NCBI GenBank assembly: GCA_009380025.1
Contig: WHSP01000004.1
Coordinates: 1 to 64,000 of the forward strand
Reading direction: 5' to 3'
Source: Gemmatimonas sp.
GTDB lineage: Bacteria > Gemmatimonadota > Gemmatimonadetes > Longimicrobiales > Longimicrobiaceae
Length of the DNA: 64,000 nucleotides
Each line of letters begins with the position of its first letter. Within the stretch, counting starts at the first letter, position 1. The notes beneath the pieces are model-generated. The model was not told where the DNA came from. It worked only from the letters and a program-made list of their open reading frames with translations, and did no database searches. The translations under genes were made by a program, and so were the position numbers. Of this stretch, positions 1 through 64,000 are shown one piece after another.

Positions 1-81
1 CTCACTCGCGGCTCGTCGCGCGCCTTGACCTGCACGATTTCTCTTCGGCCTTCGCGCAGCCTGTTTTTCAACAGCCTCTAG
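1..81. repeat. MITE-like intergenic repeat, copy A (right part only)
   Basis: This is the right two-thirds of the family-1 repeat, cut by the window edge. It shares the core CCTTGACCTGCACGATTTCT and the right terminus (TTCAACAGCC) with the full copy at 32614-32766. The right terminus touches the stop codon of the bacillithiol deacetylase gene. Confidence 0.85.
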
Positions 82-833
82 ATGCTGCGCACTTCCAGGC
101 CCACGACGTCGTCGATGCGGACCGTCTCGACGGTGTGGAACGGTTCGCCGTACTCGGTTCGGATCAGCGAGCCGCACCGGGCGGCGTGCATGCGGATCTG
201 ATCGTAGAGCGGTCTCTCACCCCCAGGGAAGATCTCGCCACCCCACGTTTTCCCGTCGAACTGAGAGGCGTAGCAGCGGATTGCCTCCATCTTCAGCTCG
301 ATCTGGTCCGTGATGTCGACCACGAATGTCGGCTTGACGGGGTCCTCACGGTAGGTGAGGGCATAGAGGAGCTTACGTGGGCGGTGCGGGCCACCCGGCA
401 GGGGGAGCTTGCCGAGCCCGGAGAGGAAGCAGGCGTCGTAAATGAGCTGCGAAGCGACCCGGTGGTCTGGATGCCGGCCGGTGGCGAAAGGAAGGATCAC
501 CACGCGAGGGCGAAAGGCGCGGATCATCCGCGCCACGATCAAGCGGGAATCGGGGTCGTTCTGCAGGCCTGCGTCCGGGAGTCCGGCGTTGCGCCGCGCC
601 GAGACGCCCAGGATCCGCGCGGCGGCCTCTGCCTCTTCGGCCCGGAGCTCTGCGCTTCCGGACGATCCCGCTTCCCCGGCGGTCAGATCCAGGATTCCGG
701 TCCGATAGCCCTGCGCGGCGGAGCGAGCGAGGGTCCCGCCGCAGAGGAGCTCGACATCGTCACGGTGGGCCGCGACGGCGAGCAGGTCTACAGGCGGGGC
801 GATCGAGTCTAGCGGGTCCGTAGGGTCCGTCAT
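78..833 (-). CDS. bshB1: Bacillithiol biosynthesis deacetylase BshB1 (PIG-L/LmbE family)
   Basis: PIG-L family zinc N-acetyl hydrolase of about 251 residues. BshB1 removes the acetyl group from GlcNAc-malate to give GlcN-malate, the second step of bacillithiol synthesis, in the cytosol. The zinc-binding AHxDD motif is seen as AHRDD (residues 22-26, usual Pro replaced by Arg), followed by GILDLTAGEAGSSGS, typical of BshB1, and GRHPDHR, which supplies the third zinc ligand. I chose the ATG at 833; a TTG at 875 would add 14 low-complexity residues. It is last in a minus-strand run behind the MacAB-like cassette, 83 bp from the second permease. bshA and bshC are not in the window, so the pathway is inferred from this family only. 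Confidence 0.85.
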   Translation of the reverse strand: MTDPTDPLDSIAPPVDLLAVAAHRDDVELLCGGTLARSAAQGYRTGILDLTAGEAGSSGSAELRAEEAEAAARILGVSARRNAGLPDAGLQNDPDSRLIVARMIRAFRPRVVILPFATGRHPDHRVASQLIYDACFLSGLGKLPLPGGPHRPRKLLYALTYREDPVKPTFVVDITDQIELKMEAIRCYASQFDGKTWGGEIFPGGERPLYDQIRMHAARCGSLIRTEYGEPFHTVETVRIDDVVGLEVRSI

Positions 834-916
834 CGCCGGCCGTTCATGATCGTCGGGTGCTCGGAGGGCGGACAATATACGCCAGCCGAGCGGTGGCGCG
901 ACCAGCCGATGACGAC

Positions 917-2197
917 CTACTCGTAGCGGAGCGCCTCCACCGGGTCGAGGCGGGCCGCCCGATTCGCCGGATAGAGACCGAAGCCGATGCCGGCCACCGC
1001 GGAGACACCGAGCGCTGCAGCGACCGACCAGAGCGGAACCGAGGCGGGGACCGGCGTCAGGAACCCCAGCAACAGCGCACCTCCACTGCCCACGAGTACT
1101 CCGATCGCACCACCGATGACGGTGACTGTCATCGACTCGACCAGGAACTGCCAGAGGATTTCCCTCCGAGTCGCCCCAAGCGCCTTCCTCACGCCGATCT
1201 CCCGCGTCCGTTCTGTCACCGAGATCATCATGATGGCTACGACGCCGACGCCACCGACCATCAGGCCGATCGAGGAAAGGACCAGCATCACCAGAAAGAA
1301 GACACCGGTAAGCTGGTCGAACATCTCGGTGAGTGCCTCCTGCCTTACGACCGCGAAGTTGTTGTCTTCAATGGGACGGAGCCCGCGACTCGCCCGAATG
1401 CCGGCTGTGACCTGGTCGATCGCCTCCGCCTGGGTGTATCGTGCGTTGGGGACGACCAGGAGGGAGTACCAGTTCGGATTCGCCCGGAGCCGCTGTACCG
1501 CCGTGCTCGCCGGAACCGTTACCCAGTTGGACGCCATGCCTGAGAAGATGTTGTCCGGCTGCCGAAAGACCCCGATCACCTGAAACCGCTCGCCTCGAAG
1601 GCGGACGAAGCGCCCGACCGGGTTCCGACCGTTGAAGAGGGCATCGGACGCGACCTCGCTGAGCACCACGACCTGCGCTCCTGCCTGCTCCTCGGCGGGC
1701 ATGAAGTTGCGACCATAGACGAAGTCGCCCCGTGTATAATCCGGCCAGAGGTGGCCTAGACCGCGCACGTCAATGCTCGAGATAACGGTTGCCTCATACC
1801 GGAGCTCAGCCTGTGTCGATACTGACGCGGTCACCGATTCGACCGAGGGAAGGCCTGCGATCAGCTCGGCCTCACGCGGTGTGATCGGCGGCTTTCCTTC
1901 CCAGGGCGGCCGCTGGGTTCCATCGTTGATGAGCTGAACTTCGGTCTGGTCGAAACGGTCGACCATGAAGTTGTTCGGCCCGAGAGCTGCCAACTCGCCC
2001 GTCACCGAGCTGCGCACGCCCACGATCATCGCGGCCATCGCCATCACCGTCGCGACGCCGATCACGATTCCAAGGATCGTCAGAGCCGCACGAACCCGAT
2101 TGGAACGGAGAGATTCGATCGCGATGCCGATTCCTTCGCGAATGCTCCCCGTACCCAGGGACGCCGCCACCTGGTCGTCGAGGTTTCGGCTACTCAT
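917..2197 (-). CDS. MacB-like ABC transporter permease (FtsX/MacB_PCD), second copy
   Basis: Inner-membrane permease of about 426 residues with the MacB architecture: one N-terminal transmembrane helix (about residues 37-60, VRAALTILGIVIGVATVMAM), a large periplasmic MacB_PCD domain, then three C-terminal helices ending in YPANRAARLDPVEALRYE. The [17 protein letters not shown] motif before the last helices is the usual FtsX coupling segment. The start ATG (2195-2197) lies inside the upstream permease gene and overlaps its stop as ATGAGTAG, so the two are probably translationally coupled. It lacks its own ATPase domain and would use the separate ATPase encoded upstream, forming a heterodimer with its neighbour. 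The substrate is unknown: drug, lipoprotein or peptide export are all possible. Confidence 0.88.
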   Translation of the reverse strand: MSSRNLDDQVAASLGTGSIREGIGIAIESLRSNRVRAALTILGIVIGVATVMAMAAMIVGVRSSVTGELAALGPNNFMVDRFDQTEVQLINDGTQRPPWEGKPPITPREAELIAGLPSVESVTASVSTQAELRYEATVISSIDVRGLGHLWPDYTRGDFVYGRNFMPAEEQAGAQVVVLSEVASDALFNGRNPVGRFVRLRGERFQVIGVFRQPDNIFSGMASNWVTVPASTAVQRLRANPNWYSLLVVPNARYTQAEAIDQVTAGIRASRGLRPIEDNNFAVVRQEALTEMFDQLTGVFFLVMLVLSSIGLMVGGVGVVAIMMISVTERTREIGVRKALGATRREILWQFLVESMTVTVIGGAIGVLVGSGGALLLGFLTPVPASVPLWSVAAALGVSAVAGIGFGLYPANRAARLDPVEALRYE

Positions 2198-3431
2198 GGC
2201 CCAACGCTTCGATGGGATCGAGCCCGGCGGCACGGTAGGCCGGATAGGCGCCCGCAGTGATCCCCACGCCGACACCTAGGGCGAGGCCGAGGAGCACCGA
2301 CCATGGGGCGAGCTGCGCCGGTAGTGGTGAGACGGCCGCCACGAGCGCCGCGAGGGCACCTCCCAGCCCGATACCGATCAAGCCGCCCATCCCCGCGAGC
2401 GTGCCGGCTTCGATCACGAACTGACGTAGGATGTCCTTCCGTCGGGCGCCCAGCGACTTCCGTAATCCGATCTCCCGGGTCCGCTCCGTCACCGAGACGA
2501 GCATGATGTTCATGATGACCACCCCGCCCACCACCAGCGAGATGCCGACGAGACCTGGCAGGGCGACGAGCATCACCTGCGTGATCTGTGTCCAGAACGA
2601 GAGCGATGCCTCCGCGGTCTCCACCTCGAAGTTGTTCGGCTCGTTCGGCCGCAACCCGTTCCGGATGCGCATCCACCCCTCGATCTCCACCTGTGCGCCT
2701 GGCAGCAGACGCGGCTCCGGCACCTGATAGATAATCTCGTCCAGCACGCCGCGCGGATTCACGTATCCGTTCATCGCGGACCTCGCCGGGGCGATCACCT
2801 GGTTGTCCATCGAGATCCCAAATAGGCTCCCCTGCCGCTCGAGGACGCCAATCACCTGGTACGGGAAGCTCTGGATACGAATCGTCTTGCCGAGCGGATT
2901 CGTGCCTTCGAAGAGACCATCGGCCACGTCACGCCCGATCACGGCGACGGGAACGCCCGCCTCGTCCTCCTGCTGCTGGAAGGCCCGCCCCTGTTCGACG
3001 TTCATCGACCGGACTCGAAAGAACGAGGCGCTCGCGCCGGTGATCCGAACCCCGCTGATCGAGCGCCCCACCGGCCCGTCGACCTGTCCGCCACTGCTCG
3101 AGCTGATCGCCATTGTTCCCGGCGTCTCCACCCGTTCCGCCAGCCACTCGGCATCCTCGAAGCGTACGCTGGGTCGCCGCCGCAGCTCGCGGAAGTATTC
3201 CGGGTCTCCACTGATCGTGACAGACGGACTTCGCCGCACCATCACACTGTTGACTCCGAAGATCTGGCCGGCGAACTCGTCGGTGATGTACGCGTCCATG
3301 CCCTCGATCAGGGTGATGACCGCGATGAGGAACGTCACCCCGACGACCGTACCGAGGATCGTGAAGAAGGCCCGGAGCTTGTGGGCCAGGATCATCTCCA
3401 GTGCGGAGCGAAATGCCTCACCGAATGTCAT
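2190..3431 (-). CDS. MacB-like ABC transporter permease (FtsX/MacB_PCD), first copy
   Basis: A 413-residue permease with the same plan as its downstream partner: N-terminal helix at about residues 18-40 ([20 protein letters not shown]), periplasmic MacB_PCD domain, and three C-terminal helices from about residue 290 with [17 protein letters not shown] between the first and second. Its ATG overlaps the ATPase stop codon as ATGA and its 3' end overlaps the next permease, so ATPase and both permeases form one coupled unit. The two permeases are clearly related but not near-identical, consistent with an old duplication giving a heterodimeric transporter. Confidence 0.88.
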
Positions 3432-4183
3432 CCGGAGGACCGCTCGGCGAGAGTTGGAAAGCGGAGGGGGTCCTGAAGGTTGTCGGACGCGATGCAGCCG
3501 TCCAGCAGGGTGACGACCCGCTCGGCGCGTGCGGCGATATCTCGCTCATGGGTGACCATGACGATCGTCTGGCCGTCCTGATGGAGTCGATCGAAGAGCA
3601 TCATGATGTCTTCCGATGTCTTCGAGTCGAGATTGCCCGTCGGCTCGTCCGCCAGAAGGATCGACGGCTTCGTGACGAGCGCTCGGGCGATCGCTACCCT
3701 CTGACGCTGCCCTCCGGACAGCTCGTTCGGACGGTGGGTCATGCGGTCGGCGAGTTCGACGGACGCGAGCGCATCCATCGCCCGCTCCCGCCGTTCCGCC
3801 TTGGGGCGCCCGGCGTAGATCAGCGGAAGTGCGACGTTGTCGAGCGCAGTAGAGCGGGGAAGCAGGTTGAAAGTCTGGAAGACGAAGCCGATCTCCCGAT
3901 TCCGGACCCGGGCCAGCGCGTCGTCCGAAAGCCCCGATACGAGCTGCCCGTTGAGCCGATACTCACCCGAGGTCGGCGAATCGAGACAGCCGATCAGGTT
4001 CATCAGCGTGCTCTTCCCCGATCCTGACGGCCCCATCACCGCCACGTACTCGTTCCGACGGATCTCCAGGTCGACTCCCCGGAGGGCGCGCACCGTCTCC
4101 GTTCCCAGCCGGTAGTTCCGCTCGAGTCCTCGCGTTTCGATGACGAGCGGTGTTTCCCGGACTGCTTTGTTGTCCTGCTTCAT
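3428..4183 (-). CDS. ABC transporter ATP-binding protein (MacB/LolD type)
   Basis: Stand-alone nucleotide-binding protein of 251 residues that would power the two downstream permeases. Walker A GPSGSGKS is at residues 51-58, the Q-loop glutamine at 103, the signature LSGGQ at 155-159, Walker B ILLADEP at 175-181 and the H-loop His at 212. [12 protein letters not shown] is characteristic of the LolD/MacB/FtsE group. The start is the ATG at 4181-4183, five bases after the stop of the adaptor gene; a longer reading to 4363 would run through the adaptor gene and is not credible. Confidence 0.92.
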
Positions 4184-4188
4184 GGTGA

Positions 4189-5466
4189 TCACCGGCCGGG
4201 CGCCTCGGTACCTTCCGAAGACCCGGTTACGCGGATCGTGGCATCGGGTTCGAGATCCCTCACCGCCGCATATGGTCCGGAGATCACGGTATCCCCCTCC
4301 TCGACTCCCGCGACAAGCTCGAAGTACCAGTCGCCGACGATCCCGACCTGAACGGGCGCCCACACGGGCTCGCCGTTGCGGAGGAGAAAGACGCCCTCGA
4401 CTTCGTCCGTCTCATCCTGCGGGCCGCTGGCTGAGCTCTGCGAGTCGCCATCGAAACGTCGACCCCGCTCGTCGCGAACCGTGACGGCGATGATCGGGAC
4501 GGTCAGTGCGTGCACACGCGTGTCGGTGACGATCTCCGCCGTCGCGGTCAAGTCCGGACGCAGATCGGAAGGGGGTGTCGAGAGGGTGACGATTACCTCG
4601 AAATCGATGGCCTGTGCCTGCTGGCCTGGCGCCCCGGACTCCGACGTGGGTGCGGTGACGGCGCTGTTCGCGATCTGTGTGACCTCCCCGGTGAAGATCT
4701 TGTTCGGGTACGCGTCAATGCGGACTTCGGCACGATCCCCCAGCGAGATGTCGGGGATGTCCGTTTCCCCCACCCGGACCCGTGTTTCCATCGTCGAGAG
4801 ATCGGCGATCGTGAGGAGAAGCGAGCCCGGGTTGTTCATCGTCCCGACGATCGCGGTCTCTCCGACCTCGATGTTGAGCCGTGTGACATGACCGCTCATC
4901 GGGGCGGATATCGTCGTCTTGCGGAGCTGCTCCTGGGCCTCGGAAAGGCCTGCTTCCGCCTGAGCCACTCCATACTCCACCGACTCCAGCTGGGCTTCGG
5001 CCACCAGCAGTTCCGTTTGTGCCAGCTCGAGCTCGGCCGCGGAGATCAGGTTCTCCGCCCGCGACATTCGCTCGGCTCGGTCATACTCACCCTGTGCCCG
5101 AAGCTTGTTGGCCCGAGCCTGCGCCGCGTCGGCCCGAGCCTGCGCCACCGTTGCGGCCGCCCTCCGGACATTGGCTTCGTAGCTCGTCGGGTCGATCCGC
5201 AACAGCAGGTCGCCCTGCTCCACCCACTGACCTTCTTCCACGAGCAGGTCGGTGACCCGCCCGGAAATATCGGCCGAGATGTCGACCTTGCGCATCGGCT
5301 GGACGTAGCCGCTCGCCGTCACCTGAGACACGACATCGCGTCGGGCGGCGACTTCAGTTCGAATCTCTACGCCTCGGTCCCGCTGGTTGGCGACAGCGAT
5401 GCCCGCCAGACTGAAGAGTACAACGAGAGCAGATCCGCCTACGAGGAGCTTTTTGGATTTTGTCAT
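4189..5466 (-). CDS. Periplasmic adaptor (membrane fusion) protein, MacA/HlyD-like
   Basis: About 425 residues. A membrane anchor (about residues 5-25, [19 protein letters not shown]) is followed by a beta-strand/lipoyl half-motif ([20 protein letters not shown]), a long Ala/Glu/Arg-rich alpha hairpin (about residues 90-190), the second lipoyl half ([20 protein letters not shown]) and beta-barrel domains. This is the adaptor of a MacAB-type tripartite pump, linking the inner-membrane permeases to an outer-membrane TolC-like channel, which is not in the window. Start is uncertain: ATG at 5466, or an in-frame TTG at 5484 with a GAAAGAA just upstream. It is the first gene of the adaptor-ATPase-permease-permease set. 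Confidence 0.88.
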
Positions 5467-5484
5467 TGCGATCGGGGGCTGCAA

Positions 5485-5815
5485 CGATTCTTTCGGTCGG
5501 CGCAGCCAGCGACTGGAGAAAGCTATGACCGGTCACACACGATCCCGCTGGATTCGTCGTGACGGTCGCCGTGTATACCCACAAAGCAGAGCCCCTGTTC
5601 GACCACCGACGCCAACCAGGCTGGGGCTCCGCTTGCAGAAAGACGCTCGAATCGAGACGTCGAGATCTACGAATAGTGCGAACCACTTGCCTACCGGTCT
5701 GCGCCGGAACAGGTCACGTACCGAACCGAATCCTGACATCGATTCAGGAGAGAATACCGCTGGCCGGTTTGAATTGCTGGGTCAGGGCGGACTCGGCGTC
5801 CGGTCCCGGGGGCAA
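5485..5815. other. 331-bp gap between adaptor gene and Yip1-like gene
   Basis: No convincing gene. The adaptor promoter should lie here, but I see no clear -35/-10 pair. An inverted repeat AGAGCCCC (5588-5595) / GGGGCTC (5623-5629) with a 27-base spacer could be an operator or hairpin; the evidence is only the symmetry. Confidence 0.3.
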
Positions 5816-6643
5816 CTACGCGGTCTCGCGTCGAATGGTTTCAGGAAGCGGGCCACCGGAGGATGGCGCAGACGGGCGGGGCTCCGCGGACTCGGTCAGA
5901 CCCTGTCCGCGATCGTCCTCGAACATAGTCTCGACCGGCGGTCCCGTGCGGAACTCTGGACGGAGCAGGGCAGTGCTGGCCGCCACGAGTACGAGATACC
6001 CGCCGATTAGAACGACCGCCGCGACCGTCCTCGGATGTCGCGGATCGAACACGTGGACGCCGATCGCGACGACCACCAGCATCCAGATGATGAATGGATC
6101 CGTCGACAGGAGGGCCGCCCAGAAGAGGTTGGGGGCGTCGGACGGATTGAAGAGCGCGGTGATGCCTAGCGTGCCGCTGCTGGTGCCCGTTATCCATCGG
6201 AGGACGATGGCGATGAGGGTGCCGAGCGCCGGGATGAGCAACGCGTGGCACGAGAGGGCCAGGTACTGCTGAAACGACGCGCGACCCCGCCCCAGGACGG
6301 AGAAGAGAAGCGTGAGGATGCCTGCGAGGGTGAAGGCGATGAGGGGGTGCGTGGCCACGGTCGCCAGGATGCCCATTCCGCGGCCCCAGCGTGCCACCGC
6401 CTCCGGTGAAGACGTGATCTCGACGGGTTCTCCCCGTCGAGTTACCGGTTCGTTCATCGATGCCGTGAACACCTCGTCCGGCATGAGAGCGACGCTGAGG
6501 ATCGCGATCGCGGTAGAGATCAAGAGCACGTCGAGCCAGGGGGCCGATGCGCGCAGCCGGGCTGCCATCATGCTGGGCGAAATGAAGGTATCGCGGACTC
6601 TGGGGAGGAAGCGGCTAGCGGAGGTCGGGTCGGTCTGCACCAT
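5816..6643 (-). CDS. Yip1-like multi-pass membrane protein
   Basis: About 275 residues with an N-terminal cytosolic stretch (RVRDTFISPSMMAARLRASA) that resembles the start of Yip1-domain proteins, then about five hydrophobic segments: LDVLLISTAIAILSVALM, IAFTLAGILTLLFSVLG, YLALSCHALLIPALGTLIAIVL, PFIIWMLVVVAIGVHVF and AAVVLIGGYLVLVAASTALL. The C-terminal about 40 residues are polar and Pro/Ser/Glu-rich. Yip1-family proteins have no defined bacterial function. A GTG one codon upstream (6646) is an equally possible start. The family assignment rests on general pattern only. Confidence 0.6.
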   Translation of the reverse strand: MVQTDPTSASRFLPRVRDTFISPSMMAARLRASAPWLDVLLISTAIAILSVALMPDEVFTASMNEPVTRRGEPVEITSSPEAVARWGRGMGILATVATHPLIAFTLAGILTLLFSVLGRGRASFQQYLALSCHALLIPALGTLIAIVLRWITGTSSGTLGITALFNPSDAPNLFWAALLSTDPFIIWMLVVVAIGVHVFDPRHPRTVAAVVLIGGYLVLVAASTALLRPEFRTGPPVETMFEDDRGQGLTESAEPRPSAPSSGGPLPETIRRETA

Positions 6644-6749
6644 CACGGAACTTTCGAGGAACGAAACTGGACGGCGGGAATATGCCGGCTCGTCTCACTG
6701 CCTGAAAGGGCGCCAGTCGAAGAAAGCCGCCGGGAGGCGGAGCGAGGGG

Positions 6750-7472
6750 TCAGCGGGGAATCTCGGTTCGGACGGCGCGGTAGCTTCGATCCGGGATCTC
6801 CACCTGGATCACGCGGCCGAGGGTGTCTACCCAGACGTGGCGCTCCTCCCCGCCCTCGGGCTCAACAACGAGATGGTAGAGGGTGATCTCGGTTCCTCCG
6901 ATCGTGACCTGTTCCTCCCCCCGATCGGTCACTTGCGTCATGACCTGCCGGTTCTCCCTCGGGATCAGGATCGGGACCTGGCCACCTCGCGTGCGACGGG
7001 CAAGGAAGTAGTAGTGATGCGCAATCCCCTCATCGAGCACGGTCGCCCCGGAGCTGGCCACGTACTCGCGAAGTTGCTCGCCGGCGGGGGTTACGATCAT
7101 CGCACTGAAGCGGCCGCTTCCGACGGTCCCCACGATCCGACGCGGTGCGTCCCCGCCGACCGCAACCTCGTAGCTTACTGGATCCGCCTGGAAGCCGGCC
7201 GAGCGAAGCCGCGAGGTCAGCTCCAGGCTGCCGGTCGGGAGGAGCACGTTCACTTGCCCGCTGGCGAGGAACTCCGAGTTCGGTCCGACCCCGGTCTGTT
7301 CCAGGGAGAACTCCTCGGTTCCCACCCCCCGCCCGTTCACGAAGATCTCGAACGACCCCGAATCCTCCGCGCCGGTCTGACCGGCGGCAACGCCCGCATG
7401 ACCGACGGCAAGGCCTGCCCATACGAGAGAGCGCACCCCCACGGCACTCGCCGATCGAATCCTTGACCTCAT
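6750..7472 (-). CDS. Secreted protein of unknown function
   Basis: 240 residues starting at the ATG 7470-7472, with a signal peptide (Arg-rich start, hydrophobic SAVGVRSLVWAGLAVGHAGVAAGQ, likely cleaved after about residue 31). The mature part is beta-rich: it begins with SFEIFVNGRGVGTEEF and ends with VWVDTLGRVIQVEIPDRSYR, a strand pattern seen in DUF3108/DUF6134-like periplasmic proteins. I do not recognise a catalytic motif. It starts about 115 bp downstream of the creatininase-like gene on the same strand and may be co-transcribed with it. A longer reading to 7757 would overlap that gene and is rejected. Confidence 0.65.
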   Translation of the reverse strand: MRSRIRSASAVGVRSLVWAGLAVGHAGVAAGQTGAEDSGSFEIFVNGRGVGTEEFSLEQTGVGPNSEFLASGQVNVLLPTGSLELTSRLRSAGFQADPVSYEVAVGGDAPRRIVGTVGSGRFSAMIVTPAGEQLREYVASSGATVLDEGIAHHYYFLARRTRGGQVPILIPRENRQVMTQVTDRGEEQVTIGGTEITLYHLVVEPEGGEERHVWVDTLGRVIQVEIPDRSYRAVRTEIPR

Positions 7473-7587
7473 GTGCTGCCTCGTCCGGTTGAGCCGTGGA
7501 GTCGCGCTTCCCGGAACGGAGCGCAACTTCGATGCTTGGGTGTACCCATCCCGTAGGCGCTTGGGTTCCTTGTCTTGTCTCCTTTCA

Positions 7588-8307
7588 TCACCTCCCGTCG
7601 TGGAAGACACGCGTTCGGATCCTTTCGAGCATGGCTTCGTACAACCGGCGACCTTTCTCGGCAGAGGCCAGGGTCGGCTGCCCGAAAGATCCCGGCGATT
7701 CGGCGGAGATCCGCGGCAATCGGCGGAGCGTCGAGATGGCCCGATCGGTGGGGACATAGTCTACGGCACGGTCCATCCAGACGAGATCGGGGTAGAGATA
7801 TAGCATTAGAGAGGTAAGGATCTCACCACCGTGCTCGGGACCGCCGTCGCCCGATAGCAGGTCCAGCACGTCGATGTTGAGCAGCTCGATCACGCGGATG
7901 CGCGAGTTGGCGGTGGTCACGGTTGCTGCCGCCTCGACGTGAGAGTCGAAATCGTGAACCGTCAGGACGATGAACTCGCGGAAGCCCTGGTCTTCCCACG
8001 AAGCGAAGAGGTCGTTCAGGGTGGCGTGCAGGGTCTTCTCGCGGAGAGTACCCGCCCCGTGGAATCGCGCGCCGGGAGGCGCGTTCACACCGTATTCGAG
8101 CAGTGGCGCGCGAAGGACTTCGAACTCGTGGGACAGCTGTCGCGCGAAAACCTCAGTGACCAGGGATGCGGCTCCAATGGGAAGGTGTTGACCGTACTGA
8201 TCGCATGCCCCGATGGGGACGAGGAGCCGCTGATCGAGCACGAGCCGTTGGCGTACGTTGGGCCAGGGCAGGTGTGTGAGCAGCAGCGGGTCGGAGGCAG
8301 AATTCAT
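7588..8307 (-). CDS. Creatininase-family protein with degenerate metal site
   Basis: 239 residues with the creatininase/MftE fold pattern. The N-terminal motif normally read PxGSxEQHGPHLPLxTD appears as PIGACDQYGQHLPIGAA (residues 31-47). The conserved metal ligands Glu, His and Asp are therefore replaced by Asp36, Tyr38 and Ala47. The later HxGExxTS motif is kept (HGGEILTSL, His159 and Glu162), while the usual NGHGGN becomes TVHDFDSH. Family members are metal-dependent amidohydrolases; this one may bind metal differently or be non-catalytic. Its ATG overlaps the ATG of the divergent sensor kinase gene (shared CATG at 8305-8308), and no good ribosome-binding site precedes it, so a slightly later start is possible. 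Confidence 0.75.
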   Translation of the reverse strand: MNSASDPLLLTHLPWPNVRQRLVLDQRLLVPIGACDQYGQHLPIGAASLVTEVFARQLSHEFEVLRAPLLEYGVNAPPGARFHGAGTLREKTLHATLNDLFASWEDQGFREFIVLTVHDFDSHVEAAATVTTANSRIRVIELLNIDVLDLLSGDGGPEHGGEILTSLMLYLYPDLVWMDRAVDYVPTDRAISTLRRLPRISAESPGSFGQPTLASAEKGRRLYEAMLERIRTRVFHDGR

Positions 8308-11300
8308 GGCTGAGCTGGGTCCAGGAAGAGACCGAGAGCTGACGAGGCAATCGGCGGACCAACGGCCGAGTAACGATAGACTCGGCGTGTCGTGGGTCTC
8401 CGCCTGGATTGCCGTCCTTGCCCTGGCGGTCTGGCTCTCTCAGCTGGCGCCCGTCTGGCTAGGCGTAGCGGCAGTAGGAAGTAGCCTGTGGACGGTAGGT
8501 GTGGCGCAAAGTCGGGGCCGTCTCTGGCTGGCCGCCGCCGCCGCGATGTGGGTAGCGGTTGGAACCGCGGGAGGCGTTCAGTACCGGCTCGACCAGGTCC
8601 TCCAGGATTGGGACGCCCTGCAGCTCCGGGTGGAGGAGCGCTCCGCGGAAGCCCTCGATCAGGCGCTCGATGACATGGTCGAGGCCGGTGAACGAGCCGT
8701 CGGGGGAGCTGCGGAGGCGGCGGCGATGCATGGAAATGCCCCCGCAACGCCTGAGCTGTTCACTCGACTCCACGCGCTCCAAAGGGCGACAGGCGTTTCC
8801 GCCATCGCCCTCTTTGCACCGGACGGCTCGAGCATCGCCTGGGAAGGCGAGCATCGGGGAGAGGTCCCCCTGGCCGCCCGTCGTGGCGAGGAGGACTACC
8901 TCTTCCACGAGGGCCCGCTCTTCAGCTACGTCTACTTCGTTCGCCCGCTGCCAGATGGGGTAACCGCGGCGGCGACCTTCCTCCTGGAGGCGGGCGTCGA
9001 CATCGGCGAGGGCATCATCCCCTTCGCCGAGGGTTTCGAGGACCGCTACGCCACCCGCCCCCTCTTTTCCTCGCCGGAGCGCGCCCAGGCAGAAGCCGTG
9101 TGGGACTGGGTCGATCCCGCCACCGAACAGCCTATCCTCAGCGTCAGCTTCGCCGAGCTTACGCAGCAGCACTGGTGGGAGCGCGTCGTGGCGGTGGGCC
9201 GCTTGGCGGTCGGTCTCGCTGGGTTGATCTCTCTTCTCCTGTTTTCGGCCGGGTGGTACCGGTCGCGCATGGAGGGGTCAGGCGTGCCTGTGCTGGTCGG
9301 AACGGCCGCCCTGCTGATCGCGCCGCTCGGGCAGATCATCGGGGCGGACGTTCTCTTCTCCCCCCTTCAGTTCGTCCTCCCCGGACGATTCGATATCACC
9401 CTGGGGGTGCTGGTCGTCCTGCTGTTCGGGCTGTCGGTCTGGGTGCTGACGCGGACGGAAGCGGCATCGCGGATCGAGCTGCCGGAACGGATCTGGGTGG
9501 CAATCCTGGTCGTCATCTTCCCGCTCGGGCTCGTCCTGATCAACAGGTCAGCTGCCGATGGCCTCCTCGCAGCGCGCCCTGCCGGGGGCTTCGCCGTTCA
9601 GCTCGCAACCGTGCTCTCCATCGGCCTCGCGCTGTTCCTGGTGATGCGCTTCGCGCGAGAACCGAGGGTATCGCCGACTCATCGGCGGCTGGCCAGGATC
9701 GCCGGCTACACGCTCCCCGCGATCTTCGCCGTGCTGGTCGTTCTACTCTGGCGCCCGGCTAGTCCTCTACCCTTCGTTCTCGCGACCGCCTGGGCCCTTC
9801 CCGCCGCTCTGCTCATCGCGTATCCGGCGGCCGATACCGTCCCGCTGCGGTCTCTCAGGCAATGGCTCGTCGCCGGTTGGATCGCCGGGACCGTCAGCCT
9901 TGCCTTTCTCTGGCCCATGCACGTACGCGCGGAGCTCGAGCGCGCCGAACGGGAGATCGGGCTCCTCGGCACCGAGGCGGATCCCTACCTCGACTTCCTG
10001 CTCAGACAGTTTGCCGAGCAGGCTGAGAGCCTGGCGAGTGACGGCGAATCCGGAGTGAACCTCCTCTACCGGAGCTGGACGGCAAGCGGACTGGCGAGCG
10101 AGGGATACGAGGCTCGCATCAGTCTGTGGGAAGGTGGCGAGGCAAACGCCGAGCTGAACCTGAGCGAGCTTCCCCCGATGAGCGACGACGTTTCGGTCGT
10201 GGTGACTCAACGGCGGGATCGGCCCTTCGTCGCACACTACCAGGGTGATGAGGGCCTGCACTACCTGCTCGCCGCGCCGCTCGACGAGCAACGTACTGTG
10301 TCGGTGGAAGTGCCGCCGCGTCGGCGCGTTACCTGGGCCACCCCGCTAGCCCGATTTCTCTACCCGGAGGGGGAGACCAGCCTCGCATCCCGGGGCGAAG
10401 TCCTCTACCTCGTACCCGTAGCCAACTCTGCGACGTCGATCGAGCATACGTCGGTGCCCATGAGCAGCGACACCGTCCATTGGGTCAAGACGGGAGAGGG
10501 ATGGCGGAGTGAGACACTCGTCGACATGCCGGAAGGGCCGGTCCACGCTCACATGTTGGTTCCGCACCCTGGACTCCCTTTGCTCTTCACCCGAGCGATT
10601 CTCATCCAGGCGGCCATCCTGCTGACTTTTCTTCTGCTCTGGCTGCTGGGCCGAGCCATTTGCCGGGACCTCGATTCCGTGCCTCTCCTGCGCGTGGGTT
10701 GGCTTCGGTCGTTCCGGGGGCGCCTATCGTTCGCACTCTTCTTCTTCTTCCTGTTGCCGACCCTCGTGTTCGGTGCGGTCTCCTACGGGGCGGTCGCGAG
10801 CGAGGTCGTCCGCTCAGCCGCGGCTCTCGCCCAGCAGGCGCTCAATCAGGCGGCGACCCGGATGCCGGGTTCGAACCTCTCCGAGGTCGGCGGCACGATG
10901 CAGACGGACCTCTTGATGTATCGGCAGGGCACCCTGGTGGGGGCGACGGCACCCGAGGTCATCGAGTTGGGCCTGTTCCACGCGTGGCTTCCACCCGAAG
11001 TGTACCTCCGCTTCGCTGGCGGGGAAGCGCTCGAAGCACTGGATGATCGGCGGCTCGCGGAGAACGACTACCTGGTCGCGTACCGTCGCCTCGACGCGGG
11101 GACGGTGCTGGCCGCACCCGTCGCACTCGCTTCTCAGGAGATCATCCGTCGACAGCAGGAGTTCCGAGACGTTGCCCTACTGGTGATTCTGCTCGGTCTT
11201 GGGCTATCCGTCGTGCTCTCCCTCTTCGTCAGCCGCGCCCTTTCCAGCCCGCTGGATGAACTAAGCCGGGCTGCGGTCACCGTCGGTGCAGGGAACTTCC

Positions 11301-12466
11301 GTACCCCCCTTCCGGAGACGCGATCGGACGAGTTCGGCAGCGTATACGCTTCGTTCAACCGCATGGTCCGACGGCTCAGTAAGACACGGGCGGCTCTCGT
11401 CCAGGAGACGCGGCGGACGGAAACGATCGTGGCCGAGGCCGCTACCGGAGTGCTGGCACTCGACTCCGAGGGGCGGGTCGAGCTGATCAATCCGCGGGCG
11501 TCCGAGATCCTCGGGGTGCGCCTTCGGACGGGGCAACCTCTCCTCGGGCCAGGGGCACCCGCCGATGCGCTGTCGTTTGCGATCGCCGAGATGTGGAGCT
11601 CGCCGTCCTCGGAGGCCGAAGCCGAGCTCGAGCAGGATGGCCGCTACGTCCGCATGCGGTTGCGACGCCTTTCCGGCGATAACGGCGCAGGGGGCGCCGT
11701 CGTCGCACTCGAGGACGTGAGCGCCGAGGTGCGGACAGCGCGCGTGCTCGCCTGGGGCGAGATGGCCCGTCAGGTCGCCCACGAGATCAAGAACCCTTTG
11801 ACGCCGATCAAGCTCGCTGTCCAGCACCTCCGCCGCGCGTACCTGGATGAGCGCTCCGACTTTCGCGACATCCTCGAACGAAACGTGGAGTCCATTCTCC
11901 GGGAAATCGACCGGTTGGGCGAGATTGCACGGGCCTTTTCCCGCTTCGGTACCCCGGCCGTGACGGCTACCCCTCTCGAAGACGTCGATGTCGTCGATGC
12001 GGTGCAGGAAGTGATCGCTCTTTACCGGGGGTCGGCCGACGAGTCCAATTTCCGCGCCGCCCTTCCCACCCGTGACCTACCTGCGGTGGTGGCCCGTTCG
12101 GGCGAGCTGAAGGAAGTCCTGATCAACCTTCTGGAGAACGCGCGAGAGGCCGTCGATGGCCGAGGCGAGGTGGTTGTCTCGGCCATTCGCCGACCGAATG
12201 AAGACGTGGTGAGGCTGACAGTCGCGGACACGGGCGTCGGAATTCCTTCCGACCAGCTCCCACGAATCTTCGAGCCCCAGTTCTCTACCCGTTCGAGCGG
12301 TACAGGCCTTGGTCTAGCCATCGTGCGGCGTCTGGTCGAATCTTGGGGAGCGGAGATCAGCGCGACTTCGAAGTCGGGGACCGGCAGCCACTTCGAGATC
12401 CTGTTGCAGGTCGCTGTCGAGGACGACTCGGCGCCGGGAAGACCCGGACAGTTATCCCCCGATTGA
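8306..12466 (+). CDS. Large multi-pass sensor histidine kinase, NtrY-like
   Basis: 1386 residues. The N-terminal half has two helices, an extracytoplasmic segment with a coiled-coil look (residues about 95-270), a run of about eight hydrophobic helices, a second extracytoplasmic region (about 550-760), then two more helices. The C-terminal half has a final helix (about 956-977), HAMP (about 977-1030), a PAS-like domain (GVLALDSEGRVELINPRA), the H-box ARQVAHEIKNPLTPIK with phospho-acceptor His1159, N-box LINLLENAREAV (about 1270), and ATP-lid motifs VADTGVGIP and GTGLGLAIV. HAMP-PAS-HisKA-HATPase with HEIKNPLTPIK is the NtrY/GlnL-like class, whose partners are usually NtrC-type sigma-54 regulators; the one at 22372 is a candidate. 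The start at 8306 has GGAGG eight bases upstream. Confidence 0.85.
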   Translation: MAELGPGRDRELTRQSADQRPSNDRLGVSWVSAWIAVLALAVWLSQLAPVWLGVAAVGSSLWTVGVAQSRGRLWLAAAAAMWVAVGTAGGVQYRLDQVLQDWDALQLRVEERSAEALDQALDDMVEAGERAVGGAAEAAAMHGNAPATPELFTRLHALQRATGVSAIALFAPDGSSIAWEGEHRGEVPLAARRGEEDYLFHEGPLFSYVYFVRPLPDGVTAAATFLLEAGVDIGEGIIPFAEGFEDRYATRPLFSSPERAQAEAVWDWVDPATEQPILSVSFAELTQQHWWERVVAVGRLAVGLAGLISLLLFSAGWYRSRMEGSGVPVLVGTAALLIAPLGQIIGADVLFSPLQFVLPGRFDITLGVLVVLLFGLSVWVLTRTEAASRIELPERIWVAILVVIFPLGLVLINRSAADGLLAARPAGGFAVQLATVLSIGLALFLVMRFAREPRVSPTHRRLARIAGYTLPAIFAVLVVLLWRPASPLPFVLATAWALPAALLIAYPAADTVPLRSLRQWLVAGWIAGTVSLAFLWPMHVRAELERAEREIGLLGTEADPYLDFLLRQFAEQAESLASDGESGVNLLYRSWTASGLASEGYEARISLWEGGEANAELNLSELPPMSDDVSVVVTQRRDRPFVAHYQGDEGLHYLLAAPLDEQRTVSVEVPPRRRVTWATPLARFLYPEGETSLASRGEVLYLVPVANSATSIEHTSVPMSSDTVHWVKTGEGWRSETLVDMPEGPVHAHMLVPHPGLPLLFTRAILIQAAILLTFLLLWLLGRAICRDLDSVPLLRVGWLRSFRGRLSFALFFFFLLPTLVFGAVSYGAVASEVVRSAAALAQQALNQAATRMPGSNLSEVGGTMQTDLLMYRQGTLVGATAPEVIELGLFHAWLPPEVYLRFAGGEALEALDDRRLAENDYLVAYRRLDAGTVLAAPVALASQEIIRRQQEFRDVALLVILLGLGLSVVLSLFVSRALSSPLDELSRAAVTVGAGNFRTPLPETRSDEFGSVYASFNRMVRRLSKTRAALVQETRRTETIVAEAATGVLALDSEGRVELINPRASEILGVRLRTGQPLLGPGAPADALSFAIAEMWSSPSSEAEAELEQDGRYVRMRLRRLSGDNGAGGAVVALEDVSAEVRTARVLAWGEMARQVAHEIKNPLTPIKLAVQHLRRAYLDERSDFRDILERNVESILREIDRLGEIARAFSRFGTPAVTATPLEDVDVVDAVQEVIALYRGSADESNFRAALPTRDLPAVVARSGELKEVLINLLENAREAVDGRGEVVVSAIRRPNEDVVRLTVADTGVGIPSDQLPRIFEPQFSTRSSGTGLGLAIVRRLVESWGAEISATSKSGTGSHFEILLQVAVEDDSAPGRPGQLSPD

Positions 12467-12492
12467 CCGCTCGCCCGAAAGACGCCTATTTT
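12463..12492 (+). promoter_or_regulatory. Putative sigma-70-type promoter for the lectin-like gene
   Basis: TTGACC (12463-12468), 18-base spacer, TATTTT (12487-12492). It lies at the very end of the kinase gene and 90 bp before the secreted lectin-like gene, which also has AGGAG at 12571. Confidence 0.5.
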
Positions 12493-12583
12493 GCGTCTCA
12501 GCGCCCATCGATCTCGCCCTCCGCGATGGCGGGCATCGTCCGTTCGACGGCGCCCACCTCCCACTCCAGAAGGAGCGATTGAT

Positions 12584-13228
12584 ATGAAGAAGGCCTTTCT
12601 CGTCCTGGCGACACTGCTTCTCGCCGCTTCCCAACCGCTCCTGGCGCAGAGCGCACAGATGAACTTCTTCGTTACCAGCGCTGGACCGGGTAATGGCGCC
12701 GATCTCGGTGGGCTGGAGGGCGCGGATGCCCACTGCTATTCGCTCGCCTATGCGATCGGTGCGGGCGACCTCAGCTGGAGAGCGTATCTCAGCACGACCG
12801 CCGCGAATGGGGAGCCGGTCGTGAATGCACGGGATCGGATCGGCGAGGGACCCTGGTACAACCACGGAGGGGTCGAAGTCGCCGCCAACCTCGACGAGTT
12901 GCACGGCGACAACTCCTTGAACAAGGAGACGGCCCTCACGGAGGAGGGACAACAGGTCAATGGCCGCGACGACGATCCCAACCAGCACGACATCCTCACG
13001 GGCTCACTCCCGGACGGGACGGCCTCGGCCGAAGATGGTGACACCACCTGCAACAATTGGACGAGCGACGGCGAGGGTAGCGCCCTGCTCGGGCACGTCG
13101 ACCGTCAGGGGGGCGGCGACAACCCCACTTCGTGGAACTCCTCGCACGGCAGTCGCGGGTGCGGCCAGGAGGACCTGATCGGTACCGGCGGCAACGGCTA
13201 CTTCTACTGCTTCGGGATCGGCGCCTGA
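12584..13228 (+). CDS. Secreted lectin-like protein (C-type lectin/endostatin-like fold suspected)
   Basis: 214 residues with a clear signal peptide (KKAFLVLATLLLAASQPLLAQ). The mature part begins MNFFVTSAGPGNGADLGGLEGADAHC and has four cysteines (in AHCYSLAY, DTTCNNW, SRGCGQ and FYCFGI), enough for two disulfides, plus a Trp/Gly/Asn-rich C-terminal half. The order of segments (FVTS..G.GADLGGLEGAD.HC at the start, W.AYLST, then C.NWTSDG and a terminal YFYCFG) resembles secreted bacterial proteins labelled lectin or DUF1554-like. It is expected outside the cytoplasm; ligand unknown. The ATG at 12584 follows AGGAG with 8 bases spacing. It is followed by a hairpin shared with the convergent HupE-like gene. 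Confidence 0.65.
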   Translation: MKKAFLVLATLLLAASQPLLAQSAQMNFFVTSAGPGNGADLGGLEGADAHCYSLAYAIGAGDLSWRAYLSTTAANGEPVVNARDRIGEGPWYNHGGVEVAANLDELHGDNSLNKETALTEEGQQVNGRDDDPNQHDILTGSLPDGTASAEDGDTTCNNWTSDGEGSALLGHVDRQGGGDNPTSWNSSHGSRGCGQEDLIGTGGNGYFYCFGIGA

Positions 13229-13267
13229 TCCAGCCGATCCAGGATCATCAGTTCGAATCAGAATCAA

Positions 13268-13311
13268 CCGCGAGGGGGCGTCGGACGGTTCGATCCGGCG
13301 CCCCATCGCGG
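13268..13311. terminator. Strong hairpin between convergent genes, likely bidirectional terminator
   Basis: Stem GGGGCGTCGGA (13275-13285) / TCCGGCGCCCC (13294-13304), loop of 8, extended by CCGCG/CGCGG outside. It lies between the lectin-like gene and the HupE-like gene, which converge. There is no U-tract, so termination efficiency is uncertain. Confidence 0.5.
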
Positions 13312-13317
13312 CTCGTG

Positions 13318-14697
13318 TCACTGCGCCACTCGACTGTGTGCCGGGCGGTGCCCGTCCTGGACCCGCTGGGACTCGCTTCCCGGGTCCGCTCTCACCAATC
13401 TTCCGACCAGCTCCGACAATCCCCATCCGATCCCGAAGATGATCAGCGCCAGCATGCCCCACCGCATGGCCGAGACCGCCAAGGAGGCGTCCAGCACTGG
13501 CCAGGCGAAGTCGTACTCGCTCAGGCTACTGCCGCGATCCAGCATCCAGTGCCACGCGGTGTGCGCGACGAGTGCGGAGAGGAGGATCGTGCCGATCCGC
13601 TCTGCGACCACCCTTCGGAAGAGTAGCGCGAGGACGGGAATCGCCAGAAGCACCACCAGGATCTGACCGAGCTCGACACCGACGTTGAATGCCAGCAGGG
13701 ACGTCATGAGGTGCGAGCCGGCGAACTGGAGCGACTCGGTCAACAGGAACGAGAAGCCGAACCCATGCACGAGGCCGAACCCGAACGCGACGATCCAACG
13801 GCGCTGCAGGTTGGCACCAACGATATTCTCGAACGCCATGTAAACGATGGACAGTGCGATCAGCGTTTCGATCAGGGGCGGGAACCAGAGCGCATTCGGC
13901 ACCAGGCCGAACGCAGCCGCGATCAGCGTGATCGAATGCGCGACCGTGAATGACGTCACCACGGCGAGCAGCGGGCGAAGCCGCCGGAACGGGATCACCA
14001 GGCAGAAGATGAAGAGGAGGTGATCCAAGCCTTGCAGGATGTGCTCGAATCCCAGCGCGACGAAGGAGAGAGCGGCCTGGTGCCAGCGGGGGTCGAGACG
14101 TACGAGTCCTGGGTCGCCGACAAACTGATAGACCCGTTCCGCTCCGCCGGGCGGCAGAAAGCGGAACGTCGAGTTCGTGCGGATCCCAAGGTGGGCGAGC
14201 CCCGACTCGATCGAGAACGCAGAGTTCTCCGAGGTGATCGGGTACTCGAGCAACACGTCCAGGAGCGCCTGATTCCAGACCAGGTCGATGTCGTCCGAGA
14301 TCGGCGGGCCCAGGGTATTCGCCAGGGCTTGTTCGTAACTCAGGAAAGATTGGTCTGCGGGGATCGATACTCGGGCCGCCGCGACCCGGTAGTCCTCGAG
14401 CAGCCGATCATCTTCGTAGATCCACATGTAGCCGCCAAGCCAGAGCTCTGCCGCGTCCCGCAGGTGCGACTCCGCCTCGTCGATGTTCAGGTACCCGGGC
14501 CCTCTCAGCGGCAGATCCATGTCCCGCATGGCGGCCAGAGGCACCCGAATCAGTACCCGCAGCGTCTCGCCCTCCGGGTTCAGGTACGCCTGAACCGCGA
14601 CGTTCGGGGGGATCTCGTGGGCCGCGGCCGGACCACTGCCGGAAGTGAAGAGAAGCGGGAGCAGTGCTGCGACACCGACAACTTTTCGTAACTTCAT
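13318..14697 (-). CDS. HupE/UreJ-like membrane protein with N-terminal extracytoplasmic domain
   Basis: 459 residues. A signal peptide (LRKVVGVAALLPLLFTSGSGPAAA) is followed immediately by HEIPPNV, then an about 200-residue extracytoplasmic domain, then the membrane domain from about residue 225: GFEHILQGLDHLLFIFCLVI, FTVAHSITLIAAAFGL, IVYMAFENIVGA, FGLVHGFGFSFLL and further helices. The His-containing segments GLDHLLF, VAHSIT and VHGFGFS are the signature of the HupE/UreJ_2 family, members of which are proposed Ni/Co transporters. No hydrogenase or urease genes are nearby, so the metal is not indicated by context. Start is the ATG at 14695-14697, preceded by GCGGAAA. Confidence 0.8.
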   Translation of the reverse strand: MKLRKVVGVAALLPLLFTSGSGPAAAHEIPPNVAVQAYLNPEGETLRVLIRVPLAAMRDMDLPLRGPGYLNIDEAESHLRDAAELWLGGYMWIYEDDRLLEDYRVAAARVSIPADQSFLSYEQALANTLGPPISDDIDLVWNQALLDVLLEYPITSENSAFSIESGLAHLGIRTNSTFRFLPPGGAERVYQFVGDPGLVRLDPRWHQAALSFVALGFEHILQGLDHLLFIFCLVIPFRRLRPLLAVVTSFTVAHSITLIAAAFGLVPNALWFPPLIETLIALSIVYMAFENIVGANLQRRWIVAFGFGLVHGFGFSFLLTESLQFAGSHLMTSLLAFNVGVELGQILVVLLAIPVLALLFRRVVAERIGTILLSALVAHTAWHWMLDRGSSLSEYDFAWPVLDASLAVSAMRWGMLALIIFGIGWGLSELVGRLVRADPGSESQRVQDGHRPAHSRVAQ

Positions 14698-14876
14698 GTT
14701 TCCGCGGGAAATGATGGACAAGGCGCCTTGGTCTAGGATCTTCGGTTGATCTGGTGCTGGACGGATGCTTGGCGTAGTCGTAGAATAAGGATCGCATTTT
14801 CCGTTAGTCGCCACAAGTCGCGGCTCGAGCGCCGTGCCTCATGCGTGAAGACTCATTCCTGATAAGGAGAAAGCAG

Positions 14877-16070
14877 ATGAAGCGGCAACGCAAAGTGATA
14901 CTCGGCGGAATCCTCCTGGCGGGGATCGCCGCGCTTGGTTTTGGACAAGCTGCCCTCGAAGCTTCGGCGGGCGCGCGCGCGGACGCGCCGATCTTCGAGG
15001 TCGATCCCCTCTGGCCCAAGCCGCTTCCGAACAATTGGATTCTGGGCTCGACTATCGGAGTGGGTGTCGACTCGCAGGATCACGTCTTCATCGTCCATCG
15101 CGGGCTGGCTACCCTGAACGAACGCACGGAGGCTGGCGCCGCTGTCGATCCGCCGACGGGCGAGTGCTGCGCTCCCGCGCCGCCGATCCTCGAGTTCGAT
15201 CCGGAGGGCAACCTGGTGAACTCCTGGGGTGGCGAGCCAGGCCAGGAGTTCGAGGAGGGCTACACGTGGCCCGCCTCAAATCACGGCATCTCCATCGATC
15301 AGATGGACAACGTGTGGATCGGCGGCAACGGACCCGACGACTCGCATATCCTGAAGTTCAGCCATGACGGTGAGTTCCTCGCTCAGATCGGCGAGCCGGG
15401 GCAGGAGCGGAACAGCACGAGCACTACGCACTTTGGCTCGGTCGCGAAGATCTCCTTCGATGGGGAGACCAATGAGGCGTTCGTCTCCGACGGCTACGGT
15501 CACAAGCGTGTCGCTGTCGTTGACATGGAGACCAACGAGATCACCCGGTTCTGGGGCGCCTACGGGAACGAGCCGAGCGACGAGGACCTCGGGCCGTATG
15601 ATCCGGACGCAGAGCTGGCTCAGCAGTTCCGCAACCCGGTACACTGTGCCGAGCCGAGCAATGACGGGATGGTCTACGTCTGCGATCGTCCGAACAATCG
15701 GATCCAGGTCTTCGAGCGGGATGGAACGTTCGTGACGGAGAAGATCATCGCCCCACTCACGCGCGGCGACGGCGCCGTCTGGGATATCGCCTTCTCGAAG
15801 GACCCGGAGCAGGCCTGGATCTACCTCGCCGACGGTAAGAACATGAAGATCTACATCATCGAGCGGGAGTCGCTCGAGGTGTTGACCTCCTTCGGCATGG
15901 GCGGCCGCCAGCCGGGGATGTTCTTCGCCGTCCACAGCATCGCGACCGACTCGCAGGGCAACATCTACACGACCGAGACGTACGAAGGTAAGCGCGTCCA
16001 GAAGTTCGTGTTCCAGGGTGTCGGCCCGGTCTCCAGTGAGAACCAGCAAGCCGTCTGGCCGAGCCAGTAA
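14877..16070 (+). CDS. Secreted NHL-repeat (six-bladed beta-propeller) protein
   Basis: 397 residues. An N-terminal signal segment (KVILGGILLAGIAALGFGQAALEASAGA) is followed by PIFEVDPLWPKPLPNNW and several NHL-type repeats: GVGVDSQDHVFIVHRG, ISIDQMDNVWIGGN, HILKFSHDGEFLAQIG, VYVCDRPNNRIQVFERDG and SIATDSQGNIYTTETYEG..RVQKF. NHL propellers bind ligands or act as peptidyl-alpha-hydroxyglycine lyases or lactonases; this one has no distinguishing catalytic motif that I can name. It is expected in the periplasm or outside the cell. The ATG at 14877 has AAGGAGA six bases upstream. It is transcribed away from the HupE-like gene. Confidence 0.78.
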   Translation: MKRQRKVILGGILLAGIAALGFGQAALEASAGARADAPIFEVDPLWPKPLPNNWILGSTIGVGVDSQDHVFIVHRGLATLNERTEAGAAVDPPTGECCAPAPPILEFDPEGNLVNSWGGEPGQEFEEGYTWPASNHGISIDQMDNVWIGGNGPDDSHILKFSHDGEFLAQIGEPGQERNSTSTTHFGSVAKISFDGETNEAFVSDGYGHKRVAVVDMETNEITRFWGAYGNEPSDEDLGPYDPDAELAQQFRNPVHCAEPSNDGMVYVCDRPNNRIQVFERDGTFVTEKIIAPLTRGDGAVWDIAFSKDPEQAWIYLADGKNMKIYIIERESLEVLTSFGMGGRQPGMFFAVHSIATDSQGNIYTTETYEGKRVQKFVFQGVGPVSSENQQAVWPSQ

Positions 16071-16391
16071 GGCACCCCCGTGCGAAATCGTGGGCCGGCC
16101 GCGGCGTCATTCCGCGGCCGACCCGCGCTTTGGTCGGAACCCCTCTCGCCCCGAACGCCCAGCCTTATAGCGGCATCGGACTTTCCTCCTACCCCGTCCA
16201 ACGCTCTCGCCCCCAATATCCCGTCGAATCTCGGCGACCGGGTCACCGGGGCTCGGTACGGAGGCCGTTTCGCCTTACTCTCTTTAGACCTCGTTGGCAT
16301 CCGGAAAGTCGGATACCAACGGCGTGGTTTCCGGACGGAAACTAGACCTCCGTCTCCGCGGTCCTCTCTTTGCGCCCTTCGCCACCGATCG
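16071..16391. other. 321-bp gap upstream of comM, with a GC-rich hairpin
   Basis: A strong hairpin CGGCCGCGG (16096-16104) / CCGCGGCCG (16112-16120), loop of 7, lies 26 bp after the NHL gene and may end its transcript, although no U-tract follows. Further right, CCGGAAA (about 16301) and TTTCCGG (about 16329) form a loose inverted repeat before comM. I see no gene here. Confidence 0.4.
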
Positions 16392-17927
16392 ATGCTTTCC
16401 CGTGTGCTGTCGGGTGCCGTCCATGGCGTCGATGCCTACCTGGTGCGAGTCGAAGCTGACGTCGCCAGCGGCGTCCCCAGCTTCTCGACGGTTGGCCTTC
16501 CCCAGGGCGCCGTGAGGGAAGGTAAGGAGCGAGTTGTCGCCGCCATCAAGAACAGCGGGTTCGAGCTTCCACCGAGACGAATTACGATCAACCTCGCCCC
16601 TGCCGATGTACGGAAAGAGGGGAGTGCGTTCGACCTGCCGATCGCCGTCGGGATCCTGGCGAGTACTGGTCAGCTAACCGATGGACGCCTCGAGGAGTAC
16701 GTACTGCTCGGTGAGCTCGGTCTGGACGGGACGCTCCGCCCCGTCCGCGGTACCTTGCCGATCGCGGTCGAGGTGCGGGCGCGCGGTCTGAAGGGGCTGA
16801 TCGTACCAGGTCACAACGTGCCCGAGGCTGCGGTAGTCTCGGGTCTCCACGTGGTAGGCGCCGAAGCTCTGCGCGAGGTCACGGCGTTCCTCACGGCCCG
16901 CTTCGAACCGCGGACTCCCGAGCCGCGCCTCGCCGCTACCGAAAAGGCCAACGGTGCGCCCCAGGCGGATCTCGCGGACGTCCGCGGTCAGGAGTATGCC
17001 AAACGCGCACTCGAGGTGGCGGCTGCCGGATCCCACAACGTCCTGATGATCGGCCCTCCCGGCTCCGGCAAGACTATGCTTGCCCGACGAATCCCCGGCA
17101 TTCTCCCGCCGCTCTCTCTCGAGGAGGCTCTCGAGACGACGAAGGTCCACTCGGTCGCCGGAGTGTTGGGGGAAGGAAAATCCCTCGTCGGGAACCGCCC
17201 ATTCCGCGCACCGCACCACACCATTACGGACGCCGGGCTGATCGGCGGCGGATCGCCACCCCGACCGGGTGAGGCCTCGCTGGCTCACAACGGCGTCCTC
17301 TTCCTCGACGAGCTTCCCGAGTTCAGACGGAACGTCCTCGAAGTCCTCCGTCAGCCCCTCGAGGATGGTGACGTGACCCTTTCCCGCGCGGCACTCAGTC
17401 TGACCTACCCTGCGAGGTTCATGCTGGCCGCCGCTATGAATCCCTGTCCCTGTGGGTATCAGGGCGATCCGACCCATCGGTGTTCCTGCTCGCCCCAAGC
17501 TCTTACCAGATACCTCGGAAAGGTCTCGGGACCACTGCTGGACCGCATCGACCTTCACGTCGAGGTGCCGGCCGTCCGCTACCGGGAGCTGACCGGCCTA
17601 CGTCCGGGGGAATCGTCCCAACTCATCCGCGAACGGGTATGCCGAGCGCGGGAGCGTCAACGAGATCGCTTTGCCGACTTGCCGTCGATCTTTGCCAACG
17701 CCCACATGCGGCCGCGGGACCTGCGCGAGCACTGTCGTCTCGACGCAGACGGCGATGCCCTTCTGCGATCCGCCATTACCCGACTTGGCCTTTCCGCGCG
17801 CGCCTATCACCGGATCTTGAAGATCGCGCGTACGCTTGCAGACCTAGCCGGCTCCGCGGAGATCCACAGCGCACACGTCGCGGAGGCCGTCCAATATCGG
17901 TCGCTCGACCGCGTCCCAGCCGGATGA
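16392..17927 (+). CDS. comM: YifB/ComM family Mg-chelatase-like AAA+ ATPase
   Basis: 511 residues from the ATG at 16392 (MLSRVLSGAVHGVDAYLVRV, the standard ComM start). Domains are an N-terminal Lon/ChlI-like domain, a central Mg-chelatase AAA+ core with Walker A GPPGSGKT at residues 221-228 and Walker B LFLDELPEF, a Cys-rich CPCGYQGDPTHRCSC segment typical of the family, and the C-terminal ChlI_C domain. ComM is a hexameric branch-migration helicase acting in natural transformation. The gene is convergent with the HTH regulator, with only 9 bp between stops. The upstream in-frame extension to 16080 is non-conserved and rejected. Confidence 0.93.
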   Translation: MLSRVLSGAVHGVDAYLVRVEADVASGVPSFSTVGLPQGAVREGKERVVAAIKNSGFELPPRRITINLAPADVRKEGSAFDLPIAVGILASTGQLTDGRLEEYVLLGELGLDGTLRPVRGTLPIAVEVRARGLKGLIVPGHNVPEAAVVSGLHVVGAEALREVTAFLTARFEPRTPEPRLAATEKANGAPQADLADVRGQEYAKRALEVAAAGSHNVLMIGPPGSGKTMLARRIPGILPPLSLEEALETTKVHSVAGVLGEGKSLVGNRPFRAPHHTITDAGLIGGGSPPRPGEASLAHNGVLFLDELPEFRRNVLEVLRQPLEDGDVTLSRAALSLTYPARFMLAAAMNPCPCGYQGDPTHRCSCSPQALTRYLGKVSGPLLDRIDLHVEVPAVRYRELTGLRPGESSQLIRERVCRARERQRDRFADLPSIFANAHMRPRDLREHCRLDADGDALLRSAITRLGLSARAYHRILKIARTLADLAGSAEIHSAHVAEAVQYRSLDRVPAG

Positions 17928-17936
17928 CGCGGCCTT

Positions 17937-18800
17937 CTACTCGGCCGCCACCGTCCCCCCATTCTCACTACCCTTCCGGGACGGTGCCCGGTACCGCTGC
18001 TTCGGAGCGCGCGCCTCGATCAGTGCCTCCGCGAAGGTCGCCGACGCCGTCTCGAACGCTCCCATCGCTCGAAGCTCCGTCGGGTTGAGCGCCGTAAACC
18101 GCCGCAGCGCAAGCCTCAAGCTGCTATCGGCCGCGTACCCACAAGCCAGTGCCACCGCTGTCACCGATCTGCCCGGATCGTCCAGGAACTCGGCCGCCAG
18201 AAGGATCCGCATCCATGCCAGCAATCTCTTCGGCGGTGGGAGTCCCGCTTTCCGGCACCACCGTGACAGCGTGCGCGGCGTGATGTGCAGCGCCCTCGCC
18301 AGGTCCGCGCCCTGTCCCCCTTCCGCGACGATCGATGTCGCGGCCCCAAGAATCGCTCGCGCCGCCGCCGACGTATACGAGGGAAGCTGCCTCTCGACCA
18401 AGCCGCGCAACGGCCGACCCCGCGCCGCCATCAACCTGCGGCCCAGCGCCGGGCCCGTGACCTCCTCTTCCAGGTCCACCACTCCCACTACACCCCACTG
18501 CCCCAGCTTCAGCACGTCTCCGCCGCAACCCGGCCCGATCGCCATCGCCGCGATCACAGTCAACGACGGAAATCGATTCAGCAGTGACGACAGCTCGATC
18601 GACGGCCCCTTCCCACTGCCCGCATACGGATCCACCACGATCAATGCCGACGCCGGCGACGTCCGAACGGCATCCAACAGCTCATCCCATTCGGCAAACT
18701 CGTCCAATTCCATGCCCTCTTTCCGCGCGACAAACCGGAGTCGCTCGCGGAGGACGGCGTCCGAGTGAAGGACGAGCAAGGGGCGAGGTACTTTCTGCAT
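17937..18800 (-). CDS. AraC-like HTH regulator with degenerate receiver-like N-terminus
   Basis: 287 residues. The N-terminal about 115 residues look like a receiver fold (PRPLLVLHSDAVLRERLRFV..., LIVVDPYAG with Asp57 at the phosphorylation position), but the acidic pair after strand 1 is reduced to a single Asp14, so ordinary phosphorylation is doubtful. From about residue 160 a two-helix-turn-helix AraC-type DNA-binding domain follows: GADLARALHITPRTLSRWCR and SVTAVALACGYAADSSLR. The tail after about residue 250 is basic and low in complexity. It sits beside the lipopeptide and TPR genes and diverges from the lipopeptide gene across an about 127-bp AT-containing gap, so it may regulate it. 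This is inference from position only. Confidence 0.7.
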   Translation of the reverse strand: MQKVPRPLLVLHSDAVLRERLRFVARKEGMELDEFAEWDELLDAVRTSPASALIVVDPYAGSGKGPSIELSSLLNRFPSLTVIAAMAIGPGCGGDVLKLGQWGVVGVVDLEEEVTGPALGRRLMAARGRPLRGLVERQLPSYTSAAARAILGAATSIVAEGGQGADLARALHITPRTLSRWCRKAGLPPPKRLLAWMRILLAAEFLDDPGRSVTAVALACGYAADSSLRLALRRFTALNPTELRAMGAFETASATFAEALIEARAPKQRYRAPSRKGSENGGTVAAE

Positions 18801-18927
18801 GGAAGTGTCCTAAAATATTCTGTGGAAGGGGTCTACGCCGTGGCCAAAGCGCCCCGACCAGGCGACTTTGTAAGGGTTGACCGGCTGAAGCAGTCCGCAT
18901 CTCACCCGAACAGGATCGGAGATCATC

Positions 18928-19059
18928 ATGAAGCGAATTCGCATCGGTCTACTCGCCATCAGCTTTGCGGTCCTCGCGGCAGCTTGCGATGCCACGGCGC
19001 CGACCTCAGCCGCCGACTGCGATCCGACGATGGGTTCTGGCATCGATCGGTGCGAGTGA
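18928..19059 (+). CDS. 43-residue exported lipopeptide-like small protein
   Basis: A short open frame with strong local support: ATG at 18928 preceded by GGAG about eight bases upstream, and a complete bacterial signal sequence (MKRIRIGLLAISFAVLAAAC) ending in a lipobox-like LAAAC with Cys20. The mature part would be only 24 residues, with three Cys (20, 29 and 42), Ser/Thr/Asp-rich, ending GSGIDRCE. Its stop codon (19057-19059) directly abuts the stop codon of the convergent TPR gene (19060-19062). It is too short for usual ORF calling. No known function; the arrangement suggests an exported peptide or small lipoprotein linked to the TPR protein. Confidence 0.6.
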   Translation: MKRIRIGLLAISFAVLAAACDATAPTSAADCDPTMGSGIDRCE

Positions 19060-20319
19060 TCATCGGACGGCGCCGAGGGACGTCAGGGCCGTCTCGAACT
19101 CGGTAACTACGCCGTCCACGTGATCCGGGGTCGGGAGGAGTGGTTCAGTCTGCGGTGGCTGATCGGCACCAGCGTAGCGAAGCGAATCGAGGAAGGTCTC
19201 TGCCTCGTGAAGCAGAGCGAATTCGCTTCGCTGCGTTGCCCCGGAGCGCGCGGCGGCGCCGTAGTTGGATGCGAGGGTGGAATCGCCGAGGGAGGCCGCG
19301 CCTCTAGCAAGAGAGAGCAGCGCCGGGGTCGCACCTTGGAGCGTGCCCGGGTAGCGCAACAGCTCGTCGGCGGTCTCCCTGGCCGATGTGAAGGTGCTGG
19401 GATCGCCGAGGGCGCCTGCGGCGCGGGCGATGGCTGCGGCGCGAGCGAGGCGGTCGAGCGGTGTGCCGAAGTCAGGGGGTGAAGCGACAAACGTCCTGAG
19501 CGCGCCAGCGGCATAGCCTGCCTTCATGAGGTAGACGCCGTAATCGTGAGCCAGCGCGGGCAACCGGGGGTGCCCCACCCGGTATGTCTGGAGCGCCAGG
19601 CAAGCGAGCCGAGTCGATTCGTCGAGGCGATCGGTTCGAATGGCAACCACGGTGAGCTCGTGATAAGCCGCGGCGGCCAGGCCCCGGATGGAGAAGCGCT
19701 TCGCTGCTCGGAGGCCCCGAATCAACGCCCTTCGGGCCTGTGGAAAGTTACCGCGGTGCATGAAGACGGTCCCGAGGCCAATATAGGATCGAGAAAAGTC
19801 ATACCAAGACCTGCTCATCCTGGCTCGGGAGATGGCCTGTCGATACCAGGTTTCCGCACGGGTATATTCCGCGCGGCGCTTCGCGAGCCGGGCCACTTCA
19901 CGGGCCACTTCCGCGTTCGCCGGCTCCACCACCGCGGCGGCCTGCAAGAACTCGATCGCCGTTCCCAATAGCCCCTGCTCGTTGGCCCAGTCGGAGAGCT
20001 CACGGCAGGAGGTGCAAACCGTGGCTGCCCGCGCTCGCGGTTGAAGAACGGCCGCTGCCTTCTGCATCGCCGGGCGAATCTCGTCCGGCACCAGGGTGCC
20101 TTCGATCCACCCCCTTCGTTGTGCGAGTGCACCATCCCCGAAGGCCTGCGGTCTCTCTCCCTCCGAAAGCTCACCCCAGAGCCGTACCGAACGTACTGTC
20201 TTCCAGAGGAGTAGGCCCAGGTCGCCTGAGAACTCGGTGAGCACGATGGCGGAGTCGATCGTCTCGCCGTCGTGCAGGATGGGAGGGGGAAGTCGTTGCG
20301 GCTGCTTGCGCTTGTTCAT
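19060..20319 (-). CDS. TPR-repeat protein, probable peptide- or protein-binding sensor
   Basis: About 419 residues from the ATG at 20317-20319 (a TTG at 20379 would add 20). An N-terminal segment (SAIVLTEFSGDLGLLLWKTV, then SVRLWGEL) is followed from about residue 95 by a helical solenoid with recognisable TPR units, e.g. WANEQGLLGTAIEFLQAAAV, LAKRRAEYTRAETWYRQAI, YIGLGTVFMHRGNFPQARRA and AHDYGVYLMKAGYAAGALRT. There is no signal peptide and no HTH, so it is cytosolic and would act by binding a partner. It contains a CTSC motif at about residue 100. It converges on the 43-residue lipopeptide gene. I recall similar leaders in Gemmatimonadota TPR proteins but cannot verify that here. Confidence 0.7.
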   Translation of the reverse strand: MNKRKQPQRLPPPILHDGETIDSAIVLTEFSGDLGLLLWKTVRSVRLWGELSEGERPQAFGDGALAQRRGWIEGTLVPDEIRPAMQKAAAVLQPRARAATVCTSCRELSDWANEQGLLGTAIEFLQAAAVVEPANAEVAREVARLAKRRAEYTRAETWYRQAISRARMSRSWYDFSRSYIGLGTVFMHRGNFPQARRALIRGLRAAKRFSIRGLAAAAYHELTVVAIRTDRLDESTRLACLALQTYRVGHPRLPALAHDYGVYLMKAGYAAGALRTFVASPPDFGTPLDRLARAAAIARAAGALGDPSTFTSARETADELLRYPGTLQGATPALLSLARGAASLGDSTLASNYGAAARSGATQRSEFALLHEAETFLDSLRYAGADQPPQTEPLLPTPDHVDGVVTEFETALTSLGAVR

Positions 20320-20595
20320 TCGCCGAAGACTCTGAAGTGTGGGTGGAATGGTGCAGACCAAATCAAATGTAGTCGTCAATGCTTTCCTTTTCTATATCGC
20401 ACTCCAGCGTCGCTCTGGAAAGGGGTTTGTGCGACACCGATCCGGCAACTGGTCGCTTCCTTTCGCCCGCCGGGCGAGTCATCGGCGAAGGTACGGGGTA
20501 GTAGGAAGCTCGACGGGCCCGTTTCTGCCAGGTGTTGGAGGGGATGGGTCCGGATGGGACCGGGAACGAGAAAAACGAGTCGTGCCGTTTCGCGA

Positions 20596-21756
20596 ATGAC
20601 CGAGATCTATCTGGACTATGCGGCGACCTCGGCGGTCCGTCCGCCGGTCGTGCTCGAAGCGATAGCCGGCTATCTGGCGGACATTGGGGCGACACCAGGC
20701 AGGTCGGGCCACCGGCGTTCGCTCGCTGCTGGACGCCTTGCGCTGCGGTGCCGGAAGCAGCTGGCCGAGCTCCTCGGGTATTCGGGCGATCCCGGTCGGG
20801 TCACCTTCCAGCTCAATGCGACGCACGCTCTCAACGTCGCGATTGTTGGGACGTTACGCCCGGGCGATCGCGTCATCGGAACGGCATTCGACCACAACTC
20901 GGTTCGCCGGCCGCTTACGGCGTTGGCGCGTCGAGGGGTATCCTCCGAGACCCTCGAGCTTTCCGCGTCCGGCGAAACCGACCTCGTCGACCTCCGGGAT
21001 CTGCTGAGTGGCGCTGGAAGGCCGGCGCGTCTTCTCGTCATCCCCCACGCATCCAACGTGACCGGCACGGTTCTCCCGGTGAAGCCGATGGTCGATCTCG
21101 CCCATGAGTTCGACACGTTGGTACTGCTCGACGCCGCGCAGACGATGGGCCATTTTCCCGTCGACGTCGAGGATCTCGGTGTGGATCTGGTCGCGTTCAG
21201 TGGGCACAAGGGGTTGGCGGGCCCCCAGGGGACAGGGGGACTCTGGGTTCGCGAGGGGGTAGAGGTCGAACCGCTGCTCTTCGGCGGTACGGGAGGTGAC
21301 TCCGGTCCCCCGGAGATGCCCGCCACGTTTCCGGACCACCTGGAGGCGGGCACGCAGAACGCGCCGGGGATCGCCGGCCTCGCCGCGGCGACGGAGTGGG
21401 TGCTGGCGAAGGGCGTCCACGAACGCCGTCGGGAGGAGATGCTACTTAAGAGCCTCTTGCTCGAGGGACTGCGGCGGCTTCCCTCGGTACGAATCCTTTC
21501 CGCTGAGGGTGCCGAATCCGTCGGCATCGTCACGCTGCTCTTGGCGGGTCGGGATCCCGGGGAGCTGGCGATGACGCTCGATCGCGACTATGGCATCCAG
21601 ACTCGAGCAGGTCTCCACTGCGCGCCAGGGGCCCATCGGGTGCTCGGCACGTTGCAGACCGGAGCTTTGCGCCTCTCGGTCGGCTGGGCGACGACAGCCG
21701 GAGAAATCGAGCAGACAATCGATGCCTTCAAGCAACTTGACATCATCGGAACGTAA
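20596..21756 (+). CDS. Class V aminotransferase, cysteine desulfurase family
   Basis: 386 residues of a PLP-dependent fold-type I enzyme. The start MTEIYLDYAATSAVRPPV is the standard cysteine desulfurase N-terminus. LLDAAQTMGHFPVD gives the PLP-binding Asp/Gln, FSGHKGLAGPQG has the Schiff-base Lys205, and GLHCAPGAHRVLGT carries the catalytic loop Cys342. The sequence style matches the desulfurase subfamily typified by TIGR01977 rather than IscS or SufS proper. It would supply sulfur from cysteine for Fe-S cluster or thio-cofactor synthesis, but no suf or isc genes adjoin it. The upstream in-frame region back to 20272 is not conserved and overlaps the divergent TPR gene. Confidence 0.85.
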   Translation: MTEIYLDYAATSAVRPPVVLEAIAGYLADIGATPGRSGHRRSLAAGRLALRCRKQLAELLGYSGDPGRVTFQLNATHALNVAIVGTLRPGDRVIGTAFDHNSVRRPLTALARRGVSSETLELSASGETDLVDLRDLLSGAGRPARLLVIPHASNVTGTVLPVKPMVDLAHEFDTLVLLDAAQTMGHFPVDVEDLGVDLVAFSGHKGLAGPQGTGGLWVREGVEVEPLLFGGTGGDSGPPEMPATFPDHLEAGTQNAPGIAGLAAATEWVLAKGVHERRREEMLLKSLLLEGLRRLPSVRILSAEGAESVGIVTLLLAGRDPGELAMTLDRDYGIQTRAGLHCAPGAHRVLGTLQTGALRLSVGWATTAGEIEQTIDAFKQLDIIGT

Positions 21757-21759
21757 CGA

Positions 21760-22353
21760 ATGGGCAAAAAGGTCATTTTCGGTGTTGCTACACTGTTCAT
21801 CCTGGGGGCCGCCCTCCTGGCGGCCCGCGGCGGATTGTTTGCGCCTGGAACGCCCGAGGTATCCACCGTTTCTCCGGAGGCCGCCGCCCGGGCAGAAGAG
21901 AAGTTGGCGGAGCTCGCGGCCAACGGGGTCGAGGCTCGCCTCGACGCGGGGGAGTTGACGAGCCTTCTCCGCTATCGCCTTGACGCCTGGTCGGACACTC
22001 CGGTCATCGAGCCCTCGGTCAGCATCGTCCTGGACACGGTGACGCTCAGCGGCTCCGTAGCGGCGGCCGATCTGCCTGCCGAACCGGAGCTCGAGGCGTT
22101 CCGCTATCTCCTCCCGGAGACGACCCAGGTCGTCGTCACAGGCACCCTGTCCACGGGCGCAGCCGGGGTGGCGACCCTTCGTATCTCGTCCGTCGAGGTC
22201 GCGGGCATGCCGGTGCCGCCTCGTTTCTATCCTGTCATCCTGAGCCGCTTCGGCACCCAGTACCACAAGCCGCCCGACGGCATCGCTCTCCCTCTGCCCG
22301 CTGTCGTCAGCGACGCGCGGGTCGAAGATGGCGAGCTCGTCCTTTCGCCCTGA
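21760..22353 (+). CDS. Membrane-anchored protein of unknown function
   Basis: 197 residues. A single N-terminal hydrophobic segment (VIFGVATLFILGAALLAARG) acts as anchor or uncleaved signal, followed by an extracytoplasmic part with alternating beta strands (VSIVLDTVTLSGSVAAADL, TQVVVTGTLSTG, VATLRISSVEVAGMPVPP) and ending ARVEDGELVLSP. The pattern of an N-terminal helix then lipid-binding-like strands recalls LmeA/DUF2993-type proteins, but similarity is weak. It lies three bases after the desulfurase stop and 18 bases before the NtrC-like gene, so the three are probably one operon. Confidence 0.6.
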   Translation: MGKKVIFGVATLFILGAALLAARGGLFAPGTPEVSTVSPEAAARAEEKLAELAANGVEARLDAGELTSLLRYRLDAWSDTPVIEPSVSIVLDTVTLSGSVAAADLPAEPELEAFRYLLPETTQVVVTGTLSTGAAGVATLRISSVEVAGMPVPPRFYPVILSRFGTQYHKPPDGIALPLPAVVSDARVEDGELVLSP

Positions 22354-22371
22354 CCCCTTCCCGCACCCGCC

Positions 22372-23733
22372 ATGGCTCGCCTGCTCGTCGTCGACGACGA
22401 AGAAGGGATCCGCCGCGTCCTCGCGCAACTCTTCGAATACGAGGGCCACGAGGTACGCTCCGCCTCGAGCGGTCCCGAGGCGATCGGCGTCTTCGGCGAC
22501 TTCCTGCCTGACCTCACGTTCATGGACGTCAAGATGGCCCGGATGGACGGGCTGGAGACGTTGACCCGAATCCGGGAGGTCAATCCGCACGCCTTGGTCG
22601 TCATGATCAGCGGGCACGGGACCATCGAGACAGCCGTCGAGGCGACTCGCCGCGGTGCCTATGACTTCCTCGAAAAGCCCCTCGACACCGATCGCATCCT
22701 CCTAGTGCTGAGGAACGCCCTACAACAGCGGGGCCTTCTCGCCGAGAACGAGCGGTTGAAGGGGGAAGTGCAGAGCCGGTACGAGATCGTGGGTCGTAGC
22801 TTTGCCATTCGACAGGTGCTGGAGCGGCTCGAGCGGGTCGCCCCGACGGACGCTCGCGTCCTGATCTCCGGTGAGAACGGGACAGGAAAGGAGCTCGTCG
22901 CTCGCGCAATCCATCGGCTCTCCCCACGGGCCGAGGCCCCCTTCGTAGAGGTGAACTGCGCTGCCATCCCCAGCGAGCTGATCGAGTCCGAGCTCTTCGG
23001 GCACGTCAAGGGATCGTTTACCGGAGCGCACGAGGACCGCGCCGGGAAATTCGAGCTGGCGCATAGTGGGACCCTGTTCCTGGACGAAGTCGGCGACATG
23101 AGCCTCGCCGCCCAGGCCAAGGTGCTCCGCGCTCTCCAGGAAGGGATCGTTACCCGGGTTGGCAGCGGTCGCGCCATCCAGGTCGACGTTCGCGTTCTAT
23201 CGGCAACCAACAAGGACCTCGCCGAGGAGATCCGTGAAGGGCGATTCCGTGAGGACCTCTTGCATCGCCTCAACGTCATCCCATTGCATGTCCCGCCCCT
23301 TCGCGAGAGGCGGGAGGATGTACCGATGCTCGTCCATCATTTCGCGGAGCGCGCCGTCCGTGAGGCGCATCTCGCGCCGAAATCCTTTACTGACGGGGCC
23401 GTCGAGCAGCTGCAGCGAATGGAGTGGTCGGGCAACGTCAGGGAACTCCGCAACACGATCGAGCGGCTGCTGATCCTGGGGTCGGGACTGCAGATCACCG
23501 AACACGATGTCGAGCTTCTCGTGAGCGGCCAAACGTCCGGTGCCGGTCTCTCGGCCGATCTGCTTTCCTGCGAGACTTTCTCCGGGTTCAAAGACGCTGC
23601 CGAAAGAGCCTATATCCTCCACAAGCTCCGCGAGCACGATTGGAACGTTTCGGAGACTGCCCGCCTCCTCGATATGCCACGCTCCAACCTGTACAAGAAG
23701 ATCGAGAAGTATGAGCTCGTGCGGGAGGAGTAG
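22372..23733 (+). CDS. NtrC-family sigma-54-dependent response regulator
   Basis: 453 residues. A receiver domain (VVDDEEG at 6-12, phospho-acceptor Asp52 in FMDVKM, KPLDT) is joined to a sigma-54 AAA+ domain with Walker A GENGTGKE (167-174), the sigma-54 loop as GSFTGA (214-219; canonical GAFTGA with Ala to Ser), Walker B GTLFLDEV, R-finger region and a C-terminal Fis-type HTH (WNVSETARLLDMPRSNLYKK). It activates sigma-54 promoters when phosphorylated. No kinase is adjacent; the NtrY-like kinase at 8306 is the best partner in the window. The C-terminal similarity to NtrX-like regulators supports that pairing but does not prove it. Confidence 0.92.
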   Translation: MARLLVVDDEEGIRRVLAQLFEYEGHEVRSASSGPEAIGVFGDFLPDLTFMDVKMARMDGLETLTRIREVNPHALVVMISGHGTIETAVEATRRGAYDFLEKPLDTDRILLVLRNALQQRGLLAENERLKGEVQSRYEIVGRSFAIRQVLERLERVAPTDARVLISGENGTGKELVARAIHRLSPRAEAPFVEVNCAAIPSELIESELFGHVKGSFTGAHEDRAGKFELAHSGTLFLDEVGDMSLAAQAKVLRALQEGIVTRVGSGRAIQVDVRVLSATNKDLAEEIREGRFREDLLHRLNVIPLHVPPLRERREDVPMLVHHFAERAVREAHLAPKSFTDGAVEQLQRMEWSGNVRELRNTIERLLILGSGLQITEHDVELLVSGQTSGAGLSADLLSCETFSGFKDAAERAYILHKLREHDWNVSETARLLDMPRSNLYKKIEKYELVREE

Positions 23734-23797
23734 AAGAAGACGGCGCGCGATGTGCCTGTCCGAGATCGCGGGCTGACCACGGTGCCAGGAGCGATAG

Positions 23798-25300
23798 ATG
23801 AGGACTGTAAAAAACAGGAACTACATCGGCGGAGAATGGGTCGATCCGGCGACCGGCGAGTACTTCGAGAATCGCAATCCGGCCAACCGGGACGACTTGA
23901 TCGGAGTCTGGCCGATGTCCGGTGCGGCGGACGTGGATCGAGCAGTGGAGGCTGCGGTCGACGGGTTCAAGAGGTGGCGCTCGACGCCGGCACCGGAACG
24001 CGGGGCACTCTTGAAGCGGGTCGGAGACCTGCTGGAGGAGCGGAAGGAGGAGATCGCTCGTGCAGCCACACGCGAGATGGGCAAGGTCCTGCTGGAGACG
24101 CGCGGGGATGTCCAGGAAGGGATCGATACGGCCTACTACGCCGCGACGGAGGGGCGCCGGCTCTTCGGTCATACAGTGCCTTCCGAGCTGCGTCAGAAGT
24201 GGGCGATGAGCTATCGTCGCCCGATTGGACCGGCCGGCCTCGTCACGCCGTTCAACTTCCCGATGGCCATTCCGACGTGGAAGATGTTCCCGGCCCTCGT
24301 TTGTGGGAACAGCGTGATCCTCAAGCCGGCCGAGGACGTTCCCCACACGGCGACACTCCTCGTCCAGATCCTGATCGATGCCGGGATTCCGCCTGGCGTG
24401 GTCAACCTGGTACACGGGCTCGGGGAGCAGGCGGGCGCCGCCCTCGTCGCTCATCCCGACGTCCCGGTCGTTTCGTTCACGGGCTCGACGGAGACCGGCC
24501 GTGCCATCGGCCGAACCTGTGGCGAGATGCACAAGCGCCTCTCACTCGAAATGGGCGGTAAGAACGCACAGATCGTGATGGATGACGCGGACATGGATCT
24601 CGCGATCGACGGCGTTCTGTGGGGGGCATTCGGCACGACCGGCCAGCGCTGTACGGCGACCTCGCGCCTCCTCCTCCAGGACGGCATCCACGATGCCTTT
24701 CTCGACCGCCTGCTCGTTCGTACCGCGGCACTGCGGCTCGGCGATGGCCTCCGAGACGGAGTCGACGTAGGACCGCTGATCAATGAGAGCGCACTCCAAA
24801 AGGTGGAAGCGTACATCGCAATCGGTAGGTCGGAGGCGGAGCTCCGGATCGGCGGGAGGCTCGCTTCGGACGATGGCCTCGAAGACGGCTTCTTCTTCGA
24901 GCCGACGATCTTCTCCGAGGTTGCCCCCGGCTCGAGAATGGCGATCGAGGAGATCTTTGGCCCGGTCCTGTCGGTGATCCGCTTCCACGACGTAGACGAG
25001 GCGTTCTTCATCAACAACGAGGTCAGCTACGGTCTCTCCAGCTCCCTCTACACCCGCGACACCAACGTCGCGTTTCGAGCCTTTGCCGAGCTCGACAACG
25101 GCCTCACCTACATCAACGCACCAACGATCGGAGCCGAGGCCCACCTGCCGTTCGGCGGCGTGAAGCAGACCGGGAACGGCCATCGTGAAGGCGGCTGGGA
25201 AGTCTACGAGTTCTACTCGGAGACGAAGGTGTGCTACGTCGATTACTCCGGAAGTCTCCAACGGGCACAGATCGACAACTACGATGCTGGCCCGTACTGA
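23798..25300 (+). CDS. NAD(P)-dependent aldehyde dehydrogenase
   Basis: 500 residues, full-length ALDH superfamily. The cofactor-binding [12 protein letters not shown], the general-base Glu251 in LEMGGKNAQ, the catalytic Cys285 in [12 protein letters not shown] and [11 protein letters not shown] are all intact, so it should oxidise an aldehyde or semialdehyde to the acid in the cytosol. The N-terminus ([23 protein letters not shown]) and the C-terminal [18 protein letters not shown] resemble 2-oxoglutarate-semialdehyde and related dehydrogenases, but substrate cannot be fixed from sequence. ATG at 23798 with AGGAG six to seven bases upstream. Neighbours give no pathway clue. Confidence 0.88.
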
Positions 25301-25448
25301 TTCGCCAGGAACGCTGCGACAGCCGCCGCGTACAACTCGGCAAGCCATCGCTCGGGTAGTATCTTCGACGCGGTCTCCTACGGGAACCTCGCCGACCCCC
25401 GGTCGCAGGCCAGGGCTGCGACCCGACCGGTCGGTGACGCACTGAATC

Positions 25449-26216
25449 TTGCGATTGTCTCAGGATCATCTCCCCGACCCGCTAGACCCGGACCGGCGGC
25501 CCCATCGCAGGAAGAGTCGCGGTTCGATCTCGACCGGTCGCTGGCTGTGGGAAGGCGCTAAGGCGGTCAGCACTGCCATCGTCCTCTTCCTGCTGATTCG
25601 TACCTTCTTCGTCGAGGCGTTCAAGATCCCGACCGGCTCGATGGAGAATACCTTGCTCGTGGGCGATTTCCTCCTGGTCAACAAAGCCGTATACGGTGCG
25701 GAGGTTCCGGGTCTTCACGCACACATCCCCGGGTACGACCAGCCGCATCGATCGGACGTTGTCGTGTTCCTCCCCCCACACGATCCCACGAAGAACTACG
25801 TCAAGCGCATCGTGGGTTTGCCTGGCGACACTCTCGAGATGCGTGACAAAGTCCTGCTCATCAACGGAGAGCCGCAGTTCGAGCCCTATACCCGTCATGT
25901 CGACCGCTTCTCGGAACCGACTGATGCACGGATGCGTTGGCAGCGCGACTACCTCGTCAAAGGCAAACGGGACTGGCGGCGGTACGATCCGACCCGGGAT
26001 AGCTGGGGCCCCATCGTCGTACCCGAAGGGAAGTACTTCGCCCTGGGTGACAACCGCGACAACTCCGAGGACTCACGCTATTGGGGCTTCCTCGAAGCCA
26101 GCTCTATTCGTGGCCGACCGATGTTCGTCTACTATTCATTCATCCGCGATCCGTTGGCGCCGTTCTCCTGGCTGACGGACATCCGCTGGGACCGGATTGG
26201 CCAACTGATCCGCTAG
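25449..26216 (+). CDS. lepB: Signal peptidase I
   Basis: 255 residues, S26A family. A basic cytosolic N-terminus is followed by one transmembrane helix (VSTAIVLFLLIRTFFVEAF) and the catalytic domain. The nucleophile is Ser64 in PTGSMENTLLVGD, the general base Lys119 in YVKRIVGLPGD, and box E is GDNRDNSEDSRYWG. It removes signal peptides from exported proteins at the outer face of the inner membrane. An about 35-residue insertion between box D and box E (RHVDRFSEPTDARMRWQRDY) is long relative to Bacillus SipS and typical of many Gram-negatives. The start is a TTG at 25449; no better ATG precedes the basic segment. Confidence 0.93.
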   Translation: MRLSQDHLPDPLDPDRRPHRRKSRGSISTGRWLWEGAKAVSTAIVLFLLIRTFFVEAFKIPTGSMENTLLVGDFLLVNKAVYGAEVPGLHAHIPGYDQPHRSDVVVFLPPHDPTKNYVKRIVGLPGDTLEMRDKVLLINGEPQFEPYTRHVDRFSEPTDARMRWQRDYLVKGKRDWRRYDPTRDSWGPIVVPEGKYFALGDNRDNSEDSRYWGFLEASSIRGRPMFVYYSFIRDPLAPFSWLTDIRWDRIGQLIR

Positions 26217-26245
26217 ACGTACCGTAACGGCGCTCGGGCGGCCCC

Positions 26246-26274
26246 TTGACAGGTTTCCGCTGCCCCTCCAGTAT
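26246..26274 (+). promoter_or_regulatory. Putative promoter upstream of the sigma factor gene
   Basis: A perfect TTGACA (26246-26251), 17-base spacer and a poor -10 CAGTAT (26269-26274), 157 bp before the sigma factor ATG. The strength of the -35 is the main support. Confidence 0.35.
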
Positions 26275-26430
26275 CAACCGGGAGCGCCTGCGCCCGCCGC
26301 CTGACGGGTAGCCCTCGGCCTTTCTCCCCAACCCGCGGTCTTTCCCCTCTGACGCGCGGTTGCCGTCGACGACGCGTTCCCTGGGCTCCTTGCCGCTCGG
26401 CTCCTTCCGCATGGCTTCACGGATCTCTCG

Positions 26431-27288
26431 ATGAACGGCACAGCAATCCGCAGGATCACCGTCGAGTCTGAATCCCTCGATCAATACCTCCGTGAGATCA
26501 GCGCCTATCCGCTCATCGACCGCGACATGGAGGCAAGCCTCGCCAGACAGATCCGTACAGGAGACGACAGCGCCCTCGAGACTCTCGTCCGTTCCAACCT
26601 CCGCTTCGTTGTCTCCGTCGCCAAGCGGTACCAGAACCAGGGCGTGTCGCTCGCTGATCTGATCAATGAAGGTAACATCGGTCTCATGCGGGCGGCGCAG
26701 AAATTCGACGAAACCAAGGGGATCAAGTTCATCTCCTACGCCGTTTGGTGGATCCGCCAGGCAATCCTTCAGGCACTTGCCGAACAGTCGAGAATCGTCC
26801 GTGTCCCGCTCAGCCGGGCTGGTACGCTCCATCGGATCGGGAAACGCTCTTCTCTCCTCACTCAGGAACTCGGTCGTGAACCCACCCTGGAGGAGATTGC
26901 CGAAGAACTCGAGCTCCCCGAAGAGGAAATCAAACACACCCTGGCAATGGCCCAGGCACACCTTTCCCTCGATGCCCCGCTCGTCCCTGGCGAAGAAGGT
27001 CAGCTCCTCGACTACGTTTGCGACAACGTCTCCCCCGGTCCTGACGAGGATCTCTACTCCCAGGCCCTCACCCGATCCATCGAGGATGCCCTCAGCACCC
27101 TCAGCGAACGCGAAGCCAAAGTTCTCCGCCTCTACTTCGGCCTCGGCGAGACCGAGCCGCTCACCCTCGAGCAGATCGGCGAACGCTTCGGCATCACTCG
27201 CGAGCGCGTCCGGCAGATCAAGGAGCGGGCTCTCTCCCGCCTCCGACACCAGTCACGCGCCAGGTTCCTCGAGACCTTCCTGACCTGA
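26431..27288 (+). CDS. rpoD: RpoD-family sigma factor, short form
   Basis: 285 residues with regions 1.2 to 4.2 but no region 1.1 and no long non-conserved insert, like the compact primary sigma factors of Bacteroidota and related phyla. Region 1.2 is SLDQYLREISAYPLI, region 2 spans LVRSNLRFVVSVAKRY...KGIKFISYAVWWIRQAI, region 3 is REPTLEEIAEELELPEEEI and region 4.2 has LTLEQIGERFGITRERVRQI. It directs RNA polymerase to -35/-10 promoters like those found in this window. With only one such gene visible I cannot tell whether it is the primary factor or a paralogue, but the full consensus in 2.4 (YAVWWIRQAI) and 4.2 favours the primary one. Confidence 0.88.
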   Translation: MNGTAIRRITVESESLDQYLREISAYPLIDRDMEASLARQIRTGDDSALETLVRSNLRFVVSVAKRYQNQGVSLADLINEGNIGLMRAAQKFDETKGIKFISYAVWWIRQAILQALAEQSRIVRVPLSRAGTLHRIGKRSSLLTQELGREPTLEEIAEELELPEEEIKHTLAMAQAHLSLDAPLVPGEEGQLLDYVCDNVSPGPDEDLYSQALTRSIEDALSTLSEREAKVLRLYFGLGETEPLTLEQIGERFGITRERVRQIKERALSRLRHQSRARFLETFLT

Positions 27289-27370
27289 CGCCACGACGGA
27301 GGGCCACAGAGCCGGCAACATCCCGGCACTGTGGCTGCCCGCGTCCCCCCTCCACGGTCGCGTCCTCTGC

Positions 27371-27399
27371 TTGACAGCCGGCCGATATTTGGATAATGT
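27371..27399 (+). promoter_or_regulatory. Strong sigma-70-type promoter for rplM-rpsI
   Basis: TTGACA (27371-27376), 17-base spacer, TAATGT (27394-27399), about 75 bp before the rplM ATG. This is close to consensus with ideal spacing. Confidence 0.75.
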
Positions 27400-27473
27400 A
27401 GCCGTCTGCCCTGGATGGCGGTTCCGCCTCGGCGTACCGGGGCGGTCCGTGTTTCTTTGCCGGTGAGATATTG

Positions 27474-27902
27474 ATGAAGACGTACTCGGTAAAAGCGGGG
27501 GAGATCGAGCGACGCTGGTATGTCGTGGACGCCGAGGGCAAGATTCTCGGACGCCTCGCGACCCAGGTCGCCCGGATTCTGCGCGGCAAGCACAAGCCGA
27601 TCTTCACAACGCACCTCGACACGGGTGATCACGTGGTCGTGATCAACGCTTCGAAGGTGGAATTGAGTGGAGCCAAGGCGGATCAGAAGACGTATTTCCG
27701 CCACACGGGCTATATGGGTGGTGAGAAGTTCATCCCCTTTCGCCACATGCTGGAGAAGCATCCGGAGCGGGTCGTGGAGTTGGCGGTGAAGGGGATGCTT
27801 CCGAAGAATGCTCTGGGCCGTCAGATGCGCTCGAAACTGCGCGTCTACGCGGGGCCGCAGCACCCGCACGCCGCCCAGCGGCCGGAGACCCTCCACCTGT
27901 AA
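27474..27902 (+). CDS. rplM: 50S ribosomal protein L13
   Basis: 142 residues, normal length. It contains the L13 hallmarks [58 protein letters not shown] and the C-terminal [17 protein letters not shown]. It is a structural protein of the large ribosomal subunit and an early assembly protein. The ATG at 27474 is preceded directly by an in-frame TTG (27471); GGTGAG at 27462 fits the ATG better. It is paired with rpsI, eight bases downstream, as in most bacteria. Confidence 0.97.
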
Positions 27903-27910
27903 TCGACTCG

Positions 27911-28402
27911 ATGTCCAACGAGGAACAGACGCCCGTAAGCGAAGAGGCGCCGGAGCCGACCCCGGTTGCACCGACGCCGGTCGCTCCGAAGCGGAAAGCG
28001 ACGCAGCCGCGGGATTCGGATAGAATCCATGGTCTCGGCCGCCGGAAGACCGCCGTGGCGCGGGTCTTCCTTCGCCCGGGGGAGGGGCTCTGGAAGGTCA
28101 ACGGCCGGACGTTGGAGGAGTACTTCCCGCGTGGAATCCTTCAGCAGTCGGTCTCTCGGCCACTCGCGGTGACGGAAACGCAGGGGCAATTTGACGTGTT
28201 CGTTCGAGTGAGGGGAGGCGGCCTCCACGGCCAGGCCGACGCGGTTCGTCTCGGCCTGGCGCGTGCACTTCTGAAGGTGGATGAGGATTACCGGAGCCGA
28301 CTGCGGGGTGAAGAGCTCCTCACGCGAGACGCGCGGGAGGTCGAACGAAAGAAGCCCGGCCGCCCGAAGGCGAGGAAGCGCTTCCAGTTCTCCAAGCGCT
28401 AG
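27911..28402 (+). CDS. rpsI: 30S ribosomal protein S9 with N-terminal extension
   Basis: 163 residues, about 33 longer than E. coli S9. The first about 36 residues are acidic and Pro/Ala-rich (EEAPEPTPVAPTPVAP), predicted disordered; the S9 core begins at IHGLGRRKTAVARVFLRPG and ends with the conserved basic tail RPKARKRFQFSKR, whose terminal Lys-Arg reaches the ribosomal P site. The extension could be a lineage feature; a GTG or ATG nearer the core is not present, so the long form is likely real. The family-1 repeat begins at its stop codon. Confidence 0.95.
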   Translation: MSNEEQTPVSEEAPEPTPVAPTPVAPKRKATQPRDSDRIHGLGRRKTAVARVFLRPGEGLWKVNGRTLEEYFPRGILQQSVSRPLAVTETQGQFDVFVRVRGGGLHGQADAVRLGLARALLKVDEDYRSRLRGEELLTRDAREVERKKPGRPKARKRFQFSKR

Positions 28403-28545
28403 AATGCCGTCGATAAATCGCGCAGCTCTGCGTTACGCTCCTCGCCGCTCCCTGCGGCGTACAGTCGTACGCCTCGGTCGCGCCTCGTCGCGTGCCTTGA
28501 CCTGCACGATTTCTCTTTGGCGTTCGCCGAAGTCCGTCGGTTAGC
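28401..28545. repeat. MITE-like intergenic repeat, copy B
   Basis: About 145 bp starting at the rpsI stop. It has the left terminus with GATAAATCGCGCAGCTCTGCG, the middle CTCCCTGCGGCGTACAGT and the right-hand CCTTGACCTGCACGATTTCT, but the right terminus is degenerate. It fills half of the rpsI-rpsB gap. Confidence 0.85.
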
Positions 28546-28684
28546 GCTTTCGTCTGGTCTGATAGCTGATAGTTGATCGCTCACTAATCACACCTCCTGA
28601 CAACCCGCGGGTGCCGCGCGAGCGGTAGGCGGGGCGGACGAGGGGGGTGGCAGAGACAACCCAACGTGTAGGTCGAAGACATCC

Positions 28685-29566
28685 ATGTCGATAGCTCCCC
28701 AGATTCAGGACCTCCTCGAGGCTGGTGTCCATTTCGGGCACCAGACGAGCCGCTGGAACCCGAAGATGCGCAAGTTCATCTTCGCGGAACGCAACGGCAT
28801 CTACATCATCGACCTGAAGAAGACGTCGAGGCAGATCGAGCTGGCGCAGGCGCTAGCGCGGGACGTGATTTCCCGTGGCGACCGTGTCCTGTTCGTTTGT
28901 ACGAAGCGTCAGCTTCGAGGGATCATCCAGAGTGAGGCCGAGCGCTCCAACTCGTTCCATGTAACGGAGCGGTGGCTCGGCGGAATGCTGACGAACTTCT
29001 CCACGATCAAAAAGCAGATCCGCCGCCTCCGGGATTTGGAGCGTGGACAGGAGGAAGGCGCGTTCGACTTCTACACGAAGAAGGAGCGCCTCATGCTCGA
29101 CCGCGAGCGTGAGAAGCTCGAGAAATACCTGGTGGGTGTGAAGGACATGGCTCGGATCCCCGGGGCACTCTTCGTGGTGGACGCGCGGAAGGAACGGATC
29201 GCGGTGAACGAGGCGAACAAGCTCGGCATACCGGTGATCGCGATCGCCGATACGAATGCCGATCCGGACCTGTTGACGGTGCCGATCGCGGGGAACGACG
29301 ACGCGATCCGGTCCGTCGGTCTGATCGCGGGCGCAATCAGCGATGCGATCATCGAGGCGCGGGCTGCGATGCCTGCCGAAGATCGTCGGCGAGCGGACGA
29401 GGTCGAGGCGACGGTCTACTCGTCCGAGACGGGGGAATCCGCACCGGCGGACGATGATCGAAAGGGGGGGCAGAAGCGGCGCCCGAGGCGGAAGCGCCGG
29501 CCGCGGCCGGAGGTGATCGCGAACCTGCGCGGCAGCGGCGAGGGAGAGGGCGGCGAAGGGGAGTGA
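28685..29566 (+). CDS. rpsB: 30S ribosomal protein S2 with basic C-terminal extension
   Basis: 293 residues against about 241 in E. coli. The core is complete: LLEAGVHFGHQTSRWNPKM, YIIDLKKTSRQIE, RWLGGMLTNFSTIKKQIRRL, LFVVDARKERIAVNEANKLG, PVIAIADTNADPDL and IPIAGND-like VPIAGNDDAIRSV. The extra about 50 residues are acidic then strongly basic (KGGQKRRPRRKRRPRPEV). S2 bridges the head and platform of the 30S subunit and helps recruit S1. It precedes tsf as in most bacteria. Confidence 0.97.
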   Translation: MSIAPQIQDLLEAGVHFGHQTSRWNPKMRKFIFAERNGIYIIDLKKTSRQIELAQALARDVISRGDRVLFVCTKRQLRGIIQSEAERSNSFHVTERWLGGMLTNFSTIKKQIRRLRDLERGQEEGAFDFYTKKERLMLDREREKLEKYLVGVKDMARIPGALFVVDARKERIAVNEANKLGIPVIAIADTNADPDLLTVPIAGNDDAIRSVGLIAGAISDAIIEARAAMPAEDRRRADEVEATVYSSETGESAPADDDRKGGQKRRPRRKRRPRPEVIANLRGSGEGEGGEGE

Positions 29567-29723
29567 CCCTTGCCCGGCAGCTAGCGATCCGATGGGGCCA
29601 CGCCGGGAAACCGATCGTGGCCCCATCTCACAAGAGGATCCGAAAGCGCAGCGCGCTCCGCCTGCTCCGAAGGGGCTGACCAGAGCGTCCTGCGAACACC
29701 ATTCAACGGTACGCGTAGAGCGG

Positions 29724-30317
29724 ATGGCCATCTCAGCGAGAGAAGTAAAGGAGCTTCGGGACCGAACCGGGGCCGGAATGATGGAGTGCAAGAGCGCTCT
29801 GGAAGAGGCGTCGGGTGACATCGAATCCGCGATCGACATTCTTCGGGCGCGCGGCGCTGCCAAGGCGGCGAAGCGAGCTGCGCGCGAGGCGAGCGAGGGT
29901 GCGATCGGCAGTTACATCCACATGGGCGGCAAGATCGGCGTGCTGGTGGAAGTGAACTGCGAGACCGATTTCGTGGCCAAGACGGATCAGTTCCAGCAGC
30001 TCGTGAAGGACATCGCGATGCATGTTGCCGCATCGAACCCGCCGGCGGTGAATCGCGAGCAGATCCCGGAACAAGATGTCGAGAGAGAGCGGGCGGTCTA
30101 TCGGGAGCAGATGAAGGAATCGGGGAAGCCCGAGCATCTTTGGGACAAGATCGTGGACGGTAAAATGGAGAAGTTCTTCGCGGAGTCGACCCTCCTCGAG
30201 CAGGCGTTCGTGAAGAACCCCGATCAAACCGTCGGGCAGCTGATCACGGAGGTGTCGGCGAAGACGGGGGAGAAGATCGAGGTTCGACGTTTCGCCCGGT
30301 TCGCACTCGGGGACTGA
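29724..30317 (+). CDS. tsf: Translation elongation factor Ts, short form
   Basis: 197 residues, against about 283 in E. coli. It has the N-terminal UBA-like domain (AREVKELRDRTGAGMMECKSAL), the TDFVAKTDQF motif that contacts EF-Tu's nucleotide site, one core subdomain and the C-terminal module, so one half of the tandem core is missing, as in the short EF-Ts of Thermus. It exchanges GDP for GTP on EF-Tu. The ATG at 29724 fits the family start; the in-frame extension back to 29592 is not conserved. Its TGA overlaps the pyrH ATG by one base (TGATG). Confidence 0.95.
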   Translation: MAISAREVKELRDRTGAGMMECKSALEEASGDIESAIDILRARGAAKAAKRAAREASEGAIGSYIHMGGKIGVLVEVNCETDFVAKTDQFQQLVKDIAMHVAASNPPAVNREQIPEQDVERERAVYREQMKESGKPEHLWDKIVDGKMEKFFAESTLLEQAFVKNPDQTVGQLITEVSAKTGEKIEVRRFARFALGD

Positions 30318-31093
30318 TGGCCGACACTGCCGCCTCGGTCGCAGCAGAAGGTGGGGAGGTCGATCGCTCTCCGGCGTCGGACTCGCTGAAATATCCTCGC
30401 GTGCTTCTCAAGATCTCCGGTGAGGCCTTGGCCGGAGAGCAGGGATTCGGGATCGCTCCGCCGGTCATCGACAAGTTGACGGAAGAGATCAAGTCGGTCC
30501 ACGGCATGGGAATCCAGCTCGGGCTGGTGATCGGTGGCGGCAACATCGTGCGTGGGACGATCGCCAGCCAGCAAGGCATGGATCGGGTCTCGGCTGACTA
30601 CATGGGGATGCTCGCCACCGTCATCAATGCGCTCGCCATTCAGGATCTGTTGGAGCGTAAGAGCGTCGAAACGCGGGTGCTCACCGCGATCAGGATGGAA
30701 CAGCTGGCGGAGCCCTACATACGGCGGCGTGCATTGCGGCATCTGGAGAAGGGACGCGTGGTGATCTTTGCCGGTGGCACCGGCAACCCGTACTTTTCCA
30801 CGGACACGGGCGCGGTTCTCCGGGGGATCGAAATGGAGGCCGACGTCATCATCAAGGCGACGAAGGTATCGGGAGTCTATACAGCGGACCCTGTCCGCGA
30901 ACCGAACGCGACGTTCATTCCCGAGATCTCCTTCACCGACGCGATCAATCGGGAGCTGAAGGTTATGGACGCGGCGGCCCTTTCTTTGTGTCGTGAGAAC
31001 GAGATTCCGATCGTCGTCTTGAATCTGCAGGAAGCTGGAGCGGTTGGGCGCGCCATCCGCGGCGAGCGCGTCGGAACACTCGTCCATCCCTAG
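30317..31093 (+). CDS. pyrH: UMP kinase
   Basis: 258 residues. An about 25-residue non-conserved N-terminal extension (ADTAASVAAEGGEVDRSPAS) precedes the normal start of the fold, YPRVLLKISGEALAGEQGFG. Other hallmarks are VIGGGNIVRG, ADYMGMLATVINALAIQD, GGTGNPYFSTDTGA and LKVMDAAALSLCRENEIPIVV. It phosphorylates UMP to UDP, is GTP-activated and UTP-inhibited, and forms a hexamer. It overlaps tsf by one base, so the start at 30317 is supported by coupling even though it lies outside the conserved domain. Confidence 0.95.
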   Translation: MADTAASVAAEGGEVDRSPASDSLKYPRVLLKISGEALAGEQGFGIAPPVIDKLTEEIKSVHGMGIQLGLVIGGGNIVRGTIASQQGMDRVSADYMGMLATVINALAIQDLLERKSVETRVLTAIRMEQLAEPYIRRRALRHLEKGRVVIFAGGTGNPYFSTDTGAVLRGIEMEADVIIKATKVSGVYTADPVREPNATFIPEISFTDAINRELKVMDAAALSLCRENEIPIVVLNLQEAGAVGRAIRGERVGTLVHP

Positions 31094-31127
31094 CTCGTAG
31101 CTCACGTCAGCCACCTCGAAAAGATCG

Positions 31128-31679
31128 ATGCCCACCATCCAGGCAGCGCTCAAGCATATGGACGACGCCGTCGAGGCGCTCAGGCGCGACTTCGCCACCG
31201 TTCGAACGGGAAAGGCGTCTCCCGCGCTTCTCGACACGGTCCGAGTGGATGCGTATGGCTGCACAGTGCCGCTCAACCAGGTCGCTACGGTCAGCGCTCC
31301 AGAGCCGCGCCTTCTCGTCGTACAACCGTGGGACGGATCGATGATCGGCCTGGTCGAGAAGGCGATCCAGATGGCCGACCTCGGTCTGAACCCGTCCAAC
31401 GACGGAAAGGTCGTCCGGGTACCGATCCCGCCGCTGACGGAGGAGCGGCGTCGGGAGTACGTCCGTCTGCTCCACAAGATGGCGGAGGAAGCCCGGGTCT
31501 CGGTGCGCCATGGGAGGAAAGAGTCGAACGACGAGATCAAGCGCATGCAGAAGGGTGGCGAACTTTCGGAGGACCAGAGCCGCCGACGCGGCGAGGAGGT
31601 TCAGAAGAGCACCAACGGTCACATCCAGGCTATCGACGACCTGCTGCGGCACAAGGAAGCCGAGGTGATGGAAGTCTGA
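31128..31679 (+). CDS. frr: Ribosome recycling factor
   Basis: 183 residues, normal length. The coiled-coil domain starts HMDDAVEALRRDFATVRTGKASPALLD and continues into the beta domain with VRVDAYGCTVPLNQVATVSAPEPRLLVVQPWD, then NPSNDGKVVRVPIPPLTEERRREYVRL. With EF-G it splits post-termination ribosomes. The order rpsB-tsf-pyrH-frr is the classic bacterial cluster. Confidence 0.97.
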   Translation: MPTIQAALKHMDDAVEALRRDFATVRTGKASPALLDTVRVDAYGCTVPLNQVATVSAPEPRLLVVQPWDGSMIGLVEKAIQMADLGLNPSNDGKVVRVPIPPLTEERRREYVRLLHKMAEEARVSVRHGRKESNDEIKRMQKGGELSEDQSRRRGEEVQKSTNGHIQAIDDLLRHKEAEVMEV

Positions 31680-31745
31680 CGGTGGCGCCCCTATTCACCG
31701 TCCAGACCGTGAGGATCAGCGGCCAGGGCTGGTCCGCTCGTCGCG

Positions 31746-32615
31746 ATGGCTCGATCTGAAACGACGACGCGGGTCCTGGTGGCCCTCGTCGCCATCCCGA
31801 TCGGGGTGGTCCTGGTGGTCGCAGGCGGTTGGGCGTTAGCACTCCTCCTCGGCGCGATCGCGGTCGCCGGCGCTCTCGAATTCTATCGGCTGGCCGAACA
31901 GAAGGGCATCCAGCCGCTTCGATTCCTGGGAGGGCTCATCGCGGCCCTCTTCGTAGCTCTTGGGGCGGTCAATCCTGTCGGTGGTCCGGAGGCGGCGGGG
32001 TACACTTTGCTCCTCCTCTTCTCAGTCGTCGGCGTGGCGGTGGTTGCGATCTGGGCCCGAGGTGTCGAGCGCGATCCGCTCCTGGCCTTCAGTACCACCC
32101 TCACAGGAGCCGTCTACACGGGTTACCTTCTGAGTTTTGCGCTCTTCCTTCGACACCTTCCTGGCAGCAGCGGGGTGTGGCATGGCACCGCACTCCTCTT
32201 CGCCCCGGTCTTGCTCACGTGGGCCAGCGACACGGCCGCGTACTTCGTCGGCCGGCAATGGGGAGCGCGCAAGTTGTTCCCGTCGGTGAGCCCGGGGAAG
32301 ACGGTGGAGGGCGCGATCGGTGCCGTGGCCGGCGCCGTTTTGGTAGCCATCGCCTACCGCCACGTCCTCCTGCTGTTCCCCCTATATCACCTCGAGCTCT
32401 GGCAAGCTGTGGTGCTCGGAATCCTCGTTTCCATCGCCGCGCAGGTCGGCGATCTCGTCGAGTCCCTATTCAAACGGGATGCCGGGGTCAAGGACTCGGG
32501 CGCCCTGCTCCCGGGTCATGGCGGTGCACTCGATCGTTTCGATTCTCTCTTTTTCACGCTTCCCCTCGGCTACTACTTCTTCCGCCTGGTTTTCAGCGCA
32601 CAGCAGGCTTTCTGA
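31746..32615 (+). CDS. cdsA: Phosphatidate cytidylyltransferase
   Basis: 289 residues with about eight transmembrane segments and the CdsA signature near the C-terminus, FKRDAGVKDSGALLPGHGGALDRFDS, with its metal-binding Asp residues. A second conserved segment is SDTAAYFVGRQWGARKLFPSVSPGKTVEG. It makes CDP-diacylglycerol from phosphatidic acid and CTP in the inner membrane, the common precursor of phospholipids. It is part of the frr-cdsA-dxr-rseP envelope run (uppS, often placed between frr and cdsA, is absent here). Confidence 0.95.
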   Translation: MARSETTTRVLVALVAIPIGVVLVVAGGWALALLLGAIAVAGALEFYRLAEQKGIQPLRFLGGLIAALFVALGAVNPVGGPEAAGYTLLLLFSVVGVAVVAIWARGVERDPLLAFSTTLTGAVYTGYLLSFALFLRHLPGSSGVWHGTALLFAPVLLTWASDTAAYFVGRQWGARKLFPSVSPGKTVEGAIGAVAGAVLVAIAYRHVLLLFPLYHLELWQAVVLGILVSIAAQVGDLVESLFKRDAGVKDSGALLPGHGGALDRFDSLFFTLPLGYYFFRLVFSAQQAF

Positions 32616-32766
32616 AGGCCATTGATAAATCGCGCAGCTCTACGTTCCGCTTCCTCGCCGCTCCCTGCGGCGTACAACAGTACGTCTCACTCGCGGCTCG
32701 TCGCGCGCCTTGACCTGCACGATTTCTCTTCGGCCTTCGCGCAGACCGTTCTTCAACAGCCTTCTG
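32614..32766. repeat. MITE-like intergenic repeat, copy C (most complete)
   Basis: About 153 bp filling the whole cdsA-dxr gap. The left end GAAGGCCATTGATAAATCGC and the reverse complement of the right end, GAAGGCTGTTGAAGAAC, form an imperfect terminal inverted repeat (GAAGGCYRTTGA). Inside lie a second inverted pair, AAATCGCGCAG / CTGCACGATTT, and the hairpin-prone centre CGCTCCCTGCGGCG. It starts at the cdsA stop codon and ends four bases before the dxr ATG. Confidence 0.9.
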
Positions 32767-32770
32767 ACCG

Positions 32771-33916
32771 ATGAAAGGCGTGGCGATTCTCGGCGCGACC
32801 GGGTCCATCGGGCGGAGCGCGCTCTCTGTCTTGGACCAGCACCCGGATCGGTTTCGGTTGATTGCGATCACGGCTCACCGAAATGAGGAGGCACTGGAGG
32901 ATCTGGTCCGCGAGCATCGACCGAGTCTGGCCGTCCTGTCGGACGTCGGGTCCTCCAAGGGGGAGGCGGGAGCTGGGCGAGTGGACGGCGCGGAGGGGCT
33001 CATCGAGGCGGCAACGCATCCCGAGGTCGACATCGTTGTGAACGCGCTCGTCGGAGCTGCCGGACTGGAACCGACCGTCGCCGCGCTCCGGGCTGGAAAG
33101 CGCGTCGCGCTCGCGAACAAGGAATCGCTGGTTTGCGGTGGTTCGCTGGTGCTGGAGGCCGCACGCCGAGGTGGTGGGGAACTGATCCCCGTGGACAGCG
33201 AGCACAGCGCGATCCTGCAGTGTCTCGAAGGCTCCTCACGACGCTCGGTCGAACGATTGGTCCTCACGGCTTCTGGCGGACCGTTCCGAACCCTGGATCC
33301 CGAACAGCTCGCGAGCGTCACTCCAGGCGATGCGCTCCGACACCCGACTTGGGAGATGGGCGCCAAAGTTACGGTCGATTCCGCAACCCTGGCGAATAAG
33401 GCGCTCGAGGTCATCGAGGCGCACTTTCTTTTCGGCATTGGGTATGACCGGATCGATGCGGTCGTCCACCCGCAATCGATCGTCCACTCGATGGTCGAGT
33501 TCGTGGACGGCTCGGTTCTGGCACAGATGGGATTTCCGACGATGGAGATCCCGGTTCTGTATGCGCTCACGTATCCGGACCGTCTTCCCTTTCGGAGTCG
33601 GCGGTTCGATCCGGTGGAGGCGGGAAGCCTGACTTTCGAGCGGATCAGGGAAGGGGTCTTCCCGGCGTTCTCCCTGGGAGTGAGGGCCGGGCGTGCAGGA
33701 GGCGCCCATCCCGCGGTCTTCAACGCCGCCAATGAGGTCGCCGTCGATGCGTTCCTCCAGGGACGCATCGGGTTCCTCGACGTCGGTTCGGCGATCGGGA
33801 ACGCCCTCGACCGTTGGCGAGGGGCCGACGTAGTCGACGTCGAATCGGTGCTCGAAGTTGACCGCTGGGCGCGCGCAACTACCACCACTTTCATCGAACG
33901 ACACGCGCATTGCTGA
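32771..33916 (+). CDS. dxr: 1-deoxy-D-xylulose 5-phosphate reductoisomerase
   Basis: 381 residues. The N-terminal NADPH-binding motif VAILGATGSIGRSALSVLD is followed by ALANKESLVCGG, the metal-site PVDSEHSAILQCLEG and the substrate loop MGAKVTVDSATLANKALEVIEAH, all typical of DXR. It performs the committed step of the MEP isoprenoid pathway. The ATG comes four bases after the repeat element, so its ribosome-binding region lies in repeat DNA. Its end overlaps rseP by seven bases. Confidence 0.96.
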   Translation: MKGVAILGATGSIGRSALSVLDQHPDRFRLIAITAHRNEEALEDLVREHRPSLAVLSDVGSSKGEAGAGRVDGAEGLIEAATHPEVDIVVNALVGAAGLEPTVAALRAGKRVALANKESLVCGGSLVLEAARRGGGELIPVDSEHSAILQCLEGSSRRSVERLVLTASGGPFRTLDPEQLASVTPGDALRHPTWEMGAKVTVDSATLANKALEVIEAHFLFGIGYDRIDAVVHPQSIVHSMVEFVDGSVLAQMGFPTMEIPVLYALTYPDRLPFRSRRFDPVEAGSLTFERIREGVFPAFSLGVRAGRAGGAHPAVFNAANEVAVDAFLQGRIGFLDVGSAIGNALDRWRGADVVDVESVLEVDRWARATTTTFIERHAHC

Positions 33917-35247
33917 CACTGGTCGCATTTCTCGTAGTCATCGGCGTACTCATCTTCGTCCATGAGCTCGGCCATCTGGTCGCGGCGAAGGCGGTCGATA
34001 TTGAAGTTCCACGGTTTTCCATCGGCTTTGGCCCTCGGATCGCCGGCTTCACGCGTGGAGAGACCGAGTATGTCATCTCGGCCCTCCCGCTCGGCGGCTA
34101 CGTCCGAATGGCCGGGATGGAGGACACGTCCGCTCTCGAGGGCGGCGCCGACGAGGAACACGTTCCGTCGCCCCGCGACTTCGACGCCAAACCCCTCTGG
34201 GCACGTGCGCTCGTCATCTCGGCGGGCGTCGCGATGAACTTCCTCTTCGCCATCGTCGTCCTTGCCGGCGTCGCCTTGTTCCTGGGTGAGCCCCTCAACC
34301 CTACGACGCGCGTTGCGATCGTCGGTGAACCGACTGGGGCTTCGGCACCGCTCGCTTCCATCCCTCTGGGTGCGGACCTTCAAGCGGTCGATGGGGAGAC
34401 TGTCGAAACCTGGAACGACGTGGCCAATGCCCTGGAAGCGGCGCCCGCGGGTCCGACGACGCTGACCTTCGCCGACGGTTCGGCGGTCGAGTTGACGCTC
34501 CCCGCCGGCGATTCGGCACGCGTGGCGATGCTCCAGCCGTTGCAGCCCTTCACCGAACCCGTGATCGGTGAAGTGACGGCGGGCAGCCCGGCTGCACAGG
34601 GGGGCATCGAACCGGGCGACCGGGTCGTGACGGCTGACGGCGGAGTCGTGGAGACGTGGAATGAGTTCGTGGACATCGTTCGGGACCGACCGGGGGAACC
34701 ACTCGAGCTGGTCGTCGAGCGCGACGGTCGGCAGGTCGCTCTAACCCCCGTCGCCGGGACCGAGCGCGAGCTCAATGTCGAGATGGAGCGGGTCGAGATC
34801 GGTCGGCTCGGGGTCGCCCCGGAGCAGCAGCTCGTTTTCCGGAGGATGGGCTTACTCGCGGCCGCGGATTACGGTATCACCACCACCTGGAACACCAGTG
34901 CGATGATCGTCGCCCTCGTTGGTGACCTTCTGACCGGTCAGGAATCGATGCGTTCGCTCGGTGGACCGCTCGCCATCGGCCAGCTTTCCGGTCAGGCGGC
35001 ACGTTATGGCCTGGAGATGTTCCTTCAGTGGATGGCTCTACTTTCGGTCAATCTGGCCGTCCTGAATTTGCTCCCGATCCCGGTGTTGGATGGAGGCCAG
35101 CTGCTTTTCATCGGAGTCGAGGCCGTGCGCGGCCGGCCCCTCTCCATCGAGCAGCGACTGAGACTGTCCCATGTAGGGCTGATCATCGTCGTCGGAATCA
35201 TGGTCTGGGCAATCACGAACGACTTCTTGAGATTCTTCGGGATCTGA
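33910..35247 (+). CDS. rseP: RIP metalloprotease RseP (site-2 protease)
   Basis: 445 residues. The zinc site HELGH is at 18-22 in the first transmembrane helix, two PDZ domains follow (about residues 125-200 and 205-280, the second with PAAQGGIEPGDRVVTADGG), and the last part has LNLLPIPVLDGGQL with the third zinc ligand Asp. It cleaves transmembrane substrates such as anti-sigma factors and signal peptides inside the inner membrane. The start is a TTG at 33910, overlapping the dxr stop. Confidence 0.95.
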   Translation: MLTLVAFLVVIGVLIFVHELGHLVAAKAVDIEVPRFSIGFGPRIAGFTRGETEYVISALPLGGYVRMAGMEDTSALEGGADEEHVPSPRDFDAKPLWARALVISAGVAMNFLFAIVVLAGVALFLGEPLNPTTRVAIVGEPTGASAPLASIPLGADLQAVDGETVETWNDVANALEAAPAGPTTLTFADGSAVELTLPAGDSARVAMLQPLQPFTEPVIGEVTAGSPAAQGGIEPGDRVVTADGGVVETWNEFVDIVRDRPGEPLELVVERDGRQVALTPVAGTERELNVEMERVEIGRLGVAPEQQLVFRRMGLLAAADYGITTTWNTSAMIVALVGDLLTGQESMRSLGGPLAIGQLSGQAARYGLEMFLQWMALLSVNLAVLNLLPIPVLDGGQLLFIGVEAVRGRPLSIEQRLRLSHVGLIIVVGIMVWAITNDFLRFFGI

Positions 35248-35294
35248 GTACGGAGGATGCAGCGGCATCCCTTCTGCGCAGGACGGGGCAGGAC

Positions 35295-35323
35295 TTGAGT
35301 CGCGGTAGCGATAGGGTTATTTT
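35295..35323 (+). promoter_or_regulatory. Putative promoter for the DksA/TraR-like gene
   Basis: TTGAGT (35295-35300), 17-base spacer, TATTTT (35318-35323). It lies 48 bp after the rseP stop. A transcript from it would have a leader of about 90 nt that includes the hairpin at 35368. Confidence 0.55.
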
Positions 35324-35367
35324 TCGTCGATCCTCCGACGACTGTCGGAACAGGCGACACCGCTCGA

Positions 35368-35400
35368 ACCGGCGCCTCTGAGCGCCGGTCAACGTTTTTT
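35368..35400 (+). terminator. Intrinsic terminator in the leader of the DksA/TraR-like gene
   Basis: Perfect stem ACCGGCGC (35368-35375) / GCGCCGGT (35382-35389), loop CTCTGA, then CAACGTTTTTT. It ends the rseP operon but also lies between the putative promoter at 35295 and the start codon at 35420, so it could work as an attenuator. Confidence 0.8.
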
Positions 35401-35419
35401 CGAGGCAGGAGTTTGCTTG

Positions 35420-35803
35420 ATGGAACGGAGTCAGATCGATCATCTGGAACACAGGCTGCTTCGTGAGCGGGATCGGGCCCTCCGATCCATCGGACGATTT
35501 CAGGAGCAGTCGAAGCTGTCGCGTGACACCGCGGATTCGGACCTGTCGAGCTATTCCTTCCATATGGCCGATCAAGGTACCGACGCGATGGAGCGGGAGA
35601 AGTCGTTTTTGTTCGCGAGCAAGGAGGGACGTTACCTCTACCGGATCGAGGAGGCGCTTCGACGGCTGTACAGCGACCCGGAATCGTTTGGCATCTGCCA
35701 CAGCTGCAAGTCGCCCATTCCGTTCGATCGCCTGGATGCTCTTCCCCACGCCCGGTACTGTCTCGACTGCAAAAGGCGCGAGGAGGAAGAGGCTGCGGCC
35801 TAA
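35420..35803 (+). CDS. DksA/TraR-type C4 zinc-finger protein
   Basis: 127 residues: an N-terminal helical hairpin (about residues 1-80) and a C-terminal C4 zinc finger with Cys93, Cys96, Cys114 and Cys117 (CHSCKSPIPFDRLDALPHARYCLDC). DksA-like proteins enter the RNA polymerase secondary channel and, with ppGpp, adjust transcription; the short form here is closer to the general TraR/YteA group and its effect is not predictable. The ATG at 35420 has GGAG nine bases upstream and an adjacent in-frame TTG at 35417. The terminator just upstream suggests leader control. Confidence 0.85.
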   Translation: MERSQIDHLEHRLLRERDRALRSIGRFQEQSKLSRDTADSDLSSYSFHMADQGTDAMEREKSFLFASKEGRYLYRIEEALRRLYSDPESFGICHSCKSPIPFDRLDALPHARYCLDCKRREEEEAAA

Positions 35804-35823
35804 CCGCAGGTACTTCGACCACG

Positions 35824-35854
35824 AAAACGGCCCGCCATGCGGGCCGTTTCTTTA
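35824..35854. terminator. Intrinsic terminator after the DksA/TraR-like gene
   Basis: Stem AAACGGCCCGC (35825-35835) / GCGGGCCGTTT (35839-35849) with a 3-base loop, then CTTTACG. The flanking A-run and T-run make it usable on both strands, between two convergent genes. Confidence 0.8.
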
Positions 35855-35902
35855 CGATTTCTCGTCGGCCTTCGCTCCGACCAGCTATTCAGCAGTCCTC
35901 TG
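35854..35902. repeat. MITE-like repeat, remnant D
   Basis: About 50 bp matching only the right end of the family-1 repeat: ACGATTTCTCGTCGGCCTTC then a diverged terminus (ATTCAGCAGTCCTCTGG). It directly follows the terminator and ends just before the WalJ-like gene stop. Confidence 0.6.
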
Positions 35903-35907
35903 GCGGC

Positions 35908-36729
35908 CTACAGAAGCGATAGCTGTTCGGGGGCGACGCGCCGTTTGAGTCGCGACACGTCGATCGGCTCGAGAGGCTCGTGCTGGCGGCCGACGAGCAG
36001 CTCCCCGCGGAAGCCCAGCCTCTCGAGCTTGATCCCGACCGCGTCCTCCGCCAGGAAAGGATCGTTGGCTTGTTCGCTGAGATGGGCCAGCACTACACCC
36101 CCGAGCTCGGGATGATAGATGGTGGAGACCAGCTCCGCGGCCGCTCGATTCGAGAGGTGACCGTGACTGCCGGCGATCCTCAGCTTCACGGACCACGGGT
36201 AGATGCTCTCACGGAGCAGGATCTCGTCGTGATTGGACTCGAGCACCAGGAGGTCGCACTCTCGAAGAGCGTGTCGTACGGCGACGTTGGGACGGCCGAG
36301 GTCGGTGGCGATCCCGAGCTTCTCTCCCGTCTCCAGCTCCGAAACCGCGACGGCGAAGGGGTCGACGGCGTCGTGGACGGTGAGGAACGGCTCGATCCGC
36401 AAGCCTCCGAGGACGACGGGATGGGCGCAGGAGTATGATCTGATCTCCTCCGTGCCGCTCAGGAGATGGCGGCAAGCGATGCGCGTGCGATCGCCAAGGT
36501 ATAGTGGGGTTCCCCAACGCCGTGCGAAGACGCCGATTCCGCGCGTGTGATCGCTATGTTCGTGGGTGACGAGGAGGGCATCGATCGAATCCGCGTCTCG
36601 ACCGACCGCGGCGAGCCGACGCTCGAGATCCCGGCCACTGAAACCGGCGTCTATCAGGAGTCGCGTGGTGGACGATTCGACGAGGATCGAATTGCCGGAG
36701 CTTCCGCTTCCCAGGATGGTGACCTTCAC
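35908..36729 (-). CDS. WalJ/YycJ-like metallo-beta-lactamase-fold hydrolase
   Basis: 273 residues, full MBL fold: strand-1 start KVTILGSGSSGNSILVES, metal motif THEHSDH (His56, His58, Asp60, His61), a third-ligand His in HDAVDPFA, SNHDE and the last His in VVLAHLSE. The combination GSGSSGNS near the start and ESNHD is typical of the YycJ/WalJ family, implicated in coordination of cell-wall metabolism with division or in DNA processing; the substrate is unknown. It is downstream of the glmU-like gene with a palindromic repeat between, so it may be separately transcribed. Confidence 0.82.
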   Translation of the reverse strand: MKVTILGSGSSGNSILVESSTTRLLIDAGFSGRDLERRLAAVGRDADSIDALLVTHEHSDHTRGIGVFARRWGTPLYLGDRTRIACRHLLSGTEEIRSYSCAHPVVLGGLRIEPFLTVHDAVDPFAVAVSELETGEKLGIATDLGRPNVAVRHALRECDLLVLESNHDEILLRESIYPWSVKLRIAGSHGHLSNRAAAELVSTIYHPELGGVVLAHLSEQANDPFLAEDAVGIKLERLGFRGELLVGRQHEPLEPIDVSRLKRRVAPEQLSLL

Positions 36730-36802
36730 GCGATGCTATCGAGGGGGTGTCGATCGGTAGTGCACGATGCCAGAAATACTGCCCCAGACTCGATCATCCC
36801 CA

Positions 36803-36882
36803 GTCGTCAGTCCCGCGGAAACGGGAATCCAGGACGCCGCGGCCGCCGGGGAAACTGGATCCCCGGCTTCGCGGGGATGACA
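36803..36882. repeat. Palindromic REP-like repeat, copy 1
   Basis: About 80 bp with arms GTCAGTCCCGCGGAAACGGG / CCCCGGCTTCGCGGGGATGA and inner GGGAATCCAG / CTGGATCC. It abuts the stop codon of the GlmU-like gene. Further copies are at 43296 and 49033. Confidence 0.8.
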
Positions 36883-38112
36883 CTACTTGGCTGCCCGGCC
36901 CCGACGCCACGCGTTCCCGAGCTGATCTCGGAGGCCATCGGAAAACTCGATGCCGCGGCGGGACATCGCAACCTCGGCCACTTCGAGAAACTTGTCGAGC
37001 CGATACTCGAGGAGCTCGTCGCCCGAGCCCCAGCTGAAGGGCGGTACGTATTTCGGCGGCATCTCGGCACCGTAGAGGTTGCTTCCCGCCCCGATGACCG
37101 TGCCCGTGTTGAGCAGCAGGCCGATGCCGGTCTTGACGTGGTCGCCGATCAGCGAGCCGAGCTTCATCTCATCAGTATCGATCTCCCCGTCCGGCGTCCA
37201 GACCCGGATCGTCCCGTAGTTGTTTTTCAGGTCACTGTTGGTCGTCTCGGCCCCGAGATTGACCCACCGCCCGAGGTATGCGTGGCCGATGTGTCCGTCG
37301 TGCTGCTTGTTGACGTAGCCGACACAGACACTTTCGGCGAGCTCGCCTCGGACTCGGCAGACCGGACCGAGGGAAACGGCTTCCACAGCTCCTCCGAGGA
37401 CGATGGAGCCAGGTCCGACATAGGCCGGGCCGACGAGCCGTGTAAAGGCCCGCACAGTCGCGTCGCGGTCGATCCAGATCGGTCCTTCAGACGTGTCGAA
37501 GGCGGCGCCTGGCTCAATGGTCGCTCCCGGACCTACAGCCAAGCGGTGCTTCCCCCACTGATGTGCACCCGACGGAAGGGGATCCGCAACCCCGGAAACC
37601 CCCATCCCCTCCACGTCCCGCGCGACTTGCTCGGCGTTGCCGTGAATCAGCTGCCAGACGTGCCCGAGGACCTGTCCGTCGGCCACGTTCGCGCCTTCGG
37701 CCGGGGCCGCGGCATTCTGCGGATCGAGGAGGAAATCTTCGGATGGAGCCGGAGCACCCCGTGGCGCGAACCATCCCACCACAGCGTCGTCGGCGGTGCG
37801 AATCGGACCTTCGACAAACGACGGCACGTTTCGCTCACTTGGCCAGTCCGGCACGAATCGAGACGAGAGGTAGATTCGTTCTGTCGCGTCGTCCGGCGGC
37901 TCACCTCGCACCACTGGAGGCGCCCCCGGCTCCTCGAATCCGACCAGGTGCTCGGCAGCCAGATGGCATACGCATTTCGCCCCCAGGGCGCGTTCCGAGC
38001 GGGCACGCAGCGTGAGCGTCCCAAACAGCAGCTCTCCCGCCGGTCGGGTCAGAGCGAAGGGCTCCCAACGGCGGGCGACTGCGTCATCGAACAGGATCAG
38101 GGTCCGGTCCAA
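36883..38112 (-). CDS. GlmU-family bifunctional sugar nucleotidyl-/acetyltransferase (alternative bacterial form)
   Basis: 409 residues. The N-terminus ILFDDAVARRWEPFALTRPAGELLFGTLTLRAR is the pattern of the alternative GlmU family (TIGR03991), which has LTRP...ELR.G instead of the usual LAAGxGTRM. A left-handed beta-helix follows (VGPAYVGPGSIVLGGAVEAVSLGP, NLGAETTNSDLKNNYG, TGIGLLLNTGTVIGAGSNLYG), as in GlmU acetyltransferase domains. It should make UDP-GlcNAc for peptidoglycan or LPS. The start is a TTG at 38112, which overlaps the end of the manC-like gene by 29 bp, so the two are coupled. Whether another glmU exists elsewhere is not visible. Confidence 0.82.
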   Translation of the reverse strand: MDRTLILFDDAVARRWEPFALTRPAGELLFGTLTLRARSERALGAKCVCHLAAEHLVGFEEPGAPPVVRGEPPDDATERIYLSSRFVPDWPSERNVPSFVEGPIRTADDAVVGWFAPRGAPAPSEDFLLDPQNAAAPAEGANVADGQVLGHVWQLIHGNAEQVARDVEGMGVSGVADPLPSGAHQWGKHRLAVGPGATIEPGAAFDTSEGPIWIDRDATVRAFTRLVGPAYVGPGSIVLGGAVEAVSLGPVCRVRGELAESVCVGYVNKQHDGHIGHAYLGRWVNLGAETTNSDLKNNYGTIRVWTPDGEIDTDEMKLGSLIGDHVKTGIGLLLNTGTVIGAGSNLYGAEMPPKYVPPFSWGSGDELLEYRLDKFLEVAEVAMSRRGIEFSDGLRDQLGNAWRRGRAAK

Positions 38113-39202
38113 GGCTGGATGGGGGCTCGAGTTCCTGTCCGAGGCTTCGGAGTCGCTCGGGTAGTGCTTGGAGAAGCGTTTTGAGATCGGACGAGCGCGA
38201 ACGATCCATGACGAAGGTGATGTCGGCCGTGCGCACGATCACGAGACCGTCGACGCCGAATGCAACCACCGGACCATCGTCGGCGTACAACACCGAGTTC
38301 CGCGTCTCGACCGCGTGGGCATCCCCCACCCGCGCATTGCCCACCCCATCCAGTTCGTGGGTTCGGAAGATGGCATCCCAGGCGCCGACGTCGTCCCACT
38401 GGAAGCGGGCCGGAGCGACGGCGACGCGGTCCGATCGCTCGAAAACCCCCTCGTCGACGGAAATCGTCGGGACGCGGACAAAGAATTCGGTCGTGCGGCC
38501 GGCTTCCAGGAGTGGGATCAGCGCGGCGATCTCGGGTGTATGGCGCATGACCTCGGCAAGCAGGTCGTGGACCCGCCAGACGAAGATCCCGGTGTTCCAC
38601 AGGTAGCCGCGATCGACGTATTCGGTGGCCGTCTCCGCATCAGGCTTCTCGACGAAACGATCGACCTCGGTGGCGCCAATCACACCCGTGTCGTCCTGCA
38701 GCGGTGAGCCGGGCCGGATGTAGCCGTAGCCAGTCTCGGGTCGAGTTGGAACGGCGCCGAGAGTAAACAGGCGCTCGTGCCGATCCGCGAGCCGTGCTGT
38801 TTCGAGGATCTGTTCGCGGAACACCGTGGGAGGACCGATGACGTGATCAGCGGGAAGGGAGACCATCACGGCGTCGGGATCGATGCGCGAAATCTGGGTG
38901 GCCGCCCAGGCCAGCACGGGTCCGGTCCCCGCTGCCCGGGGCTCGATGAAGAAGTTCTCGGGCGTAAAGTCGTCGAGCGTGGTGTCGATCGGCCCGGCGA
39001 GCGCGTCGCCAGTGAGGATCCGAAGCCGCTCGGTGGGGATCAGCGGCTCGATTCTGTCGATGGTATCACGAATCAGGGGCTTGTCCGAGGCGAGCCGCAA
39101 GAGTTGTTTCGGGCGGCGTGGGGTGCTCGCCGGCCAGAAGCGAGATCCGATGCCGCCGGCGAGGACGACTCCCCAGAGCCGGTCCTCAAGCGAAGATTTC
39201 AT
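38084..39202 (-). CDS. manC: Mannose-1-phosphate guanylyltransferase
   Basis: 372 residues. It has the nucleotidyltransferase signature VVLAGGIGSRFWPAS with PKQLL, EPRAAGTGPVLAWAA, SLPADHVI, ETGYGYIRPG, FVEKPD and WNTGIFVW, all characteristic of ManC/RfbM GMP enzymes. It makes GDP-mannose from mannose-1-phosphate and GTP. It lacks the C-terminal isomerase domain of the bifunctional type. Its start overlaps the receiver-protein gene by 17 bp and its end overlaps the GlmU-like gene, so the operon is tightly coupled. Confidence 0.92.
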   Translation of the reverse strand: MKSSLEDRLWGVVLAGGIGSRFWPASTPRRPKQLLRLASDKPLIRDTIDRIEPLIPTERLRILTGDALAGPIDTTLDDFTPENFFIEPRAAGTGPVLAWAATQISRIDPDAVMVSLPADHVIGPPTVFREQILETARLADRHERLFTLGAVPTRPETGYGYIRPGSPLQDDTGVIGATEVDRFVEKPDAETATEYVDRGYLWNTGIFVWRVHDLLAEVMRHTPEIAALIPLLEAGRTTEFFVRVPTISVDEGVFERSDRVAVAPARFQWDDVGAWDAIFRTHELDGVGNARVGDAHAVETRNSVLYADDGPVVAFGVDGLVIVRTADITFVMDRSRSSDLKTLLQALPERLRSLGQELEPPSSLGPDPDPVR

Positions 39203-39596
39203 TGATTCGTCCGAGGAGCTTGTTCGGACTGAAGGGCTTGGTCAGGAAGTCGACGGCTCCGAGCTCGATGGCGCGTTCCCGGTCGGCGTCCTGTCCTTTC
39301 GCGGTGAGGATGATGACCGGCGTGTCCCGACGATGAGGGAGCTCCCTCATCTGTTGAAGCACGTCGAGCCCGCTCAGGTAGGGCATCATGATATCGAGCA
39401 GGACGAGGTCGATCGGGTCGTTGCCGCTCAGCTTCTCGAGTGCTTCGCGGCCATCCGAGACGAAGGAGACGTCGTAGGGCGCCCGCTCGAGCTTCAACTG
39501 GATGATGCGCCCGATGTGTGGCTCATCGTCTGCGACGAGAACTCGTCGTCGGTGCGGGGTGCTATCCGCGGCGTCGTCTCGCTGGATCGCCGACAT
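39186..39596 (-). CDS. Stand-alone response-regulator receiver protein
   Basis: About 136 residues containing only a receiver domain: RVLVADDEPHIGRII, phospho-acceptor Asp in LVLLDIMMPYLSG, TAKGQD and KPFSPNKL. There is no output domain, as in CheY-like or diguanylate-free regulators that act by protein contact. I chose the ATG at 39594-39596; an in-frame TTG at 39605 would overlap the roadblock stop in ATGA fashion. Its placement between a roadblock protein and nucleotide-sugar enzymes suggests a role in polarity or envelope control, but this is inference. Confidence 0.88.
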   Translation of the reverse strand: MSAIQRDDAADSTPHRRRVLVADDEPHIGRIIQLKLERAPYDVSFVSDGREALEKLSGNDPIDLVLLDIMMPYLSGLDVLQQMRELPHRRDTPVIILTAKGQDADRERAIELGAVDFLTKPFSPNKLLGRINEIFA

Positions 39597-39601
39597 CTGT
39601 C

Positions 39602-39952
39602 TCAAATGAGCTCGACCAGGTGGCTCCGCTCGCGTCGGAGGTCACGGAGCAGGGGAGCGAAACCGACTCCGGGGCGCAGCATGACGGCGAGGAGCAGGTC
39701 CTCGGAAAGAGAAAGCACGATGGCCACACCGTCTCCGAATTCGAGCACAGCGGTTCCGAATTCGCCTCGGTCGGCCGCGTCTCCCAGGGAGCTGGCGGCG
39801 TCGGTGAGACCCGGGATCCGCGCGGCTACGGACTCCGCGGCCTGAGTACTGCCCGTCTGTTGGACGACTAGACCATCGCTGCCAAGCAAGACGATCTGCT
39901 CGACACCCTCGTGTCGCTGAAATCTGTTCAGAGCCGCATCAAGCTCCGACAT
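39602..39952 (-). CDS. Roadblock/LC7-domain protein (MglB-like)
   Basis: 116 residues with the Roadblock/LC7 pattern: an N-terminal helix (SELDAALNRFQRHEGVEQIVLLGSDGLVVQQTG), a middle helix (AARIPGLTDAASSLGDAA) and two strands (GTAVLEFGDGVAIVLSL, LLLAVMLRPG). In bacteria such proteins regulate small Ras-like GTPases (MglA) or act as dimer scaffolds. No MglA-like GTPase is in the window. It is the first gene of the receiver-manC-glmU operon. Confidence 0.8.
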   Translation of the reverse strand: MSELDAALNRFQRHEGVEQIVLLGSDGLVVQQTGSTQAAESVAARIPGLTDAASSLGDAADRGEFGTAVLEFGDGVAIVLSLSEDLLLAVMLRPGVGFAPLLRDLRRERSHLVELI

Positions 39953-40118
39953 ATCGGACGTGTTGGCTGGAAATGGAGAAGGGAGCGGAGCGGGGCGCCG
40001 CCGTCATGAGCCGAATGGGTCGATCGGCTCGGAAGGGGGGTCCGACGCTCCGTCTCCGGAAGGGCCGGAAGCTAGACCTGGGGCGGAATCGCGTCAAGTC
40101 GCAGGGACGGCATTCGTC

Positions 40119-40148
40119 TTGACTGAGTCGGTCGCGTCGATCTATGGT
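40119..40148 (+). promoter_or_regulatory. Putative promoter for the lipoprotein-serS unit
   Basis: TTGACT (40119-40124), 18-base spacer, TATGGT (40143-40148), 37 bp before the lipoprotein GTG. Confidence 0.5.
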
Positions 40149-40184
40149 TACACCCTTAAACGTCTGCAATACAGGAGAGCTTCC

Positions 40185-40754
40185 GTGTTCCAAAGATATT
40201 CAGTGGTCGCGCTGGCCGCGCTGGTCTGCATCGGTCCCGGCTGCGACGACGGTACTTCCGGCCTGGCCACGCCGTTTCTCATCACGGACACCGTGATGGT
40301 AGCCGCCCCGCTCCCGCAGAACGCTTCCCTTCCGACGGCACTGGACATCGCGTCGGACTTCGGGGGCAGTGTGGGTGGTGGGCGTTTCCCGGAGTTCAAC
40401 GAGGACGCCGACGACTGGGACTTTCTGGTTCGCGTGGAGGACGGTCAGATCGTTCTCGTGCCCGGCGAGGCCGCCGGAATTCCCGAGCGCGGCTCCGCAA
40501 TCACCCCGCCGATCGAGGGCGAAACCTTCGAGAGCTTCCGGGAGGCGCCTGGACAAGCCACTTTCGTCCGGGATGCCCCTATCGCGATGGTGGAAGGTCA
40601 GGTCTATTCGGCACGGTCGCGGATCATCCAATCCAGCTGCTTCGAGTTTGCGAAGATCGAGCCCCTGCAAGTGGACGTCGTCGAGGGATTGCTGGAACTT
40701 CATATCGTCACGAACCAGAACTGTGGGGACCCTCGTCTCGCCCCAGTCGAGTAG
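40185..40754 (+). CDS. Putative lipoprotein of unknown function
   Basis: 189 residues from the GTG at 40185, which has AGGAGAG five bases upstream. The signal sequence VFQRYSVVALAALVCIGPGC ends in Cys20; the lipobox (IGPGC) is not canonical, so lipidation is likely but not certain. The mature part is acidic and strand-rich (DWDFLVRVEDGQIVLVPGEAAG) with another Cys pair (SSCFEF, NQNCGDP). No known domain recognised. It ends one base before the serS ATG and may be co-transcribed. The in-frame region upstream to 39960 is not supported. Confidence 0.6.
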   Translation: MFQRYSVVALAALVCIGPGCDDGTSGLATPFLITDTVMVAAPLPQNASLPTALDIASDFGGSVGGGRFPEFNEDADDWDFLVRVEDGQIVLVPGEAAGIPERGSAITPPIEGETFESFREAPGQATFVRDAPIAMVEGQVYSARSRIIQSSCFEFAKIEPLQVDVVEGLLELHIVTNQNCGDPRLAPVE

Positions 40755-42041
40755 ATGCTCGATCTTCGATCCATTCGACAGGACCCGGAGGAGGTACGAG
40801 AGCGGCTTCGCGTCCGCGGGGATCCGGCGGAGACGGACGCAGCCATCGACCGGGTTTTGGAGCTGAATGCGGAACGCCGTAGGCTGATCGCCGAGGTCGA
40901 TGTCCTCAAGGCGCGCAGGAACAGCGTTTCAGAGGAGGTGGGAGATCGGAAGAGGCACGGGGAGGTGGTGGACGACCTGATCCTGGAGATGCGGGAGGTC
41001 GCGGAGCGGATCAAGGGGTTGGATGCTGACCTTCGCGCGTCGGAGGCGGGAATCGAGGATGTCCTGCTGCGAACGCCGAATACCCCGGACCCCGGCGTTC
41101 CCACAGGTGGTGAGGCCGACAACGTCGTCGTCCGCGAATGGGGATCGCCCCCGGTGTTCGATTTCCAGCCGCGACCTCATTGGGAGCTCGGAGAGGAGCT
41201 CGGGTTGGTCGATCTCGAGGTCGGGGCGAAGGTCGCGGGAAGCGGATTTCCTGCCTTCATCGGCCCCGGCGCGCGGCTTCGGCGTGCCCTGATCGACTGG
41301 ATGCTCGATCTGCACGTCCGGGAACACGGGTACACCGAGGTTTCGCCGCCCTTTCTCGTCACCCAGGCGGCGATGAAGGGAACGGGCCAGTACCCGAAGT
41401 TCGTTCAGGAGGGAGATGCCTACGAGGTAAAGGAGGACGGGCTCTACCTCGTACCCACCGCGGAGGTGCCGGTCACGAACTTCCATCGTGAGGAGCTCCT
41501 CGATGGCCATCGGCTGCCAATCTCCTACGTCGCCTACTCGCCCTGCTTCCGACGGGAGGCGGGAGCGGCCGGGAAGGATACCCGAGGGCTGCTTCGAGTC
41601 CATCAGTTCGACAAGGTCGAGCTGGTTCGCTTCGAACGACCCGAGGAGTCTGACGCAGCCCTCGAGCGCCTCACCGGCCACGCCGAGCGCGTCCTTCAAG
41701 CTCTCGGCCTTCCCTATCGCGTGGTCCTGCTCGCGGGTGGCGACCTGGGCTTCGCCTCCCGCAAGACCTACGACCTCGAGGTCTGGGCTCCCGGTGTAGG
41801 CCGCTGGTTGGAAGTTTCCAGCAGCTCCAACTACTGGGATTTCCAGGCCCGGCGCGCCGACATCCGGTTTCGGCCAGCACCCGGCGCGAAGCCCGAGTTC
41901 GTCCACACGTTGAACGCCTCCGGCGTGGCTCTGCCACGGACACTGGTTGCGCTGATCGAGAACGGTCAGCAAGCGGACGGATCGGTGGTCGTCCCGGAAG
42001 TCCTGCGGCAGTATGTAGGGACGGAGCGTTTCAAGAGGTAG
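40755..42041 (+). CDS. serS: Seryl-tRNA synthetase
   Basis: 428 residues: N-terminal tRNA-binding coiled coil (residues about 1-105, RRLIAEVDVLKARRNSVSEE), then the class II catalytic core with motif 1 near GPGARLRRALIDWMLDLHV, motif 2 SPCFRREAGAAGKDTRGLLRVHQFDKVE and motif 3 TLNASGVALPRTLVALIENGQ. It charges tRNA-Ser (and tRNA-Sec). Normal length; it starts directly after the lipoprotein stop. Confidence 0.97.
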   Translation: MLDLRSIRQDPEEVRERLRVRGDPAETDAAIDRVLELNAERRRLIAEVDVLKARRNSVSEEVGDRKRHGEVVDDLILEMREVAERIKGLDADLRASEAGIEDVLLRTPNTPDPGVPTGGEADNVVVREWGSPPVFDFQPRPHWELGEELGLVDLEVGAKVAGSGFPAFIGPGARLRRALIDWMLDLHVREHGYTEVSPPFLVTQAAMKGTGQYPKFVQEGDAYEVKEDGLYLVPTAEVPVTNFHREELLDGHRLPISYVAYSPCFRREAGAAGKDTRGLLRVHQFDKVELVRFERPEESDAALERLTGHAERVLQALGLPYRVVLLAGGDLGFASRKTYDLEVWAPGVGRWLEVSSSSNYWDFQARRADIRFRPAPGAKPEFVHTLNASGVALPRTLVALIENGQQADGSVVVPEVLRQYVGTERFKR

Positions 42042-42045
42042 CGTG

Positions 42046-43230
42046 ATGCTGAATCGCTACTGGCCGACCGCCCTGGCGATCCTCGCCGCGGCCGTCCTCG
42101 GCGGCTACCTGCTCTACACTGAGCTGTTGATGCGGGAGATGCGCCGAGACACCCTCGTCCACTCCGGCATCTATATCCAGATCCTGCGGGGTCTCAGTGA
42201 CCCGCGCCCGGGCGCGGCGGACCAGACCCTCCTCGGGCTCATCGACGAGGTTCGCAGCCTCGGAATCCCCATGATCGTGGCCGACGCCGAGGGCGTTCCC
42301 GCATACACCGCCAATCTCCCCTTTCAGGCGGATCCGAACAATCCGGGCGATCAGCCCCGGATCTACGAGTACATGGAAGATTTGGAGCGGATGAATCCTC
42401 CGATGGAAGAGCCGGGGTTCGGAATCGTCTACGTGGGTGATCCGCCGCTGATCCGTCGGCTCCGATGGATTCCCTGGCTTCAGGTTGGTGCGCTCGCCTG
42501 CCTGCTCGGCGGCGCCGCGATCACTCTCCGCCACAATTGGCGCATCGAGCGAGAGCGCATTTGGGCGACGATGGCGCGTGAATCGGCTCACCAGATGGCA
42601 ACGCCGCTCTCGTCCCTCACCGGATGGGTGGAGATCCTCAGGTTGCCTACTGACGAGCGTGAAGAGATGGCGTCCCTTCCGGCGGTAACGGCGGAGATGG
42701 AGTCCGACCTCGAACGGCTCGAGAAAGTCTCTCGGCGCTTTGAATGGATCGGTCGGCCCGTGAGATGGGAGGCGGTCGACATCCGAGGCGTACTGAGAAC
42801 GCTCGAGAGATACGTGCGCGTGCGGATGCCACACCTCGCGCAGAACGTGGAGCTGCACATGGACGCAGAGGAAGGATTACCGCCGGTACGTGGCAATCCC
42901 GTCCTCCTCGAATGGGCAGTGGAGAACCTGGTGAAGAATGCGCTGGATGCGATCGCAGGGGCGGGCGGGGTCATCACGGTTACCGCCAGTAGGCTGTCCG
43001 AAGATCGGGTGGCGATCGAGATTGCCGACAATGGACCGGGCGTCGCACCTTCGGTTCGCGCCACTTTGTTCGAGCCAGGGGTCACGACGAAGAAAGGAGG
43101 CTGGGGGGTTGGCCTTTCGCTCTCCCGCCGAATCGTGGAGGACGTTCACAAGGGGCGGCTGTCGCTGGTATCGGGCGAGCGGGGTGCGACATTCCTGGTC
43201 GATCTGCCGGTTGCCGAAGAATCCGTGTGA
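42046..43230 (+). CDS. Membrane sensor histidine kinase lacking HAMP
   Basis: 394 residues. Two transmembrane helices (about 6-26 and 140-158) frame an extracytoplasmic sensor of about 110 residues. The kinase core follows with H-box ARESAHQMATPLSSLTGWVE (phospho-acceptor His182), N-box NLVKNALDAI, G1 IADNGPGV and the GWGVGLSLSRRIVED ATP lid. There is no HAMP or PAS domain between the membrane and the H-box, only a short RHNWRIERERIWATM linker. It follows serS by four bases and has no adjacent response regulator, so its partner is unknown. A GTG at 42043 is an alternative start. Confidence 0.85.
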   Translation: MLNRYWPTALAILAAAVLGGYLLYTELLMREMRRDTLVHSGIYIQILRGLSDPRPGAADQTLLGLIDEVRSLGIPMIVADAEGVPAYTANLPFQADPNNPGDQPRIYEYMEDLERMNPPMEEPGFGIVYVGDPPLIRRLRWIPWLQVGALACLLGGAAITLRHNWRIERERIWATMARESAHQMATPLSSLTGWVEILRLPTDEREEMASLPAVTAEMESDLERLEKVSRRFEWIGRPVRWEAVDIRGVLRTLERYVRVRMPHLAQNVELHMDAEEGLPPVRGNPVLLEWAVENLVKNALDAIAGAGGVITVTASRLSEDRVAIEIADNGPGVAPSVRATLFEPGVTTKKGGWGVGLSLSRRIVEDVHKGRLSLVSGERGATFLVDLPVAEESV

Positions 43231-43295
43231 GAAGCGAGAAGACTTCGGGGTCCGCGGCTGACACTGCAATGATGTATTCGAGCTTCTCCCCGGTA

Positions 43296-43372
43296 GTCAT
43301 TCTCGCGAACGCGGGAATCCAGAAGGCTCGAAGCCAACGGGACGCCTGGATCCCCGCCTCGCGGGGATGACG
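43296..43372. repeat. Palindromic REP-like repeat, copy 2
   Basis: 77 bp with terminal arms GTCATTCTCGCGAACGCGGG / CCCCGCCTCGCGGGGATGAC and inner GGGAATCCAG / CCTGGATCCC. It lies between the kinase gene and the helicase gene. Confidence 0.85.
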
Positions 43373-43424
43373 ACTCTTGGTGATCTGAAATCCGCCCTCG
43401 TAGTTGTGATAAGAGCTACCTAGC

Positions 43425-45755
<2,331 letters not shown>

Positions 45756-45790
45756 CCCGGAAGGGCCGTCCATAGGGAAACGACAGGGAG

Positions 45791-46114
45791 ATGTCGATTA
45801 CGAAGAGTGATGTCGATCAGATCGCGACGCTGGCGCGGTTGAAGTTCACACCGGCCGAGGCCGAGGCGATGGCGCGCGATCTAGGCTCGATTCTCGAGCA
45901 TATGCGGGAGCTCGAAGCAGTGGCCAGCGATGCGGTCGAACCGATGGGAGGCGCTAGCGATCACGCGGCACCGATGCGGTTGGACGAACCCGGGGCGGAT
46001 CCGCTCGAGCGGCCAGTCGAGGAGATCGCTCCCGAGTGGGCCGATCGGTTCTTCGTGGTGCCCAGACTGGCCGCTCTCGATGCTGACGCAATGCCGAAGG
46101 AGTTGGGCGGGTGA
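45791..46114 (+). CDS. gatC: Aspartyl/glutamyl-tRNA amidotransferase subunit C
   Basis: 107 residues, GatC family. SITKSDVDQIATLARLKFTPAE and ILEHMRELEAVASDAVEPMGG are the hallmark N-terminal segments. It holds GatA and GatB together in the amidotransferase. It is slightly longer than usual because of an acidic C-terminal region. It overlaps gatA by 4 bp (GTGA). Confidence 0.93.
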   Translation: MSITKSDVDQIATLARLKFTPAEAEAMARDLGSILEHMRELEAVASDAVEPMGGASDHAAPMRLDEPGADPLERPVEEIAPEWADRFFVVPRLAALDADAMPKELGG

Positions 46115-47574
46115 GCACCTCGATTCCAACCAGCAACCGCGACCTGGCTGCGAACGTCCGCCGAGGGTCCCTGGATCCGGCGACCGTGCTCGCAGCGACA
46201 GAACGTGCGCTCGAGCGGGCAGATTCGGGGCCCGACCCGGTGTCGGCCTTCTTGTCGGTCCGTACTGGAACCGACGATCGGAACGGTCCGCCGACCGGCC
46301 CCCTGGCCGGCGTTCCAATCGCGGTGAAGGACAACATCGCCACCATCGACTTTCCGACCACGTGCGGCTCACGCATCCTCGAGGGCTATCGATCGCCGTT
46401 CGACGCGACCGCCGTGCGTCGGCTCCGCGAGGCTGGCGCGGTAATCCTGGGAAAGACGAACCTCGACGAGTTTGGCATGGGTTCGTCCACGGAGCACTCG
46501 GCCTACGGGCCGACGCGGAACCCACTCGACCGAAGTCGCGTTCCCGGAGGCAGCTCGGGCGGATCGGCAGCGGCGGTCGCCGCAGGCATCGTGAGGGGTG
46601 CGCTCGGCTCCGAGACCGGTGGTTCCGTCCGGCAGCCGTCGGCTTTTTGTGGGGTCGTCGGGATCAAACCGACGTATGGACGGGTCTCGCGCTACGGGCT
46701 CGTCGCATACGCTTCCTCCCTGGACCAGATCGGCGTCATCGGCCGGTCCGTCGACGACGCCGCCATCCTGCTCCAGGTCATCGCGGGCCACGACGCTCTC
46801 GACTCAACGAGCGCCGACCGTCCAGTCCCCGACTACTGCGCCCCCCCGAGCTCTCTCGAGGGCGTCGTCATCGGCGTGCCGCAGGAGTACTTCCCAGACT
46901 CGCTCCACCCGGGCGTGAGCTCCGTGTGTCGCTCGGCGTTGCATGCGTTGGAGGGCTTGGGCGCGGAGGTCCGTGAGGTATCACTCCCGACGACTCCGTA
47001 CGCAGTCCCTACCTACTACATCCTCGCGCCGGCCGAGGCGTCCTCGAACCTCGCTCGCTATGACGGGGTCAGGTACGGCGTTCGGTACCCGGGCGTCGCG
47101 GACGTGAAGGAGCTCTACGATCGGACACGTGCCCTCTTCGGACCGGAGGTCAAGAGACGGATCATGCTCGGCACGTACGTGCTCTCCGCAGGCTACTACG
47201 ACGCCTACTACGGGCGCGCCCAGCGCGTCCGCCGGCTGATCAGCCACGATTTCACGAACGTCTTCGCATCCGGCGTGGATGCCCTCTTCACGCCGACCAC
47301 GCCAACCCCCGCTTTCCGCCTCGGGGAGCGAACCGATGATCCATACGAGATGTACCTCTCGGACGTCTTCACCGTGACCGCCAACCTCGCCGGGGTCCCG
47401 GCGTTATCACTACCGATCGGTGACGTCGACGGCCTTCCCGTAGGGGGACAGCTGATGGGTCCGCCGTGGTCCGAAGGGAGCCTGCTTCGGATCGCGACCG
47501 CGCTCGAGTCGAGCCTCGCGTCGAGTGGCTCCTCGCACGTCATGCCCCGGCACGCCAGTGACCAGAATGACTGA
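46111..47574 (+). CDS. gatA: Aspartyl/glutamyl-tRNA amidotransferase subunit A
   Basis: 487 residues, amidase-signature family. The catalytic Lys is in PIAVKDNI, the Ser-rich loop PGGSSGGSAAAVAAG and GSETGGSVRQPSAFCG supply the cis-Ser and nucleophilic Ser, and GIKPTYGRVSRYGL follows. It releases ammonia from glutamine to amidate misacylated Glu-tRNA-Gln or Asp-tRNA-Asn, handed to GatB. The start is a GTG overlapping gatC; its end overlaps gatB by 8 bp. Confidence 0.96.
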   Translation: MSTSIPTSNRDLAANVRRGSLDPATVLAATERALERADSGPDPVSAFLSVRTGTDDRNGPPTGPLAGVPIAVKDNIATIDFPTTCGSRILEGYRSPFDATAVRRLREAGAVILGKTNLDEFGMGSSTEHSAYGPTRNPLDRSRVPGGSSGGSAAAVAAGIVRGALGSETGGSVRQPSAFCGVVGIKPTYGRVSRYGLVAYASSLDQIGVIGRSVDDAAILLQVIAGHDALDSTSADRPVPDYCAPPSSLEGVVIGVPQEYFPDSLHPGVSSVCRSALHALEGLGAEVREVSLPTTPYAVPTYYILAPAEASSNLARYDGVRYGVRYPGVADVKELYDRTRALFGPEVKRRIMLGTYVLSAGYYDAYYGRAQRVRRLISHDFTNVFASGVDALFTPTTPTPAFRLGERTDDPYEMYLSDVFTVTANLAGVPALSLPIGDVDGLPVGGQLMGPPWSEGSLLRIATALESSLASSGSSHVMPRHASDQND

Positions 47575-49003
47575 GTTCGAGCCGGTAATCGGCCTGGAGA
47601 TCCATGTTCAGCTGCGTACGCGAACGAAGCTCTTCTGCGGAAATGAGAATGAGTTCGGTGCGGAGCCCAACTCGCACGTCTGCCCGGTGTGTCTCGGCCT
47701 GCCTGGAGCTCTACCCGTTCTGAACCGTCGAGCAGTCGAGCTCGGCGTCAGGGCGGCGCTCGGGCTTCACTGTACGGTTCATCGCCGATCTATATTCGCC
47801 CGGAAGAATTACTTCTATCCCGATCTACCGAAGGGTTACCAGATCTCGCAGTTCGAGGAGCCTTTCGCGACCGAGGGATTTCTGAAAGTGCCCGGGGTAG
47901 CTTCGGGAGATCCACGTCGAATCCGTATCCGCCGGATTCATCTCGAGGAGGATGCCGGGAAGTCGTTGCATGACCGGATCCCGGGCGCAACCGCCGTCGA
48001 CCTGAATCGCACGGGGGTCCCGCTGATCGAAATTGTGACGGAGCCGGACGTGCGGTCGCCCGAAGAGGCTCGGGACTTCCTCAGCCGCCTGAAGCGGGCG
48101 CTGGAGTACCTGGATGTCAGCGACTGCAACATGGAAGAAGGAAGCCTGCGGGTGGACGCGAACGTGTCGATTCGGAGGCCCGGTGCGGGGCTCGGTACCA
48201 AGACCGAAGTGAAGAATATGAATTCCTTCGGGAACGTCGAGAGGGCACTCGTCTACGAAATCGAACGCCAGCGGGAGCTTCGCTCGGCCGGTGCGGAGGT
48301 GGTCCACGAGACGCTGCTCTGGGACGCCGACCGAGGGGAGGCTCGCCCGATGCGCAGCAAGGAGGAAAGCCACGACTACCGCTACTTCCCAGACCCCGAT
48401 CTTCCCCCGCTCGAGATCTCTGCGGAGTGGCTCGAAGCCATCCGGGAGTCGGTGCCCGAGATGCCGTGGGCCCGGGCGGCTCGCTTCGAAGGGGCGTTCT
48501 CGCTCAGCACGGAACACGTCGAACAACTCACCGCTACCCGCGCCACCGCCGACTATTTCGAGAACCTGGTCGACGCGGGCACCGACCCCGGGGACGCGGC
48601 GAGTTGGGTGATGGGCGAGGTCATGGCTGCGGCGAAGAACACCAACAGCACGATCGCTGACTTCCCGGTCCAGCCCGCACTCCTTGCCGAGCTGCTGCAG
48701 CTGCAGCGGTCCGGCCGGATCTCGCGCCCGATCGCGCGGCGCGTCTTTTCGGTCGTTATCGAGACCGGCCGATCCCCCACAGCGATCGTCGAGGAACAAG
48801 GCCTCGCGCAGGTCACGGACGAGTCGGCCCTGGAGGCATGGGTCGATCAGACGCTTTCCGCTGCGGCCGACGAAGTCGAGCGCTTCCGCGCCGGTGACAA
48901 GAGACTGATGGGCTTCTTTGTAGGGCAGGTGATGAAGCGTTCAGCCGGAAAGGCAGACCCGAAGCAGGTGTCCAGGCTCGTTCAGGAGCGGCTGAAGGGG
49001 TAG
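47567..49003 (+). CDS. gatB: Aspartyl/glutamyl-tRNA amidotransferase subunit B
   Basis: 478 residues. It starts at the ATG 47567 with EPVIGLEIHVQLRTRTKLFCGNENEF, contains SHVCPVCLGLPGALPVLN, YFYPDLPKGYQISQFEEP and HLEEDAGKS, and ends in the GatB/YqeY helical domain (QVMKRSAGKADPKQVSRLVQ). It binds the misacylated tRNA, activates the acid with ATP and amidates it. A gatCAB operon means at least one of Gln- or Asn-tRNA is made indirectly in this organism. Confidence 0.96.
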   Translation: MTEFEPVIGLEIHVQLRTRTKLFCGNENEFGAEPNSHVCPVCLGLPGALPVLNRRAVELGVRAALGLHCTVHRRSIFARKNYFYPDLPKGYQISQFEEPFATEGFLKVPGVASGDPRRIRIRRIHLEEDAGKSLHDRIPGATAVDLNRTGVPLIEIVTEPDVRSPEEARDFLSRLKRALEYLDVSDCNMEEGSLRVDANVSIRRPGAGLGTKTEVKNMNSFGNVERALVYEIERQRELRSAGAEVVHETLLWDADRGEARPMRSKEESHDYRYFPDPDLPPLEISAEWLEAIRESVPEMPWARAARFEGAFSLSTEHVEQLTATRATADYFENLVDAGTDPGDAASWVMGEVMAAAKNTNSTIADFPVQPALLAELLQLQRSGRISRPIARRVFSVVIETGRSPTAIVEEQGLAQVTDESALEAWVDQTLSAAADEVERFRAGDKRLMGFFVGQVMKRSAGKADPKQVSRLVQERLKG

Positions 49004-49032
49004 GACCCTCTCCCCCGGCGCAGGATCCGTCC

Positions 49033-49150
49033 GTCATCCCCACGGAACGCGGGGTCCAGTTGCTCCGCCGGCCTCCCTTCCCTGGATTCCCGCTTTTCGC
49101 GGGAATGACGGAGATTTCGGGAATGACGACGGGGAGACTCTGGGAATGAC
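49033..49150. repeat. Palindromic REP-like repeat, copy 3 with extra half-ends
   Basis: Arms GTCATCCCCACGGAACGCGG / CCCGCTTTTCGCGGGAATGA around GGATTCCCGC (to 49109), followed by two extra GGGAATGAC half-ends at about 49119-49127 and 49142-49150. The extra ends suggest decay or slippage. It sits after gatB. Confidence 0.8.
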
Positions 49151-49182
49151 GTTGGGGTTAGCGGGGAACCACGACTGAGCGA

Positions 49183-50100
49183 TCACTGATCGCAAAACAA
49201 CCCTCCGTTTGCCATCTCATTTCGAAGGTGCCCGAACGGGGTCTCCGGCAGTGGAAAGAAGTTGTCGGCCAGCTCCCGGAGGAGCTCGGGGAAGTAGAGC
49301 TTTCCTTCACGCAACGCCATGCGGCGAATTCGCTTGGACATCCCGAGGTTCGAGTCGCCGATGGGGTCGAGGGTGGCGGCGATTGCATCGCCGCGGCGGG
49401 ATAGGTAGTCGATCACGTAGTCGAAAGAGAGAACCGCATACCCTTCGACCGCTTGATCCGATAGAACCCATCGAGAAGCCTGGAGCATCGTACCGAAGAC
49501 CAAGCGCCATCGGTCGTTGTCCTGGAATCGGATCATACCCCGGAAGATCCTGCGGTTCGTCCGGAAGGAAAAGAGGGTCGCCGACAGCACGCGATCGAAC
49601 AGCGCGTCGGCCGCCGAGTGATCGTGATCCATGACGACCTCTCGAGCCAACCGGGTGTACACTTCGCCCAGCTGGACATCCATCCGGTGCTCCCAGTACG
49701 AGTGGCCGAGCCCCTTGCTCGACGAGGTGAGAAGGAGTTGTCGGGGGATGAAGAAGTTGTGGGCGATGGTGTCGGCGGCCAGGTGGGAGAGATACCCGAG
49801 GCCAACGGCTTTCAGCCGATCCGTTTCGGCCGCCTCGTAGAGCTCCTCGCCGATGTGCCAGTGGTGACAGTGACGCCCTTCCGGGACGTACTTCTTGGCG
49901 AGCGAGATGTCAGCCGCGACCGAGCCGTAGAGGAAGTCCTTCGGATGGGCGGCGAGGAGTGTCGCGACTGCGGGAGGGAGCAACGAGAGGGACTGGAGGA
50001 CGGCCGATCCGAGATAGACGTGCGTGGCCGGCCCCCACCCCCATGCAGGATCCGGGAAGAGGAAGATTGCCGTGGCGCCGAGGAGAAGAGCGAGCCACAC
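49183..50100 (-). CDS. Zinc-dependent phospholipase C family protein
   Basis: 305 residues with a signal peptide (WLALLLGATAIFLFPDPAWG) and the pattern of the PF00882 zinc phospholipase C fold: WGPATHVYLGSAVL at the mature N-terminus, DFLYGSVAADISLAKKYV, HHWHIGEELYEAA, GYLSHLAADTIAHNFFIP and WEHRMDV, with the His and Asp residues that coordinate three zincs. It would act on phospholipids or another phosphodiester outside the cytoplasm. The start is a GTG at 50100, two bases after the YtxH gene stop, so they are co-transcribed. Confidence 0.78.
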   Translation of the reverse strand: MWLALLLGATAIFLFPDPAWGWGPATHVYLGSAVLQSLSLLPPAVATLLAAHPKDFLYGSVAADISLAKKYVPEGRHCHHWHIGEELYEAAETDRLKAVGLGYLSHLAADTIAHNFFIPRQLLLTSSSKGLGHSYWEHRMDVQLGEVYTRLAREVVMDHDHSAADALFDRVLSATLFSFRTNRRIFRGMIRFQDNDRWRLVFGTMLQASRWVLSDQAVEGYAVLSFDYVIDYLSRRGDAIAATLDPIGDSNLGMSKRIRRMALREGKLYFPELLRELADNFFPLPETPFGHLRNEMANGGLFCDQ

Positions 50101-50102
50101 CG

Positions 50103-50474
50103 CTACATTCCGACCCGCCGCCGGGTCTTCTTCGCGCCCTTGCTCAAGTCCTTCACCTGGTCCTTCACCAGATCGCCCAACTCGGAACGCGCCTGCTCCA
50201 GGATCTCGTTGACTTCCTCACGAAACTCCGAAAGAAGCTCACGGCCCGCGTTGATCACCTCGGTGCTGAACTCCGACGTCGCCTCCGATCCATGCCGCAC
50301 CCCTTTGGCGACATGACCGTAACTCCGACGCATCTGCTTGCGGTACGGCTTGAGCTGGCGTTTGACACGCGCTTTCGGTGAGTGGTCCGGCTGCAACAGC
50401 AAGGTGGCTCCGATCCCCAACACCGTACCGACGGCGAAAGCGGTCAGAAAATCGACCGTATCTTGACGTGGCAT
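50103..50474 (-). CDS. YtxH-domain membrane-associated protein
   Basis: 123 residues. One N-terminal helix (VDFLTAFAVGTVLGIGATLLL) typical of YtxH proteins is followed by a long charged helical/coiled region (LLSEFREEVNEILEQARSEL). Such proteins are general-stress or cell-envelope associated, without known activity. The ATG has GGAG eight bases upstream. It shares an operon with the phospholipase-like gene. Confidence 0.72.
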   Translation of the reverse strand: MPRQDTVDFLTAFAVGTVLGIGATLLLQPDHSPKARVKRQLKPYRKQMRRSYGHVAKGVRHGSEATSEFSTEVINAGRELLSEFREEVNEILEQARSELGDLVKDQVKDLSKGAKKTRRRVGM

Positions 50475-50546
50475 CTCGAATCTCCGGTTATGGTTCGGGA
50501 GGCATCCAGGGCTCTACGCAATCGCAAAACTGATTCCATGTGTGGC

Positions 50547-50915
50547 CTAGATTGGCCCCCCCTCGTCTCCTTCATCCCCGATTTCTGGCGCAAGCCCCAC
50601 GACCTGATTCACCGGGATCGTGAACGCAATGCCGGTCGCCGGATTCTCTAGGTCTCCGCAGATCTCCTTGAGGAGCCGCAGCACGCCCTCTACCTTCTCG
50701 TCCTCGCGGATCACACTGAAGAGGGTCTGATTCTGCGGGCGGGAACGCAATGCGAGCGTCTCGAGGCCCGCAAAGATGGGGATGTCGTGCGAAAGAACGC
50801 GGCCCATTCCCTCGCTGCTGACGATCGTGGCGCCAGTGATCCCCAGCTCGACCATCCCCGAAAGGATTTCATCGAGCTTCTCTTCTTCGTTGATGACCGC
50901 AATCAGGAGCTGCAC
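50547..50915 (-). CDS. P-II-like small regulatory protein
   Basis: 122 residues with a ferredoxin-like P-II pattern: MQLLIAVINEEEKLDEILSGMVELGITGATIVSSEGMGR at the start (beta1-alpha1-beta2, then the T-loop position shortened), TLFSVIREDEKVEGVLRLLKEI as the second repeat. It lacks the Tyr-loop (uridylylation) signature of GlnB/GlnK and has an acidic tail. P-II-like proteins bind nucleotides or ligands and control partner proteins. The start is a GTG at 50915 with GAGG about five bases upstream. There is no ammonium or bicarbonate transporter beside it, so the target is unknown. Confidence 0.7.
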   Translation of the reverse strand: MQLLIAVINEEEKLDEILSGMVELGITGATIVSSEGMGRVLSHDIPIFAGLETLALRSRPQNQTLFSVIREDEKVEGVLRLLKEICGDLENPATGIAFTIPVNQVVGLAPEIGDEGDEGGPI

Positions 50916-51137
50916 GGCGCCTCGGGAGGGAGTGGAGTCGCGACGAATTGGAGCTGGACGCCGGCGTTGCCGAACCTCAGCGTGGAGTAGCCACGATTCC
51001 CAAAAGGTACCGATCCGCGCGGAAAAGTGTCAAGCTGTCCTGCACGGCCTGCGCACGATCCTTGCGCTCGGAGTACCGCCCTTCCTGGCCTCCGCAGGGT
51101 ACGGACGAGGCCTCGATTCGAACAGGAGACAAGGTAC

Positions 51138-52433
51138 GTGCCGAAGTTCGTCGTCCATGGAGGGCGGCCCTTGAATGGCCGCGTGCGACCCGCCGGTAAC
51201 AAGAACGCAGCCTTGCCGATGCTCGCCGCCGCGCTCCTCACCGAGGAGCCGGTGGTGCTGGAGAACGTCCCCGACATTCGCGACGTCCGCACTCTGCTCA
51301 ACCTGATCGAGGAGCTGGGCGTACAAGTCGAATGGACGGGTGCCAACATCGTGCGACTGCAGGCGAAGGAAATCCGCCCCGGTAGACTCGATGCAGGCTC
51401 GGCGGCACGGATCCGAGCGTCGATCCTGCTCGCCGGGCCGATGCTTGCCCGTACGGGCGAGATGCAGCTTCCTCCACCCGGCGGAGACATCATCGGCCGT
51501 CGGCGGATGGATACGCACTTCCTCGCGATGCAAGGGTTGGGCGCGGAGTTCGGGTATCGCCGCGAAGTCTTCGGCCTCCATGCGGACGGCCGCCTGGTGG
51601 GCGCGAACATTTTCCTGGACGAACCGAGCGTCACGGCCACCGAGAACACCCTGATGGCGGCCTCGCTCGCCCGCGGGACGACGACCCTGCGGAACGCGGC
51701 GGCCGAGCCGCACGTCCAGGACCTCTGCCAGATGCTGATCGGGATGGGTGTCCAGATCAGCGGAATCGGCTCGAACCGGATCGAGATCCAGGGCGCGGAC
51801 CGACTCGGCGGAGGAACCTTCCGCATCAGCTCCGATCACGTCGAGGTGGGTTCCTTCATCGGCCTCGCCGCCGTTACTCGCGGTGAGATCCTGATCGAGG
51901 ATGCAGCACCGCACTTCCTGGACTCGACGTTGATCGGTTTCGATCGGCTCGGGGTACGAGCAGAGGTGCGGGGTGAGGACCTGTTCATTCCGGGCGACCA
52001 GGAGATGAAGATCAAGATGGATCTCGGGGGCTATATCCCCAAGATCGATGACGGCCCCTGGCCCGCATTCCCCGCCGACCTGACGTCCATCGCGTTGGTT
52101 GCGGCGACCCAATGCGAGGGGACGATCCTGATCCACGAGAAGATGTTCGAGTCGCGAATGTTCTTCACCGACAAGCTGGTGAGTATGGGCGCGCGAATGG
52201 TGCTCTGCGACCCGCACCGCGTGGTCGTCGTCGGACCCTCGCGCCTCCATGGCGGAGTGGTGGAGAGCCCGGACATCCGCGCGGGCATGGCACTCCTGAT
52301 CGCCGCCCTCGGCGCCGAGGGGGAGAGCGAGATCTACAACATCGGCCAGATCGAACGCGGATACGAGCGAATCGATGAACGGCTTCGGGAACTCGGCGCG
52401 GTGATCGACCGCAGCGATTCGAGGGAGCGGTAG
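51138..52433 (+). CDS. murA: UDP-N-acetylglucosamine 1-carboxyvinyltransferase, Asp-type
   Basis: 431 residues, full EPSP-synthase-like inside-out barrel. The substrate motif GNKNAALPMLAAALL is intact, as are DIIGRRRMDTHF, EPSVTATENTLMAA and AAEPHVQDLC. The catalytic loop, normally LPGGC, reads PPPGGD, so Asp117 stands in for the Cys115 of E. coli MurA (codon GAC at 51486-51488). It transfers enolpyruvate from PEP to UDP-GlcNAc, the first committed step of peptidoglycan synthesis. Asp-type MurA is known in Mycobacterium, Chlamydia and Borrelia and is fosfomycin-insensitive. The start is a GTG at 51138 with GGAG nine bases upstream. Confidence 0.92.
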   Translation: MPKFVVHGGRPLNGRVRPAGNKNAALPMLAAALLTEEPVVLENVPDIRDVRTLLNLIEELGVQVEWTGANIVRLQAKEIRPGRLDAGSAARIRASILLAGPMLARTGEMQLPPPGGDIIGRRRMDTHFLAMQGLGAEFGYRREVFGLHADGRLVGANIFLDEPSVTATENTLMAASLARGTTTLRNAAAEPHVQDLCQMLIGMGVQISGIGSNRIEIQGADRLGGGTFRISSDHVEVGSFIGLAAVTRGEILIEDAAPHFLDSTLIGFDRLGVRAEVRGEDLFIPGDQEMKIKMDLGGYIPKIDDGPWPAFPADLTSIALVAATQCEGTILIHEKMFESRMFFTDKLVSMGARMVLCDPHRVVVVGPSRLHGGVVESPDIRAGMALLIAALGAEGESEIYNIGQIERGYERIDERLRELGAVIDRSDSRER

Positions 52434-52447
52434 GCCGCCCCCAACCC

Positions 52448-52520
52448 GGTTGCCGGTTCCCAGTTACCGGTAACCGGCAACCGGCAGCTGGTACGGGTAA
52501 CCGGCAGCTGGTACGGGTAA
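52448..52520. repeat. Inverted repeat plus 20-bp tandem duplication
   Basis: GGTTGCCGGTT (52448-52458) pairs with AACCGGCAACC (52472-52482), with a palindromic TTACCGGTAA at 52464-52473 between. Directly after, a 20-bp unit (52481-52500) starting CCGGCAGCTGGTACG is repeated exactly at 52501-52520. Lies between murA and the phasin-like gene. Confidence 0.8.
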
Positions 52521-52602
52521 CCCAGGGGCAGGTTGCCAACCCCTTCCGGAACCGTCGGACGGCCCGGACGGCGGGAAACGCTCAGGAAAGAGGAGGAAGG
52601 CT

Positions 52603-52929
52603 TTGGCGGAGGAACAACGCGGCGGAATCGGCGATGGACTTCGCACCAGCATCGGGATCTTGACTGCATTCAAGGAGGCGATCGAGGAGACCCTGGAGGA
52701 ATCGATCGACCGCGGTGACCTCAGTCAGGAGCGGGCAAAGGCGACCGTGAAGGAAGCCATGGAGCGAGTGCAAGGGACGCTCGGAGGTGCTCGCGGCCGG
52801 TTCGACCTGGTCCCTCGCCGGGAGTTCGAGGAGCTCAAGAGGGAAGTCGCTGAACTCCGAGCGCGGCTCGACGACACCCAGGCGAGCGCGGTGCCGGGTC
52901 CCGGCAGTGAATCGATCCCTGTTGACTGA
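52603..52929 (+). CDS. Phasin-like coiled-coil protein
   Basis: 108 residues. A helical N-terminus (LRTSIGILTAFKEAIEETLE) and a region with AKATVKEAMERVQ, then a coiled coil (REFEELKREVAELRARLDD) resemble PHA-granule-associated or polyhydroxyalkanoate phasin-like proteins (PhaF/I) and general PHB-unrelated helical proteins. The start is a TTG at 52603 with AGGAGG six bases upstream. The laccase-domain gene overlaps or abuts its end. The function is not known; the phasin label is weak. Confidence 0.6.
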   Translation: MAEEQRGGIGDGLRTSIGILTAFKEAIEETLEESIDRGDLSQERAKATVKEAMERVQGTLGGARGRFDLVPRREFEELKREVAELRARLDDTQASAVPGPGSESIPVD

Positions 52930-53716
52930 AGCGTCGCCGGACCACGCCGTCGATGTAGCCATCGTGAAGGAGGTCCTCGACGTCGGGGATTTGCCCCTTT
53001 GGCGGCACCCGGATTGGGTAACGCGCTTCCCGTGGCTCGCTCAAGGGACCACCGGGCGCGGCACGGACACCGAGCCGTTCGACCTGGGTTCCTTCGGCGA
53101 CGTTCCCGCGGGAACGTTGATGAACCGATGGCACCGGCTCCTACGCGGTACGGGCCAGCAGACGGCCGTCCACTCCCGGCAGGTCCATGGCGTCGAGGTC
53201 GCCGAGTGGGTCGAGCCCATCCCTCCCGGCCTCCTATACGTGAGTGGCTATGATGCTCACCTCACGAATCGACTGGGAGTCCTCCTGTCGGTCTCGATCG
53301 CGGACTGCGTACCGGTCTTTCTGGTAGCGGAGCAAAGCCGTGCCCTCGCGCTCGCACACGCCGGCTGGCGAGGCGCCGCCGGCTCCATCGTAGAGAAGGT
53401 GATCGGCGGTCTCAGCCGGATGTCGGGGGAGGCACCGGAGACCTTCTGGCTCCACTGTGGACCGGCGATCTGCGGCGTGTGTTACGAAGTTGGTCCGGAG
53501 GTCCACGCCGGGGTCCATCCGTTCCGCGAGGTGCCCAGCGCGCCGAAACCGATCGACCTCCGGGCGGCCATCGCCTCGCGTGCCATCGCGGCGGGGCTCT
53601 TGTCCGAACGGATCAGCGTCTCGGGTCTCTGTACTCTCTGCGGGCCGTCCGACTTCTTCTCTCATCGGGGTGGCTCAGCCGGTCGTCAGATGGGCGTGCT
53701 CGGACGACTCGCCTGA
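52907..53716 (+). CDS. YfiH/PgeF-type laccase-domain protein
   Basis: About 269 residues with the Cu-oxidase_4 (YfiH, PgeF, multicopper-oxidase-like purine nucleoside phosphorylase/peptidoglycan editing) fold: HSRQVHGVEV, SVSIADCVPVFL, LAHAGWRGAAGSIVEKVI, CGPAICGVCYEVGPEV and CTLCGPSDFFSHR. It cleaves purine nucleosides or edits misincorporated peptidoglycan; cytosolic. The start is uncertain: GTG at 52907 or TTG at 52922, both overlapping the phasin-like gene. Later ATG is at a Met well inside the domain. Confidence 0.8.
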   Translation: MNRSLLTEASPDHAVDVAIVKEVLDVGDLPLWRHPDWVTRFPWLAQGTTGRGTDTEPFDLGSFGDVPAGTLMNRWHRLLRGTGQQTAVHSRQVHGVEVAEWVEPIPPGLLYVSGYDAHLTNRLGVLLSVSIADCVPVFLVAEQSRALALAHAGWRGAAGSIVEKVIGGLSRMSGEAPETFWLHCGPAICGVCYEVGPEVHAGVHPFREVPSAPKPIDLRAAIASRAIAAGLLSERISVSGLCTLCGPSDFFSHRGGSAGRQMGVLGRLA

Positions 53717-53729
53717 GACCCGCGCGGCC

Positions 53730-53758
53730 TTGCAATGGTGTGTCGATTGACCTATATT
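53730..53758 (+). promoter_or_regulatory. Promoter for the rimP-nusA-infB operon
   Basis: TTGCAA (53730-53735), 17-base spacer, TATATT (53753-53758). It lies just after the laccase-domain gene; a transcript from about 53765 would run into the hairpin at 53801. Confidence 0.65.
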
Positions 53759-53800
53759 CAAGGCTGATGGAGGGATGCGGCATCTGGCCGGCTGCCCGTG

Positions 53801-53830
53801 AAGTGGGGACGTTGTCACCCCACTTTTTTC
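53801..53830 (+). terminator. Leader terminator/attenuator hairpin upstream of rimP
   Basis: Stem AAGTGGGG (53801-53808) / CCCCACTT (53818-53825) with an inner AC/GT pair, followed by TTTTTTC. It lies about 40 nt after the putative transcription start. GTGGG-type hairpins with a U-run ahead of rimP-nusA operons are, from memory, widespread, and NusA is known to autoregulate such operons. It may instead just end the upstream transcript. Confidence 0.7.
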
Positions 53831-53840
53831 TTTGCCGTTA

Positions 53841-53968
53841 ATGGCCGCTGCTGGATCGCGCAGCTCTGCGTGGGGACGATATTTCCCCTTCGAGCGGCTC
53901 CGTGCACGGTTCGACCTGCGCGATTTCTCTTCGGCCTTCGCAGAAGCCTGTTTATCAACAGCTTCTGA
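53841..53968. repeat. MITE-like intergenic repeat, copy E
   Basis: About 128 bp, diverged in the middle (TGGGGACGATATTTCCCC replaces the usual centre). It keeps the left ATCGCGCAGCTCTGCG and the right CGATTTCTCTTCGGCCTTC...TTTATCAACAGCTTCTGA. It lies between the leader hairpin and the rimP start. Confidence 0.8.
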
Positions 53969-53977
53969 TCGCCATCC

Positions 53978-54475
53978 ATGATGGTCGATCCGCTGAGCCT
54001 CCAGATCGAGAGCGAGGTCGAGCGGCTGGGCTTCGAACTGGTCGACATGGAACGGGCGGGCTCCCGTGCCCGGCCCGTCCTGCGCCTTCGCATCGATCGG
54101 CCCGCCGGCGAACCCGAAATGGCGGTCACGCTCGAGGACTGTGTTCGAGTGAGCCGTTCGCTCGAAGCAGTGCTCGACGAACGCCCGGATCTGGCGCCCA
54201 GATACGTTCTGGAGGTTTCTTCTCCAGGGGTCGAGCGCCCGCTCGTGAAGAAGCGCGACTTCGAACGGTTCGCGGGCCGTGAGGTTGCCGTCCACCTGAA
54301 GCACGGTGCCCGACCGGGCACGTCCCGCGTCGAGGGTGAGCTGATCGGCATCGAGGAGACCGCCGACGGTGAGAGCATCCGCCTGCGCACGGCCGACGAT
54401 GAAGTGCTGTCCGTGCCGCGTGAGCAGGCCAGGAAGGTTCATCTGGTTTTCCGCTGGGGCGAGCGAGGTCGGTGA
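53978..54475 (+). CDS. rimP: Ribosome maturation factor RimP
   Basis: 165 residues. RimP N-domain (LGFELVDMERAGSRARPVLRLRID, then TLEDCVRVSRSLEAVLD and YVLEVSSPGVERPL) and the C-terminal SH3-like domain (HLKHGARPGTSRVEGELIG). It assists late 30S assembly. Two adjacent ATGs (53978 and 53981) open the frame; no clear ribosome-binding site is visible, possibly because the repeat has replaced the native leader. Confidence 0.92.
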   Translation: MMVDPLSLQIESEVERLGFELVDMERAGSRARPVLRLRIDRPAGEPEMAVTLEDCVRVSRSLEAVLDERPDLAPRYVLEVSSPGVERPLVKKRDFERFAGREVAVHLKHGARPGTSRVEGELIGIEETADGESIRLRTADDEVLSVPREQARKVHLVFRWGERGR

Positions 54476-54478
54476 CGG

Positions 54479-54506
54479 TTGACCTCCCCGCGGGGCAAAA
54501 TAAATA
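54479..54506 (+). promoter_or_regulatory. Possible internal promoter before nusA
   Basis: TTGACC (54479-54484), 16-base spacer, TAAATA (54501-54506), starting just after the rimP stop. It also has a GC palindrome CCCCGCGGGG in the spacer. Weak evidence. Confidence 0.3.
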
Positions 54507-54525
54507 GGGTGAGGAAGGGTTTTGT

Positions 54526-55875
54526 ATGAACAATGCCACCCAAGTGCTCGCCGCATTCCGCGAGCTCGCGCTGAACAAGAACATTTCGCGCGACGAGCTA
54601 CACGATCTCATCAAGGACGGCATTCTGGCGGCGCTCGCCAAGCGCTATGGTCCGAATGTCGAAGCCGAGATCGAGATCAGCGAAGAGACCGGCCGTATCG
54701 ACATCACCGTCCTCAAGGAAGTCGTCAGCGAGGTGGAGGATCCATCCCGTGAGATCTCCTTGGAAGAGGCGCAGTGGGACGACCCCGACTTCGAGCCTGG
54801 CGACGTTCTCGAAGTGCCGGTCGAATTCCAGGACTTCGGCCGGAACGCGGTCATGGCGGCGAAGCAGCGGATGCTTCAGCGAGTAAGGGAGGGGGAGCGA
54901 CAGAAGATCATCGACGAGTATGCGGACAGAGTCGGCGAGCTGCTCTCCGGTGAGGTTCAGCAGGCGGACCGAGGCAAGCTCGTCGTGATGCTGAACCGCA
55001 GCCGGGAGGCGGACGCGATCATCCCGTGGAAGGAGCAGAATCCGCGAGAGCGTTTCCGCCAGGGCGAGGCGATCCGGGCGGTCCTCAAGAAGGTCGAAGA
55101 GAGTCCGAAGGGGCCACGTCTCATCCTGTCGCGGGCCGATCCGCTTTTCGTCGGGGCTCTGTTCCGACTGGAGGTGCCCGAAATCCAGCAGGCGATCGTC
55201 GAGATCCGAGGGGTCGCGCGGGAAGTGGGGGGAAGGACGAAACTGGCCGTTTCCTCGCGGGATGAGTCGATCGATCCGGTCGGAGCGTGCGTCGGTCTGA
55301 AAGGCTCGAGGGTGCGAGCCGTCGTCCAGGAGCTCGGCGGAGAGCGCATCGACATCGTCCCGTGGCACCCGGACCCCGAGGTCTTCGCCAAGCGGGCGCT
55401 CGCTCCCGCGCGAGTCGCGAAGGTGGTCTCGGACTTCGATCACCGCGTGATCACTGCGATCGTCGATGAGGACCAGCTTTCCCTCGCCATCGGCCGGAAC
55501 GGGCAAAACGTTCGGTTGGCGTCTCAGCTCATCGGTTGGGAGATCAACCTCTTCGGTTCTCGGGAATGGCTGGAGCGTGGGGCGGAGGAGGCGCTCTTCG
55601 GTGGCGGGACGCCGACGCGCGGCGAGGAGTACGAGTCCACAGACTTCCCGCTGCGTGCCCTCGGCCTGGCACCTGCCACACTGGCGGCGCTAGAAGCCGC
55701 TGGGTATACTACATTCTTTGACGTTATCGACCTTGAACGTGAGGATCTGCTTCGGATTCCTGCGATCGGATCGGAAGAAGCGAATCGCGTGCTGGCCCTG
55801 ATCGAGGAGCTCACCGTCGAGGACGAAGCGGGCGAAGCGTCCTCCACGGCGAGTGAAGAGGGCCCTCCAGCCTGA
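54526..55875 (+). CDS. nusA: Transcription elongation/termination factor NusA
   Basis: 449 residues. NusA N-terminal domain (RDELHDLIKDGILAALAKRYG), S1 domain, KH1 and KH2 (VGACVGLKGSRVRAVVQELGGERIDIVPWH and AIGRNGQNVRLASQLIGWEI), then one C-terminal helix-hairpin-helix repeat (LGLAPATLAALEAAGYTTFF) and an acidic tail. It binds RNA polymerase and controls pausing and termination. The acidic C-terminal repeats of E. coli NusA are reduced to one here. It precedes the L7Ae-like and infB genes as usual. Confidence 0.96.
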   Translation: MNNATQVLAAFRELALNKNISRDELHDLIKDGILAALAKRYGPNVEAEIEISEETGRIDITVLKEVVSEVEDPSREISLEEAQWDDPDFEPGDVLEVPVEFQDFGRNAVMAAKQRMLQRVREGERQKIIDEYADRVGELLSGEVQQADRGKLVVMLNRSREADAIIPWKEQNPRERFRQGEAIRAVLKKVEESPKGPRLILSRADPLFVGALFRLEVPEIQQAIVEIRGVAREVGGRTKLAVSSRDESIDPVGACVGLKGSRVRAVVQELGGERIDIVPWHPDPEVFAKRALAPARVAKVVSDFDHRVITAIVDEDQLSLAIGRNGQNVRLASQLIGWEINLFGSREWLERGAEEALFGGGTPTRGEEYESTDFPLRALGLAPATLAALEAAGYTTFFDVIDLEREDLLRIPAIGSEEANRVLALIEELTVEDEAGEASSTASEEGPPA

Positions 55876-55941
55876 GAACTTCTAGGATTGACGGCGGTAC
55901 CAGGGAAGCGACAGGGTGATCATCCACCACGGGCCGCTACC

Positions 55942-56259
55942 GTGCGCGCCTTCCTCGAGCTGCTCGGGTTGAGCAGGCGCGCCGGAGCGCTCGTATCCGG
56001 TACCCACGCAGTGCGCGCCGCCGTTCAGGAGGGAAGCGTCCACCGGGCCATCCTTGCGGCCGACGCCGCCCAGGGACAGCGAGGAAAACTCATCCCGCTA
56101 CTGGATGCACGGCGGATCCCCTATTACATAGGCTTCACGCGGGAAGAGTTGGGTGCCGCGACGGGGCGGTCGCCCGTTTCCGCCGTTGGCCTGACCAACC
56201 GAGCTCTCGCCGAACGAGCCGGGCAGCTGCTCATGTCCATTACGCCGGAGTCGCGGTGA
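55942..56259 (+). CDS. L7Ae/L30e-family RNA-binding protein (YlxQ-like)
   Basis: About 105 residues from the GTG at 55942 (VRAFLELLGLSRRAGALVSG, the usual YlxQ start). It contains VRAAVQEGSVHRAILAADAA, then KLIPLLDARRIPYYIGFTREELGAATG and VSAVGLTNRALAERA, the L7Ae pattern. Members bind kink-turn-type RNA; YlxQ copies sit between nusA and infB in many bacteria. A TTG at 55888 is an alternative start giving 123 residues. The YlxR partner gene is missing here. Confidence 0.8.
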   Translation: MRAFLELLGLSRRAGALVSGTHAVRAAVQEGSVHRAILAADAAQGQRGKLIPLLDARRIPYYIGFTREELGAATGRSPVSAVGLTNRALAERAGQLLMSITPESR

Positions 56260-56431
56260 CGCGAGGTCCGGACAGGAGTCATGCAGAGGTCGGGCGGATC
56301 GAGGTCGTGTCTTTGGCACCAGGACAGCCGAGGATGGGCGGTCATTTGTCGGCGTAGCCACCGCAGCATCGTGCGGACGTGCGCGGCGGTCCGGAGCGGC
56401 CGCTGTACCAGCATTGGAGGTAGGTAGACGG

Positions 56432-59143
56432 ATGCGAGTGTACGAAGTCGCGAAGGAGTTGAACGTCTCATCCGAGGCCCTGGTCCATCTCCTCCGGGAG
56501 ATGGAGGTTCCGGTCCGGAGCCATATGTCGCTGTTGGGTGACGAGCACGTCGCCCGGCTGCGAACGGTGATGGAAAGGGAGCGGCGTCAGGGATTCTCGA
56601 CGGCGGATCGGGCGATCGAGGCCGCGATCGAAGATGCGACGGCAGGGCCTCGCCGTCGACGGCGTCGTCGGTCGGAGAAGGAGGAGGAGGATGAGACGAT
56701 GTCGCCGCCTGCGGACGCCGCGGAAGTGATGGCTGCCGAAGCCGCGGAAGAGGCGGCGGAGCGAGGGGCGGAACTCGTCACCGAGGGTGGCGAGGAGCCG
56801 AAGGAAGAAGTGGTTGTGGTTGAGGCTCGATCCGAGCTGGAGTTCGAGCCGGAGCTCAAGGCCGAACCGGAACTACGAGCCGAACCGGAGCCGACTCGGG
56901 AGGTCCAGGAAGTGGCGAAACCCGCACGGCCCCCCCGCCGAGCGACCCCCCCACCCGCCGCACCAACGCCGGCACCGCCACCGCCTCGCAGGGAGGGGCG
57001 GCCCGTTGGTCGGCAGGAAACGCCGCCCGCGCGCGAGGGGCAGCGTCCGTCCCGGCACGATTTCACACCGACCCCCGTACGTCGAGGCGCCCCGCCTGCC
57101 CCGCCGAAGAGTGGCGGAACGGCGGGTACTCCGCCTGGGAAGGTGCGAGTCGAGGCAGAGGGCTTCACGGCCGACGGCCGCAAGCGCCGCAAGAAGGACC
57201 GGAAGAAGCGGCGAGGCGTCGACCAGGAGGCCGTCGATCAGATGTTCAAGAAGACGATGGCCGCGATGGAAGGCGGTGGCGGCACTCGTCGACGGCGGAA
57301 GGGACGCGAGACGGGTCCGAGCCTGCAGGAGCTTCGGGAGGAGGAGCGCGAGCGAGAGCGTCAGGAGGAGGCAACGACCGTACGGGTCAATGAGTTCCTG
57401 ACTGTGGCGGAGCTCGGCGAGATGATCGATCGGAACCCTACGGAGATCATCACCTCGGCGTTCAAGAATCTCGGGCTCATGGTGACGATCAATCAGCGAC
57501 TCGACTTCGACCAGATCGAACTGCTCCTGGACGAGTTCGGTTTCCAGGCCACACGGGAGGAGGAGTACGCCGCGGAAACCGAGTACGAGGTGGAGGAAGA
57601 CCGGTCCGAGGATCTCCAGGGGCGGCCGCCAGTCGTCACGGTCATGGGACACGTCGACCATGGTAAGACGTCGCTACTCGATCACATCCGCAAGGCCAAC
57701 GTCATCGCTGGTGAGGCCGGCGGTATCACGCAGCACATCGGCGCCTACAACGTCGACCTGGAGAACGGGCGTTCGATCACTTTCCTGGACACTCCCGGTC
57801 ACGCCGCGTTCACCGCCATGCGTGCCCGTGGTGCCGAGGTGACAGACCTGGTGATCCTGGTCGTCGCGGCGGACGACTCCGTGATGCCTCAGACGATCGA
57901 GGCGATCAGTCACGCACGGAACGCGGGCGTTCCGATCGTGGTGGCCGTCAACAAGGTGGATCTGCCGGACGCCGATGCGATGCGAGTGAAGCAGGACCTG
58001 CTGCAGCACGAGGTCGTCCTCGAGGAGTTCGGCGGTGACGTGCTTTCGGCGGACGTCTCGGCAAAGAAGGGGACCGGCGTCGAAGAGCTGCTCGACAAGG
58101 TCTTGCTGCAGGCGGACATCCTGGAGCTGCAGGCGAACCCGGACCGCGAAGGGCACGGGGTCGTCATCGAGTCGCAGCTGGACGTGGGGAAGGGAGCGAT
58201 CGCAACCGTCCTAGTCACGAACGGAACGCTTCGCGTGGGAGACTCCTTCGTCTGCGGGCACTACGACGGTCGCGTGCGGGCGATGCTCGACGAACGAGGA
58301 CATCCGACCCAGGAAGCCGGGCCTGCCACGCCGGTGCAGATCCTCGGCTTCAGCGGAGTCCCGCAGGCGGGCGATCAGATGATGGTCCTGGAGGCGGATC
58401 GGGCAGCGGAAATCGCGCAGACGCGTCAGCGCTTGGAGCGCGAGAAGCGGATGCGCATCAAGAGCCGTGGCGTGAAGTTGACCGACATCTCCCGAATGCT
58501 CGAGAAGGGCGAGGAAACGCAGCTCAACCTCGTCATCAAGGGAGACGTGGATGGCTCTGTTCAGGCGCTGTCAGACGCGCTCGAGCAGCTCTCGACACCC
58601 GAGGTGCGCGTGGACGTCATCCACCGAGGGGTTGGGGCGATCAACGAGTCGGACGTGCTGCTGGCCTCGACTTCCAATGCAATCGTAATCGGGTTCCACG
58701 TCCGCCCGACCGGTGAGGCGAGGGTAACGGCGGAGCGAGAAGAGATCGACATCCGGCTGTACAACATCATCTACGAGGCGGTCGCCGAGGTTCGTGCCGC
58801 GATGGAAGGACTGCTCAGCCCTGAGGAAAGGGAGATCCTGCTCGGCACGGCGGAAGTCCGACAGATCTTCAAGGTTCCCAGGGTCGGGACGGTCGCTGGC
58901 TGTATGGTGACGGACGGGGAAATCCAGCGCCGCGGGAGAGTCCGAGTCATTCGAGACGCCGTTCAGGTGTACGAGGGTGAGCTCGGGAGTCTCAAGCGTT
59001 TCAAGGACGATGTCCGCGAGGTGCGCGAGGGATTCGAGTGCGGTCTGAACGTCTCGAATTTCAACGATATCAAAGTTGGAGACTTCATCGAAAGCTACCG
59101 AATCGAGGAAGTCGCTCGGACCTTGAGCGGGGTAGCAGAGTAG
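56432..59143 (+). CDS. infB: Translation initiation factor IF-2
   Basis: 903 residues. IF2_N domain (MRVYEVAKELNVSSEALVHLLREMEVPVRSHMSLL), a long low-complexity linker (about residues 75-330) rich in Glu then Pro/Arg (PPAAPTPAPPPPRREGRP), then a second IF2_N-like segment (TVRVNEFLTVAELGEMIDRN), and the G domain with GHVDHGKT (406-413), DTPGHAAFTAMRARGAEVTD and NKVDLP. C-terminal domains include FKVPRVGTVAGCMV. It places fMet-tRNA in the ribosomal P site. The ATG at 56432 has GGAGGT 10 bases upstream; an in-frame TTG at 56414 is less likely. Confidence 0.96.
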   Translation: MRVYEVAKELNVSSEALVHLLREMEVPVRSHMSLLGDEHVARLRTVMERERRQGFSTADRAIEAAIEDATAGPRRRRRRRSEKEEEDETMSPPADAAEVMAAEAAEEAAERGAELVTEGGEEPKEEVVVVEARSELEFEPELKAEPELRAEPEPTREVQEVAKPARPPRRATPPPAAPTPAPPPPRREGRPVGRQETPPAREGQRPSRHDFTPTPVRRGAPPAPPKSGGTAGTPPGKVRVEAEGFTADGRKRRKKDRKKRRGVDQEAVDQMFKKTMAAMEGGGGTRRRRKGRETGPSLQELREEERERERQEEATTVRVNEFLTVAELGEMIDRNPTEIITSAFKNLGLMVTINQRLDFDQIELLLDEFGFQATREEEYAAETEYEVEEDRSEDLQGRPPVVTVMGHVDHGKTSLLDHIRKANVIAGEAGGITQHIGAYNVDLENGRSITFLDTPGHAAFTAMRARGAEVTDLVILVVAADDSVMPQTIEAISHARNAGVPIVVAVNKVDLPDADAMRVKQDLLQHEVVLEEFGGDVLSADVSAKKGTGVEELLDKVLLQADILELQANPDREGHGVVIESQLDVGKGAIATVLVTNGTLRVGDSFVCGHYDGRVRAMLDERGHPTQEAGPATPVQILGFSGVPQAGDQMMVLEADRAAEIAQTRQRLEREKRMRIKSRGVKLTDISRMLEKGEETQLNLVIKGDVDGSVQALSDALEQLSTPEVRVDVIHRGVGAINESDVLLASTSNAIVIGFHVRPTGEARVTAEREEIDIRLYNIIYEAVAEVRAAMEGLLSPEEREILLGTAEVRQIFKVPRVGTVAGCMVTDGEIQRRGRVRVIRDAVQVYEGELGSLKRFKDDVREVREGFECGLNVSNFNDIKVGDFIESYRIEEVARTLSGVAE

Positions 59144-59156
59144 GCACTCCCGCTCC

Positions 59157-59438
59157 GTGGTCATTGGTCTGGTCGTTTGGGAGGTCCACCTCCCGGGATG
59201 CAGGTCGCTGAAGGAAAAGCGCTCGGTGGTGAAGAGCCTGAAGGACCGGCTGCACAACCAGTTCAACGTCTCGGTGGCGGAGACGGCGCACCAGGATGTC
59301 CACCGCAAAGCGGAGATCTCGGCGTGCGTCGTTTCGGGTGATCAGCCGCATGTCAGCTCAGTACTCACGGCGCTCGATCGGTTCATCGCAAACGATCCGC
59401 GGCTGCGAATTGTCGACTCGTATACGACCTACTACTAG
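59157..59438 (+). CDS. DUF503 family protein (YlxP-like)
   Basis: 93 residues. The DUF503 signature VVWEVHLPGCRSLKEKRSVVKSLKDRLHNQFNVSVAE is complete. YlxP-like proteins sit between infB and rbfA in many bacteria and bind ribosome-related partners; function is not settled. The start is a GTG at 59157, 13 bases after infB. Confidence 0.88.
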   Translation: MVIGLVVWEVHLPGCRSLKEKRSVVKSLKDRLHNQFNVSVAETAHQDVHRKAEISACVVSGDQPHVSSVLTALDRFIANDPRLRIVDSYTTYY

Positions 59439-59577
59439 AAGGCCGCTGATAGAGGGATAGAGGCCGGAGAGAACCTACGACCACGCTCGGCTCGGTGGAC
59501 GAACGCCACGTTCGGCACACGGCCAGCCGTTTTCGGGGGCGACTTCGTCTTCTTTCCCTATTCTCGTGCAGGTCCCC

Positions 59578-59958
59578 ATGCCTCAGTACCGCAGGACGGA
59601 TCGGATCAACGAGCAGCTACGTCAGGAGATCTCGCTGCTGATCCGGGACGAAGTACGCGATCCGCGGGTCGGGCTCGCGACGATCACGGCTGTCGAGACA
59701 TCGCCCGAGTTGGACCACGCTCGCGTCTACGTGACGGCGCTCGGAGAGGAGCGCGAAAAGGAAGAGGCTTTGGCCGGGCTGCAAAGTGCCGCCCCCTTCA
59801 TACGGGGACTGCTGGGACGCCGGTTGCACATACGCCGGATCCCAGAATTGCATTTCGAGATGGATCGAAAGCTGGAGAACGCTCTCCGAATCGAACAGCT
59901 CCTGCGCGAAGCGCTTCCGGACGAGAGCGAGGAGAGCGACCAGGCGGGCGGAGAATGA
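59578..59958 (+). CDS. rbfA: Ribosome-binding factor A
   Basis: 126 residues from the ATG at 59578. KH-like RbfA fold: RRTDRINEQLRQEISLLIRDEVRDPRVGLATITAVETSPELDHARVYVTALGE, SAAPFIRGLLGRRLHIRRIPELHFEMD and a terminal LREALP. It acts in late 30S maturation at the 16S 5' end. A GTG at 59566 is an alternative start. The TGA overlaps the truB ATG (ATGA). Confidence 0.92.
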   Translation: MPQYRRTDRINEQLRQEISLLIRDEVRDPRVGLATITAVETSPELDHARVYVTALGEEREKEEALAGLQSAAPFIRGLLGRRLHIRRIPELHFEMDRKLENALRIEQLLREALPDESEESDQAGGE

Positions 59959-60833
59959 GACTGCTCGACGGGGTTCTTCCCATCGACAAGAATGAAGGGC
60001 CCACCTCACACGACATCGTTTCGGTCGCGAGGCGGTCGCTTGGCATTCGAGCCGTCGGCCATACCGGCACGCTGGATCCCTTTGCGTCGGGACTGCTCCT
60101 TCTCTGCCTGGGACGATCGACCCGCCTGGCGGAATATCTGACAGGACTCCCCAAGAGCTACTCGGCGACGATCCGGTTGGGGGTCGTCACCGAAACCGAC
60201 GATCTGCAGGGGGCGGTGGTGTCCTCGAGCGATGGTTGGACATCGGTCACGCAGGGCCGGCTCGAAGCAGCGCTCGACGCCAACCGCGGACATTTCCTTC
60301 AGGTGCCGCCCCGCTATTCGGCGAAGAGAGTTCAGGGCCGAAGGATGTACGAAGTCGCTCGGAGCGGGGGCGAAGTCGAGGCGAAACCCTCTCCGGTGAC
60401 GGTAACGCGACTGGAGGCGATTCGCTTCGAGCCGCCCGAGGTGGATATTGTCGTCGACTGCGCCAGCGGAACGTACATTCGGGCGATCGGCCGGGACATT
60501 GGGGAAACGCTTGGAGTGGGCGCTCACTTGACGGCGCTCCGTAGGACCCGGATCGGCAAGTTCGATGTGGGCGAATCAATCACCGTGGAGGCCCTCGCCG
60601 ACGAGAGCCGCGTCGCCTCCGCCCTCGTATCTCCCGCCGAAGCGCTGGCCGATCTTCCGACGTTCGTCCTCGAGGCAAGTGAGATGGAAGCGGTCTCGCA
60701 CGGTCGAAGCGTGCCGGCTCCCGTCGAATCGAGTGCCGGGGCCACGGTCGCGATGGTATCCCGCGACGGACGGCTCGTCGCCATCGGAGAGAGCACCGGC
60801 GAGCGGCTCCAGCCGAGAAAGGTGTTCGTTTGA
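59955..60833 (+). CDS. truB: tRNA pseudouridine-55 synthase
   Basis: 292 residues. The start LLDGVLPIDKNEGPTSHDIV and the catalytic GHTGTLDPFASGLL with Asp41 are diagnostic, followed by RLGVVTETDDLQGAVV, QVPPRYSAKRVQGRRMYEVAR and CASGTYIRAIGRDIGETLG. It makes Psi55 in the T-loop of tRNAs. It overlaps rbfA (ATGA) and ribF (TTTGA). Confidence 0.96.
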   Translation: MRLLDGVLPIDKNEGPTSHDIVSVARRSLGIRAVGHTGTLDPFASGLLLLCLGRSTRLAEYLTGLPKSYSATIRLGVVTETDDLQGAVVSSSDGWTSVTQGRLEAALDANRGHFLQVPPRYSAKRVQGRRMYEVARSGGEVEAKPSPVTVTRLEAIRFEPPEVDIVVDCASGTYIRAIGRDIGETLGVGAHLTALRRTRIGKFDVGESITVEALADESRVASALVSPAEALADLPTFVLEASEMEAVSHGRSVPAPVESSAGATVAMVSRDGRLVAIGESTGERLQPRKVFV

Positions 60834-61804
60834 CGGGCGTCCCCAGATCGGTGCCGCCCCTGCCGCTCCAGGATCGCGGTGCCGTAGTGACCATCGGCAC
60901 TTTCGACGGGGTGCACCGCGGACACCGGGCCGTGCTGGACGAGATCGCCCGCCGTGCCCAGCGCACCGGTCGGCGGAGCGTCCTGGTGACCTTTCATCCC
61001 CACCCGCTCCACATCGTTCGCCCGGAAATCGCCCCACGCCTGCTGACCAGCCCCGCGGAGAAGAAGGAGTTCCTCGCCGAGTCGGGATTGCAGTACGCCG
61101 TCTTCCTCGCTTTCACTCCCGATCTCCAGCAGTACTCGGCGCGTCGCTTCGTCGAGGATATCCTCATCGCACGCCTCGGGATGAAGGAGCTGGTCATCGG
61201 ATACGACCATGGCTTCGGGCGCGGCAGGGAAGGCAACGTCGATACGATGCAGGAGCTCGGTCAGGAGCTCGGCTTCGAAGTCGACGCCGTCGGCGAGGTT
61301 CGTGTCGGCGACGAGCCGATCTCTTCGTCGGCCATCCGTGAGGCGCTGGAACGGGGGGACGTCGTCTCGGCCGCCCATGCCCTCGGCCGTCCCTACTCCG
61401 TCCAGGGTCCCGTCGTCCAGGGCATGCACCGTGGCCAAAAGCTCGGCTTCCCAACCGCCAACCTGAGCATCGGTGATCCGGAAAAGCTCGTTCCGCTCGA
61501 GGGCATCTACGCAGTTCACGGCGTCGTGGACGGCCAGCACCTGCCTGGCCTCCTCCACCTGGGGCCAAGGCCGACCTTCAGCGGCTTTCCCCCATCCGTC
61601 GAGCTCCACCTGCTGGACTGGAAGGGCGATCTCTACGGACGTGTGATCCGCGTGGATTTCTGCGCCAGACTGCGCGAGGTGCGCCCGTTCTCGTCCCCTG
61701 AAGAGCTGATCGACCAGATGCACCGGGATGCCGAGCTGGGTCGTCGAATTCTTGCGGGAGACACCGGCGACGGCGCGAACGCTTGTGGCGAGGCCACGAA
61801 ATGA
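60830..61804 (+). CDS. ribF: Bifunctional riboflavin kinase/FAD synthetase
   Basis: 324 residues. The N-terminal FAD synthetase domain has TIGTFDGVHRGHRAVL, TFHPHPLHIVRP and DEPISSSAIREALERGD; the C-terminal flavokinase has GMHRGQKLGFPTANLSI and YAVHGVVDG. It makes FMN and FAD from riboflavin and ATP. The start is a TTG at 60830 overlapping the truB stop. The genes rbfA, truB and ribF are all overlapping and so translated as a coupled block. Confidence 0.95.
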   Translation: MTGVPRSVPPLPLQDRGAVVTIGTFDGVHRGHRAVLDEIARRAQRTGRRSVLVTFHPHPLHIVRPEIAPRLLTSPAEKKEFLAESGLQYAVFLAFTPDLQQYSARRFVEDILIARLGMKELVIGYDHGFGRGREGNVDTMQELGQELGFEVDAVGEVRVGDEPISSSAIREALERGDVVSAAHALGRPYSVQGPVVQGMHRGQKLGFPTANLSIGDPEKLVPLEGIYAVHGVVDGQHLPGLLHLGPRPTFSGFPPSVELHLLDWKGDLYGRVIRVDFCARLREVRPFSSPEELIDQMHRDAELGRRILAGDTGDGANACGEATK

Positions 61805-61902
61805 CTACATTTCTCGGCTGTCGTTCCGCCCACCGTGCGGGGTTCCGATCTTCCCACGCTTTTCGAGTAGCGTAGACTCTTGAGGAGGCGACCGTAGGAC
61901 GT

Positions 61903-62163
61903 ATGGCGATCGATCGTGACGCAGTCATCAAACAGTATCAACTCCACGAGAACGACCGTGGCTCCGCCAGGGTCCAGGTAGCCCTACTCACGGCGCGAAT
62001 CAACCACCTCACCGAACACTTCCGAAGCCATCACAAGGACCATCACTCCCGTCACGGCCTGCTGAAGATGGTGGGACAGCGACGGCGGCTCCTGGACTAC
62101 GTTCGGAAGACCGATCTCGAGCAGTATCGGAAGCTCATCGCGGACCTCGGGTTGCGTCACTGA
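61903..62163 (+). CDS. rpsO: 30S ribosomal protein S15
   Basis: 86 residues. It contains [29 protein letters not shown] and [21 protein letters not shown], the classical S15 helices that bind the 16S central junction. It starts 98 bp after ribF and precedes pnp, a nearly universal pair. Confidence 0.97.
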
Positions 62164-62466
62164 ACGGCAGGTGGTGGGGCAGAGGGAAGAGGGGATAGCC
62201 TGCGACTGTTCCAGGATTTGAGCCTGAGGCTCGGAGTACGCATCCGTACGATCGGAACGATGAGGGGAACGGGACGCCCGCCATGTACCATAGACGCTGG
62301 CTGGTCACCGTTCTGTCTCCCGGTTTTTTCGTAGCAGTTCGAGCGCCGCACGGCATACGCTGTGCGGCGTTTTTCACGCTTCGTCGGAAGGGGCAGCCGG
62401 TCGCGCGTGGGGATCCGGATGCCGAGAAAATGACACCCCCACAACGCAGAAAGCGGAAAAGCGGAA
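62164..62466. other. rpsO-pnp intergenic region
   Basis: 303 bp with no gene. It contains the terminator at 62344-62375 and, before it, a CCGGTTTTTTCG run at about 62330. I could not identify a pnp promoter; one should lie downstream of the terminator, or pnp is expressed by read-through. Confidence 0.5.
62344..62375 (+). terminator. Intrinsic terminator between rpsO and pnp
   Basis: Perfect 8-bp stem CGCCGCAC (62344-62351) / GTGCGGCG (62362-62369), 10-base loop, then TTTTTC. Strong rho-independent signal separating rpsO from pnp, as seen in other bacteria. Confidence 0.85.
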
Positions 62467-64000
62467 ATGGTGAGAATCGAGAGGAATTTCGCAGGCCGGC
62501 CGTTGGTCTTCGAATCGGGAAAGATGGCACGTCAGGCGGACGGGTCGTGCACGATTCAGTTCGGTGAGACGAAAGTGATCTGCACGGCGGTTGCGCAGGA
62601 CAACCCGACGCAGCTCCCCTTCTTCCCGCTGACGATCGAGTATCGGGAGCGGACCTATGCGGCGGGCAAGATCCCTGGTGGCTACATCAAGCGGGAGGGA
62701 CGGCCGTCCGACAAGGAGATACTGTCGGCGCGCCTGGTGGATCGACCGCTTCGACCGCTCTTCCCGAATGGGTTTTTGCACGAGACGCAGGTCATCGTCT
62801 ACGTCGTTTCGGCCGATCAGGAGAACGATGCGGACGTGTTGGCGATCACGGGGGCATCGCTCGCGCTGAACATGAGTCGAATTCCGTTTGGGTATCCGGT
62901 TGCGGCGGTTCGGATCGGGAGGATCCAGGGGCAGTGGGTCCTGAACCCGACGTTCCAGCAGCTCGACTACTCGGATGTCGACATTGTGGTTGCGGGAACG
63001 GAGAAGGCGATCCTGATGGTGGAAGGTGGGGCGCTGGAGATCCCGGAGGAGACGATTGCGGAGGGGCTGTTGATCGCGCACGAGGGGATCCGCGAGCTCA
63101 TCGGGATGCAGAAAGAAGTGCTGGCGGAGCTCGAAGCGCCCACGGAAATGGAGTGGACGCCGAAGAGGACCGAGCCGAGCTTCGCCGATCGGGTGATTCA
63201 GGCGGCCGCCAAGCGGGTCGGCGACGCTCTTCGTGTGGCGGGCAAGGCCGAGCGGAGCCAGGCGATGGCGCTGGTGCGGAGCGACATCGCGGCCGAGTTC
63301 GAGGCGGAGGCGGAGGAGCATGGGTACGACGTCTCGGGAATCCTGAAGGAGACCGAGAAGCGCGAGATGCGCGAGATGATCCTGAGCGAGGGCGTTCGAA
63401 CGGACGGACGGGGACTCGACGAGGTACGGGAGATCTCGATCGAGCTTGGACTGCTTCCGCGCGCCCACGGTTCGGCGCTCTTTACCCGCGGACAGACGCA
63501 GTCGCTGGGGGTCGTGACGCTGGGGACTCCGCAGGACGAACAGCGGGTGGAGACGGTCGACTTCGCGACGGAGCAGAGCAAGAGCTTTATGCTCCACTAC
63601 AACTTTCCGCCGTTCTCGACCGGCGAGGCGAAGCCGATCCGTGGGACCAGCCGTCGCGAGATCGGACACGGGGCGCTGGCTGAACGCGCCCTGGCCGCGG
63701 TTCTTCCGGCCTATGAGGACTTCCCCTATACGATTCGAATCGTCTCGGACATCCTGGAGTCCAACGGCAGCTCGTCGATGGCGACCGTCTGCTCCGGATC
63801 CCTCGCGATGATGGAGGCGGGGGTGCCGTTACGCGCTGCGTGTGCTGGCGTCGCCATGGGCCTGATCAAGGAAGAAGACCGAGTCGCGGTGCTCACCGAC
63901 ATTCTCGGTCTCGAGGATGCTCTGGGGGATATGGACTTCAAGGTCGCGGGGACACGGGCGGGCGTCACCTCGATCCAGATGGACATCAAGATCGAGGGCC
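62467..64000 (+). CDS. pnp: Polyribonucleotide nucleotidyltransferase, 3' end cut by window
   Basis: The open frame starts at the ATG 62467 and runs through the right edge (511 codons visible of about 700). It begins VRIERNFAGRPLVFESGKMARQADGSC and continues with ETKVICTAVA, FFPLTIEYRERTYAAGKIPGGYIKREG, SARLVDRPLRPLFPNGF and, in the second RNase PH domain, GRGLDEVREISIELGLLPRAHGSALF, FPPFSTGEAKPIRGTSRREIGHGALAERAL and SDILESNGSSSMA. It degrades RNA 3'-5' with phosphate as attacker, as a trimer and in degradosomes. The KH and S1 domains would lie beyond the window. Confidence 0.95.
   Translation, partial: MVRIERNFAGRPLVFESGKMARQADGSCTIQFGETKVICTAVAQDNPTQLPFFPLTIEYRERTYAAGKIPGGYIKREGRPSDKEILSARLVDRPLRPLFPNGFLHETQVIVYVVSADQENDADVLAITGASLALNMSRIPFGYPVAAVRIGRIQGQWVLNPTFQQLDYSDVDIVVAGTEKAILMVEGGALEIPEETIAEGLLIAHEGIRELIGMQKEVLAELEAPTEMEWTPKRTEPSFADRVIQAAAKRVGDALRVAGKAERSQAMALVRSDIAAEFEAEAEEHGYDVSGILKETEKREMREMILSEGVRTDGRGLDEVREISIELGLLPRAHGSALFTRGQTQSLGVVTLGTPQDEQRVETVDFATEQSKSFMLHYNFPPFSTGEAKPIRGTSRREIGHGALAERALAAVLPAYEDFPYTIRIVSDILESNGSSSMATVCSGSLAMMEAGVPLRAACAGVAMGLIKEEDRVAVLTDILGLEDALGDMDFKVAGTRAGVTSIQMDIKIEG

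Follow-up and report, generated by a model that had tools for sequence, protein, structure and literature searches.

A conserved, apparently undescribed three-gene cassette in Gemmatimonadota that probably encodes Rap-Phr-like peptide signalling

The window analysed here, by which we mean the whole stretch of 64,000 nucleotides of Longimicrobiaceae DNA, contains within 2.4 kb three genes for a TPR-solenoid protein, a short lipopeptide precursor and a receiver-like/AraC-type regulator, arranged in the order TPR> <lipopeptide regulator>. This cassette is real, conserved and apparently undescribed, and we consider it fairly probable that the three genes form a Rap-Phr-like peptide-signalling cassette in a diderm phylum. 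The regulator gene (17937..18800, minus strand, 287 amino acids) lies downstream of the TPR gene (19060..20319, minus strand, 419 amino acids) on the same strand. The peptide gene between them (18928..19059, plus strand, 43 amino acids) diverges from the regulator gene and converges, stop to stop, with the TPR gene, such that its stop codon (19057-19059, plus strand) touches that of the TPR gene (19060-19062, minus strand). By position, the 127 bp at 18801..18927 constitute the divergent promoter region of the regulator and peptide genes; the sequence includes a Shine-Dalgarno-like GGAG (18918..18921, plus strand) 6 nt 5' of the peptide ATG, and a scan of this 127-bp region for a sigma-70 or terminator consensus found none. 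An earlier note on this DNA had described the same three genes, with these coordinates, the abutting stops and the divergent regulator, all of which hold.

The description of the small gene as a 43-residue lipopeptide-like frame with a LAAAC motif and three cysteines was likewise confirmed. Its product reads MKRIRIGLLAISFAVLAAAC followed directly by DATAPTSAADCDPTMGSGIDRCE, with cysteines at residues 20, 31 and 42 (the Cys20 codon lies at 18985-18987), and would comprise a signal peptide, the lipobox and a mature part of 24 residues. LAAAC at residues 16-20 fits the lipobox pattern [LVI][ASTVI][GAS]C by a rule-based call, and the lipobox is found family-wide; signal peptides were predicted by a home-made rule, not by SignalP. 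When the 607 short ORFs of the window were ranked with a leave-one-out family profile, built from the peptides of other loci with the window peptide excluded, this frame came first (E=5e-6; next 0.03), consistent with the conservation of the family. A single-sequence search with the 43-mer returned weak matches, many of them due to chance and several lying exactly in TPR-AraC gaps. Pfam, NCBIfam and PADLOC contained no curated match for the window peptide, and its assignment to a known lipoprotein, defence or RiPP family was dropped on that basis.

Across 100 neighbourhoods, the precursors of the family share one plan, in which the signal peptide and lipobox Cys are followed by a short stretch resembling PT[AGS]P and, after a variable spacer, by the C-terminal core. 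The core is mostly GSG-like among Longimicrobiaceae peptides; another common type is bracketed by cysteines (CDVQNPNVC, CPVTNGSSTC), and many precursors carry 6-10-residue cores in tandem (HTLGSGN x6, NQGTYGPKV x4, DFVNPNA x4, GGSQPWY x3, DFVNPHV x3, HNPDSGN x3, APTLPW x4, ETQGSNN x3 and others). The putative core of the window peptide, assigned by comparison with the family peptides, is CDPTMGSGIDRC (19018..19053, plus strand), which combines a Cys bracket with GSG, both of them family core types. Cores are identical within a precursor and strongly different between lineages. Pairwise codon comparisons of the core copies within one precursor gave 195 synonymous and 2 non-synonymous differences, the latter count being biased downward because exact cores were searched, and identical units of 7-9 residues written in different codons would not be expected without selection on the peptide. 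Further, dN/dS was 0-0.21 in the closest peptide pairs (≥85% identity). Judged from these comparisons, the small frames are genes under coding selection, which acts on the core as its unit. A short precursor with a conserved N-terminal part and a variable core, in some cases bracketed by cysteines and so open to cyclisation, could also belong to a RiPP or a toxin-antitoxin-like pair whose leader-binding or neutralising partner would be the TPR protein; we regard this as highly improbable, given that the leader is of the Sec/SPII type and not of the RiPP type, that no RiPP-type maturation enzyme recurs among the constant neighbours of the cassette and that neither the TPR protein nor the peptide has a match in the defence library.

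In a profile search across the phylum, 105 of 298 genomes proved to carry the TPR family. Among the 51 TPR genes outside the Longimicrobiaceae core (hereafter the distant set), the convergent lipopeptide was present at 45, the regulator at 46 and both at 42, with a median of 20 bp between the TPR and peptide stops and the regulator about 320 bp downstream. When scored by one fixed rule, 64 of 102 Longimicrobiaceae-type TPR genes had a lipopeptide frame convergent with them, compared with 8 of 319 control genes, and 3 of the 102 had a same-strand frame; a stricter count placed the peptide at 66/118 TPR genes and 4/432 controls, three of these four control frames being shadow ORFs of TPR genes. 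In about 37% of the Longimicrobiaceae-type TPR loci no peptide could be detected. Members of the regulator family are often encoded immediately after the TPR gene and in its orientation. Lipobox frames lying stop to stop, or nearly so, beside TPR relatives, for which the earlier note had suggested a search, thus occur far above background; the HTH gene is co-conserved, and the proposal that the three genes form a module is strongly supported by the distant loci that have both partners and by the coding selection on the frames. The short frame is kept in TPR-bearing relatives across the family but not in the three loci most closely related to the window trio (L065, L068 and L073), in which the TPR and regulator genes are present and a search of all frames found no peptide gene; therefore, the pairing is not conserved for the window locus itself. 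The missing peptide in these relatives speaks for genes adjacent by chance or for a short frame that is spurious, an explanation that we find scarcely credible in the face of the distant and Longimicrobiaceae-type counts set against the controls, the synonymous-only repeats, the low dN/dS and the leave-one-out profile match. For the peptide family as a whole, a chance frame is contradicted by the controls and by selection.

Because the gene order is conserved across the class Gemmatimonadetes, the trio is plausibly ancestral, and the Longimicrobiaceae have expanded the TPR-peptide pairs, many of them without the regulator. Longimicrobium-type Gemmatimonadota genomes carry 2-22 TPR paralogs each of the window's own family, and a tree of Longimicrobiaceae-type loci shows numerous TPR-peptide pairs that stand without a neighbouring regulator, with peptides undercounted in the TPR tree as a result of the stricter peptide rule used for it. 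As to other neighbours, a pseudopilin-like gene (MQRGFTVTELVLVCAVLGLIL...) is divergent from the TPR gene, ~1.9 kb upstream of the TPR stop, at 18 of the 51 distant loci; this neighbour of one lineage probably reflects vertical synteny. TPR-peptide paralogs in the window's genome and a congener (L063:5496-7546 and L066:1098-2859) adjoin a NarL-type response regulator gene, which at the L063 locus is followed by a ketoacyl-synthase gene.

The region between the divergent peptide and regulator genes was compared across 45 class-wide loci. Direct repeats with a 21-bp period stood out (z=13.3), with a mean best match at this lag of 10.0 of 15 compared with 7.7 in shuffles; lags of 20 and 22 were weaker, and the remaining lags were near background. 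AraC-type operators usually consist of direct repeats spaced two helical turns apart. The repeats of the distant families have this form, as expected for such an operator; when the 21-bp repeat was sought in Longimicrobiaceae promoters, that of the window included, none stood out. In one lineage the operator-like site recurred at a few genomic positions, with 26 matches in 8 genomes compared with 5 for the reversed pattern; second trios are among the recurrences, as are some positions close to histidine-kinase or response-regulator genes. In another lineage the site was found only within the cassette's own promoter. In four Gemmatimonadetes genomes of family f4 (L264, L266, L262 and L268), the operator-like direct repeat lies near hybrid histidine-kinase and response-regulator genes. 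Repeats near kinase/response-regulator genes possibly mark a small regulon of the AraC-type regulator.

The position of the operator in the peptide promoter would also fit a lipopeptide that is the output of the system, namely a small outer-membrane or surface lipoprotein with an adhesive, antimicrobial or envelope role, with the TPR-AraC pair sensing something else. The lipobox and the conserved PT[AS]P-like stretch after the Cys, which suggest a membrane-anchored product, are in keeping with such an output, as are the many TPR-peptide pairs that lack the regulator. However, loci without the regulator keep the convergent arrangement of peptide and TPR genes; the TPR gene is the constant partner of the peptide, and the short, repeated, lineage-variable cores resemble ligands more than structural lipoproteins. 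We therefore consider an output role unlikely and favour the peptide as a signal.

The TPR protein of the window gave weak Pfam TPR matches over its 419 residues, and its AF2 model is an all-helical solenoid (pLDDT 94.4), as in TPR-fold receptors. Neither the Pfam scan nor the AF2 model contains an HTH, bearing out the earlier observation that this protein lacks one, and it has no predicted signal peptide. Foldseek matched the model to CTPR, LGN and Rap structures, with designed TPRs and LGN outscoring Rap. As regards specific homology to Rap, including its N-terminal three-helix bundle, Rap structures were listed at E about 5e-5, and the profile match to RapJ (E=9e-6) stood among generic TPRs. 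Pfam, NCBIfam and PADLOC gave only generic matches for the protein, with no match in the defence library. On the model, the solenoid is expected to hold a peptide-sized groove. Groove conservation analysis singled out H220 and R147 as the sole striking residues; this is weak evidence, as is the 96% conservation of His220, which the register places in the groove. In one related family (L196, L197, L199, L200, L202 and L210), the TPR proteins have an extra N-terminal domain of ~150 aa for which no Pfam match was found.

The regulator consists of a receiver-like domain (residues 1-126; 18423..18800, minus strand), delimited by the family alignment, AF2 and Foldseek, and an AraC-type HTH_18 DNA-binding domain detected with Pfam (E=2e-16; residues 167-245; 18066..18302, minus strand). 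The AF2 model (pLDDT 92.5) accordingly shows a receiver fold and an AraC-type HTH, and Foldseek matched these to FixJ/Spo0F receivers and AraC-type HTH structures; HTH_18 was also confirmed in those distant regulators that were scanned. The earlier note had read the N terminus as a degraded receiver, and this reading agrees with the fold and with the alignment: H12 replaces the acidic pair and D57 is kept, both being nearly invariant. Of the features of a phosphorylatable receiver, D57 is thus retained, the acidic pair is replaced and the Lys is not conserved. The only PADLOC match of the regulator, mad1 (E=2e-4, 28 residues), reflects the HTH and was rejected. At L064 (G000:C445), L067, L076 and L095, regulator homologs occur with neither a TPR nor a peptide gene in the flanking sequence retrieved; near those at L064 and L076 lies a lipoprotein gene of a different kind, encoding about 91-97 aa with ...YFRWGxSYDGC....

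We propose that the small gene encodes a prepropeptide that would leave the cytosol through Sec and be lipidated or cut by signal peptidase II, and that its C-terminal core (CDPTMGSGIDRC in the window, often tandem repeats in relatives) would be freed by proteolysis as the signal. The core would then re-enter cells and bind the groove of the cytosolic TPR solenoid in Phr-Rap fashion. The cassette includes no importer or cognate kinase gene; the five oligopeptide-binding SBP_bac_5 proteins encoded by the host genome are a candidate route for re-import. By contact with the receiver-like/AraC regulator encoded downstream, the TPR protein may control its activity; the regulator would in turn switch peptide production and its own expression through the divergent promoter and, in some lineages, act on a few further promoters. 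A point against this scheme is that a lipid-anchored precursor requires an extra release step. The predicted anchoring of the precursor outside the cytosol, the lack of an importer in the cassette and the response-regulator genes that adjoin some TPR-peptide pairs would each suit a signal perceived outside the cytosol, through a receptor in the membrane or periplasm; inside the cell, the TPR protein would then serve the regulator as a scaffold or adaptor. We hold this to be improbable, as no membrane receptor is a constant neighbour of the cassette and the constant partner of the peptide is a soluble TPR protein, and we retain intracellular sensing by the TPR protein as the preferred mechanism.

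Peptide communication through cytosolic TPR proteins is known from Bacillota; to our knowledge, no peptide-signalling system is known in the phylum Gemmatimonadota. The literature searched, which left most subscription papers outside it, described no such system in this phylum. Published surveys of RRNPPA systems covered only Firmicutes and viruses (PMC10075063, PMC9765709), and the RRNPP_detector survey used the same layout only there (PMC10075063). If true, the proposal would extend peptide communication to an abundant, poorly understood soil phylum in which a single genome can encode up to about 20 putative receptor paralogs and the distinct repeat peptides number in the dozens. The repeated cores supply exact peptide sequences for synthesis, and the idea is therefore directly testable.

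Among known systems, Rap proteins bind receiver domains and Phr peptides release them. The cassette resembles Rap-Phr (RRNPPA, Bacillota) in having a TPR receptor candidate without an HTH beside a short exported propeptide, and the receiver fold of its regulator is the kind of domain bound by RapH in 3q15. RRNPPA propeptides sometimes contain tandem pheromone copies (PMC11343458); many cassette precursors carry their putative cores in tandem. In contrast to Rap-Phr, the cassette occurs in a diderm phylum, has a lipobox (Sec/SPII) precursor, a convergent instead of a tandem gene order and its own receiver-like/AraC regulator, and homology is demonstrated only as generic TPR. With PlcR, NprR, Rgg and AimR it shares the logic of a TPR peptide sensor with an adjacent secreted propeptide; however, the N-terminal receptor HTH of all RRNPPA members but Rap is absent from the window TPR protein, and the DNA-binding domain resides on a separate AraC-type protein. 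RRNPP-like peptide sensing, which the earlier note had raised, is the best explanation, tempered by the receptor without the RRNPP HTH and by the three closest relatives without the peptide. Like receiver-fold AraC-type response regulators, the cassette regulator joins a receiver fold to HTH_18, but it has H12 for the acidic pocket, with D57 retained, and no cognate kinase in the cassette. Enterococcal sex pheromones are derived from lipoprotein precursors and sensed intracellularly by the TPR protein PrgX, and the cassette likewise pairs a lipoprotein-type precursor with a TPR protein as putative sensor; the enterococcal pheromone is cut from the signal peptide, whereas the cassette core lies in the mature C-terminal part and is conserved and repeated. 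The cassette is set apart from RRNPPA because of its receptor without an HTH, its lipobox precursor, which is nonetheless an adjacent exported short propeptide, and its separate output regulator. Overall, we judge it rather likely that Gemmatimonadota possess a class-wide peptide-pheromone system whose prepropeptides are of lipoprotein type with repeated cores, whose TPR family lies outside RRNPPA and has expanded to ~20 paralogs per genome, and whose output runs through a receiver-like/AraC regulator.
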